NCBI RefSeq assembly: GCF_041080625.1
Contig: NZ_CP163518.1
Coordinates: 7,371,501-7,435,500 of the forward strand
Origin: Streptomyces sp. CG1
Lineage (GTDB): Bacteria; Actinomycetota; Actinomycetes; Streptomycetales; Streptomycetaceae
Reading direction: 5' to 3'
Length of the DNA: 64,000 bases
This document shows, one piece after another, positions 1 through 64,000 of this stretch. The notes under the pieces were generated by a model. It searched no databases and was not told the DNA's origin. It saw only the letters and a program-made list of their open reading frames with translations. The position numbers were made by a program, and so were the translations under genes. Position 1 is the stretch's first letter, and each line of letters starts with the position of its first letter.

Positions 1-660
1 CGCCGCGATCATGCCGACACCGGTGATCACCGCGGCCGTGGAGCCGCCGCCGTGGTGCACGACCTTCGACCAGTCGGTGTTGACGGCCAGGTAGACCAGG
101 ACCAGCACCGAGAAGACGCCGAAGAAATAGGTCGCGTACTTGTTGCACTTCTGCACGGCGTTGATGCCGAGACCGGAGATCGCGAAGGTCGCGACGACGA
201 ACACCAGCAGCATCACCATGTCCAGCACGCTGTTCGCCTTGAGACCGAACAGGATGTCCAGGATGGTGAGCATCGCGTAGGCGCCGGTGACCGCGTTGAT
301 CGTCTCCCAGCCCCAGCGCGCGACCCAGATCAGCGAGCCGGGCAGCAGATTGCCGCGCTGGCCGAAGACGGCACGCGAGAGCGCCATACCGGGCGCGCCG
401 CCCCGCTTGCCGGCGATGCCGATCAGCCCGACCAGGCCGTACGACACGATCGGCGCGGCCACCGCGACGACGAGCGCCTGCCAGATGTTCAGGTGGTACG
501 CCACGACGAGGCTCGCGCCCATCGTCAGCAGCAGCACGCTGATGTTGGCGCCGACCCAGGTGGGGAACAGCTCACGGGTCTTGGCGGTGCGCTCGTGATC
601 CGGGACCTGCTCGATGCCTCGGGTCTCGAGAGCGCCTTCGGTCTCGACGGTTTTGGTCAT
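1..660 (-). CDS. NCS1-family nucleobase/allantoin-type permease, N-terminal part (runs off the window)
   Basis: Reading the complement from the ATG at 660 gives an uninterrupted 220-codon frame that leaves the window at base 1. After a short polar N-terminus, the motif FPTWVGANISV opens the first membrane segment. More hydrophobic helices follow, along with the loop IAGKRGGAPGMALSRAVFG, which is typical of nucleobase:cation symporter-1 proteins (cytosine, uracil, allantoin or thiamine carriers). The family imports nucleobase-like compounds across the cytoplasmic membrane by cation symport. Substrate cannot be inferred because the C-terminal half is missing. No clear Shine-Dalgarno sequence precedes the ATG. 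The gene is divergent from ftsY. Confidence 0.85.
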   Translation of the reverse strand, partial: MTKTVETEGALETRGIEQVPDHERTAKTRELFPTWVGANISVLLLTMGASLVVAYHLNIWQALVVAVAAPIVSYGLVGLIGIAGKRGGAPGMALSRAVFGQRGNLLPGSLIWVARWGWETINAVTGAYAMLTILDILFGLKANSVLDMVMLLVFVVATFAISGLGINAVQKCNKYATYFFGVFSVLVLVYLAVNTDWSKVVHHGGGSTAAVITGVGMIAA

Positions 661-946
661 GAAGAAATGGCCAGACGTGGGGGGACAGCGGACGATCGGA
701 CTCTACGCGCGTCAACAGAGTCGCCACCATCGTACTTTGCTCCGACTCCTTGCTTTAAGTGGCCTTTGTCTCTCAGAGGAAGCCACAAACCGACGGCGCC
801 TGCATACCGGACCCGTTGTGACTCCGCCCCTCGGGGGCTTCCGGCCGGCGCGAGGCCGGACCACGGGCCGGGCCGGGCCGGCGGGGCCTGTGGCCCGCGC
901 GTGGAACGAACGGCCGAGCGGGGGGTCACGCCATACTGGCCTTGTT
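661..946. other. Divergent intergenic region, permease / ftsY
   Basis: This 286-bp region separates the permease start from the ftsY start and must hold both promoters. On the complement there is a TTGACG box in the stretch 706-720, a possible permease -35. On the plus strand CATACT at 932-937 lies 9 nt before the ftsY ATG and could be a -10 for a near-leaderless message. Neither call is strong. No open frame with Streptomyces codon bias was found here. Confidence 0.4.
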
Positions 947-2161
947 ATGGAAACCGTCATCCTTGCTGTAGTCATCGCTGTGGTCGTGATCGGCGCGCTC
1001 GGTGGGCTGATCGTGGGCAGCCGGCGCCGGAAGCCGCTGCCACCGCCGCCCCCGAAGACGCCCGACATCACCGCACCCCCGGCCGAGCCGCACGTCGGCG
1101 ACGAGGCCGAGACGCCGCGCGACGAACCGCGCCGGACGATCGAGGAGGTGGATCTCCCCGGCGGCGCCGCACCGGTCGCCGTGGAGGAGCCTCCTGTTGG
1201 CCCCGTCCTCGAAGAGGCTCCCGAGCTAGAGGTCCCGGAGCCCACCGCAGGCCGGCTGGTCCGGCTGCGCGCCCGCCTGTCCCGCTCCCAGAACGCTCTC
1301 GGCAAGGGCCTGCTCACGCTGCTCTCGCGTGAGCACCTGGACGACGAGACCTGGGAGGAGATCGAGGACACGCTGCTCACCGCCGACGTCGGCGTGCAGC
1401 CCACCCAGGAACTGGTCGAGGGCCTGCGCGAGCGCGTGAAGGTGCTCGGCACCCGCACCCCGGACGAACTGCGCGGCCTGCTGCGCGAGGAGCTGCTCAA
1501 GCTGGTCGGCACCGACGTCGACCGCTCGGTGAAGACCGAGCCCGAGGACCGCAAGCCCGGCATCGTGATGGTCGTCGGCGTCAACGGCACCGGCAAGACC
1601 ACCACCACCGGCAAGCTCGCGCGCGTGCTCGTGGCCGACGGCCGCACCGTCGTCCTGGGCGCCGCCGACACCTTCCGTGCCGCCGCCGCCGACCAGCTGC
1701 AGACCTGGGGCGAGCGCGTCGGCGCCCACACCGTGCGCGGGCCCGAGGCCGGCGACCCCGCCTCCGTCGCCTTCGACGCGGTCAAGGAAGGCAAGGAGAT
1801 GGGGGTCGACGTCGTCCTCATCGACACCGCCGGCCGGCTGCACACCAAGACCGGCCTCATGGACGAGCTGGGCAAGGTCAAGCGGGTCGTGGAGAAGCAC
1901 GCGCCGCTCGACGAGGTGCTGCTCGTCCTGGACGCCACCACCGGCCAGAACGGCCTGGTGCAGGCCCGTGTCTTCGCGGAGGTCGTGGACATCACCGGCA
2001 TCGTGCTGACCAAGCTGGACGGCACGGCCAAGGGCGGCATCGTCGTCGCGGTCCAGCGCGAGCTGGGCGTGCCGGTCAAGCTGGTCGGTCTCGGCGAGGG
2101 CGCGGACGATCTGGCGCCGTTCGAGCCGGAGGCGTTCGTGGATGCCCTTATCGGTGAGTGA
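947..2161 (+). CDS. ftsY: Signal recognition particle receptor FtsY
   Basis: FtsY is the membrane-docking GTPase that receives SRP-ribosome complexes and hands them to the Sec translocon. The 404-residue protein starts with an N-terminal hydrophobic segment (residues 3-20, METVILAVVIAVVVIGALGG), then a Pro/Glu-rich acidic linker, then the NG GTPase domain from about residue 100. The P-loop GVNGTGKTTTTGK lies near residue 208; DTAGR and TKLDG follow in the correct order. The upstream frame is open, but ATG 947 was chosen because it begins the conserved membrane segment. The gene ends at a strong bidirectional hairpin facing the convergent primase gene. It sits 7.5 kb from ffh, its functional partner. 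Confidence 0.95.
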   Translation: METVILAVVIAVVVIGALGGLIVGSRRRKPLPPPPPKTPDITAPPAEPHVGDEAETPRDEPRRTIEEVDLPGGAAPVAVEEPPVGPVLEEAPELEVPEPTAGRLVRLRARLSRSQNALGKGLLTLLSREHLDDETWEEIEDTLLTADVGVQPTQELVEGLRERVKVLGTRTPDELRGLLREELLKLVGTDVDRSVKTEPEDRKPGIVMVVGVNGTGKTTTTGKLARVLVADGRTVVLGAADTFRAAAADQLQTWGERVGAHTVRGPEAGDPASVAFDAVKEGKEMGVDVVLIDTAGRLHTKTGLMDELGKVKRVVEKHAPLDEVLLVLDATTGQNGLVQARVFAEVVDITGIVLTKLDGTAKGGIVVAVQRELGVPVKLVGLGEGADDLAPFEPEAFVDALIGE

Positions 2162-2192
2162 GCGGGGCGCACCCGCACCCCGCGCTTTCAGG

Positions 2193-2231
2193 AAGTGCCC
2201 GCCCTCAAGGTGCAGTTGAGGACGGGCACTT
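2193..2231. terminator. Bidirectional hairpin terminator, ftsY / primase-polymerase gene
   Basis: Inverted repeat with arms at 2193-2208 and 2216-2231. It pairs 15 of 16 positions around a 7-nt loop and is followed on the plus strand by a short T-containing run. It lies 32 nt after the ftsY stop and 18 nt before the stop of the convergent gene, so it probably serves both. Confidence 0.75.
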
Positions 2232-2248
2232 TGCCTTTCCGGTGGCGG

Positions 2249-2911
2249 TTACGCCCGTGCCCGCGACCGATGGGCCACATACGCCAGCGTCCCCAGCAGC
2301 AGCCGTGCCGCCGGTGGCCGGGTCGCCGAGTCCAGCGCGGGTGGGCGCAGCCAGTGCACCGGGCCCAGGCCGCCCCGGTCGGAGGGCGGCGCGGTGACGT
2401 GCGTACCGGGGCCGAGGCCGCGCAGGTCCAGGGCCGAGGGGTCGTCCCAGCCCATGCGGTAGAGCAGCCGGGGGAGTTCGGCGGCGGCGCCGGGAGCGAC
2501 GAAGAAGTGGGCGCGGCCGTCCGGGGTCGCGGTGACCGGGCCGAGGGGGAGGCCCATGCGCTCCAGGCGGACCAGGGCGCGGCGGCCGGCGGCCTCGGAG
2601 ACCTCGATGACGTCGAACGCCCGGCCCACGGGCAGCATCACCGCGGCGCCCGGGAACTCGGACCAGGCCTTGCTCACCTCGCCCAGCGTGGCCCCGGCCG
2701 GCACCTGGGGTGCGAAGTCCAGCGGATGGGCGCCCGGTGCCGTACAGTCGGCGCGTCCGCAAGAGCAGGCGCCCGCCGCGGCCCGCGCCCCCGGCACCAC
2801 GTCCCAGCCCCACAGCCCGGTGAACTCGGCGACGGCGGTGCACTCCGACGAACGGCCGCGCCGGCGCGTGCCGGAGCGGATCTCGCGAATGCCGCCGATC
2901 GTGAAGCCCAT
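2249..2911 (-). CDS. Bifunctional DNA primase/polymerase (PrimPol) domain protein
   Basis: A 220-residue protein matching the small primase-polymerase-domain proteins (PrimPol, PF09250-like) kept next to ftsY in Streptomyces. It has the family's cysteine cluster CSCGRADCTAPGAHP (about residues 49-63), the segment AWSEFPGAAVMLPVGRAFDV that precedes the acidic active-site region, and a C-terminal block with GPGTHVTAPPS. The domain fold is shared with archaeo-eukaryotic primases, but at this size, without a helicase partner, the cellular role is unknown. It is convergent with ftsY and divergent from nsdA. Confidence 0.8.
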   Translation of the reverse strand: MGFTIGGIREIRSGTRRRGRSSECTAVAEFTGLWGWDVVPGARAAAGACSCGRADCTAPGAHPLDFAPQVPAGATLGEVSKAWSEFPGAAVMLPVGRAFDVIEVSEAAGRRALVRLERMGLPLGPVTATPDGRAHFFVAPGAAAELPRLLYRMGWDDPSALDLRGLGPGTHVTAPPSDRGGLGPVHWLRPPALDSATRPPAARLLLGTLAYVAHRSRARA

Positions 2912-3399
2912 GCCCCCTCCAACGGGTCAGCGCGCCGGTGGTTACGACACGGAACGAGACGAAAGCGGAAGGTAACGCTACGGCTCCGCTTTCCCGCGGT
3001 GAGGCGCGGTCAGGCGGCGCCTTGAAGCGCACCGAGTGGCGCATCGGGGACCGCGCGCCCCAGCGCGCGTCACTCCGCCCACTTCCGGCCGTCCTATGTC
3101 AAGTGAATCGCGTACGGGCGACCATGAGTTCATTCGAAGGGGTGGCGAATGGTGGCGTTTCCGGGATCCACGTGGCTGAGCGGGTGATCGTAGGATTACT
3201 GTGAGTGTGCGAGTCCGGGAGGCATATGCATCCAGGGGTATGCCGGAGGCGAGTCGTCAGCTCGTTCGAAGGGTGAGAACCTCCGGACGGGAAGCCGTAT
3301 TTACCGGCATTCTGATAGGGCTTGGCGCGCGGCGGTCTCCTTCCGGGGCGACCGAGGGTCGCAACGACGGCAAGTGGTCTCAGGAATGGGGGCGTTCCA
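2912..3399. other. Intergenic region upstream of nsdA (488 bp)
   Basis: No credible gene was found. Open frames here lack third-position GC bias. The region carries the divergent promoters of the primase-like gene and nsdA. The 8-mer TTCGAAGG occurs twice in similar contexts, around 3131 and around 3264, spaced about 133 bp apart, and could be a paired regulatory site. A G-rich stretch at 3388-3393 is the likely nsdA ribosome binding site. Confidence 0.4.
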
Positions 3400-4878
3400 G
3401 TGAGCGGCAACGGCGGTAGCGGGGTGAACGCTGACAAGCGCCCCAACGAGCTGCTCGGCTCGTGGTTCGTGCGCAGCGGCTGGTCCAAGGGCGAGCTTGC
3501 TCGCCAAGTGAACCGCAGGGCACGCCAGTTGGGGGCCAACCACATCTCCACCGACACCTCGCGCGTGCGCCGCTGGCTGGACGGGGAGAACCCGCGCGAG
3601 CCCATCCCGCGCATCCTCTCGGAGCTGTTCTCGGAGCGCTTCGGCTGTGTGGTCTCCATCGAGGACCTCGGCCTGCGCGCCGCCCGCCAGTCACCCTCCG
3701 CGACCGGTGTCGACCTGCCGTGGACGGGCCCGCAGACGGTCGCGCTGCTCAGCGAGTTCTCGCGCAGCGACCTGATGCTGGCCCGGCGCGGCTTCCTCGG
3801 CACCTCCCTGGCGCTGTCCGCCGGCCCCACCCTCATCGAGCCCATGCAGCGCTGGCTCGTCCCGACCCCCGCCTCCGCGGTCCCTGTCGCGCCGGAGCCC
3901 GTCCTCGACTCCCGCAGGCCCGGCCGGCTGTCCCGGCCCGAGCTTGACCTGCTGGAGTCGACCACGCGGATGTTCCGGCAGTGGGACGCCCAGTGCGGCG
4001 GCGGCCTGCGCCGCAAGGCGGTCGTCGGCCAGCTGCACGAGGTCACCGATCTGCTCCAGGAACCCCAGCCCGAGGCCACCACCCGCAAACTCTTCAAGGT
4101 CGCCGCCGAGCTGGCAGAGCTGGCCGGCTGGATGTCGTACGACGTCGGGCTGCAGCCCACCGCGCAGAAGTACTTCGTCCTCGCCCTGCACGCGGCCAAG
4201 GAGGCCGGCGACAAGCCGCTCGGCTCGTACATCCTCTCCAGCATGAGCCGCCAGATGATCCATCTCGGCCGGCCCGACGACGCCCTGGAGCTGATCCACC
4301 TCGCGCAGTACGGCAGCCGCGACTGCGCGAGCCCGCGCACCCAGTCCATGCTGTATGCGATGGAGGCTCGCGCCTACGCCAACATGGGGCAGCCCGGCAA
4401 GACCAAGCGCGCGGTCCGCATGGCCGAGGACACCTTCGCCGAGTCCGACGAGTGGGACGAGCCGGACCCCGACTGGATCCGCTTCTTCTCCGAGGCCGAG
4501 CTGTACGGCGAGAACTCCCACTCCTTCCGCGATCTCGCCTATGTCGCCGGACGCAGTCCCACCTACGCCTCCCTCGCCGAGCCGCTCATGCAGCGGGCGG
4601 TGGAGCTTTTCGCCAAGGACCACGAGCACCAGCGGTCGTACGCACTCAATCTGATCGGCATGGCCACCGTGCACCTGCTCCAGCGCGCGCCCGAAGAGAG
4701 CACGGCGTTTGCCACGCGGGCCATGGAGATCGCCAAGAAGGTCCGCTCCGAGCGGGTGAACACTCGTATCCGAAAGACGGTCGACACGGCCGTGCGCGAC
4801 TACGGCGACCTCACCGTCGTCAGCGACCTCGGCGACCAGCTCGCCGTCGACCTGCCGGAGACCGCGGAAGCGGTCTGA
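3400..4878 (+). CDS. nsdA: NsdA, developmental and antibiotic negative regulator
   Basis: A 492-residue protein matching NsdA, known in Streptomyces coelicolor as a negative affector of sporulation and antibiotic production. Residues about 10-80 contain an HTH-like segment (GWSKGELARQVNRRARQLG, then SRVRRWLDGENPREPIPRIL). Residues about 200-450 are helical and TPR-like (for example KAAELAELAGWMSYDVGLQ and LALHAAKEAGDKPLGSYILS). GTG 3400 was chosen over an upstream in-frame start because GGGGG lies 8 nt before it and because the conserved protein begins here. Binding partners are not evident from the sequence. The gene stands alone upstream of the ammonium operon. Confidence 0.92.
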   Translation: MSGNGGSGVNADKRPNELLGSWFVRSGWSKGELARQVNRRARQLGANHISTDTSRVRRWLDGENPREPIPRILSELFSERFGCVVSIEDLGLRAARQSPSATGVDLPWTGPQTVALLSEFSRSDLMLARRGFLGTSLALSAGPTLIEPMQRWLVPTPASAVPVAPEPVLDSRRPGRLSRPELDLLESTTRMFRQWDAQCGGGLRRKAVVGQLHEVTDLLQEPQPEATTRKLFKVAAELAELAGWMSYDVGLQPTAQKYFVLALHAAKEAGDKPLGSYILSSMSRQMIHLGRPDDALELIHLAQYGSRDCASPRTQSMLYAMEARAYANMGQPGKTKRAVRMAEDTFAESDEWDEPDPDWIRFFSEAELYGENSHSFRDLAYVAGRSPTYASLAEPLMQRAVELFAKDHEHQRSYALNLIGMATVHLLQRAPEESTAFATRAMEIAKKVRSERVNTRIRKTVDTAVRDYGDLTVVSDLGDQLAVDLPETAEAV

Positions 4879-5011
4879 CACCCCCGGCCACCCGTCCCCG
4901 GCCGCGGCCGGTCCTCCCGAACTGCCCGACTCGGCTCCCCCACGCCAGGTCATAGGAGAGGCCTGCCGCGGCCGGTCTGTATCTCCGGCCGGATCACCCG
5001 GAGCAGGTTGC

Positions 5012-6898
<1,887 letters not shown>

Positions 6899-6929
6899 CG
6901 GACAGCAGAAGAAGAACGGGAGTCACTGG

Positions 6930-9374
6930 GTGACGGGTACGGACGTGCGCACGGAAGCAGAGGACTCGGGACCCAGCGGCTACGCGGCGGCCCGGCTGCG
7001 CCTCCTCACCGAGGGGGCGCGGTCCGGGCCGCCGCGCCGTGCCGCCCTCGCGGAACTGACCGACGACTGGCTCAGCGGCCTGTTCACCGCGGCGGCCCAG
7101 GATCTCAGAGGCATCTCCCTGGTCGCCGTCGGCGGCTACGGCCGTGGCGAGCTGTCCCCGCGCAGCGACCTCGACCTCCTGCTGCTGCACGACGGCTCCG
7201 ACCCCGGCGCGGTCGCCGCCCTGGCCGACCGCCTCTGGTACCCGGTCTGGGACCTCGGCCTCGCCCTGGACCACTCCGTGCGCACCCCTGGAGAGGCCAG
7301 GAAGACCGCCGGGGAGGATTTGAAAGTCCAACTCGGTCTTCTGGACGCCCGGCATCTCGCCGGCGACCTCGGCCTCACCGCCGGGCTCCGGACGGCCGTC
7401 CTCGCCGACTGGCGCAACCAGGCGCCCAAACGCCTCCCCGAACTCCAGGAACTGTGCGCCGAACGCGCCGACCGGCAGGGCGAGTTGCAGTACCTGCTGG
7501 AACCCGACCTCAAGGAGGCGCGCGGCGGCCTGCGGGACGCCACCGCCCTGCGCGCCGTCGCCGCCTCCTGGCTCGCCGACGCCCCGCGAGAGGGCCTCGC
7601 CGACGCCCGCCGGCGCCTCCTCGACGTACGGGACGCGCTGCATCTGGCGACGGGCCGCGCCACCGACCGGCTCGCGCTCCAGGAGCAGGACCAGGTGGCG
7701 GCCGAGCTGGGCCTGCTCGACGCCGACACCCTGCTGCGGCAGGTCTACGAGGCGGCGCGCGTCATCTCGTACGCCAGTGACGTCACCTGGCGCGAAGTGG
7801 GGCGCGTACTGCGTTCGCGCGCCGTACGGCCGCGCCTGCGCGCCATGCTGGGCGGCGGCAAGCCGGTTGTGGAACGGTCGCCGTTGGCCGAGGGCGTGGT
7901 GGAGCAGGACGGCGAGGTGGTGCTCGCCCGTGCCGCGCGCCCCGAGCGCGACCCCGCGCTCCCGTTGCGTGCCGCGGCCGCCGCCGCGCAGGCCGGCCTC
8001 CCGCTCTCCCTGCACGCCGTACGGCGCATGGCCGGCGCCGCGCGCCCCCTGCCCACACCCTGGCCCGCCGAGGCCCGTGAACAGCTGGTCACCCTCCTCG
8101 GCTCCGGCCGCCCCACCGTCCAGGTCTGGGAGGCGCTGGAGGCAGAGGGCCTGATCAGCCGCCTGCTGCCGGACTGGGAACGGGTCCGCTGCCGCCCGCA
8201 GCGCAATGCCGTCCATGTGTGGACAGTCGATCGGCACCTCATCGAAACAGCGGTCCGCGCCTCCGAGCTGACCCGCCGGGTCAGCCGCCCCGACCTGCTC
8301 CTGGTCTCCGCCCTGCTGCACGACATCGGGAAGGGCTGGCCCGGCGACCACTCGCTGGCCGGCGAGATCATCGCCAAGGACGTGGCCGCGCGGATCGGCT
8401 TCGACCGGTCGGACGTGGCCGTGCTGTCGCTCCTGGTCCGCCACCACCTGCTGCTCATCGAGACGGCCACCCGCCGCGACCTGGACGACCCGGCCACGGT
8501 CCGCTCGGTTGCCGAGGCGGTCGGCACGCAGAGCACGCTGGAGCTGCTGCACGCGCTCACGGAGGCCGACGCCCTCGCCACCGGACCGGCGGCCTGGTCC
8601 TCCTGGCGCGGCTCCCTCGTCGCCGACCTGGTCCGGCGGGTCTCCGCCGTACTCGCCGGTGACGCCCCCGAGGAGCCGGAGCCCGCCGCGCCCACGGCCG
8701 AGCAGGAGCGGCTGGCGATCGAGGCGTACCGCACCGGCGGCCCGGTCCTCGCGCTGCGTGCCCAGACGGAACCGGTCACCGACCAGGAGACCGCCCAGGA
8801 ACCCCTCGGTGTCGAGCTGCTTATCGCCGTACCCGACCAGCCCGCCGTGCTCCCCGCCGTCGCCGGTGTGCTCGCCGTGCACCGCCTCACCGTCCGCACA
8901 GCCGAGCTGCGCACCCTGACGCTGCCGGACGACGTCGACGACGGCGGGGTGCTGCTGCTCAACTGGCGGGTGGCCGCCGAGTACGGCTCCCTGCCGCAGG
9001 CCACCCGGCTGCGCGCCGACCTCGTCCGCGCCCTCGACGGCAGCCTGGACATCGCCGGCCGCCTCGCCGAACGGGACGCGGCCTACCCCCGCCGCCGCGG
9101 CTGGACCGCCCCGCCGCCCCGGGTGACGGTGGCCCCGGCCGCCTCCCACCACGCCACGGTGATCGAGGTCCGCGCCCAGGACGCCCCGGGCCTGCTGCAC
9201 CGCATCGGCATGGCCCTGGAGAAGGCGGGGGTGCGGGTACGGAGCATGCATGTGAGCACGCTGGGCTCCAACGCCGTGGACGCGTTCTACGTCACCACCG
9301 GCGCGGGGGAGCCGCTGCCCGGGGACGACGCCGGGTCGCTGGCACGGGTGCTGGAAGAGACGTTGCGGGCCTGA
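6930..9374 (+). CDS. glnD: PII uridylyl-/adenylyltransferase GlnD
   Basis: An 814-residue modifier of GlnK. The nucleotidyltransferase domain shows GGYGRGELSPRSDLDLLLL (about residues 66-84). The HD domain, which removes the nucleotide, shows LLHDIGKGWPGDHS near residue 462. Two ACT-type glutamine-sensing domains fill the C-terminus (ELLIAVPDQPAVLPAVAGVL and EVRAQDAPGLLHRIGMALE). In S. coelicolor this enzyme adenylylates GlnK (known from the species). GTG 6930 was chosen because GGGAG lies 7 nt upstream; longer in-frame starts run into glnK. Confidence 0.95.
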   Translation: MTGTDVRTEAEDSGPSGYAAARLRLLTEGARSGPPRRAALAELTDDWLSGLFTAAAQDLRGISLVAVGGYGRGELSPRSDLDLLLLHDGSDPGAVAALADRLWYPVWDLGLALDHSVRTPGEARKTAGEDLKVQLGLLDARHLAGDLGLTAGLRTAVLADWRNQAPKRLPELQELCAERADRQGELQYLLEPDLKEARGGLRDATALRAVAASWLADAPREGLADARRRLLDVRDALHLATGRATDRLALQEQDQVAAELGLLDADTLLRQVYEAARVISYASDVTWREVGRVLRSRAVRPRLRAMLGGGKPVVERSPLAEGVVEQDGEVVLARAARPERDPALPLRAAAAAAQAGLPLSLHAVRRMAGAARPLPTPWPAEAREQLVTLLGSGRPTVQVWEALEAEGLISRLLPDWERVRCRPQRNAVHVWTVDRHLIETAVRASELTRRVSRPDLLLVSALLHDIGKGWPGDHSLAGEIIAKDVAARIGFDRSDVAVLSLLVRHHLLLIETATRRDLDDPATVRSVAEAVGTQSTLELLHALTEADALATGPAAWSSWRGSLVADLVRRVSAVLAGDAPEEPEPAAPTAEQERLAIEAYRTGGPVLALRAQTEPVTDQETAQEPLGVELLIAVPDQPAVLPAVAGVLAVHRLTVRTAELRTLTLPDDVDDGGVLLLNWRVAAEYGSLPQATRLRADLVRALDGSLDIAGRLAERDAAYPRRRGWTAPPPRVTVAPAASHHATVIEVRAQDAPGLLHRIGMALEKAGVRVRSMHVSTLGSNAVDAFYVTTGAGEPLPGDDAGSLARVLEETLRA

Positions 9375-9645
9375 CCCCACGAGAGCCGTGACCGCCGACC
9401 GAGCGTCCTCTCCGCGGCCGCGCGGGTGCTTCGGGGTGGCTCCCGGTGGTCGCGGAGGCGCTCCGGGGCGGCTCCCTGGGGTCGGCCCGGCCCTCTTCGA
9501 GTCCGGCCCGTGTGCCGCATGATCCACGGGCAGCGGGGGAGCAGCACTGCCCGCCGATCGCGACGGGCGGGGACTGTTGCCTTGCCGGGCCGGATACCCT
9601 GGAGGGCAGCCCAGACCATCCCCGACCCCGAGGACCGACGCCACC

Positions 9646-11196
9646 GTGTTCGATACCCTCTCCGACCGCCTCAGCGCGACTTTCAAAAACCTCCGCGGCA
9701 AGGGCAGGTTGTCCGAGGCGGACATCGACGCCACGGCGCGCGAGATCCGCATCGCGCTCCTCGAAGCCGACGTGGCGCTGCCGGTCGTCCGGACGTTCAT
9801 CAAGAGCGTCAAGGAACGCTCTTTGGGCGCCGAGGTCTCCAAGGCGCTGAACCCGGCCCAGCAGGTCCTGAAGATCGTCAACGACGAGCTGGTGACCATC
9901 CTCGGCGGCGAGACCCGGCGGCTGCGCTTCGCCAAGCAGCCGCCCACCGTGATCATGCTCGCAGGTCTCCAGGGTGCCGGTAAGACCACCCTCGCGGGCA
10001 AGCTCGGCCGCTGGCTGAAGGAGCAGGGCCACTCCCCGCTGCTGGTAGCCGCCGACCTCCAGCGCCCGAACGCCGTCAACCAGCTGAGCGTCGTCGCCGA
10101 GCGCGCGGGCGTGGCGGTCTTCGCGCCTGAGCCGGGCAACGGCGTCGGTGACCCGGTCCAGGTCGCCAAGGACTCCATCGAGTTCGCGAAGTCCAAGGTC
10201 CACGACATCGTGATCGTGGACACCGCCGGCCGTCTCGGTATCGACCAGGAGATGATGCAGCAGGCCGCGGACATCCGCGACGCCGTCTCCCCGGACGAGA
10301 TCCTTTTCGTCGTCGACGCGATGATCGGTCAGGACGCCGTCAACACCGCCGAGGCCTTCCGCGACGGCGTCGGCTTCGACGGCGTGGTGCTCTCCAAGCT
10401 CGACGGTGACGCCCGCGGTGGTGCCGCCCTGTCGATCCGCCAGATCACCGGCAAGCCGATCATGTTCGCGTCGAACGGCGAGAAGCTGGACGACTTCGAC
10501 GCCTTCCACCCGGACCGGATGGCCTCCCGCATCCTCGACATGGGTGACCTGCTCACCCTGATCGAGCAGGCGGAGAAGACCTTCAGCCAGGAAGAGGCCG
10601 CCAAGATGGCCTCGAAGCTGGCGTCCAAGAAGGGCCAGGACTTCACCCTGGACGACTTCCTGGCCCAGATGGAGCAGGTCAGGAAGATGGGCAGCATCAG
10701 CAAGCTGCTCGGCATGCTCCCGGGCATGGGCCAGATCAAGGACCAGATCCAGAACATCGACGAGCGGGACGTCGACCGCACCGCCGCGATCATCAAGTCG
10801 ATGACCCCGGGCGAGCGCCAGGACCCGACGATCATCAACGGCTCCCGCCGCGCCCGTATCGCCAAGGGTTCCGGCGTCGAGGTCAGCGCGGTGAAGAACC
10901 TGGTCGAGCGGTTCTTCGACGCCCGCAAGATGATGTCCCGCATGGCCCAGGGCGGCGGTATGCCGGGCATGCCGGGGATGCCGGGCATGGGTGGCGGCCC
11001 GGGCCGGTCCAAGAAGCAGCCGAAGAAGGCCAAGGGCAAGCAGCGCTCCGGCAACCCGATGAAGCGCAAGCAGCAGGAGCTGGAGGAGGCCCAGCGGCGC
11101 GAGACGGCCGGACAGGCCGGCGGCGCGTTCGGGCTGCCGCAGCAGGGCGGCCAGGACTTCGAGCTGCCGGACGAGTTCAAGAAGTTCATGGGCTGA
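9646..11196 (+). CDS. ffh: Signal recognition particle protein Ffh
   Basis: The SRP54 homologue binds 4.5S RNA and hydrophobic signal sequences. The 516-residue protein has an N domain, a G domain with P-loop GLQGAGKTT near residue 107, DTAGR near 192 and SKLDGDARGG near 250. The methionine-rich M domain follows from about 300 (GMLPGMGQIKDQI, SRRARIAKGSG, GGGMPGMPGMPGMGGG). Its G/K-rich C-terminal tail ends in DFELPDEFKKFMG. GTG 9646 (protein start VFDTLSDRLSATFKNLRG) matches the family N-terminus. The 271-bp gap after glnD suggests its own promoter. Confidence 0.97.
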   Translation: MFDTLSDRLSATFKNLRGKGRLSEADIDATAREIRIALLEADVALPVVRTFIKSVKERSLGAEVSKALNPAQQVLKIVNDELVTILGGETRRLRFAKQPPTVIMLAGLQGAGKTTLAGKLGRWLKEQGHSPLLVAADLQRPNAVNQLSVVAERAGVAVFAPEPGNGVGDPVQVAKDSIEFAKSKVHDIVIVDTAGRLGIDQEMMQQAADIRDAVSPDEILFVVDAMIGQDAVNTAEAFRDGVGFDGVVLSKLDGDARGGAALSIRQITGKPIMFASNGEKLDDFDAFHPDRMASRILDMGDLLTLIEQAEKTFSQEEAAKMASKLASKKGQDFTLDDFLAQMEQVRKMGSISKLLGMLPGMGQIKDQIQNIDERDVDRTAAIIKSMTPGERQDPTIINGSRRARIAKGSGVEVSAVKNLVERFFDARKMMSRMAQGGGMPGMPGMPGMGGGPGRSKKQPKKAKGKQRSGNPMKRKQQELEEAQRRETAGQAGGAFGLPQQGGQDFELPDEFKKFMG

Positions 11197-11245
11197 GTTC
11201 GCCCCCGGGTTCACCACTGGGCATGCCAGGGGTTGGTCATTGTCG

Positions 11246-11251
11246 TACGGT
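11246..11251 (+). promoter_or_regulatory. Putative -10 box for a leaderless ftsH transcript
   Basis: TACGGT (TANNNT pattern) ends 6 nt before ATG 11258, which would place transcription start at or near the start codon. No ribosome binding site is visible, which fits a leaderless message. The -35 is not obvious. Confidence 0.4.
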
Positions 11252-11257
11252 CCGGAT

Positions 11258-13198
11258 ATGACCAACCCCGCGCCGCCACGTAAGTCGCCCGACCAGCCCT
11301 GGCGTACCGAGGGCGCTCCGGAGGAGCCGCCGAGGCCGCCGTCCGGCGGGCCGGGCATGCGTGGCGGCTGGTGGCGTCTGGTCCTCACCGCGCTGATCGT
11401 GTACCTGATCGCGAACCTGGTGCTGTCGTACTTCGACCAGGAGACCGAGCCGACGATCGCGTACACCGAGTTCAGCAGGCAGGTGAACGACGGCAATGTC
11501 GCCAAGATCTACGCCAAGGGCGACTCGATCCAGGGTCAGCTGAAGAAGGAACAGAAGAACCCCGAGGGCGGCGGGAACTACACCAAGTTCAACACCGAGC
11601 GGCCGTCCTTCGCGAACGACAGCCTCTGGTCGAACCTGACCAAGCACAACGTCACGGTCACCGCCGAACCCGTCGTCCAGCACCGCAGTTTTCTCTCCAA
11701 CCTGCTGATCTCGCTGGCGCCGATGCTGCTGCTGATCGCCGTGTGGGTCTTCATCGCGCGGCGGATGAGCGCGGGGCTCGGCGGTGCGGGCGGCATGCTG
11801 GGCCGCAAGGCGCCGCCGAAGCCGGTCGAGCTGGTGCCGGGGGAGAAGCGCACCACCTTCGCCGACGTGGCCGGCATCGACGAGGTCGAGGGCGAGCTGA
11901 ACGACGTCGTCGACTTCCTGAAGAACCCCGACGCCTACCGCCGTATGGGCGCCAAGATGCCCCGCGGCGTGCTGCTCGCGGGCCCGCCCGGCACCGGAAA
12001 GACGCTGCTCGCGCGGGCGGTCGCCGGCGAGGCGGGCGTGCCGTTCTTCTCCGCGTCCGCGTCCGAGTTCATCGAGATGATCGTGGGCGTGGGCGCCTCG
12101 CGCGTCCGGGAGCTGTTCGCGGAGGCCCGCAAGGTCGCGCCGTCGATCATCTTCATCGACGAGATCGACACCATCGGGCGGGCCCGCGGCGGCGGCGCGT
12201 CGATGGGCGGACACGACGAGCGCGAGCAGACCCTGAACCAGATCCTCACCGAGATGGACGGCTTCTCCGGCTCGGAGGGCGTCATCGTCATCGCGGCCAC
12301 CAACCGCGCCGACATCCTCGACCCGGCCCTGACCCGCCCCGGCCGCTTCGACCGGATCGTCCAGGTCTCACCTCCGGACCGCGGCGGCCGCGAGGCCATC
12401 CTGGAGATCCACACCCGCGACATCCCGCTGGCCCCGGACGTCGACCTCGCCCAGGTCGCCCGTACGACCCCGGGCATGACCGGCGCGGATCTGGCCAACC
12501 TCGCCAACGAGGCCGCCCTGCTCGCGGTGAAGCGGCAACAGGAACGCGTGCATCAGGCCGATATGTCCGAGGCCCTGGAGAAGGTCCAACTCGGCGCGGA
12601 ACGGCCGCTGGTGATGCCCGAGGAGGAACGCCGGCGCACCGCCTACCACGAGAGCGGGCACGCCCTGCTGGGCATGCTCCAGCCCGGCGCCGACCCGGTT
12701 CGCAAGATCACCATCGTGCCGCGCGGCCGCGCCCTCGGCGTCACCCTGTCCACGCCGGACGCGGACAAGTACGCGTACACCGAGGAGTATCTGCGCGGCC
12801 GGATCATCGGCGCGCTCGGCGGCATGGCGGCCGAGCACGTCGTCTACGACGTGATCACCACCGGCTCCGAGAGCGACCTGGAACAGGTCACCAACATCGC
12901 GCGCGGAATGGTGTCCCGCTGGGGCATGAGCGAGGAGGTCGGCCGTCTCTCCGCGCTCCCCAACGACGCCCAGCAGGCCTACGGCCTCGCCGCCGCCCCG
13001 CAGACCCTCGACGTGATCGACACGGAGATGCGGCGGATCGTGGACGAGTGCTACGACGAGGCGTGCCGCAAACTCCGCGACCACCGCGACCAGTTGGACG
13101 CCCTCGCGCAGGCGCTGCTGGCGAACGAGACCCTGGAGGAGGCGGACGCGTACCGCATCGCGGGGATCACGCGCCTGACCAAGGACGCGGATCAGTAG
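11258..13198 (+). CDS. ftsH: ATP-dependent zinc metalloprotease FtsH
   Basis: A membrane-anchored AAA+ protease that removes misassembled membrane proteins. The 646-residue protein has a Pro-rich N-terminus, TM1 at about 40-60 ([19 protein letters not shown]), an extracytoplasmic loop, and TM2 near 148-172. Walker A GPPGTGKT is near 243, Walker B IIFIDEID near 298, and the second region of homology is [20 protein letters not shown]. The zinc motif HESGH lies near 464. ATG 11258 was chosen because a -10-like box lies directly before it; a TTG at 11240 would add six residues. Streptomyces usually has a second FtsH elsewhere, and this one lies immediately after ffh. Confidence 0.93.
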
Positions 13199-13239
13199 GC
13201 GGGGCTCAGCAGGTGGCGGGCTGACCGGTGGGCAGACGT

Positions 13240-14160
13240 TCAGGGCACGCGCGCGATCAGGTACCGGAAGACGTTCGGCATCCACACGGTCCCGTCCGGC
13301 CGCCGGTGCTGATGCAGTGCCTCCGTCAGCTCCTTGTCGACCTGCTTGGCGTCGGTCGCCGCGATCGCCGCGTCGAACAGGCCGGTCGACAGCAGCCCGC
13401 GTACGGCACTGTCGACGTCGGCGTACCCGAAGGGGCAGGCCACCCGCCCCGAGCCGTCCGGCTTCAGCCCCGCCCGCTGGGCGACCTCCTCCAGGTCGTC
13501 CCGCCGGGCCGGCCGCCAGCTGCGCGCGCTGCGCAAGGGATCGGCCAGTTTCGTCGCCACCCGCAGCACCGAGGAGGTGGCGCAGCGCTCCGGCGGACCC
13601 CAGCCGGCCAGCACCACGGCGGCCCCGTGCGCGGCCGATGGGAGCGCGCCCGCCAGCAGCTCGCCGAGCCCCTCGGAGTCCCCCGCGAGGCAGCCGATCG
13701 GCTCGAAGACGGTCACCAGCGTGTACGCGGCCGTCTCCGCGTCGGCCGCGGCACGGGGCAAGCCGTCGAGGAGCCGCACGGCAGCACGCGCGCGTGGATG
13801 CTTTCTTCCACCGCGCGGCCCCTGTCCGTGTTGTCCGCCGGGTACGCCGTCGCTCGCGTCGCGTGGAGCGTCCGGCAGCAGGCGGTCGCGGGCGAGCGCG
13901 AGCCGTTCGGGTGAGGCGCCGTCGACACCAGTGACGACGGCGCCTCTGCCGGCCGCCAGAAGCAGTGCGAGCCCGGAGCCGCAGCGCAGGCCCAGCAGCC
14001 GGGTGGCGGGGCCCACTTCAAGTCGGTCGTAGACGGCTCCGTAGAGCGGCACCAGCATCCGCTCCTGGATCTCGGACCAGTCACGCGCGCGTGCGCACCG
14101 GTCCACGCGGGGTGCGGAATCCGCGTGAGACGTGTGCTGCCGCACGAGCGTAGGTGTCAT
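13240..14160 (-). CDS. SAM-dependent methyltransferase (class I fold)
   Basis: A 306-residue protein with a Rossmann-like SAM site: motif I LLGLRCGSGLALLLAA at about residues 46-61, followed by the acidic VTGVDGASPERLALAR. The C-terminal half (EEVAQRAGLKPDGSGRV, GYADVDSAVRGLLSTGLFD) resembles ubiquinone/menaquinone-type methyltransferases. The substrate is unknown. ATG 14160 gives the conserved start MTPTLVRQHTSHADSAPR; the frame stays open upstream but loses codon bias. It is convergent with ftsH, 41 bp apart, and divergent from the SprT-like gene. Confidence 0.8.
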   Translation of the reverse strand: MTPTLVRQHTSHADSAPRVDRCARARDWSEIQERMLVPLYGAVYDRLEVGPATRLLGLRCGSGLALLLAAGRGAVVTGVDGASPERLALARDRLLPDAPRDASDGVPGGQHGQGPRGGRKHPRARAAVRLLDGLPRAAADAETAAYTLVTVFEPIGCLAGDSEGLGELLAGALPSAAHGAAVVLAGWGPPERCATSSVLRVATKLADPLRSARSWRPARRDDLEEVAQRAGLKPDGSGRVACPFGYADVDSAVRGLLSTGLFDAAIAATDAKQVDKELTEALHQHRRPDGTVWMPNVFRYLIARVP

Positions 14161-14735
14161 AGGTAAGCGCCCCAATCCGCCGACAGTTCGCCGCTGTGCC
14201 CGGTTGCGTGGCCCCCGTGCCGTGCGCGCGTACTTCCCACGTATGCCAGGTAACTCCCGGCTCGCGGCTCCGTCCAGGGGGCGTGGAGCCCCGCTTGGGG
14301 TGTGGGCCCGGGTGTGGCGAGATTTCACATCCCGGCAATCTGGATGGCCGTACGGTGTCCGCTTCGGGGGAACGGGCCGGTGCCGGGGGTCGGGGCGCAC
14401 GCAGTAACACCACGGCCGTCACGAACGCTGACCGAGGTGAGGCTCCGCGCCGAGAGCGGCCGAAAGGACTCTTGCGCACCCGCCGACCACAGCCGTGCGC
14501 GGCCGTACTGGCAAACCGAAGGGGCGGCCCGAAGGGCCTCCGTCGAGGGCGGTGGTGGGCGACGGGTGGGCGTAGCGCGGACTACGCACCGGCTTGGTAC
14601 GAGCTGTGACGCTTCTCCGCAGATCAGCGCACCCGCCCTCGTCCGGACGCATCAGCGGCAACTGACGGGTACGTGCAAATTATTTGGGATGGCCCGGAAT
14701 AGGAACACAGCGGCACCCCCGCTCGTTGTCATTAC
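14161..14735. other. Long divergent intergenic region (575 bp) with no convincing gene
   Basis: Open frames in this stretch (the longest is 14302-14739 on the plus strand) have poor codon bias and biased amino acid content, so I do not call them. The region is unusually AT-rich around 14673-14705 (a run with AAATTATTTGGGAT), which could be the promoter of the 14736 gene. No clear terminator or operator is visible. Confidence 0.4.
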
Positions 14736-15332
14736 GTGAGCACGACACAGACACCACCTGTTCTCGCCGCAGAGCTGGCGCAGGCGTGGGCCGACATTCA
14801 GCGGTACCACCCCGAGCTGCCGGACCTTGCCGCGCCAGAGTCCCTGATCGGAGAGTCGTCGTCCGCCTGCGGTCACGAACTCTCCTTCGAGCGACTGCTC
14901 CATGAGGCAGTCCACGGCATCGCAGCCGCCCGTGGGATCCGCGACACCTCCCGCGCCGGCCGGTACCACAACCGCCGATTCCTCGCGATCGCCGAGGAGC
15001 TGGGCCTGGACCACCCCGAGGAGCCGCATCCGAGCAGCGGCTTCTCCCTGGTCACGCTCAACCCCGAGGCCAAGCGGCGCTACCGCCCGACCATGGAGCG
15101 GCTGCAGCGCGCGCTGAGGGCGCACACGGCGGCCACCTCGTCGGACACCACCCGCACCTTCCGCGGCCCGGCCGCCCGGCACGGCTCCTCCGGCGGTGGC
15201 GTCCGCGTCAAGGCGGTCTGCGACTGCGGGCGCAACGTCCGCGTGGTCCCCTCGGTCCTGGCCCAGGCCCCCATCGTCTGCGGCGGCTGCGGCAAGCCGT
15301 TCAGAATCCCGGAGGTAGCGGGAGCGGCGTAA
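14736..15332 (+). CDS. SprT-like zinc metalloprotease-fold protein with C-terminal zinc ribbon
   Basis: A 198-residue protein. Residues about 53-66 (RLLHEAVHGIAAAR) carry an HExxH zinc-protease motif, and RYHNRRFLAIAEELGL downstream supplies a third possible ligand, as in SprT-like proteins. Residues about 158-190 carry a CxC...CxxC zinc ribbon (KAVCDCGRNVRV ... VCGGCGKPFRIP). SprT/Spartan-type proteins act on DNA-linked or DNA-associated proteins; the function of this actinobacterial version is not established and this call is by motif. The GTG start has no strong ribosome binding site. It is followed by a hairpin and then rpsP. Confidence 0.7.
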   Translation: MSTTQTPPVLAAELAQAWADIQRYHPELPDLAAPESLIGESSSACGHELSFERLLHEAVHGIAAARGIRDTSRAGRYHNRRFLAIAEELGLDHPEEPHPSSGFSLVTLNPEAKRRYRPTMERLQRALRAHTAATSSDTTRTFRGPAARHGSSGGGVRVKAVCDCGRNVRVVPSVLAQAPIVCGGCGKPFRIPEVAGAA

Positions 15333-15337
15333 CACCG

Positions 15338-15391
15338 GACGGTCCGCAAAACACCGGCATCTCGTGGGTGCCGGTATGTGACCTCCGTCCA
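15338..15391 (+). terminator. Nested hairpin after the SprT-like gene
   Basis: Outer arms GGACGG (15338-15343) and CCGTCC (15386-15391) enclose an inner perfect pair ACCGGCA (15354-15360) / TGCCGGT (15370-15376). It begins 6 nt after the stop codon. No T-tract follows, which is common for Streptomyces terminators. Confidence 0.5.
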
Positions 15392-15670
15392 GCGCGGGAC
15401 GCCGCGGCCGACAACTTCACAGCACCGGGCAGCGCACCCGACGTACGGACACCTCCACGCCGGGTGCCGCTGACCCATGCCCAGCACCGGCTCACCTACC
15501 CTCGGCCCAAAGCGACCCGCAGGGTGTGGCACAATGGCTAGCTGTACTCGACAGCCGCACAGGACCCCTCTCTCCTCCGGCTGACGCGTCCATCGGGCAC
15601 TCGGGTACCGCAACCCCACGCGGCAGGCTCGCCGTGCCCAACCACGTCAAATCCAGGAGAACCCACTCCC
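15392..15670 (+). promoter_or_regulatory. rpsP upstream region and leader
   Basis: A likely -10, CACAAT at 15530-15535, lies in the context GTGTGGCACAATGGCTAGC and would give a leader of about 130 nt for rpsP. The matching -35 is not recognisable. AGGAGA at 15656-15661 is the rpsP ribosome binding site. No gene is seen in this stretch. Confidence 0.4.
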
Positions 15671-16090
15671 GTGGCAGTCAAGATCAAGCTGAAGCGTCTG
15701 GGCAAGATCCGTTCGCCTCACTACCGCATCGTCGTCGCCGACTCCCGTACCCGCCGTGACGGCCGGGCCATCGAGGAGATCGGCAAGTACCACCCGACCT
15801 ACAACCCGTCGGTCATCGAGGTGGACGCCGAGCGCGTGGCGTACTGGCTGGGTGTCGGCGCGCAGCCGACCGAGCCCGTTCTCGCCATCCTGAAGAAGAC
15901 CGGCGACTGGCAGAAGTTCAAGGGCGAGCCGGCTCCCGCGCCGCTGCTCGTCGCCGAGCCGAAGCCGGCCCGTCCGTCGTTCGAGGCTCTCGCCGGTGAC
16001 GACGAGGGCAAGGGTGAGGCGATCACCCAGAAGAAGAAGGCTGAGAAGAAGGACGAGGCTGCGGCTGAGTCCGAGTCGACCGAGGCCTGA
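15671..16090 (+). CDS. rpsP: 30S ribosomal protein S16
   Basis: A small-subunit assembly protein. The 139-residue protein starts with the diagnostic [19 protein letters not shown] and continues [17 protein letters not shown]. The first ~85 residues match bacterial S16. An A/E/K-rich C-terminal extension (residues about 100-139, [17 protein letters not shown]) is typical of Streptomyces S16. The GTG start has AGGAGA 9 nt upstream. It heads the rpsP-KH-rimM-trmD-rplS cluster. Confidence 0.97.
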
Positions 16091-16095
16091 GCAGC

Positions 16096-16335
16096 ATGCT
16101 CGAAGAGGCGCTTGAGCACCTCGTGAAGGGCATCGTCGACAACCCTGACGATGTGCAGGTCGCCTCGCGCAACCTGCGCCGCGGGCGCGTGCTGGAGGTC
16201 CGGGTCCACCCCGACGACCTCGGCAAGGTGATCGGCCGCAACGGCCGTACCGCGCGCGCTCTGCGCACCGTCGTGGGCGCCATCGGCGGTCGCGGTGTCC
16301 GCGTCGACCTCGTCGACGTGGACCACGTCCGCTGA
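16096..16335 (+). CDS. khpA: KH-domain RNA-binding protein (KhpA-like)
   Basis: A 79-residue single KH domain with the GxxG loop in DDLGKVIGRNGRTARALR (about residues 40-57). KhpA-type proteins bind RNA and in other bacteria pair with KhpB in post-transcriptional control. The gene begins 5 nt after the rpsP stop and is always found between rpsP and rimM in actinobacteria, consistent with a role in ribosome-linked RNA handling. Confidence 0.92.
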   Translation: MLEEALEHLVKGIVDNPDDVQVASRNLRRGRVLEVRVHPDDLGKVIGRNGRTARALRTVVGAIGGRGVRVDLVDVDHVR

Positions 16336-16350
16336 CGCTTCATCGCAACC

Positions 16351-16394
16351 GGCTCGGGCCGGGGAGGGCCACTGGGCCGTCCCCGGCCCGAGCC
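16351..16394 (+). terminator. Strong hairpin between the KH gene and rimM
   Basis: Perfect 15-bp inverted repeat, arms 16351-16365 and 16380-16394. The loop (16366-16379) can fold further because it contains GGCC twice. It starts 15 nt after the KH stop and ends 46 nt before rimM. There is no T-tract. It may terminate part of the transcripts, act as an RNA processing or stability element, or attenuate rimM-trmD-rplS expression. Confidence 0.65.
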
Positions 16395-16440
16395 GTATCA
16401 GCAGGATGCGTGAGCAGGAGATGACAGGAGAATTGGACAC

Positions 16441-17022
16441 GTGCAGCTGGTAGTCGCACGGATCGGCCGCGCCCATGGCATCAAGGGCGAGGTCACCGTC
16501 GAGGTACGTACCGACGAGCCCGAGCTGAGGCTCGCCCCGGGCGCCGTCCTGGCCACCGACCCGGCTTCCACCGGGCCGCTCACCATCGCCACCGGCCGCG
16601 TCCACAGCGGCCGCCTGCTCCTGCGCTTCGAGGGCGTCAGCGACCGCAACGGCGCCGAGGCCTTGCGCAACACCCTGCTGATCGCCGAGATCGACCCCGA
16701 GGAACTGCCCGAGGGCGAGGACGAGTACTACGACCACCAGCTCATGGACCTCGACGTGGTCACCGAGGACGGAGTGGAGGTCGGCCGGATCACCGAGATC
16801 TCGCACCTGCCCTCCCAGGACCTGTTCATCGTGGAGCGCCCGGACGGGACCGAGGTCATGATCCCGTTCGTCGAGGAGATCGTCGCCGAGATCGACCTGG
16901 AGGAGCAGAGGGCCGTCATCACGCCCCCGCCGGGCCTGATCGACGACCGCGCCGAGATCGCCTCCTCCAGGGAAGAGATCAGGGAAGAGATCAGCGAAGA
17001 GCCCGGGGAAGACAGCGCATGA
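16441..17022 (+). CDS. rimM: 16S rRNA processing protein RimM
   Basis: A ribosome maturation factor that binds S19 and assists 30S head assembly. The 193-residue protein begins [20 protein letters not shown], the RimM signature, and has a PRC-barrel half ([17 protein letters not shown] ... [10 protein letters not shown]). An acidic C-terminal tail, rich in EE and EI repeats, runs past residue 170. The GTG start has AGGAG 10 nt upstream. It overlaps trmD by ATGA. Confidence 0.96.
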
Positions 17023-17852
17023 GGCTCGACGTCGTCACGATCTTCCCCGAGTACCTGGAGCCCCTGAATGTCTCCCTGGTCGGCAAGGCACGCGCGCGTG
17101 GGCAGCTGAACGTCCAGGTGCACGACCTGCGCGCGTGGACGTACGACCGGCACAACACGGTCGACGACACGCCGTACGGCGGTGGCCCCGGCATGGTCAT
17201 GAAGACCGAGCCCTGGGGCGACGCCCTGGACACGGTCCTCGCCGACGGCTACGAGGCCGGCGCCCAGGCCCCCGCGATCATCGTCCCCACCCCCAGCGGC
17301 CGCCCCTTCACCCAGGAACTCGCCGTCGAACTCTCCGAGCGCCCCTGGCTGATCTTCACGCCGGCCCGGTACGAGGGCATCGACCGGCGCGTCATGGACG
17401 AGTACGCGACCCGTGTACCGGTGTACGAGGTGTCCATCGGCGACTACGTCCTCGCCGGCGGAGAGGCGGCCGTACTCGTCATCACGGAAGCCGTCGCCCG
17501 GCTGCTGCCTGGCGTCCTCGGCAACGCCGAGTCCCACCGCGACGACTCCTTCGCGCCCGGCGCGATGGCGAGCCTCCTGGAGGGCCCCGTCTACACCAAG
17601 CCGCCCGTCTGGCGCGGCCGGGACATCCCGGACGTGCTGCTCAGCGGCCACCACGGCAAGATCGCCCGCTGGCGTCGCGACGAGGCCCTGCGGCGTACGA
17701 CCGCCCACCGCCCCGACCTCATCGAGCGCTGCGACCCCAAGGCCTTCGACAAGAAGGACCGCGAGATGCTCTCCATCCTGGGCTGGGAACCGGACCCGGA
17801 GGGGGAGCCGTACGGCCGATTTTGGCGGCGGGCCGAGGGCGTGGAACAATAG
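17019..17852 (+). CDS. trmD: tRNA (guanine-N1)-methyltransferase TrmD
   Basis: Methylates G37 of tRNAs with SAM to prevent frameshifting. The 277-residue protein carries the SPOUT trefoil-knot motifs: [13 protein letters not shown] (about residues 50-62), [14 protein letters not shown] (near 115-128) and [15 protein letters not shown] (near 134-148). It is translationally coupled to rimM. The C-terminus is slightly extended, which is usual in actinobacteria. Confidence 0.97.
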
Positions 17853-17987
17853 ACCGCTGTTGTGCGCCCGTCCGGCGTGCGCCCCTGCCACAGGGGGACA
17901 CGACGTCCGCCCCGACCCGCACACGGCTTCGTGCAAACCCCTAGTTGCCGTTGATGACCTGTGGCATCAGCGAAGAAAGCAGACGAA

Positions 17988-18338
17988 ATGTCTCACCTGC
18001 TCGACTCCGTCGACGCCGCGTCGCTGCGCAGCGACATCCCGGCCTTCCGCCCGGGCGACACCGTCAACGTCCACGTCCGCGTCATCGAGGGCAACCGCTC
18101 CCGTGTGCAGCAGTTCAAGGGCGTGGTGATCCGTCGCCAGGGCTCCGGTGTCCGCGAGACCTTCACGGTCCGCAAGGTCTCGTTCTCCGTCGGCGTCGAG
18201 CGCACCTTCCCGGTGCACACCCCGATCGTCGAGAAGATCGAGCTGGTCACCCGTGGTGACGTGCGCCGCGCCAAGCTGTACTACCTCCGTGAGCTGCGCG
18301 GCAAGGCCGCGAAGATCAAGGAGAAGCGCGAGAACTGA
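17988..18338 (+). CDS. rplS: 50S ribosomal protein L19
   Basis: A large-subunit protein at the 30S-50S interface. The 116-residue protein begins [18 protein letters not shown] and contains the L19 core [18 protein letters not shown] and [21 protein letters not shown] 17988 is preferred over an in-frame GTG at 17961 because it gives the usual family length. The 135-bp gap after trmD is long for an operon and may contain its own promoter. Confidence 0.96.
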
Positions 18339-18385
18339 GCGCTCTGAACGGGGTCTACAGCGGGGCGGGATAGCATCTCGCCCCG

Positions 18386-19081
18386 ATGGACACCGAAGCA
18401 CAGCCGACGGAACGCGATCGCTCCTCCCACCCGGATTCCCCGGGGCCGGAGGAACGGTCGCGTTTCGCGTTGGCGGAGCGCATCGCCGACTGGCTGCCGG
18501 GCGGCCGGATCGTCCTCACCCTCTTCGTCTGCCTGGTGTTTTTGCTGGTCCTCAACACTTTCGTGGTGCAACCGTTCCAGATTCCGAGCGGATCCATGGA
18601 ACAGGGTTTGAGGATCGGGGACCGCGTTCTCGTAAATAAGTTGGCGTACCGTTTCGGTGCTCAGCCACGGCGCGGCGACGTGATCGTGTTCGACGGCACC
18701 GGGTATTTCGGGGACGCCGACTACGTCAAACGCGTTGTCGGGGTGGGGGGAGACCATGTGGTCTGCTGCGACAAGAAGGGAAGGATCGAGGTGAACGGCC
18801 GCGCCGTCGACGAGTCGGCGTTCCTCTATCCCGGGGACACGGCCTCCGGCGTGCCCTTCGACGTCGCCGTGCCCACCGGCCGTCTCTTCGTCCTCGGCGA
18901 CCACCGCAGCGACTCCAGCGACTCGCGGGACCATCTCGGCTCCCCCGGTGGCGGCATGATCCCGGTCGGTGACGTCATCGGCCGCGCCGACTGGATCCTG
19001 TGGCCCTCCGCCCACTGGACGCACCTCACGCGGCCCTCCGCCTACGCGCGCGTGCCGGCCCCGGAGCGTGCCCATGGGTAA
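18386..19081 (+). CDS. sipW: Signal peptidase I (SipW type)
   Basis: The first of four tandem type I signal peptidases, which remove signal peptides from exported proteins at the outer face of the membrane. The 231-residue protein has one N-terminal TM (about residues 41-61), the catalytic serine in IPSGSMEQ and the general-base lysine in DYVKRVVGVGGD, plus LFVLGDHRSDSSDSRD (box E). It lacks a C-terminal anchor, as described for SipW in S. lividans. Its end overlaps the next gene by 8 nt. Confidence 0.93.
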   Translation: MDTEAQPTERDRSSHPDSPGPEERSRFALAERIADWLPGGRIVLTLFVCLVFLLVLNTFVVQPFQIPSGSMEQGLRIGDRVLVNKLAYRFGAQPRRGDVIVFDGTGYFGDADYVKRVVGVGGDHVVCCDKKGRIEVNGRAVDESAFLYPGDTASGVPFDVAVPTGRLFVLGDHRSDSSDSRDHLGSPGGGMIPVGDVIGRADWILWPSAHWTHLTRPSAYARVPAPERAHG

Positions 19082-20165
19082 CCGGGGCAAGCCGCGCGGG
19101 CTGCCCAGCAGCCCCGCGGACAATCTGCTGCCCACCGGATCGCGCCGCGCCTCCGCGCCCGGCGGCGGCCGTACACGCGCGGAGCGACGGAAACTCCAGC
19201 GCAAGGTCAAACGCAAGCGCCGACGTTCAGCCGTCCGGGAGATCCCCCTTCTGGTCGGTGTGGCCGTCCTGATAGCGCTGGTCCTGAAGACCTTTCTCGT
19301 CCAGGCGTTCGTGATCCCGTCCGGCTCGATGGAGCAGACGATCCGGATCGGCGACCGCGTCCTGGTCGACAAGCTCACCCCGTGGTTCGGCACCAAGCCG
19401 CAGCGCGGGGACGTCGTCGTCTTCCACGACCCGGGCGGCTGGCTGGCCGACGAGCAGACGGCCAAGAAGCACGATCCGGTCGTCGTCAAGCAGCTCAAGG
19501 AAGGCCTCACCTTCATCGGCCTGCTGCCGTCCGACAATGAGAAGGACCTGATCAAGCGGGTCATCGGGGTCGGTGGCGACCACGTCAAGTGCTGTGACGC
19601 GCAGGGCCGGGTCACCGTCAACGGCGTACCGCTCACCGAGGGTGATTACATCTATCCGGGGGACGCCCCGTCCGCCCAGTCCTTCGACATCACCGTCCCC
19701 AAGGGCAGGCTGTGGGTGATGGGCGACCACCGGGGCAACTCCGCGGACTCCCGCTTCCACCAGAACACGCCCTATGGCGGCACGGTCTCCGAGAACTCCG
19801 TCGTCGGCCGGGCCGTCGCCATCGGCTGGCCGCTCGGCCACTGGACCCGTCTGCAGGAACCTAAAACCTTCGCAAGCGTGTCGAACTCCGTGTCGGGTGC
19901 GACCGCCGGTCGCCGGCTGTCGCATAGGGTTACCCCCGAGAATCCGAACGGACTGACCCAGCTCCCGACCCCTGCGGAACTCCCGCTCGTTATGGGAGTA
20001 GTGGGCCTGCACCGTATGCGGGGCAGGCAGCGGCACACAGTAAGGAGTTGGCGTGGGGGATGTGGCGGTTGGCGCACGGTCGGGGCACGACGGCGAGGAG
20101 CACCGCGGGCACCCCGTGGAAGCGAACGCCCCCGTGCCGGACGGCGCCATGACCTCAGGGAATGA
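19074..20165 (+). CDS. sipX: Signal peptidase I (SipX type), long C-terminus overlapping sipY
   Basis: Second signal peptidase, 363 residues as read. It has a basic N-terminus, a TM at about 60-80 (PLLVGVAVLIALVLKTFLVQ), catalytic serine in IPSGSMEQ, lysine in DLIKRVIGVGGD and box E RLWVMGDHRGNSADSR. The last ~40 residues are Arg/Gly-rich and lie within the sipY coding region, so the protein is longer than the ~320 residues reported for S. lividans SipX. A weak hydrophobic stretch AELPLVMGVVGL near residue 303 may be the remains of the C-terminal anchor. Confidence 0.88.
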   Translation: MGNRGKPRGLPSSPADNLLPTGSRRASAPGGGRTRAERRKLQRKVKRKRRRSAVREIPLLVGVAVLIALVLKTFLVQAFVIPSGSMEQTIRIGDRVLVDKLTPWFGTKPQRGDVVVFHDPGGWLADEQTAKKHDPVVVKQLKEGLTFIGLLPSDNEKDLIKRVIGVGGDHVKCCDAQGRVTVNGVPLTEGDYIYPGDAPSAQSFDITVPKGRLWVMGDHRGNSADSRFHQNTPYGGTVSENSVVGRAVAIGWPLGHWTRLQEPKTFASVSNSVSGATAGRRLSHRVTPENPNGLTQLPTPAELPLVMGVVGLHRMRGRQRHTVRSWRGGCGGWRTVGARRRGAPRAPRGSERPRAGRRHDLRE

Positions 20166-21036
20166 CCCGGCGGGCGACCAGGACGGGCCCGGCGGGGAGC
20201 AGCTGCCGCCGGGCGGGGCCGCGGGTGCGGGCGAATCGGCCGGCCGGCCGAAGAAGCAGCCGCGCTCCTTCTGGAAGGAGCTGCCGATCCTCGTCGTGAT
20301 CGCGCTGGTCCTCGCGCTGCTGATCAAGACGTTCCTGGTGCAGGCGTTCTCGATCCCGTCCGCCTCGATGCAGAACACCCTTCAGGTGGGTGACCGCGTC
20401 CTGGTCGACAAGCTCACCCCGTGGTTCGGCTCCGAGCCGGAGCGCGGCGAGGTCGTGGTCTTCCACGACCCGGACGACTGGCTGGCGGGTGAGCCGGCGC
20501 CGACCCCGAACCCCGTGCAGAGGGTCCTCAGCTGGATCGGCCTGATGCCGTCCGCCAACGAGAAGGACCTGATCAAGCGCGTGGTCGGTGTCGGCGGCGA
20601 CACCGTCCAGTGCAAGGGCACCGGCCCGCTGCTGGTCAACGGCAAGGCGTTGAACGAGCCGTACGTCTACCCCGGCAACACGCCGTGCAGCGATGACGAC
20701 CTGGGTGGTCAGTTCAAGGTGAAGGTCCCTCAGGGCTACATCTGGGTGATGGGGGACCACCGTCAGAACTCCCGCGACTCGCGTTACAACCAGTCCGACA
20801 AGCACCACGGCATGGTCCCGGTCGACGAGGTCGTGGGCCGCGCGATCGTCAAGGCCTGGCCGATCAACCGCTGGGGCACCCTCCCCATTCCGGACACCTT
20901 CGACCAGCCCGGCATCTCCCAGCAGTCCTCGGCCTCCGCGGCCCTGACGGTGGCCCCGCAGGGCGTGGCCGTCGCTGCGGTGCTGCCGGTGGTGGTGTGG
21001 CGGCGCCGCAGGGCGGTGAAGTCGGAGCGCGGCTGA
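20053..21036 (+). CDS. sipY: Signal peptidase I (SipY type)
   Basis: Third signal peptidase, 327 residues. The GTG start has AAGGAG at 20042-20047 (5 nt away), a strong site, although it lies 113 nt inside sipX. The protein has an acidic N-terminus, a TM at about 76-96, the catalytic serine in IPSASMQN, the lysine in DLIKRVVGVGGD and box E YIWVMGDHRQNSRDSR. A C-terminal TM (about 295-312, TVAPQGVAVAAVLPVVVW) is followed by basic residues, giving two membrane anchors. Confidence 0.93.
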   Translation: MGDVAVGARSGHDGEEHRGHPVEANAPVPDGAMTSGNDPAGDQDGPGGEQLPPGGAAGAGESAGRPKKQPRSFWKELPILVVIALVLALLIKTFLVQAFSIPSASMQNTLQVGDRVLVDKLTPWFGSEPERGEVVVFHDPDDWLAGEPAPTPNPVQRVLSWIGLMPSANEKDLIKRVVGVGGDTVQCKGTGPLLVNGKALNEPYVYPGNTPCSDDDLGGQFKVKVPQGYIWVMGDHRQNSRDSRYNQSDKHHGMVPVDEVVGRAIVKAWPINRWGTLPIPDTFDQPGISQQSSASAALTVAPQGVAVAAVLPVVVWRRRRAVKSERG

Positions 21037-21203
21037 CAGCCGGGCGAGGGGTGCTTTGGGGCCCCGTTTCCAGCCGTCACTTCCGGGTGGGCGGTGGGAA
21101 ACCGGGGTCCAGCGGGCGGAGTCCCCTGGTGGGGTCCGGGGCGGAGTCCCAGGGCCACCAGCGGAGTCGGGCAGGTGGGTGGGCAAGCCCAGGTACCGCC
21201 GGG

Positions 21204-21209
21204 TAGGGT
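21204..21209 (+). promoter_or_regulatory. Putative -10 box for sipZ
   Basis: TAGGGT (TANNNT) ends 8 nt before ATG 21218. There is no Shine-Dalgarno sequence, so a leaderless or very short-leader transcript is likely. The upstream gap (21037-21203) also contains imperfect hairpins and three copies of the 8-mer GCGGAGTC. The hairpins could include the sipY terminator. Confidence 0.4.
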
Positions 21210-21217
21210 CCGGGGCC

Positions 21218-22003
21218 ATGGGTGGCGAGAGCACGACGCGTACGGCCCCGCACAACGGCGGGACAGGCACGGCACAGCCCGGCGGCAGCCGGCTCGGACA
21301 GCGACTGTCCGGAGTGGCCATGGCCCTGGGCCTGGTGCTGTTCCTCGGCGGATTCGCCTGGGCGGCGGTCAGCTACCGGCCGTACACCGTGCCCACCAGC
21401 TCCATGACGCCCACCATCGATGCCGGCGACCGGGTGCTGGCGCAGAAGGTCGACGGCGGCGAGATACGGCGCGGTGACGTCGTCGTCTTCGAGGACCACA
21501 GCTGGGTCAGCAACTCCAAGGTCGTCAAGCGCGTCGTCGCGGTCGGCGGCGACACCGTCTCCTGCTGCACGAACGGCAAGCTGACCGTCAACGGCAAGCA
21601 GATCGACGAGCCCTATCTGCCCAAGGGCAGCCTGGCCGAGAACCAGAACTTCCCGGCGGTGACCGTCCCCAAGGGCCGCCTGTTCCTTCTCGGTGACGAG
21701 CGCCAGGGCTCCCTGGACTCCACGGCCCACCTCACCGACGCGGCCAAGGGCACGGTCTCCACCGACGCCGTGACCGCCCGGGTGGACGCCGTCGTCTGGC
21801 CCTGGAAGGGCTCGCTCAAGCGCCCCACGGGCTTCGAGGCCCTCGGCGCCCTCTCGCAGCCCGGCCCGCTGACCACGATCGAGCTGCTGATCGTCGCCGG
21901 CGCCGTCCTGGTCCTGGCGGGCGGTGCCTACGGCCCGATCGCGGGCCGCCTGGGCCGCTCCCGCGCCGGCAGGGCCCGCCCGGAGGCGGCCGGTGTCCGC
22001 TGA
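21218..22003 (+). CDS. sipZ: Signal peptidase I (SipZ type)
   Basis: Fourth signal peptidase, 261 residues, close to the ~258 known for S. lividans SipZ. It has an N-terminal TM at about 28-48, the catalytic serine in VPTSSMTP, the lysine in KVVKRVVAVGGD and box E RLFLLGDERQGSLDS. In box E the usual DHR is changed to DER. A C-terminal TM (IELLIVAGAVLVLAGGAYG) is present. ATG 21218 was chosen from the conserved N-terminus and the -10-like box before it. It overlaps the Nudix gene by 11 nt. Confidence 0.92.
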   Translation: MGGESTTRTAPHNGGTGTAQPGGSRLGQRLSGVAMALGLVLFLGGFAWAAVSYRPYTVPTSSMTPTIDAGDRVLAQKVDGGEIRRGDVVVFEDHSWVSNSKVVKRVVAVGGDTVSCCTNGKLTVNGKQIDEPYLPKGSLAENQNFPAVTVPKGRLFLLGDERQGSLDSTAHLTDAAKGTVSTDAVTARVDAVVWPWKGSLKRPTGFEALGALSQPGPLTTIELLIVAGAVLVLAGGAYGPIAGRLGRSRAGRARPEAAGVR

Positions 22004-22517
22004 GGCCACGCGGACCGGCGAGGAGTCGTACGAGGGCGGTCTGCGCAAGGTGGCCCGGGTGGTGCTCCTCGACCCCGAGGACCGCATCCTGCTGCTGCAC
22101 GGCCATGAGCCGGACGATCCGGCCGAGGACTGGTGGTTCACCCCGGGCGGCGGCCTGGAGGGCGCCGAGACGCGCGAGGGGGCCGCGCTCAGGGAGCTGG
22201 CCGAGGAGACCGGTATCACCGACGTCGTACTGGGCCCGGTGCTGTGGCAGCGCATGTGTTCCTTTCCGTTCGCGGGCCGCCGCTGGGACCAGGACGAGTG
22301 GTACTACCTGGCCCGTACGACGCAGACCGCCACCGCGGCCACGAAGCTGACGGAGCTGGAGCGGCGCAGCGTCGCCGGAGCGCGTTGGTGGACGTGCCGG
22401 GAACTGACCCGGGCACATGAGACGGTGTATCCGACCAGACTCGCCGAGCTGCTGCGCAGGCTGCTCGACGAAGGTCCCCCGGCCAGTCCTGTGACCCTCG
22501 ACCCGGAAATCGTGTAG
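21993..22517 (+). CDS. Nudix hydrolase
   Basis: A 174-residue protein with a complete Nudix box, GGLEGAETREGAALRELAEE followed by TGI (about residues 53-75), which binds metal and cleaves nucleoside-diphosphate-linked substrates. The substrate cannot be predicted. GTG 21993 has GGAGG 6 nt upstream inside the end of sipZ, so the two genes are coupled. It fits the position always found after the signal peptidases in Streptomyces. Confidence 0.9.
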   Translation: MSAEATRTGEESYEGGLRKVARVVLLDPEDRILLLHGHEPDDPAEDWWFTPGGGLEGAETREGAALRELAEETGITDVVLGPVLWQRMCSFPFAGRRWDQDEWYYLARTTQTATAATKLTELERRSVAGARWWTCRELTRAHETVYPTRLAELLRRLLDEGPPASPVTLDPEIV

Positions 22518-22592
22518 CGACCCGGAAATCGTCTGAGGACCCGTCCGACTGGCGCACAATGGTGGGATCGCACGGCTGAAGGGGAACATGCC

Positions 22593-22901
22593 ATGAGCGC
22601 CGAGGACCTCGAGAAGTACGAGACCGAGATGGAGCTGAAGCTCTACCGGGAGTATCGAGACGTCGTCGGTCTGTTCAAATACGTGATCGAGACCGAGCGG
22701 CGCTTCTACCTCACCAACGACTACGAGATGCAGGTGCACTCGGTTCAGGGCGAGGTGTTCTTCGAGGTGTCGATGGCCGACGCCTGGGTCTGGGACATGT
22801 ACCGGCCGGCCCGCTTCGTGAAGCAGGTCAGGGTCCTCACGTTCAAGGACGTGAACATCGAGGAGCTGAACAAGAGCGACCTGGAGCTTCCGGGCGGGTG
22901 A
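22593..22901 (+). CDS. DUF2469 family protein
   Basis: A 102-residue, acidic, highly conserved actinobacterial protein (MSAEDLEKYETEMELKLYRE ... VWDMYRPARFVKQVRVLTFK). Its function is unknown. It has no TM or signal peptide. AAGGGGAA lies upstream of the ATG. CACAAT at about 22555 in the context GGCGCACAATGG resembles the -10 proposed for rpsP and may be its promoter. It is normally located between the signal peptidases and yraN. Confidence 0.9.
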   Translation: MSAEDLEKYETEMELKLYREYRDVVGLFKYVIETERRFYLTNDYEMQVHSVQGEVFFEVSMADAWVWDMYRPARFVKQVRVLTFKDVNIEELNKSDLELPGG

Positions 22902-23012
22902 TCCGCACTCGCCCGTGTGGGTGACGAGGTTTTCCACAGCCTCCGGCCACCCCACCAAGATCAACAACGGAAGCCGGGATGCGTGACCGTTGGCACCGGA
23001 GGTGGTGCCGAC

Positions 23013-23378
23013 ATGAGCAACGCACGCAGTGCACTCGGCAGGTACGGCGAGGATCTGGCCGCGCGGCGGCTGGCCGAGGCCGGAATGGCGGTCCTGGAGC
23101 GCAACTGGCGCTCGGGCAGGACCGGTGAGATCGACATCGTGGCCAAGGACGGCGACGTCCTGGTCGTCTGCGAGGTGAAAACCCGCAGGGGCGGCTCCTT
23201 CGAGCATCCGATGGCCGCGGTGACCCCCGAGAAGGCGGCCCGGCTGCGCGAGCTGGCCGAGCGCTGGATCCAGGCCCACGGAGGGGCTCCGCCGGGCGGC
23301 GTCCGCATCGACCTGATCGGCGTCCTGCTGCCCCGGCGGGGCGCCCCCGCCGTCGAGCATGTGCGGGGGGTGGCCTGA
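23013..23378 (+). CDS. YraN family (UPF0102) nuclease-fold protein
   Basis: A 121-residue protein with the UPF0102 core [39 protein letters not shown] (about residues 37-56) and the tail VRIDLIGVL. The E-x-D...E-V-K arrangement is that of PD-(D/E)XK nucleases; activity of the family is not well characterised. ATG 23013 has GGAGGTGG upstream; the frame is open further up without codon bias. It abuts comM, whose ATG follows the TGA directly. Confidence 0.9.
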
Positions 23379-25004
23379 ATGGGATTCGCCCGCACCTGCT
23401 CGGTGGCGCTCGTCGGCGTCGAGGGCGTCGTCGTGGAGGTCCAGGCCGACCTCGAACCCGGCGTCGCGGCCTTCACCCTCGTAGGCCTCCCGGACAAAAG
23501 CCTCACGGAGAGCCGCGACCGCGTCCGGGCGGCGGTGGTGAACTCGGGCGGCGAGTGGCCGCAGAAGAAGCTCACCGTCGGACTCAGCCCGGCGTCGGTG
23601 CCCAAAGCCGGCTCCGGCTTCGACCTGGCCGTCGCCTGCGCGGTGCTCGGCGCCGCCGAACGCATCGATCCGCGCGTCCTCGCGGACATTGTCATGATCG
23701 GGGAGCTGGGCCTGGACGGCCGGGTCCGACCGGTCCGCGGGATCCTGCCGGCCGTCCTCGCCGCGGCCGACGCCGGTTACGACCAAGTGGTCGTGCCCGA
23801 GTGCGCCGCCGCAGAGGCCTCACTGGTCCCCGGCGTCTCGGTGCTCGGCGTCCGCAGTCTGCGGCAGCTCATCGCGGTCCTCACCGAGGAGCCCGTCCCC
23901 GAGGAGGAGCCGGACGAGCAGGGCCGCCCCGACCCCCTGCTGGCCGGTCTGCGCATGCCCGGCACGGGTGCGGCCACCGGCATGCACAGCATCGGCGCCG
24001 CACAGCACGACCACGATCACGATCTGGCGGACGTCGTGGGCCAGACCTCGGCCCGTACGGCCGTGGAGGTGGCCGCCGCCGGCGGACACCACCTGTTCCT
24101 GGAAGGCCCTCCCGGCGCGGGCAAGACCATGCTCGCCGAGCGACTGCCCGCGGTCCTGCCCCGGCTGACCAGGGCGGAATCACTGGAGGTCACGGCGGTG
24201 CACTCAGTGGCCGGGCTGCTGCCGCCGGGCAAGCCTCTCATCGACATCGCTCCCTACTGCGCCCCGCACCACTCGGCGACGATGCAGTCGCTCGTCGGCG
24301 GTGGCCCTGGCATCGCACGACCCGGCGCGGTCTCTCTCGCCCATCGCGGTGTGCTGTTCCTGGACGAGGCGCCCGAGTTCCACAGCCAGACCCTGGACGC
24401 CCTGCGACAGCCGCTGGAGTCGGGGCACGTCGTGATCGCGCGCAGCGCGGGCGTCGTCCGGTTCCCGGCGCGCTTCCTCATGGTGCTGGCGGCCAACCCC
24501 TGTCCCTGCGGACGCTTCTCCCAGCGGGACTCCCTGTGCGAATGCCCGCCGTCGGCGATCCGCCGCTACCATTCCCGGCTCTCCGGCCCGCTGCTGGACC
24601 GGGTGGATCTGCGCGTCGAGGTCGACCCGGTCACCCGGGCCGAGCTCACCGAACCCGGCGCCCGGGGCGAGTCCACGGCGACCGTGGCCGAGCGGGTACG
24701 GCAGGCCCGTGAGCGCACGGCGGCCCGGCTGGCCGGAACACCGTGGCGCACCAACAGCGAGGTGCCGGGCCGGGAACTGCGCAGCCGCTACCAGGCCGTG
24801 GCCGGTGCGATGGACGAGCCCGAGCGCAACCTCGAACGGGGTGTGCTCACCGCCCGCGGCATCGACCGGGTCCTGCGCGTCGCCTGGACGGTCGCCGACC
24901 TCGTCGGACACGACCGCCCGGACGCGACCGACGTCGCCCTGGCTCTGCAACTGCGCACCGGAGTCCCGCGAGGGGTGCCGATGGCCATCGGGGCGCTGAC
25001 ATGA
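23379..25004 (+). CDS. comM: YifB/ComM-family Mg-chelatase-like AAA+ ATPase
   Basis: A 541-residue protein with an N-terminal S5/Lon-like domain (ARTCSVALVGVEGVVVEVQA), Walker A GPPGAGKTM near residue 245, Walker B VLFLDEAPEF near 325, and the cysteine segment ANPCPCGRFSQRDSLCECPP. A Mg-chelatase C-terminal domain follows. In other bacteria ComM is a branch-migration helicase for integrating transformed DNA. Next to dprA and yraN it forms the usual DNA-processing trio. It overlaps dprA by ATGA. Confidence 0.94.
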   Translation: MGFARTCSVALVGVEGVVVEVQADLEPGVAAFTLVGLPDKSLTESRDRVRAAVVNSGGEWPQKKLTVGLSPASVPKAGSGFDLAVACAVLGAAERIDPRVLADIVMIGELGLDGRVRPVRGILPAVLAAADAGYDQVVVPECAAAEASLVPGVSVLGVRSLRQLIAVLTEEPVPEEEPDEQGRPDPLLAGLRMPGTGAATGMHSIGAAQHDHDHDLADVVGQTSARTAVEVAAAGGHHLFLEGPPGAGKTMLAERLPAVLPRLTRAESLEVTAVHSVAGLLPPGKPLIDIAPYCAPHHSATMQSLVGGGPGIARPGAVSLAHRGVLFLDEAPEFHSQTLDALRQPLESGHVVIARSAGVVRFPARFLMVLAANPCPCGRFSQRDSLCECPPSAIRRYHSRLSGPLLDRVDLRVEVDPVTRAELTEPGARGESTATVAERVRQARERTAARLAGTPWRTNSEVPGRELRSRYQAVAGAMDEPERNLERGVLTARGIDRVLRVAWTVADLVGHDRPDATDVALALQLRTGVPRGVPMAIGALT

Positions 25005-26161
25005 CCACGGGCGAGGACCTCGGAGACGAGGTGCTCGGGCGGGTGTTTCTCTGTCGGGTTGTCGAGCCGGGGGACGAGGTCGGGGGGCGGTGGGTCCGGG
25101 AGTTCGGGGTGGGGGAGGTGGTGCGGCGGTTGCGGGACGGGCCGGAGGCGTTGCCGGGGGTGAGTGAGGTGCGGTGGGCCGGGCTGGTCGCTCGGGCTCG
25201 GCAGGCCGAGCCCGAGCGGGATCTCGCCGTGGCGCGGGCCGCCGGGGCGCGGTTCGTGGGGCCCCATGACGCGGAGTGGCCCCGGCAGCTCGACGATCTC
25301 GGCGACGCCCGGCCGATCGGGCTGTGGGTACGCGGCCGGCCCAGTCTGCGGATATGGGCGCTTCGGTCCGTGGCCGTGGTGGGCGCCCGTGCCTGCACCG
25401 AGTACGGCACCCATGTCGCCGCCACCCTCGCCGCAGGGCTCGCCGAGCGCGGCTGGGTGGTGGTCTCGGGCGGCGCCTACGGCATCGACGGTGCCGCCCA
25501 CCGAGGCGCTCTCGCCGCCCGCGGAGCCACCGTCGCGGTTCTGGCCTGCGGCGTCGACCGGCCCTACCCTCGCGGCCACGCCGCGCTGATCGAAAGGATC
25601 GCGGAGCAGGGACTCGTGCTCGGCGAGTTGCCCCCGGGGGATCATCCGACGCCCAGCCGGTTCATCCTCCGCAATCGCGTCATCGCCGCCCTGACCAGGG
25701 GCACCGTCGTCGTGGAGGCCGCCTGCCGCAGCGGCTCGCTGGCCACCGCGCGGGCCGCCCAGCGCCTCGGCCGGTTCACCATGGGCGTGCCCGGCCCCGT
25801 CACCAGCGCACTCTCCGCCGGCGTGCACGAACTGCTGCGCGGCGAGGCCGCCCTGGTCACCGATGCCGCGGAGATCGTGGAGCTGGTGGGTGACATGGGC
25901 GAGCTGGCACCGGCCCGGCGGGGCCCCGTACTCCCGCGTGACCTGCTGGAACCCGCTGCCCGGGCAGTCCTCGCCGCCCTGCCCGGCAACCGCGCGGCCT
26001 CCGTCGAGGAGATCGCGCTCGGCACACCGACCACGCGGGACGAGGCGATCGCGAGACTGTACGAACTCCGAGCACTTGGTTACGTCGAACGACACGACGA
26101 TGGCTGGAAGTTGACACGCCAGGCGGTGATGTCGGTCCGCACCGGCCGCGGCCCGTCCTGA
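25001..26161 (+). CDS. dprA: DNA-processing protein DprA
   Basis: Loads RecA onto incoming single-stranded DNA in naturally competent bacteria; its Streptomyces role is unclear. The 386-residue protein carries the Rossmann fold with VAVVGARACTEYGTHVA, VVVSGGAYGIDGAAHRGAL, GVDRPYPRGH, SRFILRNRVIAAL and a C-terminal winged-helix-like segment (SVEEIALGTPTTRDEAIARL). ATG 25001 is coupled to comM. Confidence 0.94.
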   Translation: MTTGEDLGDEVLGRVFLCRVVEPGDEVGGRWVREFGVGEVVRRLRDGPEALPGVSEVRWAGLVARARQAEPERDLAVARAAGARFVGPHDAEWPRQLDDLGDARPIGLWVRGRPSLRIWALRSVAVVGARACTEYGTHVAATLAAGLAERGWVVVSGGAYGIDGAAHRGALAARGATVAVLACGVDRPYPRGHAALIERIAEQGLVLGELPPGDHPTPSRFILRNRVIAALTRGTVVVEAACRSGSLATARAAQRLGRFTMGVPGPVTSALSAGVHELLRGEAALVTDAAEIVELVGDMGELAPARRGPVLPRDLLEPAARAVLAALPGNRAASVEEIALGTPTTRDEAIARLYELRALGYVERHDDGWKLTRQAVMSVRTGRGPS

Positions 26162-26481
26162 CCGAGCGTGTTCGGCCGTCCGGGGGAACGCCCGACGCCC
26201 TTGACGTTTCCCGGAGTTGACCCTCCGGCCGGTCACCCAGAGCGAGCTGCGGAACGCACCCGTGAGGCGCGCCTGAGCGCCCCGCGCACGGGTGGAGCCT
26301 CACTGTTCGCGCACCGCGACAGCTCAGTCACGCTACGCTCACAAGGAGCCGACACAGATCCCGCCAACTCGACACCAGACCGACAGCTCACCCAGGTAGC
26401 CCAGTCCCCCCGTCGAACCCCACCCCGTCCCACTTCACAGCACTTCACAGCACTTCACGGCAGAACGGCACAAGGCGACGA
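26162..26481 (+). promoter_or_regulatory. whiG upstream region (320 bp)
   Basis: No gene was found. A TANNNT box (TACGCT, 26334-26339) followed by ACAAGGAG could mark a -10; no convincing -35 is visible. Three tandem copies of a 10-mer lie at 26431-26460 (separate entry). AAGG around 26473 is the probable whiG ribosome binding site. Confidence 0.4.
26431..26460 (+). repeat. Three tandem copies of CACTTCACAG in the whiG leader
   Basis: CACTTCACAG at 26431-26440 and 26441-26450, then CACTTCACGG at 26451-26460, ending 21 nt before whiG. The repeat is pyrimidine/A-rich in a G/C-rich genome. It could be slippage, a binding site array or a leader RNA element. Confidence 0.85.
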
Positions 26482-27324
26482 ATGCCCCAGCACACCTCCG
26501 GGTCCGACCGGGCGGCGATCCCCCCAGCCGCCCGCGACGGTGGCAGCGAGCGGCCGCCCGCTCCCTCGACGCTCGACGAGCTGTGGCGGTCGTACAAGGC
26601 CACGGGGGACGACCGGCTGCGGGAACAGCTGATCCTGCACTACTCGCCGCTCGTGAAATACGTCGCCGGGCGGGTGAGCGTCGGGCTGCCGCCCAATGTC
26701 GAGCAGGCGGACTTCGTCTCCTCGGGCGTCTTCGGGCTGATCGACGCGATCGAGAAGTTCGACATCGACCGGGAGATCAAGTTCGAGACGTACGCGATCA
26801 CCCGGATCCGGGGCGCGATGATCGACGAGCTGCGGGCACTGGACTGGATCCCGCGGTCGGTACGGCAGAAGGCGCGGAACGTGGAGCGGGCCTACGCCAC
26901 TCTGGAGGCGCGGCTGCGTCGCACTCCGAACGAGGGCGAGGTCGCCGCGGAGCTGGGCATGGAGGTCGATGAGCTGCACGCCGTCTTCAGCCAGTTGTCG
27001 CTGGCCAACGTGGTCGCGCTGGAGGAGCTGCTGCACGTGGGCAGCGAGGGCGGGGACCGGCTCAGCCTCATGGACACGCTGGAGGACACCGCCGCGGACA
27101 ATCCGGTGGAGGTGGCCGAGGACCGGGAGCTGCGGAGGTTTCTCGCGCGGGCCATCAACACGCTGCCCGAGCGGGAGAAGACCGTGGTCACGCTCTACTA
27201 CTACGAAGGGCTCACCCTCGCCGAGATCGGCAATGTCCTCGGGGTCACCGAGAGCCGGGTCAGCCAGATCCACACCAAGTCGGTGCTGCAGCTGCGGGCC
27301 AAACTGGCGAGCTTCGGGCGCTGA
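26482..27324 (+). CDS. whiG: RNA polymerase sigma factor WhiG
   Basis: The FliA-type sigma factor that starts aerial hyphal sporulation; in S. coelicolor and S. venezuelae it directs whiH and whiI and is held by RsiG with c-di-GMP (established knowledge). The 280-residue protein has region 2 ([36 protein letters not shown]), region 3 ([19 protein letters not shown]) and region 4 ([39 protein letters not shown]). The N-terminal ~30 residues are polar and low-complexity. It follows dprA directly. Confidence 0.97.
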
Positions 27325-27365
27325 GTCCTCCCTTTCCGGGACGGGGTGTCCGTAAAGTGGTTGAC

Positions 27366-27944
27366 GTGCCAAGGATTCGAGCGGCCTCCGTGGCCGAGCA
27401 CCGGTCGATGCAGCGAGCCGCCCTGCTGGACGCGGCCCGGTCCCTGCTGTCCGAGGGCGGGACGGAGGCGCTGACCTTCCCGGCTCTCGCCGAGCGCACG
27501 GGGCTGGCGCGGTCGTCCGTGTACGAGTACTTCCGGTCGCGGGCCGCGGTGGTCGAGGAACTGTGCGAGGTCGACTTCCCCGTGTGGGCGGCTGAGGTCG
27601 CGGCGGCGATGGAGCGGGCGGCGTCCGCCGAGGGCAAGGTCGAGGCGTATGTGCGGCAGCAGCTGACGCTGGTGGGGGACCGGCGGCACCGGGCGGTCGT
27701 CGCCATCTCCGCGAGTGAGCTGGACACCGGGGCGCGGGAGAAGATCAGGGCGGCGCACGGGGGGCTGGTCGCGATGATCGTCGAGGCGCTCGGGGAGATG
27801 GGGCATGAGCAGCCTCGGCTGGCGGCGATGTTGCTGCAGGGGGTTGTGGATGCGGCGGTGCGGAGGATCGAGCTGGGGGCGGAGGATCCGGCGGCGGTGA
27901 CCGAGGCGGCTGTGGGGATGGCTCTGCGGGGTGTGAAGGGCTGA
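27366..27944 (+). CDS. TetR-family transcriptional regulator
   Basis: A 192-residue repressor-type protein with an N-terminal HTH (LLDAARSLLSEGGTEALTFP, then LAERTGLARSSVYEYFRSRA, about residues 18-58) and a helical ligand-binding domain. GTG 27366 was chosen because TAAAGT (27353-27358) lies 7 nt upstream, which fits a leaderless message; an earlier GTG at 27357 overlaps that box. Conserved next to whiG in Streptomyces. Its target is unknown. Confidence 0.88.
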   Translation: MPRIRAASVAEHRSMQRAALLDAARSLLSEGGTEALTFPALAERTGLARSSVYEYFRSRAAVVEELCEVDFPVWAAEVAAAMERAASAEGKVEAYVRQQLTLVGDRRHRAVVAISASELDTGAREKIRAAHGGLVAMIVEALGEMGHEQPRLAAMLLQGVVDAAVRRIELGAEDPAAVTEAAVGMALRGVKG

Positions 27945-27987
27945 CCTGCCGGGGTGGGTACCGGCGCGGCGGCACGACTGCCCGTGG

Positions 27988-28572
27988 CTACCGCGGAATC
28001 GGCACCCCCAGGACCGGCAACAGCCTCGGTGGACCCCCGTGCAAAAGCCACGGTGGGAGCAGGGACAGAGGGTCCAAGTAGGTTTCGCCCCGCAGCAGGC
28101 CCCAGTGGATGCAGGAAGTTGCGCAGTGGGAAGCCGCCGGGCCGACAGTCCCCACCACCTCCCCCGCTCTCACCTCGTCACCCTGCTTCACCGAAGGGGT
28201 CACCGGCTCGTATGTCGTTCGCAGGTCTGTGCCCGTCAGCGCCACCGAGACCACCCCCACGCCCGCCACCCGGCCCGCGAAGGTCACCCGGCCGGGCGCA
28301 ACGGCGCGGACAGGTGAGCCGGGCGGTGCGGACAGGTCGACGCCGCGGTGGCCGGGGCCGTACGGCGTCGGCGGGGGCTTCCAGCCGCGCAACACCAGGG
28401 GGCGGATGCCCACCGGCCAGGTGTGAGCGAGGGGCGGGACCGGGGGCTGAGGGGCCGAAGCGGGGGGTGGGGGAGGGGTGTCCGCCCAGGCCCACGGGGG
28501 CAGCAGGGCCGACAGCATCAGACCTGGAAACAGCCCTGCCGACAGCAGGGCGTATCGCATCACTCGTCGCAT
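27988..28572 (-). CDS. Secreted M23-family metallopeptidase (LytM-like)
   Basis: A 194-residue exported protein with an N-terminal signal peptide ([20 protein letters not shown] to AWA) and a Pro-rich linker. The M23 domain has [20 protein letters not shown] (HxxxD zinc site) and [10 protein letters not shown] (second zinc motif; the usual HxH reads HWG). M23 enzymes cut peptidoglycan cross-bridges, so a cell-wall role is likely. ATG 28572 was chosen because GGGAGG (complement of 28581-28586) lies 8 nt upstream. It is divergent from rpsB. Confidence 0.85.
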
Positions 28573-28668
28573 GCGAAAACCCTCCCGTACCCCGCCGGTC
28601 ATGGCCGGGGACTGTGGACCGCTCCCCGGTTGTGGACAGCGGCGTCACCCGGTACCTCGGCGGTCCCG

Positions 28669-28674
28669 TACACT
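28669..28674 (+). promoter_or_regulatory. Possible rpsB -10 box
   Basis: TACACT lies about 170 bp before rpsB, which would give a long leader suitable for S2 autoregulation. GTCACC at 28644-28649 is a weak -35 candidate at 19 bp spacing. The gap 28573-28844 holds no other gene. Confidence 0.35.
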
Positions 28675-28844
28675 TCTTCTGGCGATCCGGGTCACCGGGT
28701 CGACTTCGCACGCCCCGACACCAGGCCGGTCAAGCGGTCGGTGTCAGCGCCTCTCGGTCCTTTGCGGCAAGGCGCGTCGCGGGCGTCAGGCGCGGGAGCC
28801 GTCCGGCATCCGCGGCACAACCGAGAACCAAGGAGAATACGGCC

Positions 28845-29762
28845 ATGGCCGTCGTCACGATGCGGGAGCTGCTGGAGAGCGGCGTCCACTTCGGTCACCA
28901 GACCCGTCGCTGGAACCCGAAGATGAAGCGCTTCATCTTCACCGAGCGCAACGGCATCTACATCATCGACCTGCTCCAGTCGCTGTCGTACATCGACCGC
29001 GCCTACGAGTTCGTCAAGGAGACCGTCGCCCACGGCGGCACGGTCATGTTCGTCGGCACCAAGAAGCAGGCGCAGGAGGCCATCGCCGAGCAGGCCACCC
29101 GCGTCGGCATGCCCTACGTCAACCAGCGCTGGCTGGGCGGCATGCTCACCAACTTCTCGACCGTCTACAAGCGTCTGCAGCGCCTCAAGGAGCTCGAGCA
29201 GATCGACTTCGAGGACGTCGCCGCGTCCGGTCTGACCAAGAAGGAGCTTCTCGTGCTCTCGCGCGAGAAGGCCAAGCTGGAGAAGACCCTCGGCGGTATC
29301 CGTGAGATGCAGAAGGTGCCGAGCGCCGTCTGGATCGTGGACACCAAGAAGGAGCACATCGCGGTTGGCGAGGCCCGGAAGCTGAACATCCCGGTCGTCG
29401 CGATCCTCGACACCAACTGCGACCCCGACGAGGTCGACTACAAGATCCCGGGCAACGACGACGCGATCCGCTCCGTCACCCTGCTCACCCGCGTGATCGC
29501 CGACGCCGTCGCCGAGGGCCTCATCTCCCGCTCTCGCGTGGCCACCGGTGACAAGGGCGAGAAGGCCGCGGGCGAGCCGCTCGCCGAGTGGGAGCGCGAC
29601 CTGCTCGAGGGTGAGAAGAAGGCGGAGTCCGAGGAGGCGGCTCCGGCCGCGGAGGCTCCCGCTGCGGAGGCCCCGGCTGCGGAGGCTCCGGCTGCCGAGG
29701 CTCCGGCTGCCGAGGCCGCTCCGGCCGCCGAGGAGAAGGCCGCCGAGGGCGAGCAGGCCTGA
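28845..29762 (+). CDS. rpsB: 30S ribosomal protein S2
   Basis: The 305-residue S2 protein starts [20 protein letters not shown], the family signature, and continues through [15 protein letters not shown] and [18 protein letters not shown]. The first ~250 residues are the ribosomal fold. A low-complexity tail (about 257-305) repeats EAPAA/AEAPA and is acidic, as in other Streptomyces. AAGGAG lies 9 nt before ATG 28845; the longer frame upstream is not coding. It heads the rpsB-tsf pair. Confidence 0.97.
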
Positions 29763-29773
29763 CGCAGGCGTTG

Positions 29774-29835
29774 ACAGCGGGGGCGGTACTGCATCCGACA
29801 GCGCCTCCGGCGCGGGTCAAGTCCGCCCCCGCTGT
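29774..29835 (+). terminator. Hairpin between rpsB and tsf
   Basis: Perfect 13-bp inverted repeat, arms 29774-29786 and 29823-29835, with a 36-nt loop. It lies 11 nt after the rpsB stop and 111 nt before tsf. It may reduce read-through so that S2 and EF-Ts are made at different levels. Confidence 0.65.
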
Positions 29836-29946
29836 TCACCCGTAGGTCGGTACGACGTATGTGATCCATGACTACATGTGGAACGCAAACCGTGCGGATC
29901 TGAAGATCTTCCAGACTTCGAGACTTCCAGAAAGACTCACAGACTC

Positions 29947-30783
29947 ATGGCGAACTACACCGCCGCTGACGTCAAGAAGCTCCGTGAGCTCACCGGCGCC
30001 GGCATGATGGACTGCAAGAAGGCGCTGGACGAGGCCGAGGGCAACGTCGACAAGGCCGTCGAGGCGCTGCGCATCAAGGGCCAGAAGGGCGTCGCCAAGC
30101 GCGAGGGCCGCTCCGCCGAGAACGGCGCCGTGGTCTCCATCATCGCCGACGACAACTCCTCCGGCGTGCTGGTCGAGCTGAAGTGCGAGACGGACTTCGT
30201 CGCCAAGGGCGAGAAGTTCCAGGCCGTGGCCAAGGCCATCGCCGAGCACGTCGCCAAGACCTCCCCGGCCGACCTCGACGCCCTGCTCGCCTCCGAGATC
30301 GAGGCCGGCAAGACCGTCCAGGCGTTCGTGGACGAGGCCAACGCCAACCTCGGCGAGAAGATCGTCCTGGACCGCTTCGCGCAGTTCGCCGACGGCTACG
30401 TGCTCGCCTACATGCACCGCACCATGCCCGACCTGCCCCCGCAGATCGGTGTCCTGGTCGAGCTGGACAAGCCGAACGCCGAGGTCGCCAAGGGCATCGC
30501 CCAGCACATCGCCGCCTTCGCGCCGAAGTACCTCTCCAAGGAGGAGGTGCCGGCCGAGGTCGTCGAGGCCGAGCGTCGTATCGCCGAGGAGACCACCCGC
30601 GCCGAGGGCAAGCCCGAGGCTGCCCTGCCGAAGATCGTCGAGGGTCGTATCAACGGCTTCTTCAAGGACGCCACGCTGCTCGGCCAGCCCTACGCGCTGG
30701 ACAACAAGAAGTCGGTCCAGAAGGTGCTGGACGAGGCCGGTGTCACCCTGAAGCGCTTCTCGCGCATCAAGGTCGGCATCTGA
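29947..30783 (+). CDS. tsf: Elongation factor Ts
   Basis: Recycles EF-Tu by releasing GDP. The 278-residue protein begins MANYTAADVKKLRELTGAGM with MDCKKALDEAEGN, the EF-Ts N-terminal domain. The signature LKCETDFVAKGEKF follows near residue 78. ATG 29947 is preferred to the earlier in-frame GTG because the family N-terminus starts there; the ribosome binding site is weak. The short leader contains GACT-type repeats. Confidence 0.96.
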   Translation: MANYTAADVKKLRELTGAGMMDCKKALDEAEGNVDKAVEALRIKGQKGVAKREGRSAENGAVVSIIADDNSSGVLVELKCETDFVAKGEKFQAVAKAIAEHVAKTSPADLDALLASEIEAGKTVQAFVDEANANLGEKIVLDRFAQFADGYVLAYMHRTMPDLPPQIGVLVELDKPNAEVAKGIAQHIAAFAPKYLSKEEVPAEVVEAERRIAEETTRAEGKPEAALPKIVEGRINGFFKDATLLGQPYALDNKKSVQKVLDEAGVTLKRFSRIKVGI

Positions 30784-30921
30784 GTCCGGACCGCGATCGA
30801 CTCGCGACCCACAGAGAGATACCGGAACAATCCCCGGTGAAATCCCGATAGGGTCGTAAGCAGTCGTCCGCGTACACCGCCACACCCCGGCGTGCGGCGG
30901 ACGGCAGCAGATCTGACGAGG

Positions 30922-30978
30922 AGGCCATTGCCGCGCATGGGAGCGAAAAGCGACCCCATCGGCAATGGCCTTCTTCGT
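30922..30978 (+). terminator. Terminator between tsf and pyrH
   Basis: Perfect 12-bp inverted repeat, arms 30922-30933 and 30960-30971, with inner ATGGG/CCCAT pairing, followed by TTCTTCGT. It separates the translation genes from pyrH. Confidence 0.75.
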
Positions 30979-31009
30979 ATGTGCAACACGTGAAAGAGGC
31001 GGGATCTCC

Positions 31010-31768
31010 ATGACCACCAAGGCTCAGAAGAGCGACGACGGCAAAGTACGCGGCCGGTTTCTGCTGAAGCTGTCCGGAGAGGCCTTCTCCGGTGGCGGGG
31101 GCCTGGGAGTGGACCCGGACGTGGTGCACAAGATCGCCCGCGAGATCGCGGCCGTCGTCCGGGACGGCGCGCAGGTCGCGGTCGTCATCGGCGGCGGCAA
31201 CTTCTTCCGCGGCGCCGAACTGCAGCAGCGTGGCATGGACCGAGCCCGCTCCGACTACATGGGCATGCTCGGTACCGTGATGAACTGCCTCGCCCTCCAG
31301 GACTTCCTGGAGAAGGAGGGCATCGATTCGCGGGTGCAGACCGCGATCACCATGGGGCAGGTCGCCGAGCCGTACATCCCGCTGCGCGCCGTGCGCCACC
31401 TGGAGAAGGGCCGTGTGGTCATCTTCGGCGCCGGTATGGGCATGCCGTACTTCTCCACCGACACCACCGCCGCCCAGCGCGCCCTGGAGATCGACGCCGA
31501 GGCGCTGCTCATGGGCAAGAACGGCGTGGACGGGGTGTACGACTCCGACCCCAAGACGAACCCGGACGCCGTCAAGTTCGACGCCCTCGGCTACGGCGAA
31601 GTCATCACCCGCGACCTGAAGGTCGCCGACGCCACCGCCATCACGCTGTGCCGCGACAACAAGCTCCCGATCCTCGTCTTCGAGCTTCTCGCGGAGGGCA
31701 ATATCGCCCGCGCCGTCAAGGGTGAGAAGATCGGCACGCTGGTGGGCGACCAGGGCAGCCGGGACTGA
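31010..31768 (+). CDS. pyrH: Uridylate kinase
   Basis: Phosphorylates UMP to UDP for nucleotide synthesis. The 252-residue amino-acid-kinase-fold protein has [12 protein letters not shown] (about residues 18-29), [20 protein letters not shown] and [19 protein letters not shown]. The start ATG 31010 has GAGG about 11 nt upstream. frr follows after 196 bp. Confidence 0.96.
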
Positions 31769-31964
31769 CCGGCACACCCCCGTCGCCCGGGGCGCGCGAC
31801 CTGACCCGCCACCTTTCCGGGGGACGGGCGGGACGCGCCCTGGCCGGGGGATGGACAATGTCCTGCCGGTCGGGAACCGTGCAGGAAGAAGACGCGACGC
31901 AGCCGGCCGCCGCCCGACAGAGGAACCGCAGCCGGGCCTTACTCAAGACACGCAGGAGCAAGTG

Positions 31965-32522
31965 GTGATCGAAGAGACCCTCCTCGAGGCCGAGGAGAAG
32001 ATGGAGAAGGCCGTCGTGGTCGCCAAGGAGGACTTCGCCGCGATCCGCACCGGCCGTGCGCACCCGGCGATGTTCAACAAGATCGTGGCCGACTACTACG
32101 GTGCCCTGACGCCGATCAACCAGCTGGCCTCGTTCTCCGTGCCGGAGCCGCGCATGGCGGTCGTGACGCCCTTCGACAAGAGCGCGCTGCGCAACATCGA
32201 GCAGGCGATCCGCGACTCCGACCTGGGCGTCAACCCCAGCAACGACGGCAACATCATCCGGGTGGTGTTCCCCGAGCTGACCGAGGAGCGCCGCCGCGAC
32301 TACATCAAGGTCGCCAAGCACAAGGCCGAGGACTCCCGGGTCTCCATCCGTTCCGTGCGCCGCAAGGCCAAGGACGCCCTCGACAAGCTCGTCAAGGACG
32401 GCGAGGTCGGCGAGGACGAGGGCCGCCGTGCGGAGAAGGAGCTGGACGACACCACCGCGAAGTACGTCGCGCAGGTGGACGAGCTCCTGAAGCACAAGGA
32501 AGCAGAGCTGCTCGAAGTCTGA
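31965..32522 (+). CDS. frr: Ribosome recycling factor
   Basis: Splits post-termination ribosomes with EF-G. The 185-residue protein has the normal family length and the motifs [20 protein letters not shown] and [19 protein letters not shown]. Two GTG codons are adjacent; 31965 is preferred because AGGAG (31954-31958) is 6 nt upstream. It overlaps cdsA by one base (TGATG). Confidence 0.96.
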
Positions 32523-33667
32523 TGAGCGACTCTTCCTGGGGGGCGCCGCCACCGGCGGGGCCGGCTGGCTACTGGGGGCCCACCGCGGGTGGGCCTGTCC
32601 AGGGAGCCGCCCCGGCGGGTCCCGCGTACGATGCGCCCGAGGCGCAGCACACTCGCCCCATGCCCATCGTGCCCGACGAACCTGCGTACGGCGGAGACCA
32701 GGACGGCGACCGGGGGGCCGCCCGGCCGAGCGGCCCCTTGTTCCAGGACGAGTTCCGCCCCCGGCCCCCGCAGACCCGGACAGCCAAGGCCGAGAACCAG
32801 AATCCGGAGCCCATGCCCGACGCCCACGAGCCGGCGCCAGCGCCGCAGAAGAAGAGCGCGGGCCGTGACCTGAGCGCGGCCATAGGGGTCGGGGCCGGGC
32901 TCGGTGTGGTGATCATCGCCTCGCTGTTCGTCAAGAAGGCCGTGTTCGTCGGTGTGATCGCGGTCGCCGTCGTCGTCGGCCTGTGGGAGCTGACCAGCAG
33001 GCTGCGGGAGCGCAAGCAGATCAGGGCGCCGCTGGTGCCGCTCGCGGTCGGCGGTGCGGCGATGGTGGTCGCCGGGTACGTCCGTGGCGCGGAGGGCGCA
33101 TGGGTCGCCATGGCGCTCACCGCCCTGGCCGCGCTGGTCTGGCGTATGACCGAGTCGCCGGAGGGCTATCTCAAGGACGTCACGGCGGGTGTCTTCGCGG
33201 CGTTCTACGTGCCGTTCCTGGCCACGTTCGTCGCGATGATGCTGACCGCGCAGGACGGTTCCTGGCGCGTCCTGACCTTCCTGCTCCTCACGGTCGTCAG
33301 CGACACGGGCGCGTACGCGGTCGGCTGGCGTTTCGGCAGGCACAAGCTGGCCCCGCGGATCAGCCCCGGCAAGACCCGTGAGGGCCTGCTGGGTGCGGTG
33401 CTGTTCGCGATGGTCGCGGGGGCGCTGTGCATGCAGTTCCTGATCCGCCACGGCACTTGGTGGCAGGGCCTGTTGCTGGGTCTCGCGGTCGCGGCCAGTG
33501 CCACGCTGGGCGACCTCGGCGAGTCCATGATCAAGCGCGACCTGGGCATCAAGGACATGGGCACCTTGCTCCCCGGCCACGGCGGCATCATGGACCGGCT
33601 GGACTCACTCCTGCCGACCGCGCCGGTGGTCTGGCTGCTGATGGTGGTCTTCGTCGGCTCGGCCTGA
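32522..33667 (+). CDS. cdsA: Phosphatidate cytidylyltransferase CdsA
   Basis: Makes CDP-diacylglycerol, the precursor of all phospholipids, in the cytoplasmic membrane. The 381-residue protein has an unusually long Pro/Gly-rich cytoplasmic N-terminus (residues 1-118), then about eight hydrophobic helices, and the C-terminal CDP-transferase signature SMIKRDLGIKDMGTLLPGHG with DRLDSL. It is coupled to frr through TGATG. A strong hairpin follows. Confidence 0.95.
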   Translation: MSDSSWGAPPPAGPAGYWGPTAGGPVQGAAPAGPAYDAPEAQHTRPMPIVPDEPAYGGDQDGDRGAARPSGPLFQDEFRPRPPQTRTAKAENQNPEPMPDAHEPAPAPQKKSAGRDLSAAIGVGAGLGVVIIASLFVKKAVFVGVIAVAVVVGLWELTSRLRERKQIRAPLVPLAVGGAAMVVAGYVRGAEGAWVAMALTALAALVWRMTESPEGYLKDVTAGVFAAFYVPFLATFVAMMLTAQDGSWRVLTFLLLTVVSDTGAYAVGWRFGRHKLAPRISPGKTREGLLGAVLFAMVAGALCMQFLIRHGTWWQGLLLGLAVAASATLGDLGESMIKRDLGIKDMGTLLPGHGGIMDRLDSLLPTAPVVWLLMVVFVGSA

Positions 33668-33686
33668 AACCGCTGCCGCACGGCTC

Positions 33687-33722
33687 ACGGGCCCTCGTCC
33701 TCGCTGGAGGACGGGGGCCCGT
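33687..33722. terminator. Bidirectional terminator, cdsA / YceI
   Basis: 16-nt arms 33687-33702 and 33707-33722 around a GCTG tetraloop, with one wobble pair. It lies between two convergent genes, 19 nt after the cdsA stop. Confidence 0.8.
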
Positions 33723-33739
33723 CGTGGTGCGTACGGATG

Positions 33740-34414
33740 TCAGCCCGTGGAAGTGGTGCGGATCGCGGCGATGTCGAACTGGAGGCGCACCGTCTCGCTC
33801 ACCATGGACCCGCCCTGGGCCAGCCGGGCGTCGTAGGTCAGACCCCAGTCGGAGCGGTTGATGGTGGTGGTGCCGTCGAAGCCGACCCGCTCGTCACCGA
33901 ACGCGTCGGTCACATGACCGATGTAGGTGAGTTCCAGGTCCACGGGGCGGGTGGTGTCCTTGATGGTGAGATCGCCGGTCATCCGGTAGACGTCCTTGCC
34001 CGCGAGCTGCACTTTGGTGCTCGTGAACGTCATCCGCGGATAGGCGGCGGCGTCCAGGAACTGCCGGCCGACCAGGTGGGCGTCGCGCTGCTCGACGCCG
34101 GTGTCGACGCTGGCGGTGTACAGCACGAGGTCGGCCCGGGAGCGGGTCGGGTCGCGGCCGTCGAAGTGGAGGCGGCTCTCGTACTGCGCAAAGGCACCGC
34201 GCACCGTCGTCACCATCGCGTGCCGCACGGAGAACCCGATCCTGCTGTGCGCGGGATCGATCAGCCAGTCGCCGCTGAGGCCCGCCAGCTCGGGATCGGG
34301 CAGGACGGCGGCGGCGCCGGCAGCGCGGGCACCGGTCCCCGGGGTGGTGGTCGCCACGGGAGCGGCGGACTGCTGCGCGCGCCGGTGAGAGGAGTTGCGG
34401 CCGAAAAGGTTCAT
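33740..34414 (-). CDS. YceI-family lipid-binding-fold protein
   Basis: A 224-residue protein with the YceI beta-barrel motifs [20 protein letters not shown] (about residues 46-65), [20 protein letters not shown] and INRSDWGL. YceI proteins bind isoprenoid lipids; most are periplasmic, but no signal peptide is clear here. The N-terminal ~40 residues are low-complexity. The role in Streptomyces is unknown. It is divergent from rlmN. Confidence 0.88.
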
Positions 34415-34634
34415 GGCTCATCTGGTTACGTCAGGGCCACGAGGCGGGACAAGGCCCGACCAGGAAACCCGACCGTTCGTCAGCAGAACTTCACAGGCCG
34501 CCCAGCCCGTGAACGCCCGAAGCGGCCTGCTCAGGGGCTCAGCGGCGATACGGAGGCGGCAGCCGGCCCGCGTGGGCTTCCGGCGCAGCCGACCGCGAAG
34601 GGCACCCGATTGGATCTGCGACACTGGTAAGGCC

Positions 34635-35741
34635 ATGCCTAAGCCCGGAGAACTCACTTTCGTCGTGCCGCGCGGAGCCAAGAAGCCGCCGCGGCACCTT
34701 GCCGATCTCTCGCCCGCGGAGCGCAAGGACGCGGTGGCCGAGATCGGGGAGAAGCCGTTCCGCGCCAAGCAGCTCTCGCAGCACTACTTCGCGCGGTACG
34801 CGCACGACCCGGAGCAGTGGACCGACATCCCCGCCGGGTCGCGCGGGAAGCTGCAGGAGGCACTGTTCCCGGAGCTGATGACCGTCGTACGGCATCTGTC
34901 CACCGACCAGGGGACCACGCGCAAGACGCTGTGGCGGCTGTTCGACGGCACGCTCGTCGAGTCCGTGCTGATGCGGTATCCGGACCGGGTCACCATGTGC
35001 ATCAGCTCCCAGGCGGGCTGTGGCATGAACTGCCCGTTCTGCGCCACGGGGCAGGCCGGTCTGGACCGGAATCTGTCCACCGCCGAGATCGTGCACCAGA
35101 TCGTCGACGGGATGCGCGCGCTGCGGGACGGTGAAGTGCCCGGCGGGCCTGCGCGGTTGTCCAACATCGTCTTCATGGGCATGGGCGAGCCCCTCGCCAA
35201 CTACAACCGGGTCGTGGGTGCGATCCGGGCCCTCACCGATCCCGCCCCGGACGGGCTCGGGCTCTCGCAGCGCGGGATCACCGTCTCGACCGTCGGGCTG
35301 GTGCCGGCCATCCACCGGTTCGCCGACGAGGGCTTCAAGTGCCGGCTCGCGATCTCCCTGCACGCCCCCGACGACGAACTGCGCGACACCCTCGTCCCCG
35401 TGAACACGCGGTGGAAGGTGCGCGAGGTGCTGGACGCCGGGTTCGAGTACGTCGAGAAGAGCGGGCGTCGGCTGTCCATCGAGTACGCGCTGATCCGTGA
35501 CATCAACGACCAGGCCTGGCGCGGTGACCGGCTCGGCCGGCTGCTCCGGGGCAAGCCCGTGCACGTCAACCTGATCCCGCTCAACCCGACGCCGGGCTCG
35601 AAGTGGACCGCTTCCCGGCCCGAGGACGAGAAGGCGTTCGTGGAGGCCATTGCGGCCCATGGGGTGCCGGTCACCGTCCGGGATACGCGGGGGCAGGAGA
35701 TCGACGGAGCCTGTGGTCAGCTCGCGGCCACCGAGCGGTAA
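34635..35741 (+). CDS. rlmN: 23S rRNA (adenine2503-C2)-methyltransferase RlmN
   Basis: Radical-SAM enzyme methylating A2503 of 23S rRNA and A37 of some tRNAs. The 368-residue protein has the CxxxCxxC cluster in [13 protein letters not shown] near residue 130, preceded by [31 protein letters not shown] and a late cysteine in [14 protein letters not shown] context ([11 protein letters not shown]) follow. ATG 34635 matches the family start [12 protein letters not shown]. The upstream frame from 34395 overlaps the divergent yceI start and is not used. Confidence 0.95.
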
Positions 35742-35800
35742 TCTGGCCGGCGGCACTCACATCTTCATATCGACATCTTCATAGCGAACACCCTCATATT

Positions 35801-35892
35801 CCGACAGGGGAGCGCCACAGCGCTGAGAGTGCGGCGGACAGGGCCGCAGACCCTCTGAACCTCGCCCAGGTCATTCTGGGTAGGAAGTTCGG
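35801..35892 (+). ncRNA. TPP (thiamine pyrophosphate) riboswitch
   Basis: The conserved THI-element core is present: ACAGGGG, then GCTGAGAG at 35822-35829, then CAGACCCTCTGAACCT ending at 35862, a CCCAG/CTGGG stem and GGTAGGAAG near the 3' side. CCGA (35801-35804) and TCGG (35889-35892) can close P1. TPP binding normally turns expression off. It precedes the thiamine-type importer by about 80 nt. Confidence 0.92.
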
Positions 35893-35911
35893 TCATCACT
35901 CGAGCTGTTGC

Positions 35912-35936
35912 GCCCTGCCCGGGTTCCGGGCGGGGC
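35912..35936 (+). terminator. Candidate riboswitch expression-platform hairpin
   Basis: 10-bp inverted repeat, arms 35912-35921 and 35927-35936, with one wobble pair and a 5-nt loop, followed by CGCGTTCTTCCT. It sits between the aptamer and the thiB ribosome binding site GGAGG (35961-35965). It could be the ligand-controlled terminator, or control may act on the ribosome site. Confidence 0.5.
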
Positions 35937-35972
35937 CGCGTTCTTCCTGGCCAACCCCCAGGAGGACATCCA

Positions 35973-37058
35973 GTGCACAACAAGACCTTCGTGGCCGCGG
36001 CGGTCGGCCTCGGCCTGATCACGCTGCCTGCGCTGACAGGGTGCGGGTCGACGGACGCCAAGTCGTCCTCGGACTCCAAGACCGTCACCCTCGTCAGCCA
36101 CGACTCGTGGGCCGTCTCCAAGAGCGTGCTCAGCGACTTCGAGAAGCAGAGCGGGTACAAGGTCCACGTCCTCAAGGACGGCGACGCCGGGCAGGCCGTC
36201 AACAAGGCGATCCTGACCAAGGACAACCCGCAGGGCGACGTCTTCTTCGGCGTCGACAACACCCTGCTGTCCCGCGCCCTCGACAACGGCCTCTTCCAGC
36301 CGTACACCGCCAAGGGCCTCGACAAGGTCGGCGCCGCCTACCAGCTCGACCAGGACAAGCACCGGGTCACGCCCGTCGACTACGGCGACATCTGCGTCAA
36401 CTACGACAAGGCCTACTTCAGCGAGCACAAGCTGACCCCGCCGCAGTCCTTCGCCGACCTGGCCAAGCCCGAGTACAAGAACCTCCTGGTCACGGAGAAC
36501 GCGGCCACCTCCTCGCCCGGCCTCGGCTTCCTGCTGGGCAGCGCCGCGCAGTTCGGCGACGGGGGAGGCTGGCAGGACTACTGGAAGAAGCTCAAGGCCA
36601 ACGGCGTCAAGGTCGTCGACGGCTGGGAGCAGGCCTACTACCAGGAGTTCTCCGGTTCGTCGGAGGGGAAGAAGGCGGGCGGTGACCGACCGCTCGTCGT
36701 GTCGTACGCTTCCTCGCCGCCCGCCGAAGTGATCTACGCCAAGAAGCGGCCCAGCACCGCCCCGACCGGTGTGGCGAGCGGCACCTGCTTCCGGCAGATC
36801 GAGTTCGCCGGACTGCTCAGCAACGCCAAGAACCCCACGGGCGCCAAGGCGTTCATCGACTTCCTGGTCTCCAAGGAGTTCCAGGAGGACATGCCGCTGA
36901 ACATGTACGTCTACCCGGTGCTGCGGGGCGCGAAGGTGCCCGCCGAGTTCACCGAGTACGGCCCGGCCGCCCAGCACCCCGAGACCATGGCCCCCGGCAA
37001 GATCGCCGCCAACCGTGACCAGTGGGTCAAGTCGTGGACCTCGCTCGTACTGAAGTAG
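35973..37058 (+). CDS. thiB: Thiamine ABC transporter substrate-binding lipoprotein
   Basis: A 361-residue periplasmic-binding-type lipoprotein. Signal peptide with lipobox LPALTGC (cysteine about residue 24). The mature part has VTLVSHDSWAVSK, GDVFFGVDNTLLSRALDNG, DYGDICVNYDKAYF and a segment near EFSGSSEG. These match ThiB/TbpA, which binds thiamine and its phosphates. GTG 35973 has GGAGG 7 nt upstream. The TPP riboswitch upstream supports the substrate assignment. Confidence 0.93.
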   Translation: MHNKTFVAAAVGLGLITLPALTGCGSTDAKSSSDSKTVTLVSHDSWAVSKSVLSDFEKQSGYKVHVLKDGDAGQAVNKAILTKDNPQGDVFFGVDNTLLSRALDNGLFQPYTAKGLDKVGAAYQLDQDKHRVTPVDYGDICVNYDKAYFSEHKLTPPQSFADLAKPEYKNLLVTENAATSSPGLGFLLGSAAQFGDGGGWQDYWKKLKANGVKVVDGWEQAYYQEFSGSSEGKKAGGDRPLVVSYASSPPAEVIYAKKRPSTAPTGVASGTCFRQIEFAGLLSNAKNPTGAKAFIDFLVSKEFQEDMPLNMYVYPVLRGAKVPAEFTEYGPAAQHPETMAPGKIAANRDQWVKSWTSLVLK

Positions 37059-38716
37059 CTGAAGCAGCTGAAGCAGCCGAACCCCGGCGGGGGAACGCGG
37101 CGCGGCTCGGGCTGATGGCCCTGCCCGTCGCGTTCTTCGCGCTGTTCTTCGCCTGGCCCGTGGCTGCGATCGTCGCGCGCGGTCTGAAGGTGGACGGCGC
37201 CTGGCAGTTCGGGCGGATCACGGACGTGCTCACCCAGCCGGACATCCGGCACGTGCTGTGGTTCACCACCTGGCAGGCGCTCGCCTCCACCGCGCTCACC
37301 CTGCTACTCGCGCTGCCCGCCGCCCATGTCTTCGCCCGCCTGGACTTCCCGGGCAAGCAGCTGTTGCGGGCCGTGGTCACCGTGCCGTTCGTGCTGCCGA
37401 CGGTCGTCGTCGGCACCGCCTTCCTGGCGCTGGTGGGCCGGGGCGGCCTGCTGGACGAGGTGTGGGGCGTACGGCTGGACACCACGGTGTGGGCGATCCT
37501 GCTGGCGCACGTCTTCTTCAACTACGCGGTCGTCGTACGGACGGTCGGCGGGCTGTGGGCCCAGCTCGACCCCCGGCAGGAGGAGGCCGCCCGGATGCTG
37601 GGCGCCTCGCCGTTCCACGCCTGGCGGAAGGTGACCCTGCCCGCGCTGGCACCCGCCGTGGCCGCCGCCGCGCTGATGGTGTTCCTGTTCACCTTCACCT
37701 CCTTCGGCGTCGTCCAGATCCTCGGCGGCCCCACCTTCTCCACGCTCGAAGTGGAGATCTACCGGCAGACCTCCGAGGTCTTCGACCTCTCCACGGCCGC
37801 CGTCCTCACCCTCGTCCAGTTCGTCGCCGTCGGCGCGATCCTCGCCGTGCACGCCTGGACGGTACGGCGCCGGGAGACCGCCCTGCGGCTCGTCGCCCCC
37901 AAGACCACCGCCCGGCGCCCGCGCGGCGCCGGTCAGTGGAGCCTGCTCGCCGGTGTCCTCGCCACCATCGCGCTGCTCCTCGTCCTGCCGCTCGCCGTCC
38001 TCGTCCGCCGTTCGCTCGACGCCTCCGGCTTCGGCTACTACCGCGCACTGACGAACGCCGACGGCGGTACGTTCCTGGTGGCACCGATCCACGCGGTGTG
38101 GACCTCGCTGCAGTACGCCGTCGCCGCCACCGCCATCGCCGTGGTGATCGGAGGTCTCGCCGCCGCCGCGCTGGCCCGCCGGGACGCGGGACGGCTGGTG
38201 CGGGGCTTCGACGCGCTGCTGATGCTGCCGCTCGGTGTGTCCGCCGTGACCGTGGGCTTCGGCTTCCTGATCGCGCTCGACAAGCCGCCGCTGGACCTCA
38301 GACAGTCCTGGATTCTCGTGCCGCTCGCGCAGGCGCTGGTCGGCGCCCCCTTCGTCGTACGGACCATGCTGCCCGTGCTGCGTGCCGTCGACGGACGGCT
38401 GCGCGAGGCGGCGGCCGTGCTCGGGGCCTCGCCGTGGCGGGTGTGGCGGGAGGTGGATCTGCCGCTGGTGCGGCGGGCGCTGCTGGTCGCGGCCGGGTTC
38501 GCGTTCGCCGTCTCGCTCGGCGAGTTCGGGGCGACCGTGTTCATCGCCCGGCCCGACAACCCGACGCTCCCGGTCGCCGTGGCTCGGCTGCTCAGCCGCC
38601 CCGGCGACCTCAACTACGGCCAGGCGATGGCCCTTTCGACGATTCTGATGGTGGTGTGCGCCGCCGCGCTGCTGATCCTGGAGCGGCTGCGCACCGACCG
38701 GACGGGGGAGTTCTAG
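37022..38716 (+). CDS. thiP: Thiamine-type ABC transporter permease (two fused permease units)
   Basis: A 564-residue protein with two BPD-transport inner-membrane domains, each with an EAA-type loop: EEAARMLGASPFHAWRKVTL (first half) and REAAAVLGASPWRVWREVDL (second half). This duplication is characteristic of ThiP/FbpB transporters. The start could be GTG 37022 or GTG 37034; both lie inside thiB and lack a ribosome site, so translation is probably coupled. The first 20 residues contain a GCTGAAGCA repeat (37056-37076). Confidence 0.9.
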   Translation: MGQVVDLARTEVAEAAEAAEPRRGNAARLGLMALPVAFFALFFAWPVAAIVARGLKVDGAWQFGRITDVLTQPDIRHVLWFTTWQALASTALTLLLALPAAHVFARLDFPGKQLLRAVVTVPFVLPTVVVGTAFLALVGRGGLLDEVWGVRLDTTVWAILLAHVFFNYAVVVRTVGGLWAQLDPRQEEAARMLGASPFHAWRKVTLPALAPAVAAAALMVFLFTFTSFGVVQILGGPTFSTLEVEIYRQTSEVFDLSTAAVLTLVQFVAVGAILAVHAWTVRRRETALRLVAPKTTARRPRGAGQWSLLAGVLATIALLLVLPLAVLVRRSLDASGFGYYRALTNADGGTFLVAPIHAVWTSLQYAVAATAIAVVIGGLAAAALARRDAGRLVRGFDALLMLPLGVSAVTVGFGFLIALDKPPLDLRQSWILVPLAQALVGAPFVVRTMLPVLRAVDGRLREAAAVLGASPWRVWREVDLPLVRRALLVAAGFAFAVSLGEFGATVFIARPDNPTLPVAVARLLSRPGDLNYGQAMALSTILMVVCAAALLILERLRTDRTGEF

Positions 38717-38740
38717 ATGCCGACGGGGGAGTTCTGATGC
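38701..38740 (+). repeat. Tandem duplication across the thiP stop / ATPase start
   Basis: GACGGGGGAGTTCT is present at 38701-38714 and again at 38722-38735. The first copy ends the thiP gene (TAG), the second supplies the ribosome site of the ATPase gene. Between them ATG 38717 opens a six-codon frame (MPTGEF) whose stop overlaps the ATPase ATG as TGATG, preserving translational coupling. Confidence 0.85.
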
Positions 38741-39759
38741 TGCTCAGCCTCGCTGCCGCGACCGTGCGCTTCGGCGGGCGGGCCGTGCTCGACGCGGTCG
38801 ACCTCGATGTCGCCGAGCACGAGGTGGTGTGCGTCCTCGGGCCCAGCGGCAGCGGGAAGTCGACCCTGCTGCGGGCGGTCGCCGGGCTGCAGCCCCTGTC
38901 CGGCGGACGGGTCGTGCTCGACGGCCGGGACCAGACGGGCGTACCCGCGCACAAGCGGGGCGTCGGCCTGATGTTCCAGGACCACCAGCTCTTCCCGCAG
39001 CGGGACGTCGGCGCGAACGTGGCGTTCGGGCCGCGTATGCAGGGCGCCACCAAGGGCGAACGGGACGCGCAGATGGGGCAGTTGCTGGAACTGGTCGGAC
39101 TGCCCGGCGCCGCCCGGCGGGCCGTGGCGGGGCTGTCCGGCGGCGAGCAGCAGCGCGTGGCCCTCGCCCGCGCGCTCGCCCCGAAGCCCCGGCTGCTCAT
39201 GCTGGACGAGCCGCTCGGCCAGCTCGACCGCTCGCTGCGGGAGCGGCTGGTCGTCGAACTGCGGGAGCTGTTCGGCCGGCTGGGGACGACCGTGCTCGCG
39301 GTGACCCACGATCAGGGCGAGGCGTTCGCGCTGGCCGACCGGGTGGTGGTGATGCGGGACGGGCGGATCGCGCAGTCCGGCACGCCGCTGGAGGTGTGGC
39401 AGCGGCCGGCCGACGCGTTCGTGGCCCGTTTCCTCGGCTTCGACAACGTGGTCGAGGCGACCGTCGTCGGTACGGCCGCCGACAGCCCGTGGGGCAAGCT
39501 GCCGGTGCCCGACGGCTCCGCGCAGGGCGGGCGCACGCTGCTGGTCCGGCCCGCCGGGGTACGGCTCGTGGCGGCCGACGCCGGCCTGCGCTGCACGGTG
39601 ACCGCCCGCACGTTCAAGGGCACCCATGTGGCCGTCCACCTCCAGCCCTGCGACGACGGGCCGCGCCTGGAGGCGGCCTGTGCGCTGCGGGACGCGCCGG
39701 AGGCCGGGGACGCGGTGGGCGTGGAGTTCGACGCGGCCGAAATCGTCGTGCTGGACTGA
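38737..39759 (+). CDS. ABC transporter ATP-binding protein (thiamine-type importer)
   Basis: A 340-residue ATPase with Walker A GPSGSGKST (about residues 35-43), Q-loop LMFQDHQLFPQR, signature LSGGEQQRVALARAL, Walker B LLMLDEPLGQLD and H-loop VTHDQGEA. A C-terminal TOBE-like domain extends from about 250. It completes the thiB-thiP-ATPase importer under the TPP riboswitch. ATG 38737 overlaps the duplicated mini-frame as TGATG with GGGGAG upstream. Confidence 0.93.
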   Translation: MLLSLAAATVRFGGRAVLDAVDLDVAEHEVVCVLGPSGSGKSTLLRAVAGLQPLSGGRVVLDGRDQTGVPAHKRGVGLMFQDHQLFPQRDVGANVAFGPRMQGATKGERDAQMGQLLELVGLPGAARRAVAGLSGGEQQRVALARALAPKPRLLMLDEPLGQLDRSLRERLVVELRELFGRLGTTVLAVTHDQGEAFALADRVVVMRDGRIAQSGTPLEVWQRPADAFVARFLGFDNVVEATVVGTAADSPWGKLPVPDGSAQGGRTLLVRPAGVRLVAADAGLRCTVTARTFKGTHVAVHLQPCDDGPRLEAACALRDAPEAGDAVGVEFDAAEIVVLD

Positions 39760-39771
39760 TCATCCGGCCCC

Positions 39772-39777
39772 TAGGCT
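39772..39777 (+). promoter_or_regulatory. Putative -10 box for the 39784 gene
   Basis: TAGGCT (TANNNT) ends 6 nt before ATG 39784 and no ribosome site is present, which suggests a leaderless message starting at the ATG. Confidence 0.45.
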
Positions 39778-39783
39778 GAGGTC

Positions 39784-40581
39784 ATGACTTTGCTCGCGCA
39801 TGACCGTTACTGTGACGAAATCGCCCACCAGGTCGACCAGTTGAGGGCCGTGGTGACCTCCGGCGCCGACCTCTCCGCGACCGTGCCGACCTGCCCGGAC
39901 TGGTCGCTGGAGGATCTCGTACGGCATATGGGTGGCGCCCTGCGCTGGGTCGATGCCCTGGTGCGGAGCCGGGCGCAGGAGAACATCCCGCCCGAGCGGA
40001 TCCCGCTGCACGAGGGGCCGGAGAAGAAGGGCGACGCGGCCGCTCTGGACCAGTGGCTCGCGCAGACCGGGGACCTGGTCGTCGGGGCGCTGCGCGAGGC
40101 CGGGCCGGACACCGAGGTGTGGGCCTGGGCCGGAGTGGCGAACGCGGGGTTCTGGGCGCGCCGGATGACCCATGAGATCACCGTGCACCGCGCCGACGCC
40201 ACGCTCGCCGCGGGCCTGCCGTACGAGCTCGCGCCGGACGTCGCCGCGGATGCGCTGGACGAGTGGCTCCAGCTCGTGGAGTGGGTGCAGCGGAACCTGC
40301 CGAAGGACCCGGCGCGGGACCTGAGCCGGCCGGGCAGCAGCATCCATCTGCACGCCACCGACACCGACCCGGCGCTGAACGCCGAGTGGCTGGTCGAGCT
40401 GGGCGAGGAGGCGATCACCTGGCGGCGCGGGCACGAGAAGGCCACGGTCGCCCTGCGCGGCCCGGTGACCTCCCTGTTGCTCGCCTTCTACGGCAGGCTG
40501 CCCCTGGACAGCCCCGGGCTGGAGATCCTCGGCGAGCGGGAGCTGCTGGATTTCTGGCTGGACCGGGCGAAGTTCGGCTGA
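39784..40581 (+). CDS. Mycothiol-dependent maleylpyruvate isomerase-family (DinB-like) protein
   Basis: A 265-residue protein with the MDMPI N-terminal fold. His48 (VRHMGGALRW), Glu131 and His135 (RRMTHEITVHRAD) match the zinc triad of mycothiol-dependent maleylpyruvate isomerase. PTCPDWSLEDLVRH at residues 35-48 is the family hallmark. Streptomyces genomes hold many such proteins and the substrate is usually unknown; it probably uses mycothiol as cofactor. The C-terminal half is the MDMPI C domain. Confidence 0.85.
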   Translation: MTLLAHDRYCDEIAHQVDQLRAVVTSGADLSATVPTCPDWSLEDLVRHMGGALRWVDALVRSRAQENIPPERIPLHEGPEKKGDAAALDQWLAQTGDLVVGALREAGPDTEVWAWAGVANAGFWARRMTHEITVHRADATLAAGLPYELAPDVAADALDEWLQLVEWVQRNLPKDPARDLSRPGSSIHLHATDTDPALNAEWLVELGEEAITWRRGHEKATVALRGPVTSLLLAFYGRLPLDSPGLEILGERELLDFWLDRAKFG

Positions 40582-40606
40582 GCCGAGCCCCTGCACGGGC
40601 ATACGG

Positions 40607-40645
40607 CCGCGGCCCGTCCCCTGGGGATAGGAGGACGGGCCGCGG
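40607..40645. terminator. Bidirectional hairpin between convergent genes
   Basis: Perfect 13-bp inverted repeat, arms 40607-40619 and 40633-40645, loop of 13 nt. It separates the isomerase-like gene from the convergent LAETG-protein gene. Confidence 0.75.
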
Positions 40646-40672
40646 TGGAGCTGCTGTCGCAGGGGCGAGGCG

Positions 40673-41350
40673 TCAGCCGTTGCCGCGGGTCCCGCGACGG
40701 CGCATGCCGAGGAAGACCGCGCCACCGCCGACGACGACCAGCGCGCCCGCGATGCCGGCGATCAGACCGGTGTTGGGGTTGGCGCCGGTCTCGGCGAGGT
40801 TCGAGCTGCCGGCCGCCGGGGACGGCGCGTTGCTCGGCGCGGCGCTCGCCGGGGCGGAGCTGGACGCGGAGGCCGACGGGGTCGGGGACTGGGCCGGGGC
40901 GGACTTCGACGGCGACGGCTTCGGCGTCGAGGAGGCCGGCGGGGTGTCGGTCGTGCAGGCGGCGGCCGGGGTCGTCAGGCCGCCCGCGATGTCCTCGTCG
41001 ACGAAGGGGCTGGCCGTGACGTGGACGCGGTACGTCGCGTTCGGCTTCCACTTCTCCGAGAAGGTGACCGGGGTGCCCTCGGCGGAGCCCTTGGTCTGCT
41101 GCTCGCCGATCTGCTTCTCGACCCCGCCGTTGTTCGTGCGGAACACGGTGATGGTGGCAGGGGTACCGGAGGCGTCGGTGTCGGTGACGACGATGACACC
41201 CTTGTCGCCGTTGCACTTGGCTTCGGCCTTGAACTCACTGATGTTGCACGCGAACGCGGAGCTGGACAGACCCAGCACCACTGCGGCCGAGGCGGAGACA
41301 ACACCCAGAATGCGCACGGAACGGCGTGCACTGCGGCGGGTTATGGACAC
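40673..41350 (-). CDS. LAETG-anchored cell-surface protein (sortase substrate)
   Basis: A 225-residue protein with a signal peptide ([20 protein letters not shown] ... AFA), a beta-rich exported domain of about 110 residues with two cysteines after the cleavage site, and a Ser/Pro/Ala-rich wall-spanning stretch. The sortase motif LAETG is followed by a hydrophobic helix ([20 protein letters not shown]) and RRRG. LAETG is the class E sortase motif of Streptomyces (as in chaplins). GTG 41350 has AAAGGA 6 nt upstream. Ligand unknown. Confidence 0.88.
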
Positions 41351-41445
41351 TTTTGTCCTTTACAGAGTGCATAACTGCGGGGGGCTTGAGAGGAGTTGGG
41401 ACGACAGATGAGGTGAGGTCCCAGCATCCCCAAGAGGCTCACAGG

Positions 41446-41473
41446 TTTATAAGCGCTCCATAAGCAGTGTCAA
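41446..41473 (-). promoter_or_regulatory. Near-consensus housekeeping promoter for the LAETG gene
   Basis: On the complement, TTGACA (41473-41468), a 16-bp spacer and TATAAA (41451-41446) form an almost perfect sigma-70-type promoter, unusual for Streptomyces. Transcription would start near 41439, giving a leader of roughly 88 nt. Confidence 0.75.
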
Positions 41474-41511
41474 CGCATATGCCATCCACGGCCGTTGGCT
41501 TTACCTGCTTA

Positions 41512-42636
41512 TTAACCACCGAGACGTTTGATCGCATCCGGAGCCTGCTCGATCCGGTCAACCAGGGCGATACGGGACTCCATCGAACGCCCCTCGGCCA
41601 GCGCCCGCACCAGCGGCCAGGCCGGCAACTCCCTTGTCCAGTGCGCCTCGTTCACCAGCACCATCGGCGTCGGCTTCCCGCGCGACTCGTAGTAGTTCGG
41701 CGTCGCGTTCTCGAAGATCTCCTGTACGGTCCCGGCCGCGCCCGGCAGGAACACCACCCCGGCGTTCGAGCGGGCCAGCAGGCCGTCCTCGCGGGTGGCG
41801 TTGGCGAAGTACTTGGCGATCTGCGCGGCGAAGACGTTGGGCGGCTCCTGACCGTAGAACCAGGTGGGGATGCCCACTGATGCCCCGCCGCCCGGCCGGC
41901 GCTCGCGGACCTCGAAGGCGGCCCGTGCCCAGTCGGTGACGGACGGGCGGAACGAGGGTGCCTTGGCCAGGAGTTGGAGCGCATCCTCCAGCATCCCGTC
42001 GTCGAAGGGGGCGGCGTACGCGCCGAGGTTCGCCGCCTCCATCGCGCCGGGCCCGCCGCCGGTGGCGACGGTGTACCCGGCACGGGTCAGCTCACGGCCG
42101 AGGCGCGCGGCGCCGGCGTAGGCGGCCGTACCGCGGTCCATGGTGTGGCCGCCCATGACACCCACCACCCGGGCACCGAAAAGGAGTTCGTCCAGTGCGT
42201 CGGAGACGGCGTCGTCGTGGATCGCGCGGAGCATCGAGGCGAAGACGTCACCGTCGGCCTTCGTCCGCTGGAACCAGGCGTAGGCCCGCGCGTCCGGCGT
42301 CGCCTCGTAGCCCTGCGCCAGCGACTCGTACAGCTCGTCCGGCGTGTAGGTGAAGCCCCGGTACGGGTCGAAGGGGAGGCCCGGGACGGGCGGGAAGACC
42401 AGGGCGCCGGCCGCCCGGACGTGGGTGGCGGCCTCGGGGGTCATCGGGCAGCCGAGGAAGACGGCGCCGGTGGCGTCGAGGGTCAGCAGGACGTCCGTAC
42501 GGCCCGTCAGGTCGACGGCCTGGACGCGGTACCGGACGAGCGTGCCCAGCTCCGCCACGACCTCGTCGAACTCGGCGAGGGACTCGATGTCGCAGACGCG
42601 GGCACCGCGGTGCGGCTGGGAGGGTGTCGGCTCCAC
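41512..42636 (-). CDS. LOG-family protein (lysine-decarboxylase-like fold)
   Basis: A 374-residue protein with the Rossmann motif VATGGGPGAMEAANLGAY and the second motif LPGAAGTVQEIFE, which replaces the usual PGGxGTxxE with PGAAGTVQE. LOG proteins release cytokinin-type bases from nucleotides or act as nucleotide glycosidases; this long form has an extra N-terminal domain of ~130 residues. Function unknown. GTG 42636 lies 6 nt after a TAGCAT box, so the transcript is probably leaderless. Confidence 0.85.
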   Translation of the reverse strand: MEPTPSQPHRGARVCDIESLAEFDEVVAELGTLVRYRVQAVDLTGRTDVLLTLDATGAVFLGCPMTPEAATHVRAAGALVFPPVPGLPFDPYRGFTYTPDELYESLAQGYEATPDARAYAWFQRTKADGDVFASMLRAIHDDAVSDALDELLFGARVVGVMGGHTMDRGTAAYAGAARLGRELTRAGYTVATGGGPGAMEAANLGAYAAPFDDGMLEDALQLLAKAPSFRPSVTDWARAAFEVRERRPGGGASVGIPTWFYGQEPPNVFAAQIAKYFANATREDGLLARSNAGVVFLPGAAGTVQEIFENATPNYYESRGKPTPMVLVNEAHWTRELPAWPLVRALAEGRSMESRIALVDRIEQAPDAIKRLGG

Positions 42637-42642
42637 CCGCCC

Positions 42643-42648
42643 ATGCTA
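42643..42648 (-). promoter_or_regulatory. Putative -10 box for the LOG gene
   Basis: TAGCAT read on the complement, 6 nt before GTG 42636. No ribosome site is visible. Confidence 0.45.
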
Positions 42649-42674
42649 GGCACATCCGTTCGGCCGGGCGCGGT

Positions 42675-43082
42675 TCAGCCCTGGATCGCGGAGGGGTCCA
42701 TCCACATGACTTCCCAGGTGTGGCCGTCGAGGTCGTCGAAGGCGCGGCCGTACATGAAGCCGTGGTCCTGGGTCTGGCCGGTGGCCGTGCCGCCCGCCGC
42801 GATCGCCCTGTCGACCAGCTCGTCCACCTTCTCGCGGCTCTCGGCGCTCAGACAGACGAGCACCTCGCTGGTCGTGGTGGCGTCGGCGATCTCCTTCTTG
42901 GTGAAGGTCGCGTAGAACGGCTTGGTGAGCAGCATCGCGACGATGGTCTCGCTGATCACCACGGAGGCGGCCTTCTCGTCGCTGAACTGCGGGTTGATCG
43001 TGTAGCCGAGTTCCGTGAAGAACTTCTTCGAGGCGTCGAGGTCGTTCACGGGCAGGTTCACGAAGATCATCTGCTGGTACAT
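42675..43082 (-). CDS. VOC-superfamily (glyoxalase-like) protein
   Basis: A 135-residue protein with paired beta-alpha-beta-beta-beta halves: VNLPVNDLDASKKFFTELGY at the N-terminus and GRAFDDLDGHTWEVMWMD at the C-terminus. It is of the PhnB/bleomycin-resistance-like type common in Streptomyces; the metal site is incomplete and the substrate unknown. GGGAGAGA lies upstream of ATG 43082. Confidence 0.85.
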   Translation of the reverse strand: MYQQMIFVNLPVNDLDASKKFFTELGYTINPQFSDEKAASVVISETIVAMLLTKPFYATFTKKEIADATTTSEVLVCLSAESREKVDELVDRAIAAGGTATGQTQDHGFMYGRAFDDLDGHTWEVMWMDPSAIQG

Positions 43083-43201
43083 GAGGGTCTCTCCCGTGGT
43101 GGTTAGTGCTGGGGCTCAGCGTGTTCGGTGGGTAGACCGGGGGGCCCGGGAGAACTCATCGGCCGCCGGGATCTTTTTTCTCAGCGGATTTCAGCGCTTA
43201 C

Positions 43202-44611
43202 TCAGCGGTCCACGGGGAGGGCCGCCAGGGCGGCGACGACGAAGGTGAGCGGGCCGAACAGCGCCAGCAGGGCCGCCGCGCGGAGGGCCGCGGCCGCGCG
43301 CAGCGTCCCGGCCGGAGCGCCGAGCCGGAGCAGCGCGGCGGTCGTGTCGGCCCGGCACTGGCGGGTCTCCACGGCCGCGGTGAGCACGGTGGCGACCGTG
43401 CAGCCGGTGACCAGCGTCGCGCCGAGGGTGGTCAGCGGGCCGAACGACGGTGCCGAGCCGGCGTACAGGGTGGTCATGGCGTAACCGGCGGACGTGACCG
43501 CGCTGACGACGCCGAGGGGGCGGCCGATGCGGGTGGCCTCCGTCATGAGGACCCGCCCGGCGAGGAGGCGGAGGGCTCCGGGGCGGGTGCACTGCAGGAA
43601 GCGGCCGCACAGGTGGGTGAGGCCGGGGGCGGCGAGGACCAGGCCGGCGGCGGTGACGAGCCAGCCGGTGAGTACGGCGATGTTCGAGCGGCTGGCGTAG
43701 GACTGCACGCTGAGGCCGGTGGTGAGGAGGGCGATGCCCCAGGGGAGGCCGACGGGCGCGTCATGGGGAGGCCGGCGGGTGACGTCGGTCCAGTCGGCGT
43801 CCGGGGGCGGGGACCCGGGGTCGGGAGCGCCGCCCGGCGCCTTCCCGTCGCCGTCTGTCGTTGAGCCGGGAGCCGGCCCGGTGGCACGCGCGGACGGACG
43901 GCTGTCCTGCCCGCCGTCCTCGGCAACTCGCTCGTCGTCGCCTGCGGACTCCCGGTCGGCTGCGGACTTCGGGCCGGCCGTGGGCCTGCGGCCGGAGCGG
44001 GCGCCGAAGCGGCCGTACGTTCCGAAGGTCTCCCGGGCCGCCGGGTGGCCGTACGCGCCGAAGCGGCCGTACATGCGCAGGACCGGGGTGGCGGGGCGGG
44101 GGTCTTTCGGGCGCAGGGCCACGGCCACGGTCGTCGAGGCGACGGCCGGGAGGAGGCCCAGCAGGGTCATGGCCGCCGGGACGGGGAGGGGCTGGTCGGC
44201 CGCGAGGAAGTCGGCCGCCGCGCCGTCGAAGGGCATGCCCGTGAGGTCGCCGCGCAGATCGAGGAAGACCAGCAGGGCGAGCAGCGAGCCCAGCGTGCAG
44301 GACAGGGCCGTGGTCAGCGCGGAGACCGCCATCAGGCGCGCCGGACCGAGGCCCACGGCGGACAGGCCGGAGCGCGGCCGGGTGCCGGGGTCGGTGCGGG
44401 CGACGGCGAGCGTGAAGTACACCGTGGCGGCGAACGGCACCACGCACCAGGCGAGCCGCAGCGCGGCGGCGTCCGCCCGCTGCGGGTGGTGGAGGGCGTA
44501 GCCGAGGCAGGCCAGCATCAGGAAGCCGGTGCCGCCGGCGGCCGCGGCCACCAGCAGGCGACGCAGCTGGACGGCGGGCCGGGCGGCACGGGTCAGACGG
44601 AGAGCGAGCAC
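43202..44611 (-). CDS. ABC transporter permease-like integral membrane protein
   Basis: A 469-residue protein with about 10 hydrophobic segments (LLVAAAAGGTGFLMLACLGY, LAWCVVPFAATVYFTLAVA, ALTTALSCTLGSLLALLVFL, GIALLTTGL, ...). A charged, Gly/Pro-rich loop of ~130 residues splits the two halves. GTG 44611 starts 19 nt inside the ATPase gene with GGAAGG upstream, so both are coupled. Weakly FtsX-like by layout; the transported substrate is unknown. The longer frame that reads into the ATPase gene has no coding bias. Confidence 0.75.
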   Translation of the reverse strand: MLALRLTRAARPAVQLRRLLVAAAAGGTGFLMLACLGYALHHPQRADAAALRLAWCVVPFAATVYFTLAVARTDPGTRPRSGLSAVGLGPARLMAVSALTTALSCTLGSLLALLVFLDLRGDLTGMPFDGAAADFLAADQPLPVPAAMTLLGLLPAVASTTVAVALRPKDPRPATPVLRMYGRFGAYGHPAARETFGTYGRFGARSGRRPTAGPKSAADRESAGDDERVAEDGGQDSRPSARATGPAPGSTTDGDGKAPGGAPDPGSPPPDADWTDVTRRPPHDAPVGLPWGIALLTTGLSVQSYASRSNIAVLTGWLVTAAGLVLAAPGLTHLCGRFLQCTRPGALRLLAGRVLMTEATRIGRPLGVVSAVTSAGYAMTTLYAGSAPSFGPLTTLGATLVTGCTVATVLTAAVETRQCRADTTAALLRLGAPAGTLRAAAALRAAALLALFGPLTFVVAALAALPVDR

Positions 44612-45333
44612 GCGGCCCGGCCTTCCGTGTCGGGGGCGTCCGGCAGCAGCACGGTGCGCACGCCGCGCCCGTCCAGCAGGCCCATGGCGCGGTCGGCGAG
44701 GGCGGCGGCCTCGGGGTCGAGCGAGGCGAGGACCATGGTGATGCCGTGCGAGCGGGCGGCCGAGACGAGCGTCCGCAGTACATGGGTGCGGTCGGAGCGG
44801 TGCAGCGGTGCCGTCGGCTCGTCGGCGAAGAGGACCATCGGGGCCGGGGCCAGCGCCCGGGCGATCGAGACGCGCTGCCGTTCGGCCTGGTGGAGAGCGT
44901 GAGGGCGGTTGCGGGCCTTGTCGCCGACGTCGAGCCGCTCCAGCCACTCCAGGGCGACGACCTTGGCCCTGCGGCGGCCGGCGCCGCGCAGCATCAGCGG
45001 GAGCGCGACGTTCTCCCAGGCGTTCAGCTCGGGGACCAGGACCGGTGCGGGGTCGATCCAGCCGAAGCGGTCCCGGCGCAGCCGTTCGCGGCGCATCGGG
45101 CCCAGGGTGTGCAGGGGCGTGCTGTTGAACCACACCTCGCCCTCGCGCACCGGCACCAGACCGGACAGACAACGCAGCAGGGTCGTCTTCCCGCTGCCGC
45201 GCGGGCCGATGACGGCGAGGATCTCGCCCTCGCGTACGGCGAGCGAGACCCCGGCGAGCCCGGGCGACCCGTCGGGGTGCCTGAAGTGCAGCGCGCGTGC
45301 CCAGAGCACGTCGTTGTCCGGCGGGGCCTCCAT
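44593..45333 (-). CDS. ABC transporter ATP-binding protein
   Basis: A 246-residue ATPase with Walker A GPRGSGKTT, a Q-loop region WIDPAPVLVPEL, Walker B VLFADEPTAPL and H-loop-like LASLDPEAAALAD. The signature motif is degenerate: LHQAERQRVSIARAL in place of LSGGQ. ATG 45333 has GAGGTG 8 nt upstream; an earlier in-frame GTG (45414) would place a perfect 12-bp inverted repeat inside the coding region and is less likely. It pairs with the overlapping permease. Confidence 0.85.
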   Translation of the reverse strand: MEAPPDNDVLWARALHFRHPDGSPGLAGVSLAVREGEILAVIGPRGSGKTTLLRCLSGLVPVREGEVWFNSTPLHTLGPMRRERLRRDRFGWIDPAPVLVPELNAWENVALPLMLRGAGRRRAKVVALEWLERLDVGDKARNRPHALHQAERQRVSIARALAPAPMVLFADEPTAPLHRSDRTHVLRTLVSAARSHGITMVLASLDPEAAALADRAMGLLDGRGVRTVLLPDAPDTEGRAACSLSV

Positions 45334-45366
45334 GGTCGTACACCTCGGTTCTGATCCGCTATTCCC

Positions 45367-45398
45367 GTGTTCGTTCCCTCGTGCGGGGGAACGAACAC
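45367..45398. promoter_or_regulatory. Perfect 12-bp inverted repeat upstream of the ABC ATPase
   Basis: GTGTTCGTTCCC at 45367-45378 and its exact complement at 45387-45398, 8-nt spacer. It lies 33 nt before the ATPase start on the complement strand. It could be an operator for a dimeric repressor or a leader hairpin. No regulator gene is adjacent. Confidence 0.6.
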
Positions 45399-45456
45399 TG
45401 GGCTGATCGGTCACTGGAACGCTAGGCAGCCGTTACCGGAGGGCCGGACAGCACAC

Positions 45457-45499
45457 GGCCCCGGGCCGCCGTTCTCACTCGAACGGGGGCACCGGGGCC
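45457..45499 (-). terminator. Hairpin downstream of the aminotransferase gene
   Basis: Arms 45457-45474 and 45481-45499 pair over about 14 positions with an internal bulge around a TCACTC loop. Directly after the aminotransferase (complement strand) and before the ABC gene, so it probably ends the aminotransferase transcript. Additional GATCATCCGG-type repeats lie at 45507-45530. Confidence 0.6.
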
Positions 45500-45553
45500 G
45501 GTGTTGATCATCCGGAAGGATCAAAGGATCATCCGGGCGTGATCGGAGCGTGA

Positions 45554-46918
45554 TCAGAGCTTCGTCCACGCCTCCGTGAGGGTGGCGCGCAGAATCTGCT
45601 CGATCTCGTCGAAGGTCTCCTGGTTGGAGATCAGCGGCGGGGCGAGCTGGATGACCGGGTCGCCGCGGTCGTCGGCACGGCAGTACAGGCCGTTCTCGTA
45701 GAGCGCCTTGGAGAGGAAGCCGTACAGGACGCGCTCGGTCTCCTCGTCGTTGAAGGACTCCTTGGTGTTCTTGTCCTTCACCAGCTCGATGCCGTAGAAG
45801 AAGCCGTTGCCGCGGACGTCGCCGACGATCGGCAGGTCGTGCAGCTTCTGCAGCGTCTGCAGGAAGGCGCCCTCGTTGTCCAGCACGTGCTGGTTGATGT
45901 TCTCGCGCTCGAACAGGTCGAGGTTGGCGAGACCCACGGCCGCGGAGACCGGGTGGCCGCCGAAGGTGTAGCCGTGCAGGAAGGTGTTGTCGCCCTTGTA
46001 GAACGGCTCGGCGAGGCGGTCGGAGATGATGCAGGCGCCGATCGGGGAGTAACCCGAGGTCATGCCCTTGGCGCAGGTGATCATGTCCGGGACGTAGCCG
46101 AACTTGTCGCAGGCGAACATCGTGCCGAGGCGGCCGAAGGCGCAGATGACCTCGTCCGACACGAGCAGCACGTCGTACTGGTCGCAGATCTCGCGCACGC
46201 GCTGGAAGTAGCCGGGCGGCGGCGGGAAGCAGCCACCGGCGTTCTGCACCGGCTCCAGGAAGACCGCGGCGACGGTGTCCGGGCCCTCGAAGAGGATCTG
46301 CTGCTCGATCTGGTCGGCGGCCCAGCGGCCGAAGGCCTCCGGGTCGTCGCCGAAGAGCGGCGCGCGGTAGATGTTGGTGTTCGGCACCTTGTGCGCGCCC
46401 GGCACGAGCGGCTCGAACGGCGCCTTCAGACCCGGCAGACCCGTGATGGACAGGGCGCCCTGCGGGGTGCCGTGGTAGGCGACGGCACGCGAGATGACCT
46501 TGTACTTGGTGGGCTTGCCCTGCAGCTTGAAGTACTGCTTGGCGAGCTTCCAGGCGGTCTCGACGGCCTCGCCGCCACCGGTGGTGAAGAAGACCTTGTT
46601 CAGGTCGCCCGGGGCGTAGTCGGCGAGGCGCTCGGCCAGCTCGACGGCCTTCGGGTGGGCGTAGGACCACACCGGGAAGAAGGCCAGCTCCTGGGCCTGC
46701 TTGAAGGCCGTCTCGGCGAGTTCCGTGCGGCCGTGACCGGCCTGCACCACGAACAGACCCGCGAGACCGTCGAGGTAGCGCTTGCCCTTGTCGTCGTAGA
46801 TGTAGGTGCCCTCACCCCGGACGATGGTCGGGACCGGGGAGTTCTCGTACGAGGACATGCGGGTGAAGTGCATCCACAGGTGGTCGTACGCGGTGCGGCT
46901 GAGGTCCTTGGTGCTCAC
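45554..46918 (-). CDS. Class III PLP aminotransferase, polyamine/GABA type
   Basis: A 454-residue PLP enzyme. It has FFTTGGGEAVETAWKLAK, AYHGTPQGALSITGL, the acidic motif LLVSDEVICAFGRLG and the PLP lysine in ITCAKGMTSGYSP. Closest to putrescine/pyruvate or GABA aminotransferases. By position and neighbours it matches the S. coelicolor gene SCO5655 linked to polyamine use (from memory). GTG 46918 follows GAGGA about 11 nt upstream. The Lrp regulator gene lies immediately upstream, same strand, 19 nt apart. Confidence 0.9.
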   Translation of the reverse strand: MSTKDLSRTAYDHLWMHFTRMSSYENSPVPTIVRGEGTYIYDDKGKRYLDGLAGLFVVQAGHGRTELAETAFKQAQELAFFPVWSYAHPKAVELAERLADYAPGDLNKVFFTTGGGEAVETAWKLAKQYFKLQGKPTKYKVISRAVAYHGTPQGALSITGLPGLKAPFEPLVPGAHKVPNTNIYRAPLFGDDPEAFGRWAADQIEQQILFEGPDTVAAVFLEPVQNAGGCFPPPPGYFQRVREICDQYDVLLVSDEVICAFGRLGTMFACDKFGYVPDMITCAKGMTSGYSPIGACIISDRLAEPFYKGDNTFLHGYTFGGHPVSAAVGLANLDLFERENINQHVLDNEGAFLQTLQKLHDLPIVGDVRGNGFFYGIELVKDKNTKESFNDEETERVLYGFLSKALYENGLYCRADDRGDPVIQLAPPLISNQETFDEIEQILRATLTEAWTKL

Positions 46919-46937
46919 GGTTATCGGGTCCTCACGG

Positions 46938-47456
46938 TTATCGGGTTCCCCACATGTAGGTCTGCTTCTTGAGCTTCAGATAGACGAAGCTCTCGGTGGA
47001 GCGCACACCGGGCAGGGACCGGATGCGTTTGTTGATGACGTCCAGCAGGTGGTCGTCGTCCTCGCAGACGATCTCGGCGAGGATGTCGAACGAGCCCGCG
47101 GTCATCACCACGTACTCGACTTCCGACATGTCAGTCAGCGCGTCCGCGATCGACTCGACATCACCCTCGACGTTGATCCCGACCATCGCCTGCCGGCGGA
47201 AGCCCACGGTGAGCGGGTCCGTGACGGCGACGATCTGCATCACGCCCTGGTCCAGCAACTTCTGGACGCGCTGGCGCACGGCCGCCTCCGACAGGCCGAC
47301 GGCCTTGCCGATCGCGGCGTACGGCCTGCGGCCGTCCTCCTGGAGCTGCTGAATGATGGCGAGGGAGACGGCATCCAGCTGGGGGGTGCCGTTCCTGGAC
47401 TCGCGGGACGAGTCCCTCTGGTCTGCGCTTCGACTGGCCACGGCCTCACTGTGCAC
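46938..47456 (-). CDS. Lrp/AsnC-family regulator (EpuRI-like)
   Basis: A 172-residue regulator with an N-terminal HTH (AIIQQLQEDGRRPYAAIGKA; LSEAAVRQRVQKLLDQGVMQ) and a C-terminal ligand-binding RAM domain (YVVMTAGSFDILAEIVCEDD). By context it corresponds to EpuRI of S. coelicolor, reported as a regulator of polyamine utilisation (from memory, moderate certainty). Start is uncertain: GTG 47456 is used; TTG 47477 and GTG 47441 are alternatives. It sits between the aminotransferase and the divergent dehydrogenase, so it can control both. Confidence 0.88.
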   Translation of the reverse strand: MHSEAVASRSADQRDSSRESRNGTPQLDAVSLAIIQQLQEDGRRPYAAIGKAVGLSEAAVRQRVQKLLDQGVMQIVAVTDPLTVGFRRQAMVGINVEGDVESIADALTDMSEVEYVVMTAGSFDILAEIVCEDDDHLLDVINKRIRSLPGVRSTESFVYLKLKKQTYMWGTR

Positions 47457-47551
47457 GAGGTCTCGACAGTTTCGCAACCCCTCGGCGATGAAATTCGTTG
47501 TTTAGGGGATCGAGTCTTGCGGATTTCGCAGAAGTGATGGTGGTGGGGGTG

Positions 47552-47579
47552 TTGAAAACGCGGCTCCGGCGACTAGGGT
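47552..47579 (+). promoter_or_regulatory. Promoter of the aldehyde dehydrogenase gene
   Basis: TTGAAA (47552-47557), 16-bp spacer, TAGGGT (47574-47579). Predicted leader of about 95 nt before GTG 47683. The divergent regulator start lies about 100 bp away, so the intergenic region can hold a shared operator. Confidence 0.55.
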
Positions 47580-47682
47580 GAGGTGTCTCAGTGATTGGAC
47601 AGCCCGGCGGTCCCGCGCACATGCGGGCGGGCCGGCCGCGCTGGACAGCTCGAACCCTCGAACCAGATTCAGGAGGCCGGCA

Positions 47683-49122
47683 GTGAGCACCGAGCTGCGT
47701 CGTCTGCGCAACTACATCGACGGTGAGTTCCGGGACGCCGCCGACGGACGGACCACCGAGGTGGTCAACCCCGCGACGGGCGAGGCGTACGCGACCGCAC
47801 CGCTGTCCGGTGAGGCGGACGTCGACGCCGCGATGGCGGCCGCCGCCGCGGCCTTCCCGGCCTGGCGCGACACCACTCCCGCCGAGCGCCAGAAGGCCCT
47901 GCTCAAGATCGCCGACGCGTTCGAGGAGCGCGCCGAGGAGCTGATCGCGGCCGAGGTGGAGAACACGGGCAAGCCCACCGGGCTCACCCGCTCCGAGGAG
48001 ATCCCGCCGATGGTCGACCAGATCCGCTTCTTCGCGGGCGCGGCGCGACTGCTCGAGGGCCGCTCGGCCGGCGAGTACATGGAGGGGATGACCTCGATCA
48101 TCCGCCGTGAGCCGGTCGGCGTCTGCGCCCAGGTCGCCCCCTGGAACTACCCGATGATGATGGCCGTATGGAAGTTCGCCCCGGCCATCGCCGCGGGCAA
48201 CACGGTCGTCCTGAAGCCCTCGGACACCACCCCGGCCTCCACCGTCCTGATCGCCGACATCATCGGCTCCATCCTTCCCAAGGGCGTCTTCAACGTCGTC
48301 TGCGGCGACCGCGACACGGGCCGGTTGATGGTCGAGCACTCGGTGCCCGCGATGGCGTCGATCACCGGCTCGGTGCGCGCCGGCATGTCGGTGGCCGAGT
48401 CCGCGTCCAAGGACGTCAAGCGGGTCCACCTGGAGCTGGGTGGCAAGGCGCCGGTCGTCGTCTTCGAGGACACCGACATCGCCAAGGCCGTCGAGGACAT
48501 CTCCGTCGCGGGCTTCTTCAACGCCGGCCAGGACTGTACGGCCGCGACCCGCGTCCTCGTCCAGGAGGCCATCCACGACGAGTTCGTGGCCGCGCTCGCC
48601 AAGGCCGCGGCCGAGACGAAGACCGGCCAGCCGGACGACGAGGACGTCCTGTACGGCCCCCTGAACAACCCGAACCAGCTCAAGCAGGTCTCCGGCTTCA
48701 TCGACCGCCTCCCCGCCCACGCCAAGGTCCAGGCGGGCGGCCACCAGGTCGGTGACAAGGGCTACTTCTACGCCCCGACCGTCGTCTCCGGCCTGAAGCA
48801 GGACGACGAGATCATCCAGAACGAGGTCTTCGGACCGGTCATCACCGTCCAGTCCTTCTCGGACGAGGACCAGGCCGTCGAGTGGGCCAACGGCGTCGAG
48901 TACGCCCTCGCGTCCTCGGTGTGGACCAAGGACCACGCCCGCGCGATGCGCATGTCCAAGAAGCTCGACTTCGGCTGCGTGTGGATCAACACCCACATCC
49001 CGCTGGTCGCCGAGATGCCCCACGGCGGCTTCAAGAAGTCCGGCTACGGCAAGGACCTGTCGGCGTACGGCTTCGAGGACTACACGCGGATCAAGCACGT
49101 GATGACGTCGCTGGGCGAGTAA
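47683..49122 (+). CDS. Gamma-aminobutyraldehyde/aldehyde dehydrogenase
   Basis: A 479-residue NAD(P)-dependent dehydrogenase. Motifs: APWNYPMMMAVWKFAPAIAA (about 147-166), VHLELGGKAPVVVF with the general-base Glu, and FFNAGQDCTAATRV with the catalytic Cys near 287. NEVFGPVITV and NTHIPLVAEMPHGGFKKSGY close the C-terminus. Probably oxidises 4-aminobutanal formed from putrescine to GABA. GTG 47683 has AGGAGG 6 nt upstream. It is divergent from the Lrp regulator. Confidence 0.93.
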   Translation: MSTELRRLRNYIDGEFRDAADGRTTEVVNPATGEAYATAPLSGEADVDAAMAAAAAAFPAWRDTTPAERQKALLKIADAFEERAEELIAAEVENTGKPTGLTRSEEIPPMVDQIRFFAGAARLLEGRSAGEYMEGMTSIIRREPVGVCAQVAPWNYPMMMAVWKFAPAIAAGNTVVLKPSDTTPASTVLIADIIGSILPKGVFNVVCGDRDTGRLMVEHSVPAMASITGSVRAGMSVAESASKDVKRVHLELGGKAPVVVFEDTDIAKAVEDISVAGFFNAGQDCTAATRVLVQEAIHDEFVAALAKAAAETKTGQPDDEDVLYGPLNNPNQLKQVSGFIDRLPAHAKVQAGGHQVGDKGYFYAPTVVSGLKQDDEIIQNEVFGPVITVQSFSDEDQAVEWANGVEYALASSVWTKDHARAMRMSKKLDFGCVWINTHIPLVAEMPHGGFKKSGYGKDLSAYGFEDYTRIKHVMTSLGE

Positions 49123-49139
49123 TCCCGGGCACGGCCGCC

Positions 49140-49177
49140 GCGGCCCCCGGACGGGTTCCTCCCCGTCCGGGGGCCGC
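49140..49177 (+). terminator. Strong terminator after the dehydrogenase gene
   Basis: Perfect 16-bp inverted repeat, arms 49140-49155 and 49162-49177, 6-nt loop, then GTTTCACT-like sequence. It starts 17 nt after the stop codon. Confidence 0.85.
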
Positions 49178-49298
49178 ACCGTTTCACTCGGCCGACCGGA
49201 ACGTGAACAGCCCCGATCGACAAGGTGTCGGACAGACGGGGGCATGCTCGACGCAGCGTCGATTGTCCGTTCGTCAGGCGGGAAGGCATCCTTCCGGG

Positions 49299-50492
49299 GT
49301 GCCCCAGACTTCCTCGCGTACGTCAGAGATGTCCCGCCGCTCCCTTCTGCGCGCCCTCGGCGGCACCGCCGCGCTCGGTGCGCTGGCCGGCTGCGGGGTG
49401 CCCGCCGCCTATGTAGCGCCCGGCGACCGGGCCGTCGCCGACGAGTCCACCGCCGACAAGAAGCTGACCTGGGCGAACTGGCCGCTGTACATCGACACCG
49501 ACGACAAGAACCCGAACCGGCGGCCGACGGTGGAGGCGTTCGAGAAGCGCACCGGGATCCGGGTGGACTACGTCGAGGAGATCAACGACAACGACGAGTT
49601 CTTCGGCAAGATCAGCCCCGCGCTGATGAACCACCAGTCGACCGGCCGCGACCTGATCGTCATCAGCGACTGGATGTGCGCGCGGTTCGTACGGCTCGGC
49701 TGGGTGCAGAAGATGGACCGCGCCCACCAGCCGAACGTGGCGGAGTACCTCGACCCCCTGCTCCGCTCACCGGCCTTCGACAAGGGCCGCCTCTTCACGG
49801 TCCCCTGGCAGTCGGGCATCACCGGCATCGCCTACAACCGCAAGAAGCTGGGCCGCGAGATCCGGCACGTCAAGGACCTCTGGGCAAGTGACTTGAAGGG
49901 CCGCGTGACCCTCCTCTCCGGCCTGGACGAGTCGTTCGCGCTGCTCATGCAGGGCAACGGCGTGGACATCACCAAGTGGACGGCGGACGACTTCCACCGC
50001 GTCTGCGACGAGGTGGAGCGCGAGATCCAGCGCGGCCAGATCCGCCGCTTCACCGGCAACGACTACACCAAGGACCTGGTCAGCGGCGACGTCCTCGCCT
50101 GCCAGGCCTACTCCGGCGACGTCATCCAGCTCCAGGCGGACAACCCCGACATCCGCTTCGTCGTCCCCGAGGAGGGCGCCGAGCTGTGGTCGGACTCCCT
50201 GATGATCCCCAACCGGGCCCGCCGCAAGGCCAACGCCGAGCGCCTGATCGACTATTACTACGACCCCGGGACCGCCGCGAATCTCGCCGCCTGGGTCAAC
50301 TACGTCTGCCCGGTCCCGGCCGCGAAGGAGGTCCTGGCGGCGTCCAAGGACAAGGACACCGCGGCTCTGGCCGACAACCCCCTGATCTTCCCGGACTCCG
50401 ACATGCGCAAGCGTCTCGCCATCGCCCGGGACATCACGTCCACGGAGCGGGTGGAGTTCGCCAGGCGGTGGAACAAGATCGTGGGGCTCTAG
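49299..50492 (+). CDS. potD: Polyamine (spermidine/putrescine) ABC transporter substrate-binding lipoprotein
   Basis: A 397-residue exported protein. The N-terminus MSRRSLLRALGGTAALGALAG followed by Cys is a twin-arginine lipoprotein signal. The mature part has LTWANWPLYIDTDDKN, PTVEAFEKRTGIRVDYVEEI, TVPWQSGITGIAYNRKKLG and a C-terminal RWNKIVGL, matching PotD. The start is GTG 49299 (GGAAGG upstream) or ATG 49329. No permease or ATPase gene is adjacent here, so it must share a transporter encoded elsewhere. It follows the aldehyde dehydrogenase. Confidence 0.9.
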   Translation: MPQTSSRTSEMSRRSLLRALGGTAALGALAGCGVPAAYVAPGDRAVADESTADKKLTWANWPLYIDTDDKNPNRRPTVEAFEKRTGIRVDYVEEINDNDEFFGKISPALMNHQSTGRDLIVISDWMCARFVRLGWVQKMDRAHQPNVAEYLDPLLRSPAFDKGRLFTVPWQSGITGIAYNRKKLGREIRHVKDLWASDLKGRVTLLSGLDESFALLMQGNGVDITKWTADDFHRVCDEVEREIQRGQIRRFTGNDYTKDLVSGDVLACQAYSGDVIQLQADNPDIRFVVPEEGAELWSDSLMIPNRARRKANAERLIDYYYDPGTAANLAAWVNYVCPVPAAKEVLAASKDKDTAALADNPLIFPDSDMRKRLAIARDITSTERVEFARRWNKIVGL

Positions 50493-50513
50493 CGCGGCCG
50501 GCTCCGCCGCGTC

Positions 50514-50557
50514 TTCTACCGTGGAGAGCCGTACGTTCTACCGTGGAGGGCCGTACG
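50514..50557 (+). repeat. 22-bp tandem duplication with a -10-like hexamer
   Basis: TTCTACCGTGGAG... occurs at 50514-50535 and 50536-50557 with one mismatch in 22 bp. Each copy contains TACCGT (TANNNT). It lies 22 nt before the ATG of the next gene, so the duplication doubles a putative promoter element. Confidence 0.85.
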
Positions 50558-50578
50558 AGCGTGAAGGGGGCCGGGAAC

Positions 50579-50995
50579 ATGGCGGTTTGGGGGCTGGTCG
50601 TCGAGACGACCAGGAGTGCCGGTGATCGCAAGCACATCGAGGCCGAGGTGCCGGCGCATGTCCACGGCTCTCGTGCCGAGGCGCTCGCGGAGCTCGAGCG
50701 GCGGGCCCGGAGCTACTCGCCCGAGCACCCCCGAAACCCCAGGCGCCGTCGGCTCTTCCGGGACGGCGACGGATTCCTTCTCGTCGTCGACGGGGTGTGG
50801 CAGTCGTTCGCCACCCGGTTCACGGTGGCGGAACTGCTGGAGGACTCCGCCGCACCGGACGAGCCGGTGGAGCAGGTCGAGCCGGTCGAGGAAGTTGAGG
50901 TAGTTGAGCGGGCCGAGGAGGGCAAGCCGGTCGAATGGTACGCGGACGGGGTGCCGGTCAAGCCGGCCTGGCTGGGACGCGACGACCTGCCGTGA
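50579..50995 (+). CDS. Hypothetical protein with acidic C-terminal half
   Basis: A 138-residue protein of unknown function. The N-terminal part (GLVVETTRSAGDRKHIEAEV ... ELERRARSYSPEHPRNPRRRR) is basic; the middle is beta-rich (LFRDGDGFLLVVDGVWQS). The C-terminal third is acidic (PVEQVEPVEEVEVVERAEEG) and ends WYADGVPVKPAWLG. No TM or signal. ATG 50579 follows GAAGGGGG. A common short Streptomyces protein with no assigned role. Confidence 0.75.
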   Translation: MAVWGLVVETTRSAGDRKHIEAEVPAHVHGSRAEALAELERRARSYSPEHPRNPRRRRLFRDGDGFLLVVDGVWQSFATRFTVAELLEDSAAPDEPVEQVEPVEEVEVVERAEEGKPVEWYADGVPVKPAWLGRDDLP

Positions 50996-51039
50996 GCGCG
51001 CCCGCCGTCCGGACGTGCTGACGGCTGATTGAGGCATGG

Positions 51040-51066
51040 TTGGCGGCATGCCCTTGCTCCTACGAT
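51040..51066 (+). promoter_or_regulatory. Putative promoter before the 51094 gene
   Basis: TTGGCG (51040-51045), 15-bp spacer and TACGAT (51061-51066), then GGGGAGG at 51081-51087 as the ribosome site for GTG 51094. The spacer is short, so the call is tentative. Confidence 0.4.
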
Positions 51067-51093
51067 GGAAGCCACCGTCGGGGGAGGGTGGAC

Positions 51094-52056
51094 GTGACGA
51101 GCAGTACGCCGCAGGGGGCCGGGCGCCGGCTGGAGAACGGGATCGCCTGGGCGGTCCGGAACGCGGACGGGGTCGTTGCGATCGTCGTCGCCGTGGTCGT
51201 CGGGCTGATGGACGTCCTCAACAACAACATGGACCCCAACATAGTCTCCGGCGCCACGCTGCTCGTGCTCGCCGCGCTGGTGTACGGCTCGCTCACCGAG
51301 CGCCGGCGCCGGATGGCCGACCTCCGCGCCGCGACCGCCGGAACCAGCCGGGCCATCGAGGACCTGGCGATGGTGCGTGCGCTCTCCGGCGCCGAGACCG
51401 CCCTCGCCCACGAGCAGGCCCGGCGTACGACCAGCCGCTGGGTGTTCAAGGGCGGGACCGGCACCTATCTGCGGGCCGTCACGCTGCCCGAGTGCGTGCT
51501 CGAAGCACAGCGCCAGCGGCGCTCCCTCAGCATGAAGATCGACATCATCAACCCCGCCGACGACCACGTGTGCGCCGCCTACGCCCGCTTCAGGAGCACA
51601 TTCGGGCCAGGGCCCGGCGGAGACCACGCCGAGTGGACCGTCGAACGCACCCGGAAGGAGGCCTACGCCACCGTCGTCGCCGCCTGCTGGCACCGGCAGC
51701 GGCTGGACACCCTGGAGATCGACGTCCACCTGTCCTCGGTGGCACCGGCGCTGCGCTTCGACCTCTCCGACACCTGCCTGATCATCACCCAGGACGACCC
51801 CAGCAGGGTCAGCCTCTATGTGGAGCGCGCCCGGCCGCTCTACGACTACTACGTCACCGAGCTGCACCAGAGCCGCGAGCAGGCGGTCAAGCTCGATCTG
51901 CGCGAGGCCGTCCCGCTCACCGAAGAGCCCACCGTGGACGAGGTCAGACGCCTGCTCGACCGGCTCGGCCTGCCACTTCCGCCGAGCTACACCGACCGTG
52001 ACGTCGGCGACGTCATCGACAAGGCGCTGCGCGCGGAGAACCCGTACCGCAGGTGA
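51094..52056 (+). CDS. Membrane-anchored protein of unknown function
   Basis: A 320-residue protein with two N-terminal hydrophobic helices (about residues 23-40, VVAIVVAVVVGLMDVLN, and 45-63, SGATLLVLAALVYGSL). A 250-residue soluble C-terminal domain follows, containing WVFKGGTGTYLRAVTLPECV, WTVERTRKEAYATVVAACW and SRVSLYVERARPLYDYY. The soluble part resembles phospholipase-D-like or PIN-like scaffolds only vaguely; I do not assign a function. It leads the run to the cupin-like gene (30 nt gap). Confidence 0.75.
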   Translation: MTSSTPQGAGRRLENGIAWAVRNADGVVAIVVAVVVGLMDVLNNNMDPNIVSGATLLVLAALVYGSLTERRRRMADLRAATAGTSRAIEDLAMVRALSGAETALAHEQARRTTSRWVFKGGTGTYLRAVTLPECVLEAQRQRRSLSMKIDIINPADDHVCAAYARFRSTFGPGPGGDHAEWTVERTRKEAYATVVAACWHRQRLDTLEIDVHLSSVAPALRFDLSDTCLIITQDDPSRVSLYVERARPLYDYYVTELHQSREQAVKLDLREAVPLTEEPTVDEVRRLLDRLGLPLPPSYTDRDVGDVIDKALRAENPYRR

Positions 52057-52086
52057 GCGTCGTGTTCCGGCCAAGGGGGAAGGAAC

Positions 52087-52743
52087 ATGGACTACCCGGC
52101 CCTCGAACGGGCCGCCCGGCGGCATGCCGCCGCCGAGCTGATACGGCACGCCGTGTCGGAACTGGACCGCATCGTCTCGGGTCGCCGCGCCCTGCACGCG
52201 GTACGACATCCCCTGGGGTTCGTCTGCCTGCCCGTCCTGCGCGACGGCGACGACGGCGTCTGCGTCCACGTCTTCGGTACGCCGGAGGCCCAGCCCGACG
52301 AGTCCGTGCCGCAAGTGCACTGCCACAGCTGGGACTTGACGAGCACGGTGCTGTACGGCCGGCTCGACAACCGGCGCATGGACGTGGACGACGACACCGG
52401 CGAACCCACCCACCGGGTCTTCGAGGTGTTCAGCGATCCCTCCGGCGTCGACGAACTCCGGCCCACCGGGCGGCTGGTGCGGCTGCGGCCCGGCGCGGAA
52501 CAGACCAGCGCGCGCGGCCAGAGCTACACCCTCCCGGCGGGTGAATTCCACACCAGCGTGGTGCCGGACGGCCGCCCCACCGCCACCCTGGTCCTGGGGC
52601 GGACCCTGCCCGGCCGCGTGGACCTCTCGCTGGGCCCGCCGTCCGCCCCGGGCCACCGCATGGTCCGCCGGACGTGCGACGCGACCCAGACCGCCCGGAT
52701 CGCTCGGGCCGCCCTCAGGAGGATCCATGAGCCCGAACCCTGA
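52087..52743 (+). CDS. Cupin-fold-like protein
   Basis: A 218-residue protein with VHCHSWDLTSTVLYGRLDNR (about 77-96), a His-rich metal-like motif of the cupin/cysteine-dioxygenase type, and the second motif YTLPAGEFHTSVVPDG near 150. The HxH...H arrangement suggests a metal-binding barrel. Substrate unknown. GGGGGAAGGAA lies before ATG 52087. It overlaps the IMPase gene by 17 nt, so the 51094, 52087 and 52727 genes form one transcriptional unit. Confidence 0.75.
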   Translation: MDYPALERAARRHAAAELIRHAVSELDRIVSGRRALHAVRHPLGFVCLPVLRDGDDGVCVHVFGTPEAQPDESVPQVHCHSWDLTSTVLYGRLDNRRMDVDDDTGEPTHRVFEVFSDPSGVDELRPTGRLVRLRPGAEQTSARGQSYTLPAGEFHTSVVPDGRPTATLVLGRTLPGRVDLSLGPPSAPGHRMVRRTCDATQTARIARAALRRIHEPEP

Positions 52744-53689
52744 CCCGTCGTCCTCGCCGGCCGGCTACGCCGTTGAGCACCGTACGGCCGTGGGCGCCGC
52801 CGAGGAGGCCGGTGCGCTGCTGCGCTCCCGCTTCCCCGACGGTTTCGCCGCCCGTCCCAAGGGTCAACTCGGCGATGTCGTCACCGACTTGGACGTGGCC
52901 GCCGAGCAGCTCCTGGTCGGACGGATCCGCGAGCGCTTCCCGCACGACCGGATCCTGGCCGAGGAGTCCGGCGAACTCGCCGGTCACGGCGGCGGCGACC
53001 GCACCTGGCTGATCGATCCCCTCGACGGCAGCAACAACGTCGTCATCGGGCTCCCCGTCTACGTCGTCGGTGTCGCCCTGTGCGTCGAGGACACACCCGT
53101 CGTGGGCGTCGTCCACGATCCGATGACCGGCCGTACGTGGTCCGCGCTGCGGGGCGGCGGGGCCCAGGGGCCCGGCGGGCGCCTCGCCGCCCCTCCGCCC
53201 GCCCGCCCGCTCTCTGCCGCGGGTCCCCTGCTGGCCTGGACCCAGGGCCACGCCGTCTCCCGCGACGATCACGTCGCCTGCGCCCTCCGCCACACCCTCG
53301 AACTCCGCTCCCGCCGCCTGCTCCAGCTCTGGGCGCCCCTGGTCGCCTGGGCCATGCTGGCCCGCGGCGACATCGACGGCTTCGTGGGCTACCGCGCCGA
53401 GGCGATCGACCTCCCCGCCGGCGCGCTGCTCGCCCGCGAGGCCGGCATTGCCCTACGGCACCTCGACGGGGCCGAGTTCGGCGGCGGCTTCGGCGGTCCC
53501 GACACGGGCCGTTCCTTCGTCGCCGGGCGCCCGGAGATGCTGCCGCACCTCCTCGACCTCGTCAGCCCTTTCTCTCCCGGCACCGAGGGCATGCACACGG
53601 TGGAAACCGCCCCGGCAGGTCCAACGGCGCGGCGTTCTTCGGCGGCCGGTACGCCACCGTCGGGCCCCACGTCCGGCCATCGTCCCTAG
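52727..53689 (+). CDS. Inositol monophosphatase-family phosphatase
   Basis: A 320-residue protein with the IMPase motifs ILAEESGE (metal-binding Glu) near residue 78, WLIDPLDGSNN near 96 and GYRAEAIDLPAGALLAREAG in the C-terminal half. The family hydrolyses inositol phosphate, histidinol phosphate, FBP or PAP; the actual substrate is unknown. AGGAGG is 4 nt before ATG 52727. The C-terminal ~40 residues are low-complexity. Confidence 0.88.
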   Translation: MSPNPDPSSSPAGYAVEHRTAVGAAEEAGALLRSRFPDGFAARPKGQLGDVVTDLDVAAEQLLVGRIRERFPHDRILAEESGELAGHGGGDRTWLIDPLDGSNNVVIGLPVYVVGVALCVEDTPVVGVVHDPMTGRTWSALRGGGAQGPGGRLAAPPPARPLSAAGPLLAWTQGHAVSRDDHVACALRHTLELRSRRLLQLWAPLVAWAMLARGDIDGFVGYRAEAIDLPAGALLAREAGIALRHLDGAEFGGGFGGPDTGRSFVAGRPEMLPHLLDLVSPFSPGTEGMHTVETAPAGPTARRSSAAGTPPSGPTSGHRP

Positions 53690-53765
53690 AGACCCTCTGT
53701 CCGGCTGGCGCAAATCCAGTTACAGCGGCGGCCTGGTCGGCGTTCGTCACGTCCGTGGGCAGCCG

Positions 53766-55043
53766 CTAGGTCAGCGCCAGCGCGCCCACCGCCGCCCCCA
53801 CCGCACACGCCGCCAGTACCGCGCCGGTCCCCATCAATCGGCGCACCGGCACCCGGACCCCGTACGCATGGCACCGCTCGTACCACAGCAGCGTCGCCAG
53901 GGACGCCCACGGCGTGATCACCGGGCCGGCGTTCGTACCGACCAGCAGGGCGAGCAGCTGGTCATGGTTGCCCACCGGCACGGCCGCCTCACCCGCGAGG
54001 TAGACGGGGAGGTTGTTGAGGGCGTTGGAGAGGCCGCCGCCCACCGCCGCCGCGCGGAACATGCCGAGCGTGCCGCCGTCGTGGCCGACCGCCGAGGCGA
54101 GCAGACGGTGCAGCCCGTGCGCGTCGAACGTCTCGACCACCAGGAACATGCCGGGCACCATCACCAGCAGCCGCCAGGGGATGAGTGACGGTCGGAGAAC
54201 CGACCGGTCACGGACGACGAAGGCCGCCACGGCGACCAGCGCGGCCGTCGCCGAGGCCAGCCACAGCGGGACGTCGGCCACCAGGATGGCGATCAGGAAG
54301 CCGGCGCAGGCGAGCGCGCAGGCGCGGAAGAGCACCGGGTCGGCGGGGCGGTGCACGGCGGGCGGTGTGTAGCGGTCGGCCGCGTCGGGGCGGACGTCCG
54401 CCGCGCGCGCCGCACCGGGCCCCGGCAACGGCACGGCGGTCAGCAGGCCGGACTCGTCCACCACAGGGCCCCCACGCCTGCCCCGCCGCCAGAAGAACAG
54501 CCACAAACAAGCCATTGTCACGGCCAGCGCGGCGAGTTGCGGGGCCCACATCCGGCCCGCCAGGCCCAGCGGGGACAGGGCGACCCGGTTGGCGGCCAGC
54601 AGGTTCGTCAGGTTGGACACGGGCAGGAGGAGGCTAGCCGTGTTGGCCAGCCAGACCGTGGTCATCGCCAGCGGCACCGGCGCGATGCCCACCCGGGAGG
54701 CGAGTGCCAGCATCACCGGGGTCAGCAGGACCGCCGTCGTGTCCAGGTTCAGGGCGATCGTCGTGACGGAAGCGAAGGCCACGCACAGCAGGAACAACAA
54801 CCCGTAGCTGCCCCGGCCCGCCCGTGCCACCCGGGACGCCAGCACGTCGAACACCTCGGCCCTGCTGGTCAGTTCGGCCAGCACGATCACCGTGCCCAGG
54901 AACCCCAGGAGCGGTGCTATGCGGGTCATCGCGCCGGAAGCGGAACCGGTGGGCAGCAATCCCGTGGCCACACACAGCAGTCCGGTCACCAGCAGACCGA
55001 TCGCCACCCGGTCGAGGACATGCAGACGCAGCAGGACACGCAC
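53766..55043 (-). CDS. ArsB/SLC13-like ion transporter
   Basis: A 425-residue integral membrane protein with about 11 hydrophobic segments. Family motifs: LGTVIVLAELTSRAEVFDVL, VTTIALNLDTTAVLLTPVML (the loop common to ArsB/NhaD/SLC13), and LSNALNNLPVYLAGEAAVP with VGTNAGPVITPWASLATLLW. Substrates in the superfamily are arsenite, sodium or carboxylates. GTG 55043 is chosen near the first membrane segment; the frame extends to 55184 into the promoter region of the divergent gene. Divergent from the TIR-NACHT gene with only 101 bp between starts. Confidence 0.85.
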   Translation of the reverse strand: MRVLLRLHVLDRVAIGLLVTGLLCVATGLLPTGSASGAMTRIAPLLGFLGTVIVLAELTSRAEVFDVLASRVARAGRGSYGLLFLLCVAFASVTTIALNLDTTAVLLTPVMLALASRVGIAPVPLAMTTVWLANTASLLLPVSNLTNLLAANRVALSPLGLAGRMWAPQLAALAVTMACLWLFFWRRGRRGGPVVDESGLLTAVPLPGPGAARAADVRPDAADRYTPPAVHRPADPVLFRACALACAGFLIAILVADVPLWLASATAALVAVAAFVVRDRSVLRPSLIPWRLLVMVPGMFLVVETFDAHGLHRLLASAVGHDGGTLGMFRAAAVGGGLSNALNNLPVYLAGEAAVPVGNHDQLLALLVGTNAGPVITPWASLATLLWYERCHAYGVRVPVRRLMGTGAVLAACAVGAAVGALALT

Positions 55044-55144
55044 GGTTGGAAGGGTCGCACAGTTGTGCCCTGCTGTGGCCTGCGCGCCGTCGAACGCCTG
55101 GAAACGACCGGTATCAGCCTCTCTTCTCACGGCATCATGAATAC

Positions 55145-58100
55145 ATGGTGGCTCGTCAGAACGCCCCGGGGGACACCGGGCCATTGGACTTCTTCATCAG
55201 CTACTCGCCCGCGGACGAACGCTGGGCGTCCTGGATCGCCTGGACCCTGGAGGAGGCCGGGTACCGGACGGTTCTGCAGGCCTGGGACTTCGTCCCGGGC
55301 ACGAACTTCGTCGACTTCATGGACCGTGGCGTGAGCGAGTCCGCCGCCGTCATCGCCGTACTCTCGCGGAACTACGAACGCTCCCGTTACGGGCGGATGG
55401 AATGGCAGGCCGCGCTGCGCGCCGACCCGGACGCGCCGGAGCGGCGGCTGCTCACCGTACGGGTCGAGGACATCCCGGTGGAGGGGCTGCTCGCCACGAT
55501 CACGTACGTCGATCTGGTACCGGTCACCGATCCGGCGGCGGCCCGGGAGCTGCTGCTCGCCCGGGTCCGGCAGGCCCTCGACGGGCGGGCCCGGCCCAGC
55601 GTCCGTCCGGACTATCCGGGCGGGGGCCTGGCGGCGCCGCATGCGATCGTGCCCTCCGCACCGAGCCCCGGGCGGCCCCTCGGCGGGCCCGGGTGGGCGG
55701 GGCGCCGTAGACCGGCTGCGGCGCCGTCGTATCCACGGGTGTCGGCGGAGGTCCGGGAGCGGGAGGCGGTCACCGTGCTCCAGCTCGCCGGGCCCGCCTT
55801 CGGGCGGGGGCAGGACCCCACCGAGCTGCAGGCCGCGATCTGGGGCGATCTGGTCGAGCTGGCCGACGCGGGGGCGCCCTCGCCCGATCTGCTGGTCGTC
55901 ACCGGGGACCTCACCGCCTCGGGAAGCCGGCGCGAGTTCGAGCAGGCCCTCGCCTTTCTCACCGGACTGCGGGCCCTGCTCGGGCTCGAACCGCACCGGG
56001 TCGCTCTGGTCCCCGGTGGCCAGGACGTCAACCAGGCCGCCTGCCAGGCCTACTTCAGCACCTGCGAGGCCGACGAGATGCCGCCCCGGCCGCCGTACTG
56101 GCCCAAGTGGCGGCACTTCGCCCGGCTGTTCCAGGAGCTGTACCAGGGGCTGGACGTCGTCTTCGACAGCGATCAGCCCTGGACGCTCTTTCCCGTGCCG
56201 GAACTGCACACCGTGGTCGCGGGGCTGAACTCGTCCATGGCCTACAGCCACCGCCGCGACGACCAGTACGGGCTGATCGGGGGCGAGCAGGCCGCCTGGT
56301 TCGCGCAGGCGCTGCGGCCGCACGAGACCGAGGGGTGGCTGCGGATCGGCGTCGTACGGCATTCGCCCGGTGCCGCCCGGCCTGTCGCCGGTGTCCGGCG
56401 GGCCGGTGCGCCGGGTACCGCCGCCCTGGACGGCGCCGGTCCGCTGCGCGACACCGATGTGCTGACCCGGCTGACCGCGCCCCGGCTGCATCTGCTGCTG
56501 CACGGCCCGGCCGACTCGGGCGCGGTGCAGCCCGACCTGGCCACCGGCTCCGGTGAGCTGCCGGTGATCGGCACGGTCCGGGCCGGCGGGCACCAGCTGG
56601 TGCGGGTCAGCCGGGACGGGCTGGCCGTCTGGCACGGGCCGGGGGAGCCACGGCGGCGGCCGGTCCAGTGGCGGCGGGCCGACCGGGCCTTCGCGCCCGC
56701 ACCGGGGGAAGCTCCTGATCCGGACCCGGTCGCCCTCGACCCCGAGCCCCGCGCCGTACAGACCGCTGCCGAGATACTGCTCGCCAGGGTCGCCGAGGTG
56801 TGCCGCACCCGGCACGAGGGCGCCCAGCTGCGCCCGGTCGACGGGCCGGTGCCCCAACTGCTGGTCACCTGGACCCAGTCGGGCTTCGTACGGCAGCAGC
56901 GGGTGGCGGTGCACACCGGCACGCCGACCGCGCAGGACGTCGACCGGTTCGTGGCCCTCGTGCACGCCGCCGACGCCGAGACCGAGGCCGAACTCGTCCA
57001 CGACGGCCCGCCGCCCGCCCGTGAACTGCGCGACGCGGCCCGCCGCCGGGGCGTCCGGGTGCGCAGCTTCACCGAGTTCCAGGGCCTGCTCGACCTGCGC
57101 GGCTACGTCTTGGCGCAGAGCGAGCGGCTGCGCACCGACCCCCGCTATCCCCCGGGCATGTACCTGCCGCAGCGGTACCGCGAGGTGGAGCGCCTCGATG
57201 CCGAGGACCGTGACGGGCTGGCCGACGAGATGCTGCGGCTGCTCGACTCCGACCAGGGGCGCTTCCTGCTGCTCCTCGGCGACTTCGGGCACGGCAAGAC
57301 CTTCGCGCTGCGCGAGCTGGCCCGCCGTATCCCCGCCGAACTGCCGCACCTCGTCCCGCTGTTGATCGAGCTGAACGCCCTGGACCGGGCCTACTCCTTC
57401 GAAGGACTCGTCGCCGGCCACCTCGCCGCCCACGGCGTCGACAACATCGACCTGCGGGCCTTCAGGTACATGCTCCAGCAGGGCCGGATCGTGCTGCTCT
57501 TCGACGGCTTCGACGAACTCGTCAACCAGGTGACGTACGACCGCGCCGCCGAACGCCTCCAGGTGCTGCTGGACTCCGCCGTGGACAGCGCCAAGATCGT
57601 GGTCAGCAGCCGTACCCAGCACTTCCGCTCCCAGGGCCAGGTGCTGACCGCGCTCGGTGAACGCGTCGGCCTGCTCCCGCACCGCCGGGTGCTGGCCGTC
57701 CAGGAGTTCAGCCCGCAGCAGATCCGCGCCTATCTGGTCAACCGCTACGACGGCGACGAACGCGCCGCCGACCACCGGCTGCGGCTGCTGGACGCCATCC
57801 CCGACCTGCTCGCCCTGTGCCGCAACCCCCGGCTGCTCGGCTTCGTCGCCGACCTCGACGACGACCAGCTGCGCGCCGTCGCCGGCGCCGGGCGCGCCCT
57901 CAGCCCCGCCGGGCTGTACCAGGAGGTGCTCACCGCCTGGCTGGGCTTCGAGGCACAGCGCGCCGGCGCCGGTCCCGGCCGGGCGCCCGGACTCTCCCTG
58001 GACCAGCTGTGGGACGCGGTCACCGCGCTCGCCCTGCGACTGTGGGAGAGCGGCCAGGACTCGCTGCGGCTCGACGAGCTGACCGACGTCGCCGAGACCC

Positions 58101-60970
58101 TCACCGGGCTCGCGGAGGCCCGGCTGTCGGTGCCGCAGACCGCGCACGCCATCGGCTCCGGCAGTCTGCTGGTGCGCGGCGACGACAGCGTGTTCCGGTT
58201 CATCCACGGCTCGGTGGTGGAGTGGCTCGTCGCCCGCGAGTGCGCCCGCAGGCTCACCGACGGCGACAGCACCCTGCTCGGCCGGCGCCAACTCAGCCAG
58301 CTGGCCGTCGAGTTCCTGTGCGACCTCGCCGACCACCGGATCTGCCAGGCCTGGGCCGAGCGGGAGCTGTCCGGCACGCCCGGGGACGGCTCACTGGTCG
58401 CCGCCCACGCCAACGCCGTGAAGATCCTCAGCCGGCTCCGCGTGCCCGCCCACACCGACCTGCGCGGCGCCGCCCTCGCCGGGGAGGACCTGTCCCACCG
58501 CGACTTCTCCGGCGTCGACCTCACCCGCGCCGACCTCACCGACGCCCGGCTCGTCGGCGCCGGCCTGACCGGCGCCGTCCTGCGCGGCGCCCGGCTGGTC
58601 GGCGCCCGGCTCGACGGCGCGGATCTGACCGGTGCCGACCTGCGTGGTGCCGACCTCAGACGGGCCCGGCTGATCGGCACCGACCTGACCGGCGCCCGGG
58701 TGGACGGCAGCCGGTGGCGGCGGGCCGCGCTGATCTCGGCGACCACCGGGGCCGTGGCGGGCGCCCCGGAACTGGCCGGTGCGGCCATCGCCCCCGGCAT
58801 GTCCGTCGACGCCGGCTTCCGGCCCTCCACCGTCGGTGTCCCGTACGGCTACGAAGCCCGCGTCCGACTGCCCGAGCCCATGTCCTACAGCCCCGACGGG
58901 GAACTGCTCGCCGTGGGCAGCGAGGACGGCGGCGTCCTGGTCTGCGACGCCGGCACCGGCATCCCGCTGCGCACCCTGCAGGGCCACACCGGCCGGGTCT
59001 ACGCGGTCAAGTTCCGCGAACGCGTGCTGGCCACCGGCAGCTCCGACGGCACCGTACGGCTGTGGGACCCGGTCTCGGGCCGCTGTCTGCACCGGCTGGA
59101 GATCCACCCGAACGGCGTGTGGCCGGTGGCCCTCGACACCGACGGTTCGCGCCTGGCCACCGGCGACGCCGACGGCGTGGTCACCGTCTGGGACACCGCC
59201 TCGGGCACCCCGCTGCACCGGCTGCCCGGACACGCCGCGCCCGTCTACACCGTGGCGTTCGGGCCCGGCGACACCACCCTGGTCACCGGGGACGCCTCCA
59301 CCGTCGTACGCCTGTGGGACCTGGCCACCGGGCGGCAGACCGGCGAGCTGCCCGGTCACCACGGCGCGGTGTACCGGGCGCGGTTCAGCCCGGACGGCAC
59401 CCTGCTGGTCACCGCCGACCGCGGCGAGGAGGGGCGCGGCGGCACGGTGCGCGTGTGGGACTTCGCCACCGGGGCGCTGCTCCACGAACTGCCCGGACAC
59501 TCCGGCCGCGTCTACACCCTGGACTTCCACCCCGGCGGCACCCTGCTGGTCAGCGGCGACACCCAGGGCGAGGTACGGCTGTGGGACCTGGCCGCCGGGC
59601 GCTCCGCCGGACTGCTGGGCGGCTGCCGCGGTGCCGTGTACCAGGTGCTGTTCGACCCCGACGGGAACCTGCTCGCCGCCGGGGACAGCGCCGGCGTGGT
59701 CCGGCTGTGGCGGATCGACCCGGAGGCCGACCCCGTCGCCGTGCCGCTGAACCGGCAGCCCGCCGAGCACCGCGGCTCGGTGTGGGTGTGCAAGTTCCGC
59801 CCGCACGGCGACACGCCCGCCCAGGGCCCCGGCGCGCTGCTGGTGACCGGCGGCAACGACGGTGTCGTACGCCTCTGGGAGCCCGCCACCGGCCAGGGCA
59901 GGCGCATCCTGCGCGGCCACGGACGGCGCATCGGCACCCTGTCCTTCAGCGCCGACGGCGCGATGCTGGCGGCCGGCGGCAACGACGGTGTCGTGCGGGT
60001 GTGGCAGGCGGCCTCCGGCCGGCGGCTGCGTGAACTCACCGGCCAGAGCGACCGGCTGGTGTCGGCGGCGTTCGGCCCCGTCGGACCCCTGCTGGCCACC
60101 GCCAGCAGCGACGGGGACATCTACCTGTGGAACGCGGCCACCGGTGAGTACCAGCGCGAGGTGGACGTCGAGACCGACCATGTGTGGGCGGAGGCGTTCA
60201 GCGCCGACGGTTCCCTCCTGGCCACCGCCAACGACGACGACACGGTGCGGCTGTGGTACCGGACCACCGGAGCGCATGTCGCCACCATCACCGAGCACTT
60301 CGGGCGGGTCCGCGCGATCGCCTTCCGGCCCGACGGCGCGGTGCTGGTCACCGGCTGCGACGACCGCAAGGTGCGGATCGTGGACATGGACGGCCACCGC
60401 GTCACCGCCCAACTCGACGGCCACACCGACCGGGTGTACGCCGTGGCCTTCGCCCCCGACGGCTCCTGGCTGGCCAGTGCCTCCTGGGACGGTACGGCGG
60501 TGATCTGGAAGGACGGCGAGATCGCCCACCGCCTCACCGGCCACACCGGCAAGCTCTGGACGGCGTCGGTGCATCCGTCCAGGGCCTTGCTGGCGACGGC
60601 GGGCGACGACCGTACCGTCCGTCTCTGGAACGCCGACACCGGTGAGGAGACGGCTCTTCTGACGGGCCACACCGGCCGCATCCTGGCCGTGGCCTTCAGC
60701 CCCGACGGCTCCCTGCTGGCCAGCGGCGGCGAGGACGGAACGGTACGGCTGTGGAACGTCCCCGCCGACGCCCCGGCCACCCTCCGGGTCACCCTGGTCG
60801 GCATGCCCGGCGGCTGGGCCGCGCTGTCCCCGTCCGGCGGCTACAAGTACGAGGGAGACGTCACCGGCGAGTTCTGGCATGCGGTGGGCATGTGCCGCTT
60901 CGAGCCCGGCGAGCTGGACGGGCAGCTGCCGGGGGTGTGGCAGGTGCCGCTGGACGCTCCACTGGGGTGA
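55145..60970 (+). CDS. Giant NLR-like protein: TIR / degenerate metallophosphoesterase / NACHT / pentapeptide / WD40
   Basis: A 1941-residue cytoplasmic protein. Domains in order: TIR (about 14-140; DFFISYSPADERW, box WDFVPGTNFVDFM, candidate catalytic Glu86 in RMEWQAAL); calcineurin-like phosphoesterase fold (about 198-520), which keeps VVTGDLTASG but has LAGPAFG in place of DxH, VPGGQDVN in place of GNHD and HGPADSG in place of GHxH; a degenerate restriction-nuclease-like segment (about 540-690); NACHT NTPase (P-loop GDFGHGKT near 712, Walker B LLFDGFDEL near 785, sensor VSSRTQ near 820); pentapeptide repeats (about 1105-1188); 14-15 WD40 repeats (about 1237-1880, two propellers); and the tail YKYEGDVTGEFWHAVGMCRF. 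Such chains act as anti-phage immune receptors in bacteria, with the TIR as a NAD-consuming effector (inference for this protein). ATG 55145 has no Shine-Dalgarno sequence. Codon use matches the genome. Confidence 0.9.
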   Translation: MVARQNAPGDTGPLDFFISYSPADERWASWIAWTLEEAGYRTVLQAWDFVPGTNFVDFMDRGVSESAAVIAVLSRNYERSRYGRMEWQAALRADPDAPERRLLTVRVEDIPVEGLLATITYVDLVPVTDPAAARELLLARVRQALDGRARPSVRPDYPGGGLAAPHAIVPSAPSPGRPLGGPGWAGRRRPAAAPSYPRVSAEVREREAVTVLQLAGPAFGRGQDPTELQAAIWGDLVELADAGAPSPDLLVVTGDLTASGSRREFEQALAFLTGLRALLGLEPHRVALVPGGQDVNQAACQAYFSTCEADEMPPRPPYWPKWRHFARLFQELYQGLDVVFDSDQPWTLFPVPELHTVVAGLNSSMAYSHRRDDQYGLIGGEQAAWFAQALRPHETEGWLRIGVVRHSPGAARPVAGVRRAGAPGTAALDGAGPLRDTDVLTRLTAPRLHLLLHGPADSGAVQPDLATGSGELPVIGTVRAGGHQLVRVSRDGLAVWHGPGEPRRRPVQWRRADRAFAPAPGEAPDPDPVALDPEPRAVQTAAEILLARVAEVCRTRHEGAQLRPVDGPVPQLLVTWTQSGFVRQQRVAVHTGTPTAQDVDRFVALVHAADAETEAELVHDGPPPARELRDAARRRGVRVRSFTEFQGLLDLRGYVLAQSERLRTDPRYPPGMYLPQRYREVERLDAEDRDGLADEMLRLLDSDQGRFLLLLGDFGHGKTFALRELARRIPAELPHLVPLLIELNALDRAYSFEGLVAGHLAAHGVDNIDLRAFRYMLQQGRIVLLFDGFDELVNQVTYDRAAERLQVLLDSAVDSAKIVVSSRTQHFRSQGQVLTALGERVGLLPHRRVLAVQEFSPQQIRAYLVNRYDGDERAADHRLRLLDAIPDLLALCRNPRLLGFVADLDDDQLRAVAGAGRALSPAGLYQEVLTAWLGFEAQRAGAGPGRAPGLSLDQLWDAVTALALRLWESGQDSLRLDELTDVAETLTGLAEARLSVPQTAHAIGSGSLLVRGDDSVFRFIHGSVVEWLVARECARRLTDGDSTLLGRRQLSQLAVEFLCDLADHRICQAWAERELSGTPGDGSLVAAHANAVKILSRLRVPAHTDLRGAALAGEDLSHRDFSGVDLTRADLTDARLVGAGLTGAVLRGARLVGARLDGADLTGADLRGADLRRARLIGTDLTGARVDGSRWRRAALISATTGAVAGAPELAGAAIAPGMSVDAGFRPSTVGVPYGYEARVRLPEPMSYSPDGELLAVGSEDGGVLVCDAGTGIPLRTLQGHTGRVYAVKFRERVLATGSSDGTVRLWDPVSGRCLHRLEIHPNGVWPVALDTDGSRLATGDADGVVTVWDTASGTPLHRLPGHAAPVYTVAFGPGDTTLVTGDASTVVRLWDLATGRQTGELPGHHGAVYRARFSPDGTLLVTADRGEEGRGGTVRVWDFATGALLHELPGHSGRVYTLDFHPGGTLLVSGDTQGEVRLWDLAAGRSAGLLGGCRGAVYQVLFDPDGNLLAAGDSAGVVRLWRIDPEADPVAVPLNRQPAEHRGSVWVCKFRPHGDTPAQGPGALLVTGGNDGVVRLWEPATGQGRRILRGHGRRIGTLSFSADGAMLAAGGNDGVVRVWQAASGRRLRELTGQSDRLVSAAFGPVGPLLATASSDGDIYLWNAATGEYQREVDVETDHVWAEAFSADGSLLATANDDDTVRLWYRTTGAHVATITEHFGRVRAIAFRPDGAVLVTGCDDRKVRIVDMDGHRVTAQLDGHTDRVYAVAFAPDGSWLASASWDGTAVIWKDGEIAHRLTGHTGKLWTASVHPSRALLATAGDDRTVRLWNADTGEETALLTGHTGRILAVAFSPDGSLLASGGEDGTVRLWNVPADAPATLRVTLVGMPGGWAALSPSGGYKYEGDVTGEFWHAVGMCRFEPGELDGQLPGVWQVPLDAPLG

Positions 60971-60989
60971 AGCGTGGGAGGGGGGCGAT

Positions 60990-61019
60990 TTTGAACGCGT
61001 TCAAATTCGGGCGTACGCT
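60990..61019 (+). promoter_or_regulatory. Palindromic operator overlapping the promoter of the 61026 gene
   Basis: A perfect 16-bp palindrome TTTGAACGCGTTCAAA (60990-61005) overlaps the -35 TTGAAC (60991-60996). A 17-bp spacer leads to TACGCT (61014-61019), 6 nt before ATG 61026, giving a leaderless transcript. The palindrome is of the type bound by TetR-family repressors. No TetR gene is nearby. Confidence 0.75.
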
Positions 61020-61025
61020 CATGCC

Positions 61026-61538
61026 ATGAGCGACAGAGCCGCCCTGCTCAAGGGCATTCGCGTCTGGTTGGTCCTCTTCGTGGTGTGCCTCGTGCTCAGC
61101 GGGGCCACCGCCTTCCCCCTGGTGCACGAACTGCGCTGGACCGAGAGCGCGTTGCGTGCGCTGTCCGTGCCCGGGCACCTGCCGGGGCTGATGCACTGGA
61201 TCGAGAGGGTGCGCGGCGGGCTCGACACCGCCGACTCCGACTACCCCTTCCTCCTCTACGGCACCGACTGGCTGGCCTTCGCCCACCTCGTCATCGCGGT
61301 CGCCTTCTACGGGCCCTACCGCGACCCCGTCCGCAACATCTGGGTCGTCGAGTTCGGGATGATCGCGTGCGCCGGCATCATCCCGCTCGCCCTGGTCTGC
61401 GGACCGATCCGGGGAATCCCCTTCTGGTGGAGCCTGATCGACATGTCCTTCGGGGTCTTCGGCGCCGTCCCGCTGTACGTCGCACGGAAGAAGATCAAGC
61501 GACTGGAGTCGCTCGGCGCACCGGCTCTCGCCGTGTGA
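61026..61538 (+). CDS. Small integral membrane protein
   Basis: A 170-residue protein with four hydrophobic segments: about 11-33 (VWLVLFVVCLVLSGATAFPL), 82-96 (WLAFAHLVIAVAFYG), 113-130 (GMIACAGIIPLALVCG) and 140-155 (LIDMSFGVFGAVPLYV). It ends in a basic tail. No characterised family recognised. Under the palindromic promoter described above, so probably repressed by a TetR-like regulator. Confidence 0.75.
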   Translation: MSDRAALLKGIRVWLVLFVVCLVLSGATAFPLVHELRWTESALRALSVPGHLPGLMHWIERVRGGLDTADSDYPFLLYGTDWLAFAHLVIAVAFYGPYRDPVRNIWVVEFGMIACAGIIPLALVCGPIRGIPFWWSLIDMSFGVFGAVPLYVARKKIKRLESLGAPALAV

Positions 61539-61563
61539 GGAGGGGCCGCGTGAGGAGGGGCCG
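61535..61563 (+). repeat. Short tandem duplication at the end of the 61026 gene
   Basis: GTGAGGAGGGGCCG at 61535-61548 and 61550-61563, 15-bp period. The first copy contains the TGA stop codon; the second is untranslated. Confidence 0.7.
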
Positions 61564-61640
61564 GGCAAAAAACTGTTATCGGCGCCCCCTACGCCCCGTC
61601 TCCTTGCGTCACCGTTTCCTCACGCACGGAGTCACCCCTC

Positions 61641-62909
61641 ATGCCCAGCTCTGCCCACCAGCACGTCAACAAGCACCGTCTGAGCCGTCGGGGGCTCTTC
61701 ACGCTCGGCGGCGGACTCGCGGCGGCCGGAGCCCTCGGAGGCGGGATCGCCGCGTTCAGCGGCGCCGGAGCGGACGCCGCACAGCCAGGCACCGCCGCGG
61801 TAAGGACCTTCGCCCACCTCGGCCTGCTGCACAACACCGCTGACCTGCACCGCGCCAAGGTCCGGGTCGCCGCCGGCCGGGACCCCTGGCTGGCCGGCTG
61901 GAAGCGGCTCACCGCCAACCCGCACTCCCAGAGCACCTGGCAGGCCCGCCCGCAGGCCACCGTGTACCGGGGCACGGGTTCCGGGCAGAACTACCGCACC
62001 CTCTACAACGACATCCACGCCGCCTACCAGAACGCCCTGCGCCGGCGGATCGGCGGCACCCAGGCCCACGGCGACACCGCGGTCGCCATCCTCAACGCCT
62101 GGTCGGCCACCCTCACCACGGTCACCGGCAACGCCGACCGCTTCCTGGCCGCCGGGATCTACGGCTACCAGTTCGCCAACGCCGCCGAACTGGTCCGCGA
62201 GCACCCGGACTTCGCGTTCACGCGCTTCAAGAGGATGCTGCGCACGGTATTCCGCCCGATGAACATCGACTTCCTCACCCGGCACAACGGCGCGGTCATC
62301 TCCAACTACTGGGCCAACTGGGACCTGTGCAACCTCGCCTCGCTGATGGCGATCGGCGTCCTCCTCGACGACCGCGCGACCTTCCGCCGCGCCGTCGCCT
62401 ACCTCGAGCACGGCCAGGGCAACGGCGCCCTCAAGAACGCCATTCCCGTCCGCTACGACGCCCAGGGCCTCGCCCAGTGGCAGGAGAGCGGCCGTGACCA
62501 GGGCCACACCGTGATGGGCATCGGACTGCTCGGCGCGATCTGCGAGATGGCCTGGAACCAGGGCGTCGACCTCTACGGCTACGACCACAACCGGTTCCTG
62601 CACGCCGCCGAGTACGTCGCCCGCTACAACCTCGGCAAGGACGTGCCCTTCACCCCGTACGGCTGGCGGTCCGGCAACGGACACGGACAGTGGCGGGAGC
62701 AGGCCGTGATCTCCGCCACGGCCCGTGGCGAGATCCGCCCCGTCTGGGAGATTCTGCACCACCACTACGCCCGCCGTCGCAGGCTCGTCACGCCGTATGT
62801 CACGGCCATGGCCGAGAAGGTGCGCGCGGAGGGCGGGGGCGGCGACTACGGGCCCAACAGCGGCGGTTACGACCAGCTGGGCTTCGGGACGCTGCTCTAC
62901 AGCAAGTGA
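61641..62909 (+). CDS. Secreted alginate-lyase-family protein
   Basis: A 422-residue protein with a twin-arginine signal (HRLSRRGLFTLGGGLAAAGA) exporting it folded. The mature part is an (alpha/alpha)-barrel alginate-lyase-like domain: VISNYWANWDLCNLASLMAI, LEHGQGNGALKNAIP and SGRDQGHTVMGIGLLGAICE contain the Asn, His and Tyr residues typical of the family. It probably cleaves a uronate-containing polysaccharide; the substrate is unknown. ATG 61641 has GGAG about 9 nt upstream. A sigma-like gene follows after 23 bp. Confidence 0.85.
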   Translation: MPSSAHQHVNKHRLSRRGLFTLGGGLAAAGALGGGIAAFSGAGADAAQPGTAAVRTFAHLGLLHNTADLHRAKVRVAAGRDPWLAGWKRLTANPHSQSTWQARPQATVYRGTGSGQNYRTLYNDIHAAYQNALRRRIGGTQAHGDTAVAILNAWSATLTTVTGNADRFLAAGIYGYQFANAAELVREHPDFAFTRFKRMLRTVFRPMNIDFLTRHNGAVISNYWANWDLCNLASLMAIGVLLDDRATFRRAVAYLEHGQGNGALKNAIPVRYDAQGLAQWQESGRDQGHTVMGIGLLGAICEMAWNQGVDLYGYDHNRFLHAAEYVARYNLGKDVPFTPYGWRSGNGHGQWREQAVISATARGEIRPVWEILHHHYARRRRLVTPYVTAMAEKVRAEGGGGDYGPNSGGYDQLGFGTLLYSK

Positions 62910-62932
62910 CACACGTACGGGAGTGTGGACCG

Positions 62933-63609
62933 GTGGACGAGCGGCACTGGCACGACACCGTCGCGGCCGCGCAGGCAGGAGACCGGCAGGCGCTGGACGA
63001 CCTGGTCGCGGGCTGGCTGCCGCTCGTCTACAACATCGTGGGCCGTGCGCTGAACGGCCATGCGGACGTCGACGACGTCGTCCAGGAGACCATGCTGCGC
63101 GCCGTCGGCAACCTCGGCTCGCTGCGCGACCCGGACCGCTTCCGGTCCTGGCTGGTGGCCATCGCCATGCGCCAGATCCGGGAGCGGGCGCGCCGCGGCT
63201 CCGCCCCCGGCCGGCTGTCCACCCCCACCGCTCACGACAGCGCCGACTTCGCCGAACTCGCCGTACTGCGGCTGCAGTTGGAGGGCCAGCGGCGCGAGGT
63301 CGTGGAGGCGGTGCGCTGGCTGGACGACGAGGACCGCCGGCTGCTGTCGCTGTGGTGGCTGGAGGTCGCCGGGGAGCTGACCCGGCGCGAGCTGGCCCAG
63401 GCCGTCGGGATCAGCCGGCAGCACGCCGCCGTGCGCGTCCAGCGGATGAAGGGGCGCCTGGAGACCGCGCGCGGGATCGTGCGAGCGCTGGACGGCGCCT
63501 GCCCCGAGCTGCGCGAGACACCGGCAAGGACTCCGCACCCGTCCCGCAGTACGTCACCCGGGCCACCCCGGCCGACCCGGCGACGGTGGCTCAGCGCTCG
63601 CGGGTCTAG
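62933..63609 (+). pseudogene. ECF-type sigma factor gene, apparently broken after region 4
   Basis: From GTG 62933 the frame encodes sigma region 2 (VYNIVGRALNGHADVDDVVQ; FRSWLVAIAMRQIRERARR) and region 4 (RRELAQAVGISRQHAAVRVQ). After ELRE at about 63519 the codons lose third-position GC and the frame runs on to 63787, antisense to the next gene. The adjacent frame from about 63518 to 63609 instead reads KDSAPVPQYVTRATPADPAT..RSRV with clean codon bias and stops one base before the convergent gene. The usual longer C-terminal region of this sigma class is missing, so an internal deletion with frame change is likely. Confidence 0.6.
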
Positions 63610-64000
63610 TCAGGCGCCGTTGCGCAGGGCGTGGAGGGCGTCGACGCGGTTGGTCGTGATCGAGTCGACGCCCAGGTCCAGCAGGCGGCTCATCGAGCGG
63701 CGGGTGTCCGGGGTCCACACGGAGAGGAGACGGCCGTCGTGGTGGACGCGGGCCACCAGGTCCCGGCTCACCAGGGAGAAGCGGTAGTTGAGCCAGCGGG
63801 GGCGGACCGCGTCCAGCAGCGCGGGCCGGGGCGGGGCGAGGGTCGTCCAGGTCAGGGCGATCTCGGCGGCCGGGTCGGCGGCGCGGACGGCGAGCATGGC
63901 CTCGGCGCCCGCGCAGTAGTACACCCGCTCGCCGGCCCCGCTCTGCCGGATCACGTCCACCACCCGGTCCGCCATCCGCCGGTCGACGCGCCCGCACAGG
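63610..64000 (-). CDS. Glycerophosphodiester phosphodiesterase, C-terminal part (runs off the window)
   Basis: The complement frame stops at 63610 and is open to base 64000. The sequence (ERVYYCAGAEAMLAVRAADP, LNYRFSLVSRDLVARVHHDG, LLSVWTPDTRRSMSRLLDLG, VDSITTNRVDALHALR) is the C-terminal half of GDPD proteins, which hydrolyse glycerophosphodiesters to glycerol-3-phosphate. WTPDT and GVDSITTNRVD are the typical end motifs. The catalytic N-terminal half lies outside the window. Convergent with the broken sigma gene. Confidence 0.85.
   Translation of the reverse strand, partial: LCGRVDRRMADRVVDVIRQSGAGERVYYCAGAEAMLAVRAADPAAEIALTWTTLAPPRPALLDAVRPRWLNYRFSLVSRDLVARVHHDGRLLSVWTPDTRRSMSRLLDLGVDSITTNRVDALHALRNGA

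Follow-up and report, generated by a model that had tools for sequence, protein, structure and literature searches.

An NLR-like TIR-NACHT receptor of Streptomyces within a conserved five-gene cassette of actinobacteria

Most of what is known about NLR-like receptors in bacteria concerns antiphage genes, examined singly. In the window analysed here, that is, the whole 64,000-nucleotide stretch of Streptomyces sp. CG1 DNA, a gene for a large protein of this kind follows directly on four other genes. With these it makes up a chromosomal cassette of five genes that is conserved among actinobacteria.

Domain architecture of the receptor

The protein of 1,941 amino acids is read from one open frame with zero internal stops, and its modules are arranged as follows:

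55145..60970, + strand: receptor gene (TIR, pseudo-phosphoesterase, NA-iREase3, NACHT, pentapeptide repeats, 15 WD40 repeats; Pfam and open frame)
55190..55552, + strand: TIR domain, aa 16-136 (PF13676, TIR_2, E 2e-35 on the segment)
55400-55402, + strand: predicted catalytic Glu E86 of the TIR (alignment position)
55760..56644, + strand: dead calcineurin-like phosphoesterase, about aa 206-500 (PF00149, E 0.0084, below cut-off)
56774..57097, + strand: NA-iREase3, a NACHT-associated inactive restriction-endonuclease fold, aa 544-651 (PF22739, E 5e-40)
57263..57739, + strand: NACHT NTPase, aa 707-865 (PF05729, E 6e-11)
57278-57301, + strand: NACHT Walker A (motif)
57503-57517, + strand: NACHT Walker B, DGFDE (motif)
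58457..58699, + strand: pentapeptide repeats, about aa 1105-1185 (PF00805, E 7e-23)
58862..60760, + strand: WD40 repeats, aa 1240-1872, 15 stretches (PF00400, E 6e-123)

The open frame and the Pfam matches thus bear out an earlier note on this DNA, which had described a single chain of this length with TIR, NACHT, pentapeptide and WD40 modules. The five module types it counted are all there, but it missed a sixth, NA-iREase3, which scores 144.5 bits on the segment against a curated cut-off of 27; two of the six modules are dead enzyme folds. The native codon use claimed in that note was gauged by third-position GC, which is 0.91 for the ORF 54824-60970.

Relatives were sought with receptor residues 1-1100 among about 5.8 billion proteins, and at least 622 were found at E 1e-10 or better among 7,985 candidates scored. 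One alignment holds the best 120 of these at least 622 relatives, namely the query and 119 others, which are 61-95% identical to it over residues 1-1100 with at least 97% of the region covered, and which by name come mostly from Streptomyces and Kitasatospora, with one each from Embleya and Streptoverticillium. A second alignment of 81 proteins combines the window with 80 named loci (42 from Streptomyces/Kitasatospora, the window counted, and 39 others), these being the best 80 of at least 239 receptor relatives in genome contigs. The genera represented are Streptomyces, Kitasatospora, Streptosporangium, Sphaerisporangium, Nonomuraea, Actinomadura, Microbispora, Planotetraspora and Micromonospora, plus one Streptosporangiaceae MAG. 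A stop is reached 1,850-2,022 codons past the match start in 78/80 named loci, the other two running off the contig, with the choice of best matches biasing receptor intactness upwards.

The earlier note had expected an active-site Glu in the TIR domain. Indeed, E86, which sits at the catalytic position when the domain is aligned with TLR TIRs, is invariant in 120/120 and 81/81 aligned proteins and in 17/17 of a set including paralogues; in NADase TIRs the Glu aligned with it is the catalytic residue. The TIR is also the most constrained part of the receptor (dN/dS 0.04-0.05 in 3/3 close pairs), and its profile matches the bacterial TIRs 3h16, 4c7m, TcpB (4lqc) and 7uxr, all at E < 0.01. PADLOC matches the domain in part to bSEFIR (E 4.8e-10). 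On this sequence evidence the TIR is a putative NADase that would cleave NAD+ when the receptor is triggered. What counts against such a reading is that, among known structures, those closest to it in sequence are TLR and MyD88 domains from animals. At one class locus, L190 (G573), a second TIR match (51%) was seen at 13862-14251, some 3.5 kb beyond the WD40 match of the receptor relative.

The second module reaches 17 bits with PF00149, against a cut-off of 21.5. An active calcineurin-like phosphoesterase was rejected, as the set of metal motifs DxH, GD, GNHD, H and GHxH is not present. That is, in the 120- and 81-protein alignments the motif I Asp position (216) is Gly throughout (120/120 and 81/81) and no sequence keeps the His of position 218, so DxH is lost in every protein of both. 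Retention is rare for Asn 292 (5/120 and 7/81), His 293 (10/120 and 16/81) and the first His of GHxH at position 455 (0/120 and 2/81), while H406 is kept in 120/120 and 81/81, and D255 is Asp in 120/120 of the first set and either Asp (67) or Asn (14) in the second. Membership of the antiphage phosphoesterase family DS9_1 (NCBIfam NF053862, E 4e-11) was likewise rejected, at 42.6 bits against a curated cut-off of 420.

Relatives found by tBLASTn in class genomes combine the modules in other ways. All four phosphoesterase segments scanned pass PF00149 (L189, 1.5e-13; L177, 4.3e-12; L179, 5.5e-12; L178, 5.8e-8). L177 and L179 combine a TIR with a near-intact phosphoesterase (SDTQF, GD, GNHD, HH, GHxH), and L189 has SDVQF, GD, GNHD, HH and GHTH and no TIR match; despite these near-intact sites, the motif I His position is Gln in all three. 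Other TIR-iREase-NACHT-WD40 relatives, for example L174, L176, L183 and L184, have no phosphoesterase match. Because the relatives it aligns with pass PF00149 and keep near-intact sites, the module in the window is a decayed homologue, and the pseudo-phosphoesterase proposed in the earlier note holds up. Comparison of these relatives suggests that the phosphoesterase may have been an earlier effector that later decayed. The L189 protein (G644, minus strand, about 5057-9812) shares homologous phosphoesterase, iREase and NACHT modules with our receptor but differs in lacking a TIR match and in its almost intact phosphoesterase site; judged by its motifs, this phosphoesterase-iREase-NACHT-WD40 protein is a good enzyme candidate.

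By homology, the chain follows the NLR-like plan of an N-terminal effector, a NACHT with Walker A and B, and a C-terminal repeat sensor. NACHT residues K718, T719, D787, D790 and E791 are invariant in 120/120 and 81/81 aligned proteins. The WD40 repeats, whose partial match to HEAT-ARM_XIII (E 1.6e-31) is the best that PADLOC returned, probably form two propellers. Sorted by identity, the proteins fall into three groups; the 28 of the most distant group are on average 85% identical to the window in the TIR and 77% in the NACHT, followed by the propellers (64-67%), the phosphoesterase (62%), the iREase (60%) and the linker (47%). Across the three close pairs, dN/dS in the NACHT is 0.07-0.11, while the first propeller region has 0.33-0.39 and the second 0.19-0.26. 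The first propeller gives the highest ratio in two pairs; in the third, the highest (0.42) belongs to the helical segment that follows the NACHT. As whole-domain ratios, none exceeds 1 in any receptor domain; this, together with the identity of the propellers in the distant group, argues that the sensor is not hypervariable. Beyond the last WD40 repeat there is a C-terminal tail of 69 aa (window 60761-60967), 66% identical in the distant group, in which the Pfam scan found no family.

The cassette and its partner genes

The receptor gene is the last of five, with genes 1-4 lying directly upstream:

51088..52056, + strand: cassette gene 1, 322 aa, two predicted transmembrane helices and a PLD-fold domain without HxK
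52087..52743, + strand: cassette gene 2, a cupin nearest to thiol dioxygenases, 218 aa
52727..53689, + strand: cassette gene 3, inositol-monophosphatase (IMPase) family, 320 aa (PF00459, E 8e-39)
53766..55184, - strand: cassette gene 4, CitMHS/ArsB-type transporter, divergent from the receptor gene (PF03600, E 4e-35)

Gene 1 was rejected as a catalytic phospholipase D, HxK being absent from 18/18 sequences, yet 33 of its residues are invariant in the same 18. The gene 2 product, which has no sequence match in PDB or Pfam, is modelled as a cupin fold; its nearest modelled fold is that of cysteine/thiol dioxygenases, with other cupins within 2 Z units (DddK 9.4), and three His (H78, H80 and H155) are conserved in 17/17 sequences. 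The Pfam E value of gene 3 refers to a longer ORF, 52541-53689. The gene shares 17 bases with the cupin gene, and its residues E79, D97, D100 and D228, presumably metal ligands, occur in 17/17 sequences. For gene 4, relatives place the true start probably near 55067.

None of the four partners has a PADLOC match. In the Pfam scan of ten other ORFs between 45554 and 63787, two of which belong to no family, we found no mobile-element family, in line with the earlier note, and no defence family was recognised, which counts against a defence reading.

Partner genes were searched for at the best 80 named loci (E 1e-6), where the transporter was matched in 80/80, the cupin in 78, gene 1 in 77 and the IMPase in 76. 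The whole five-gene set was matched in 75 of the 80, and in 74 it has the canonical layout of gene 1, cupin, IMPase, transporter (reverse) and receptor, the remaining complete locus (L129) having its first three genes inverted. The gap between the IMPase and transporter matches exceeds 500 bases in 13/74 canonical loci. This overturns the earlier picture of a gene that sits alone. Of the two neighbours named at the time, the transporter does adjoin the receptor gene, as cassette gene 4, but the small membrane protein downstream is matched in only 2/10 other genus loci and lies outside the cassette.

Within the genus, the complete cassette was matched by tBLASTn in 9/10 other receptor loci. At these ten loci, genes outside the cassette were matched in the nearest relatives only, save for one 52% aldehyde-dehydrogenase match. 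The tenth, L025 (G010), is a decaying locus with a broken receptor, a partial IMPase and no match to gene 1 or cupin. At another, L023 (G006), a TerF-like vWA protein (11828-12544) immediately follows the receptor. The same locus supplied the query for a gltD-like gene; in the searched flanks of the 80 named loci it was matched in two, once at 100% identity to the query, and the cassette site therefore differs between lineages.

Several observations weigh against treating the five genes as one unit. Two of the five incomplete named loci (L080 and L111) are cut by contig ends, but at uncut loci the IMPase is unmatched in two (L125 and L130) and gene 1 in one (L086). In addition, physically linked genes can vanish together without acting jointly.

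Distribution and loss of the cassette

In a survey of 150 genomes drawn evenly from the genus, the receptor occurs in 11, and the IMPase orthologue in exactly the same 11, which speaks for the cassette. Gene 1 is present in 10 of these and also, at 38%, in G049. The transporter is found in 20 genomes, comprising all 11 carriers and nine others; its occurrence without the rest in 9/20 counts against the cassette reading. These nine transporter-only loci, L028-L036, of which some lie on short contigs, gave no match to any further cassette gene. In the four of them with genes listed (L028, L029, L030 and L032), the lone transporter adjoins the gltD-like gene, and in the carriers L023 and L026 the cassette adjoins the same gene. 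Such an arrangement fits, but does not prove, loss of the cassette leaving the transporter behind.

G049 carries adjacent distant relatives of gene 1 (34%) and the cupin (44%) at L037:7796-9422, with no receptor, IMPase or transporter match in the locus stretch searched. The pair can thus exist alone, which again counts against the cassette reading, and it may be an older unit.

In a class survey of 236 genomes, the cupin (E 1e-8) was matched in 10 and the iREase-NACHT query (E 1e-30) in 17. The cupin is present in 7/7 genomes with iREase-NACHT matches of at least 56% identity, in favour of the cassette reading, and in 1/10 (G644) of those with only weaker relatives (54% or less). It also occurs in 2/219 of the remaining genomes, G562 and, as a weak match, G067, where a longer receptor query found nothing at E 1e-20; these two cases count against the cassette reading.

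The receptor is broken into separate frames in 3/11 carriers (G005, G010 and G119), possibly by assembly error. Gains and losses were counted on a tree built from the rpoB DNA of 30 genomes chosen from the genus (11 carriers, 5 transporter-only and 14 without). The carriers require at least eight gains or losses on it, seven of them forced by well-supported branches, and label shuffles gave values as low in 123/500 cases; the carriers are thus not clustered beyond chance, a further point against the cassette reading. The tree of eight intact receptors joins G000 with G146, then G117, then G125, and G035 with G018, all in agreement with rpoB, whereas its pairing of G042 with G006 has no resolved counterpart there. 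This history fits descent with repeated loss, and transfer is possible. The earlier suggestion of a chromosomally fixed gene is not supported, given a receptor found in so few genus genomes and the gains or losses required on the tree. Absence or fragmentation in close relatives, which the earlier note would have held against its own reading, is partly what we see. No receptor relative was found by tBLASTn in phage records, nor in the viral contigs searched.

Mode of action and relation to known systems

The earlier note could match the protein to no named defence system. Indeed, NCBIfam NACHT antiphage models score far below their cut-offs (EruA 22.3 of 1000 bits, HyoA 10.2 of 1200) and PADLOC gives partial matches only; the plan itself, however, is a known one. 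Like the bNACHT and Avs antiviral STAND receptors, our receptor has an N-terminal effector, a central NACHT and a C-terminal sensor, the tripartite arrangement described for bNACHT proteins in PMC12169576. Unlike them, it has a TIR plus two dead enzyme folds and belongs to a five-gene cassette. For multicellular bacteria, PMC7159879 and PMC8195603 survey proteins in which STAND NTPases and repeats are coupled to an effector of TIR or calcineurin type; together with PMC10907252 and PMC12169576, these papers cover both such effectors and the tripartite bNACHT plan. In these STAND conflict systems, the available text describes no cassette of such composition. The five-gene cassette is likewise absent from the accessible text of PMC10907252 and PMC12169576, and we did not recognise it elsewhere in the literature searched. 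The receptor type is thus known in kind; what is new is the six-module chain and, above all, the conserved five-gene cassette.

The reading that we prefer, and to which we give an even chance, is that of an NLR-like receptor of a conserved actinobacterial five-gene cassette. Its TIR would cleave NAD+, and receptor and partners together would serve cell death or defence. At rest, the protein would be kept inactive by its WD40 and pentapeptide region, which would also recognise the trigger; ATP binding by the NACHT would then drive receptor assembly, with the dead phosphoesterase and endonuclease folds as linkers or docking parts. NAD+ cleavage by the clustered TIR domains would stop or kill the cell, and this might include protection against phage. 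The probable task of the partners (membrane-anchored PLD-fold protein, cupin, IMPase-family phosphatase and anion transporter) is to set the signal, reset it or pass it on. They might, for instance, produce or clear a small molecule by which the receptor is gated, or link the receptor to the membrane. A more specific version is tentative: the five genes would be one undescribed system in which the receptor is restrained by a metabolite whose synthesis or clearance falls to cupin, phosphatase and transporter, until infection or damage upsets the balance and NAD+ is destroyed at the membrane, with the pseudo-PLD protein as anchor.

Phage need not be the trigger. As a stress or development switch, the receptor would monitor a thiol, phosphate ester or anion that the cupin, IMPase and transporter handle, and bring about mycelial cell death. 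Many carrier genera of the cassette are mycelial, and the carriers found are actinobacteria. Three of the four partners look as if they convert or transport small molecules, and putative metal ligands are conserved in two of them; both the empty phage search and the lack of any domain with dN/dS above 1 would suit such a switch. Presence in 11/150 genus genomes, with three broken copies, is however unlike a core developmental gene, and we consider this explanation rather unlikely.

We give a similarly low probability to a TIR that makes a signalling nucleotide, an ADP-ribose derivative, without draining NAD+, with the PLD-fold protein or another partner reading or removing it. Gene 1, as a predicted membrane-anchored PLD fold without its catalytic motif but with 33 invariant residues, could be such a reader, and Thoeris TIRs are reported to signal via cyclic ADP-ribose (PMC12578639). 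The likeness to Thoeris ends with a TIR acting on NAD+, an activity predicted for our receptor. Membership was rejected, as no ThsA-type SIR2-SLOG or macro family is found by Pfam in the four partners and there is no PADLOC match; the lack of these receiver families equally speaks against a nucleotide signal.

It strikes us as distinctly improbable that the receptor acts against phage as a single gene, in the manner of bNACHT/Avs, and that its four neighbours are incidental. It does share the effector-NACHT-sensor plan of bNACHT proteins (PMC12169576), the transporter also occurs outside the cassette, and gene 1 and cupin occur together in the absence of the receptor. Yet the gene order is kept in 74/80 loci across several actinobacterial genera while tested flanks change, every domain is under purifying selection (dN/dS 0.42 or less in three pairs), and the phage and viral-contig searches gave no relative. 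Finally, a TIR serving as a non-enzymatic scaffold, as its likeness to animal TLR and MyD88 TIRs could suggest, is very improbable given the invariant Glu at the catalytic position and the strongest constraint of any domain.

Returning to the preferred reading of a cassette-borne NLR-like receptor, homologous proteins record the decay of a probable phosphoesterase effector beside a TIR effector and make the turnover of NLR effectors traceable. With the receptor and its four partners kept across several actinobacterial genera, the trigger and the restraint of a bacterial NLR can be approached through a defined set of genes open to deletion. Its presence in many soil actinobacteria suggests that the cassette is a system for cell death or defence that has not been described before.
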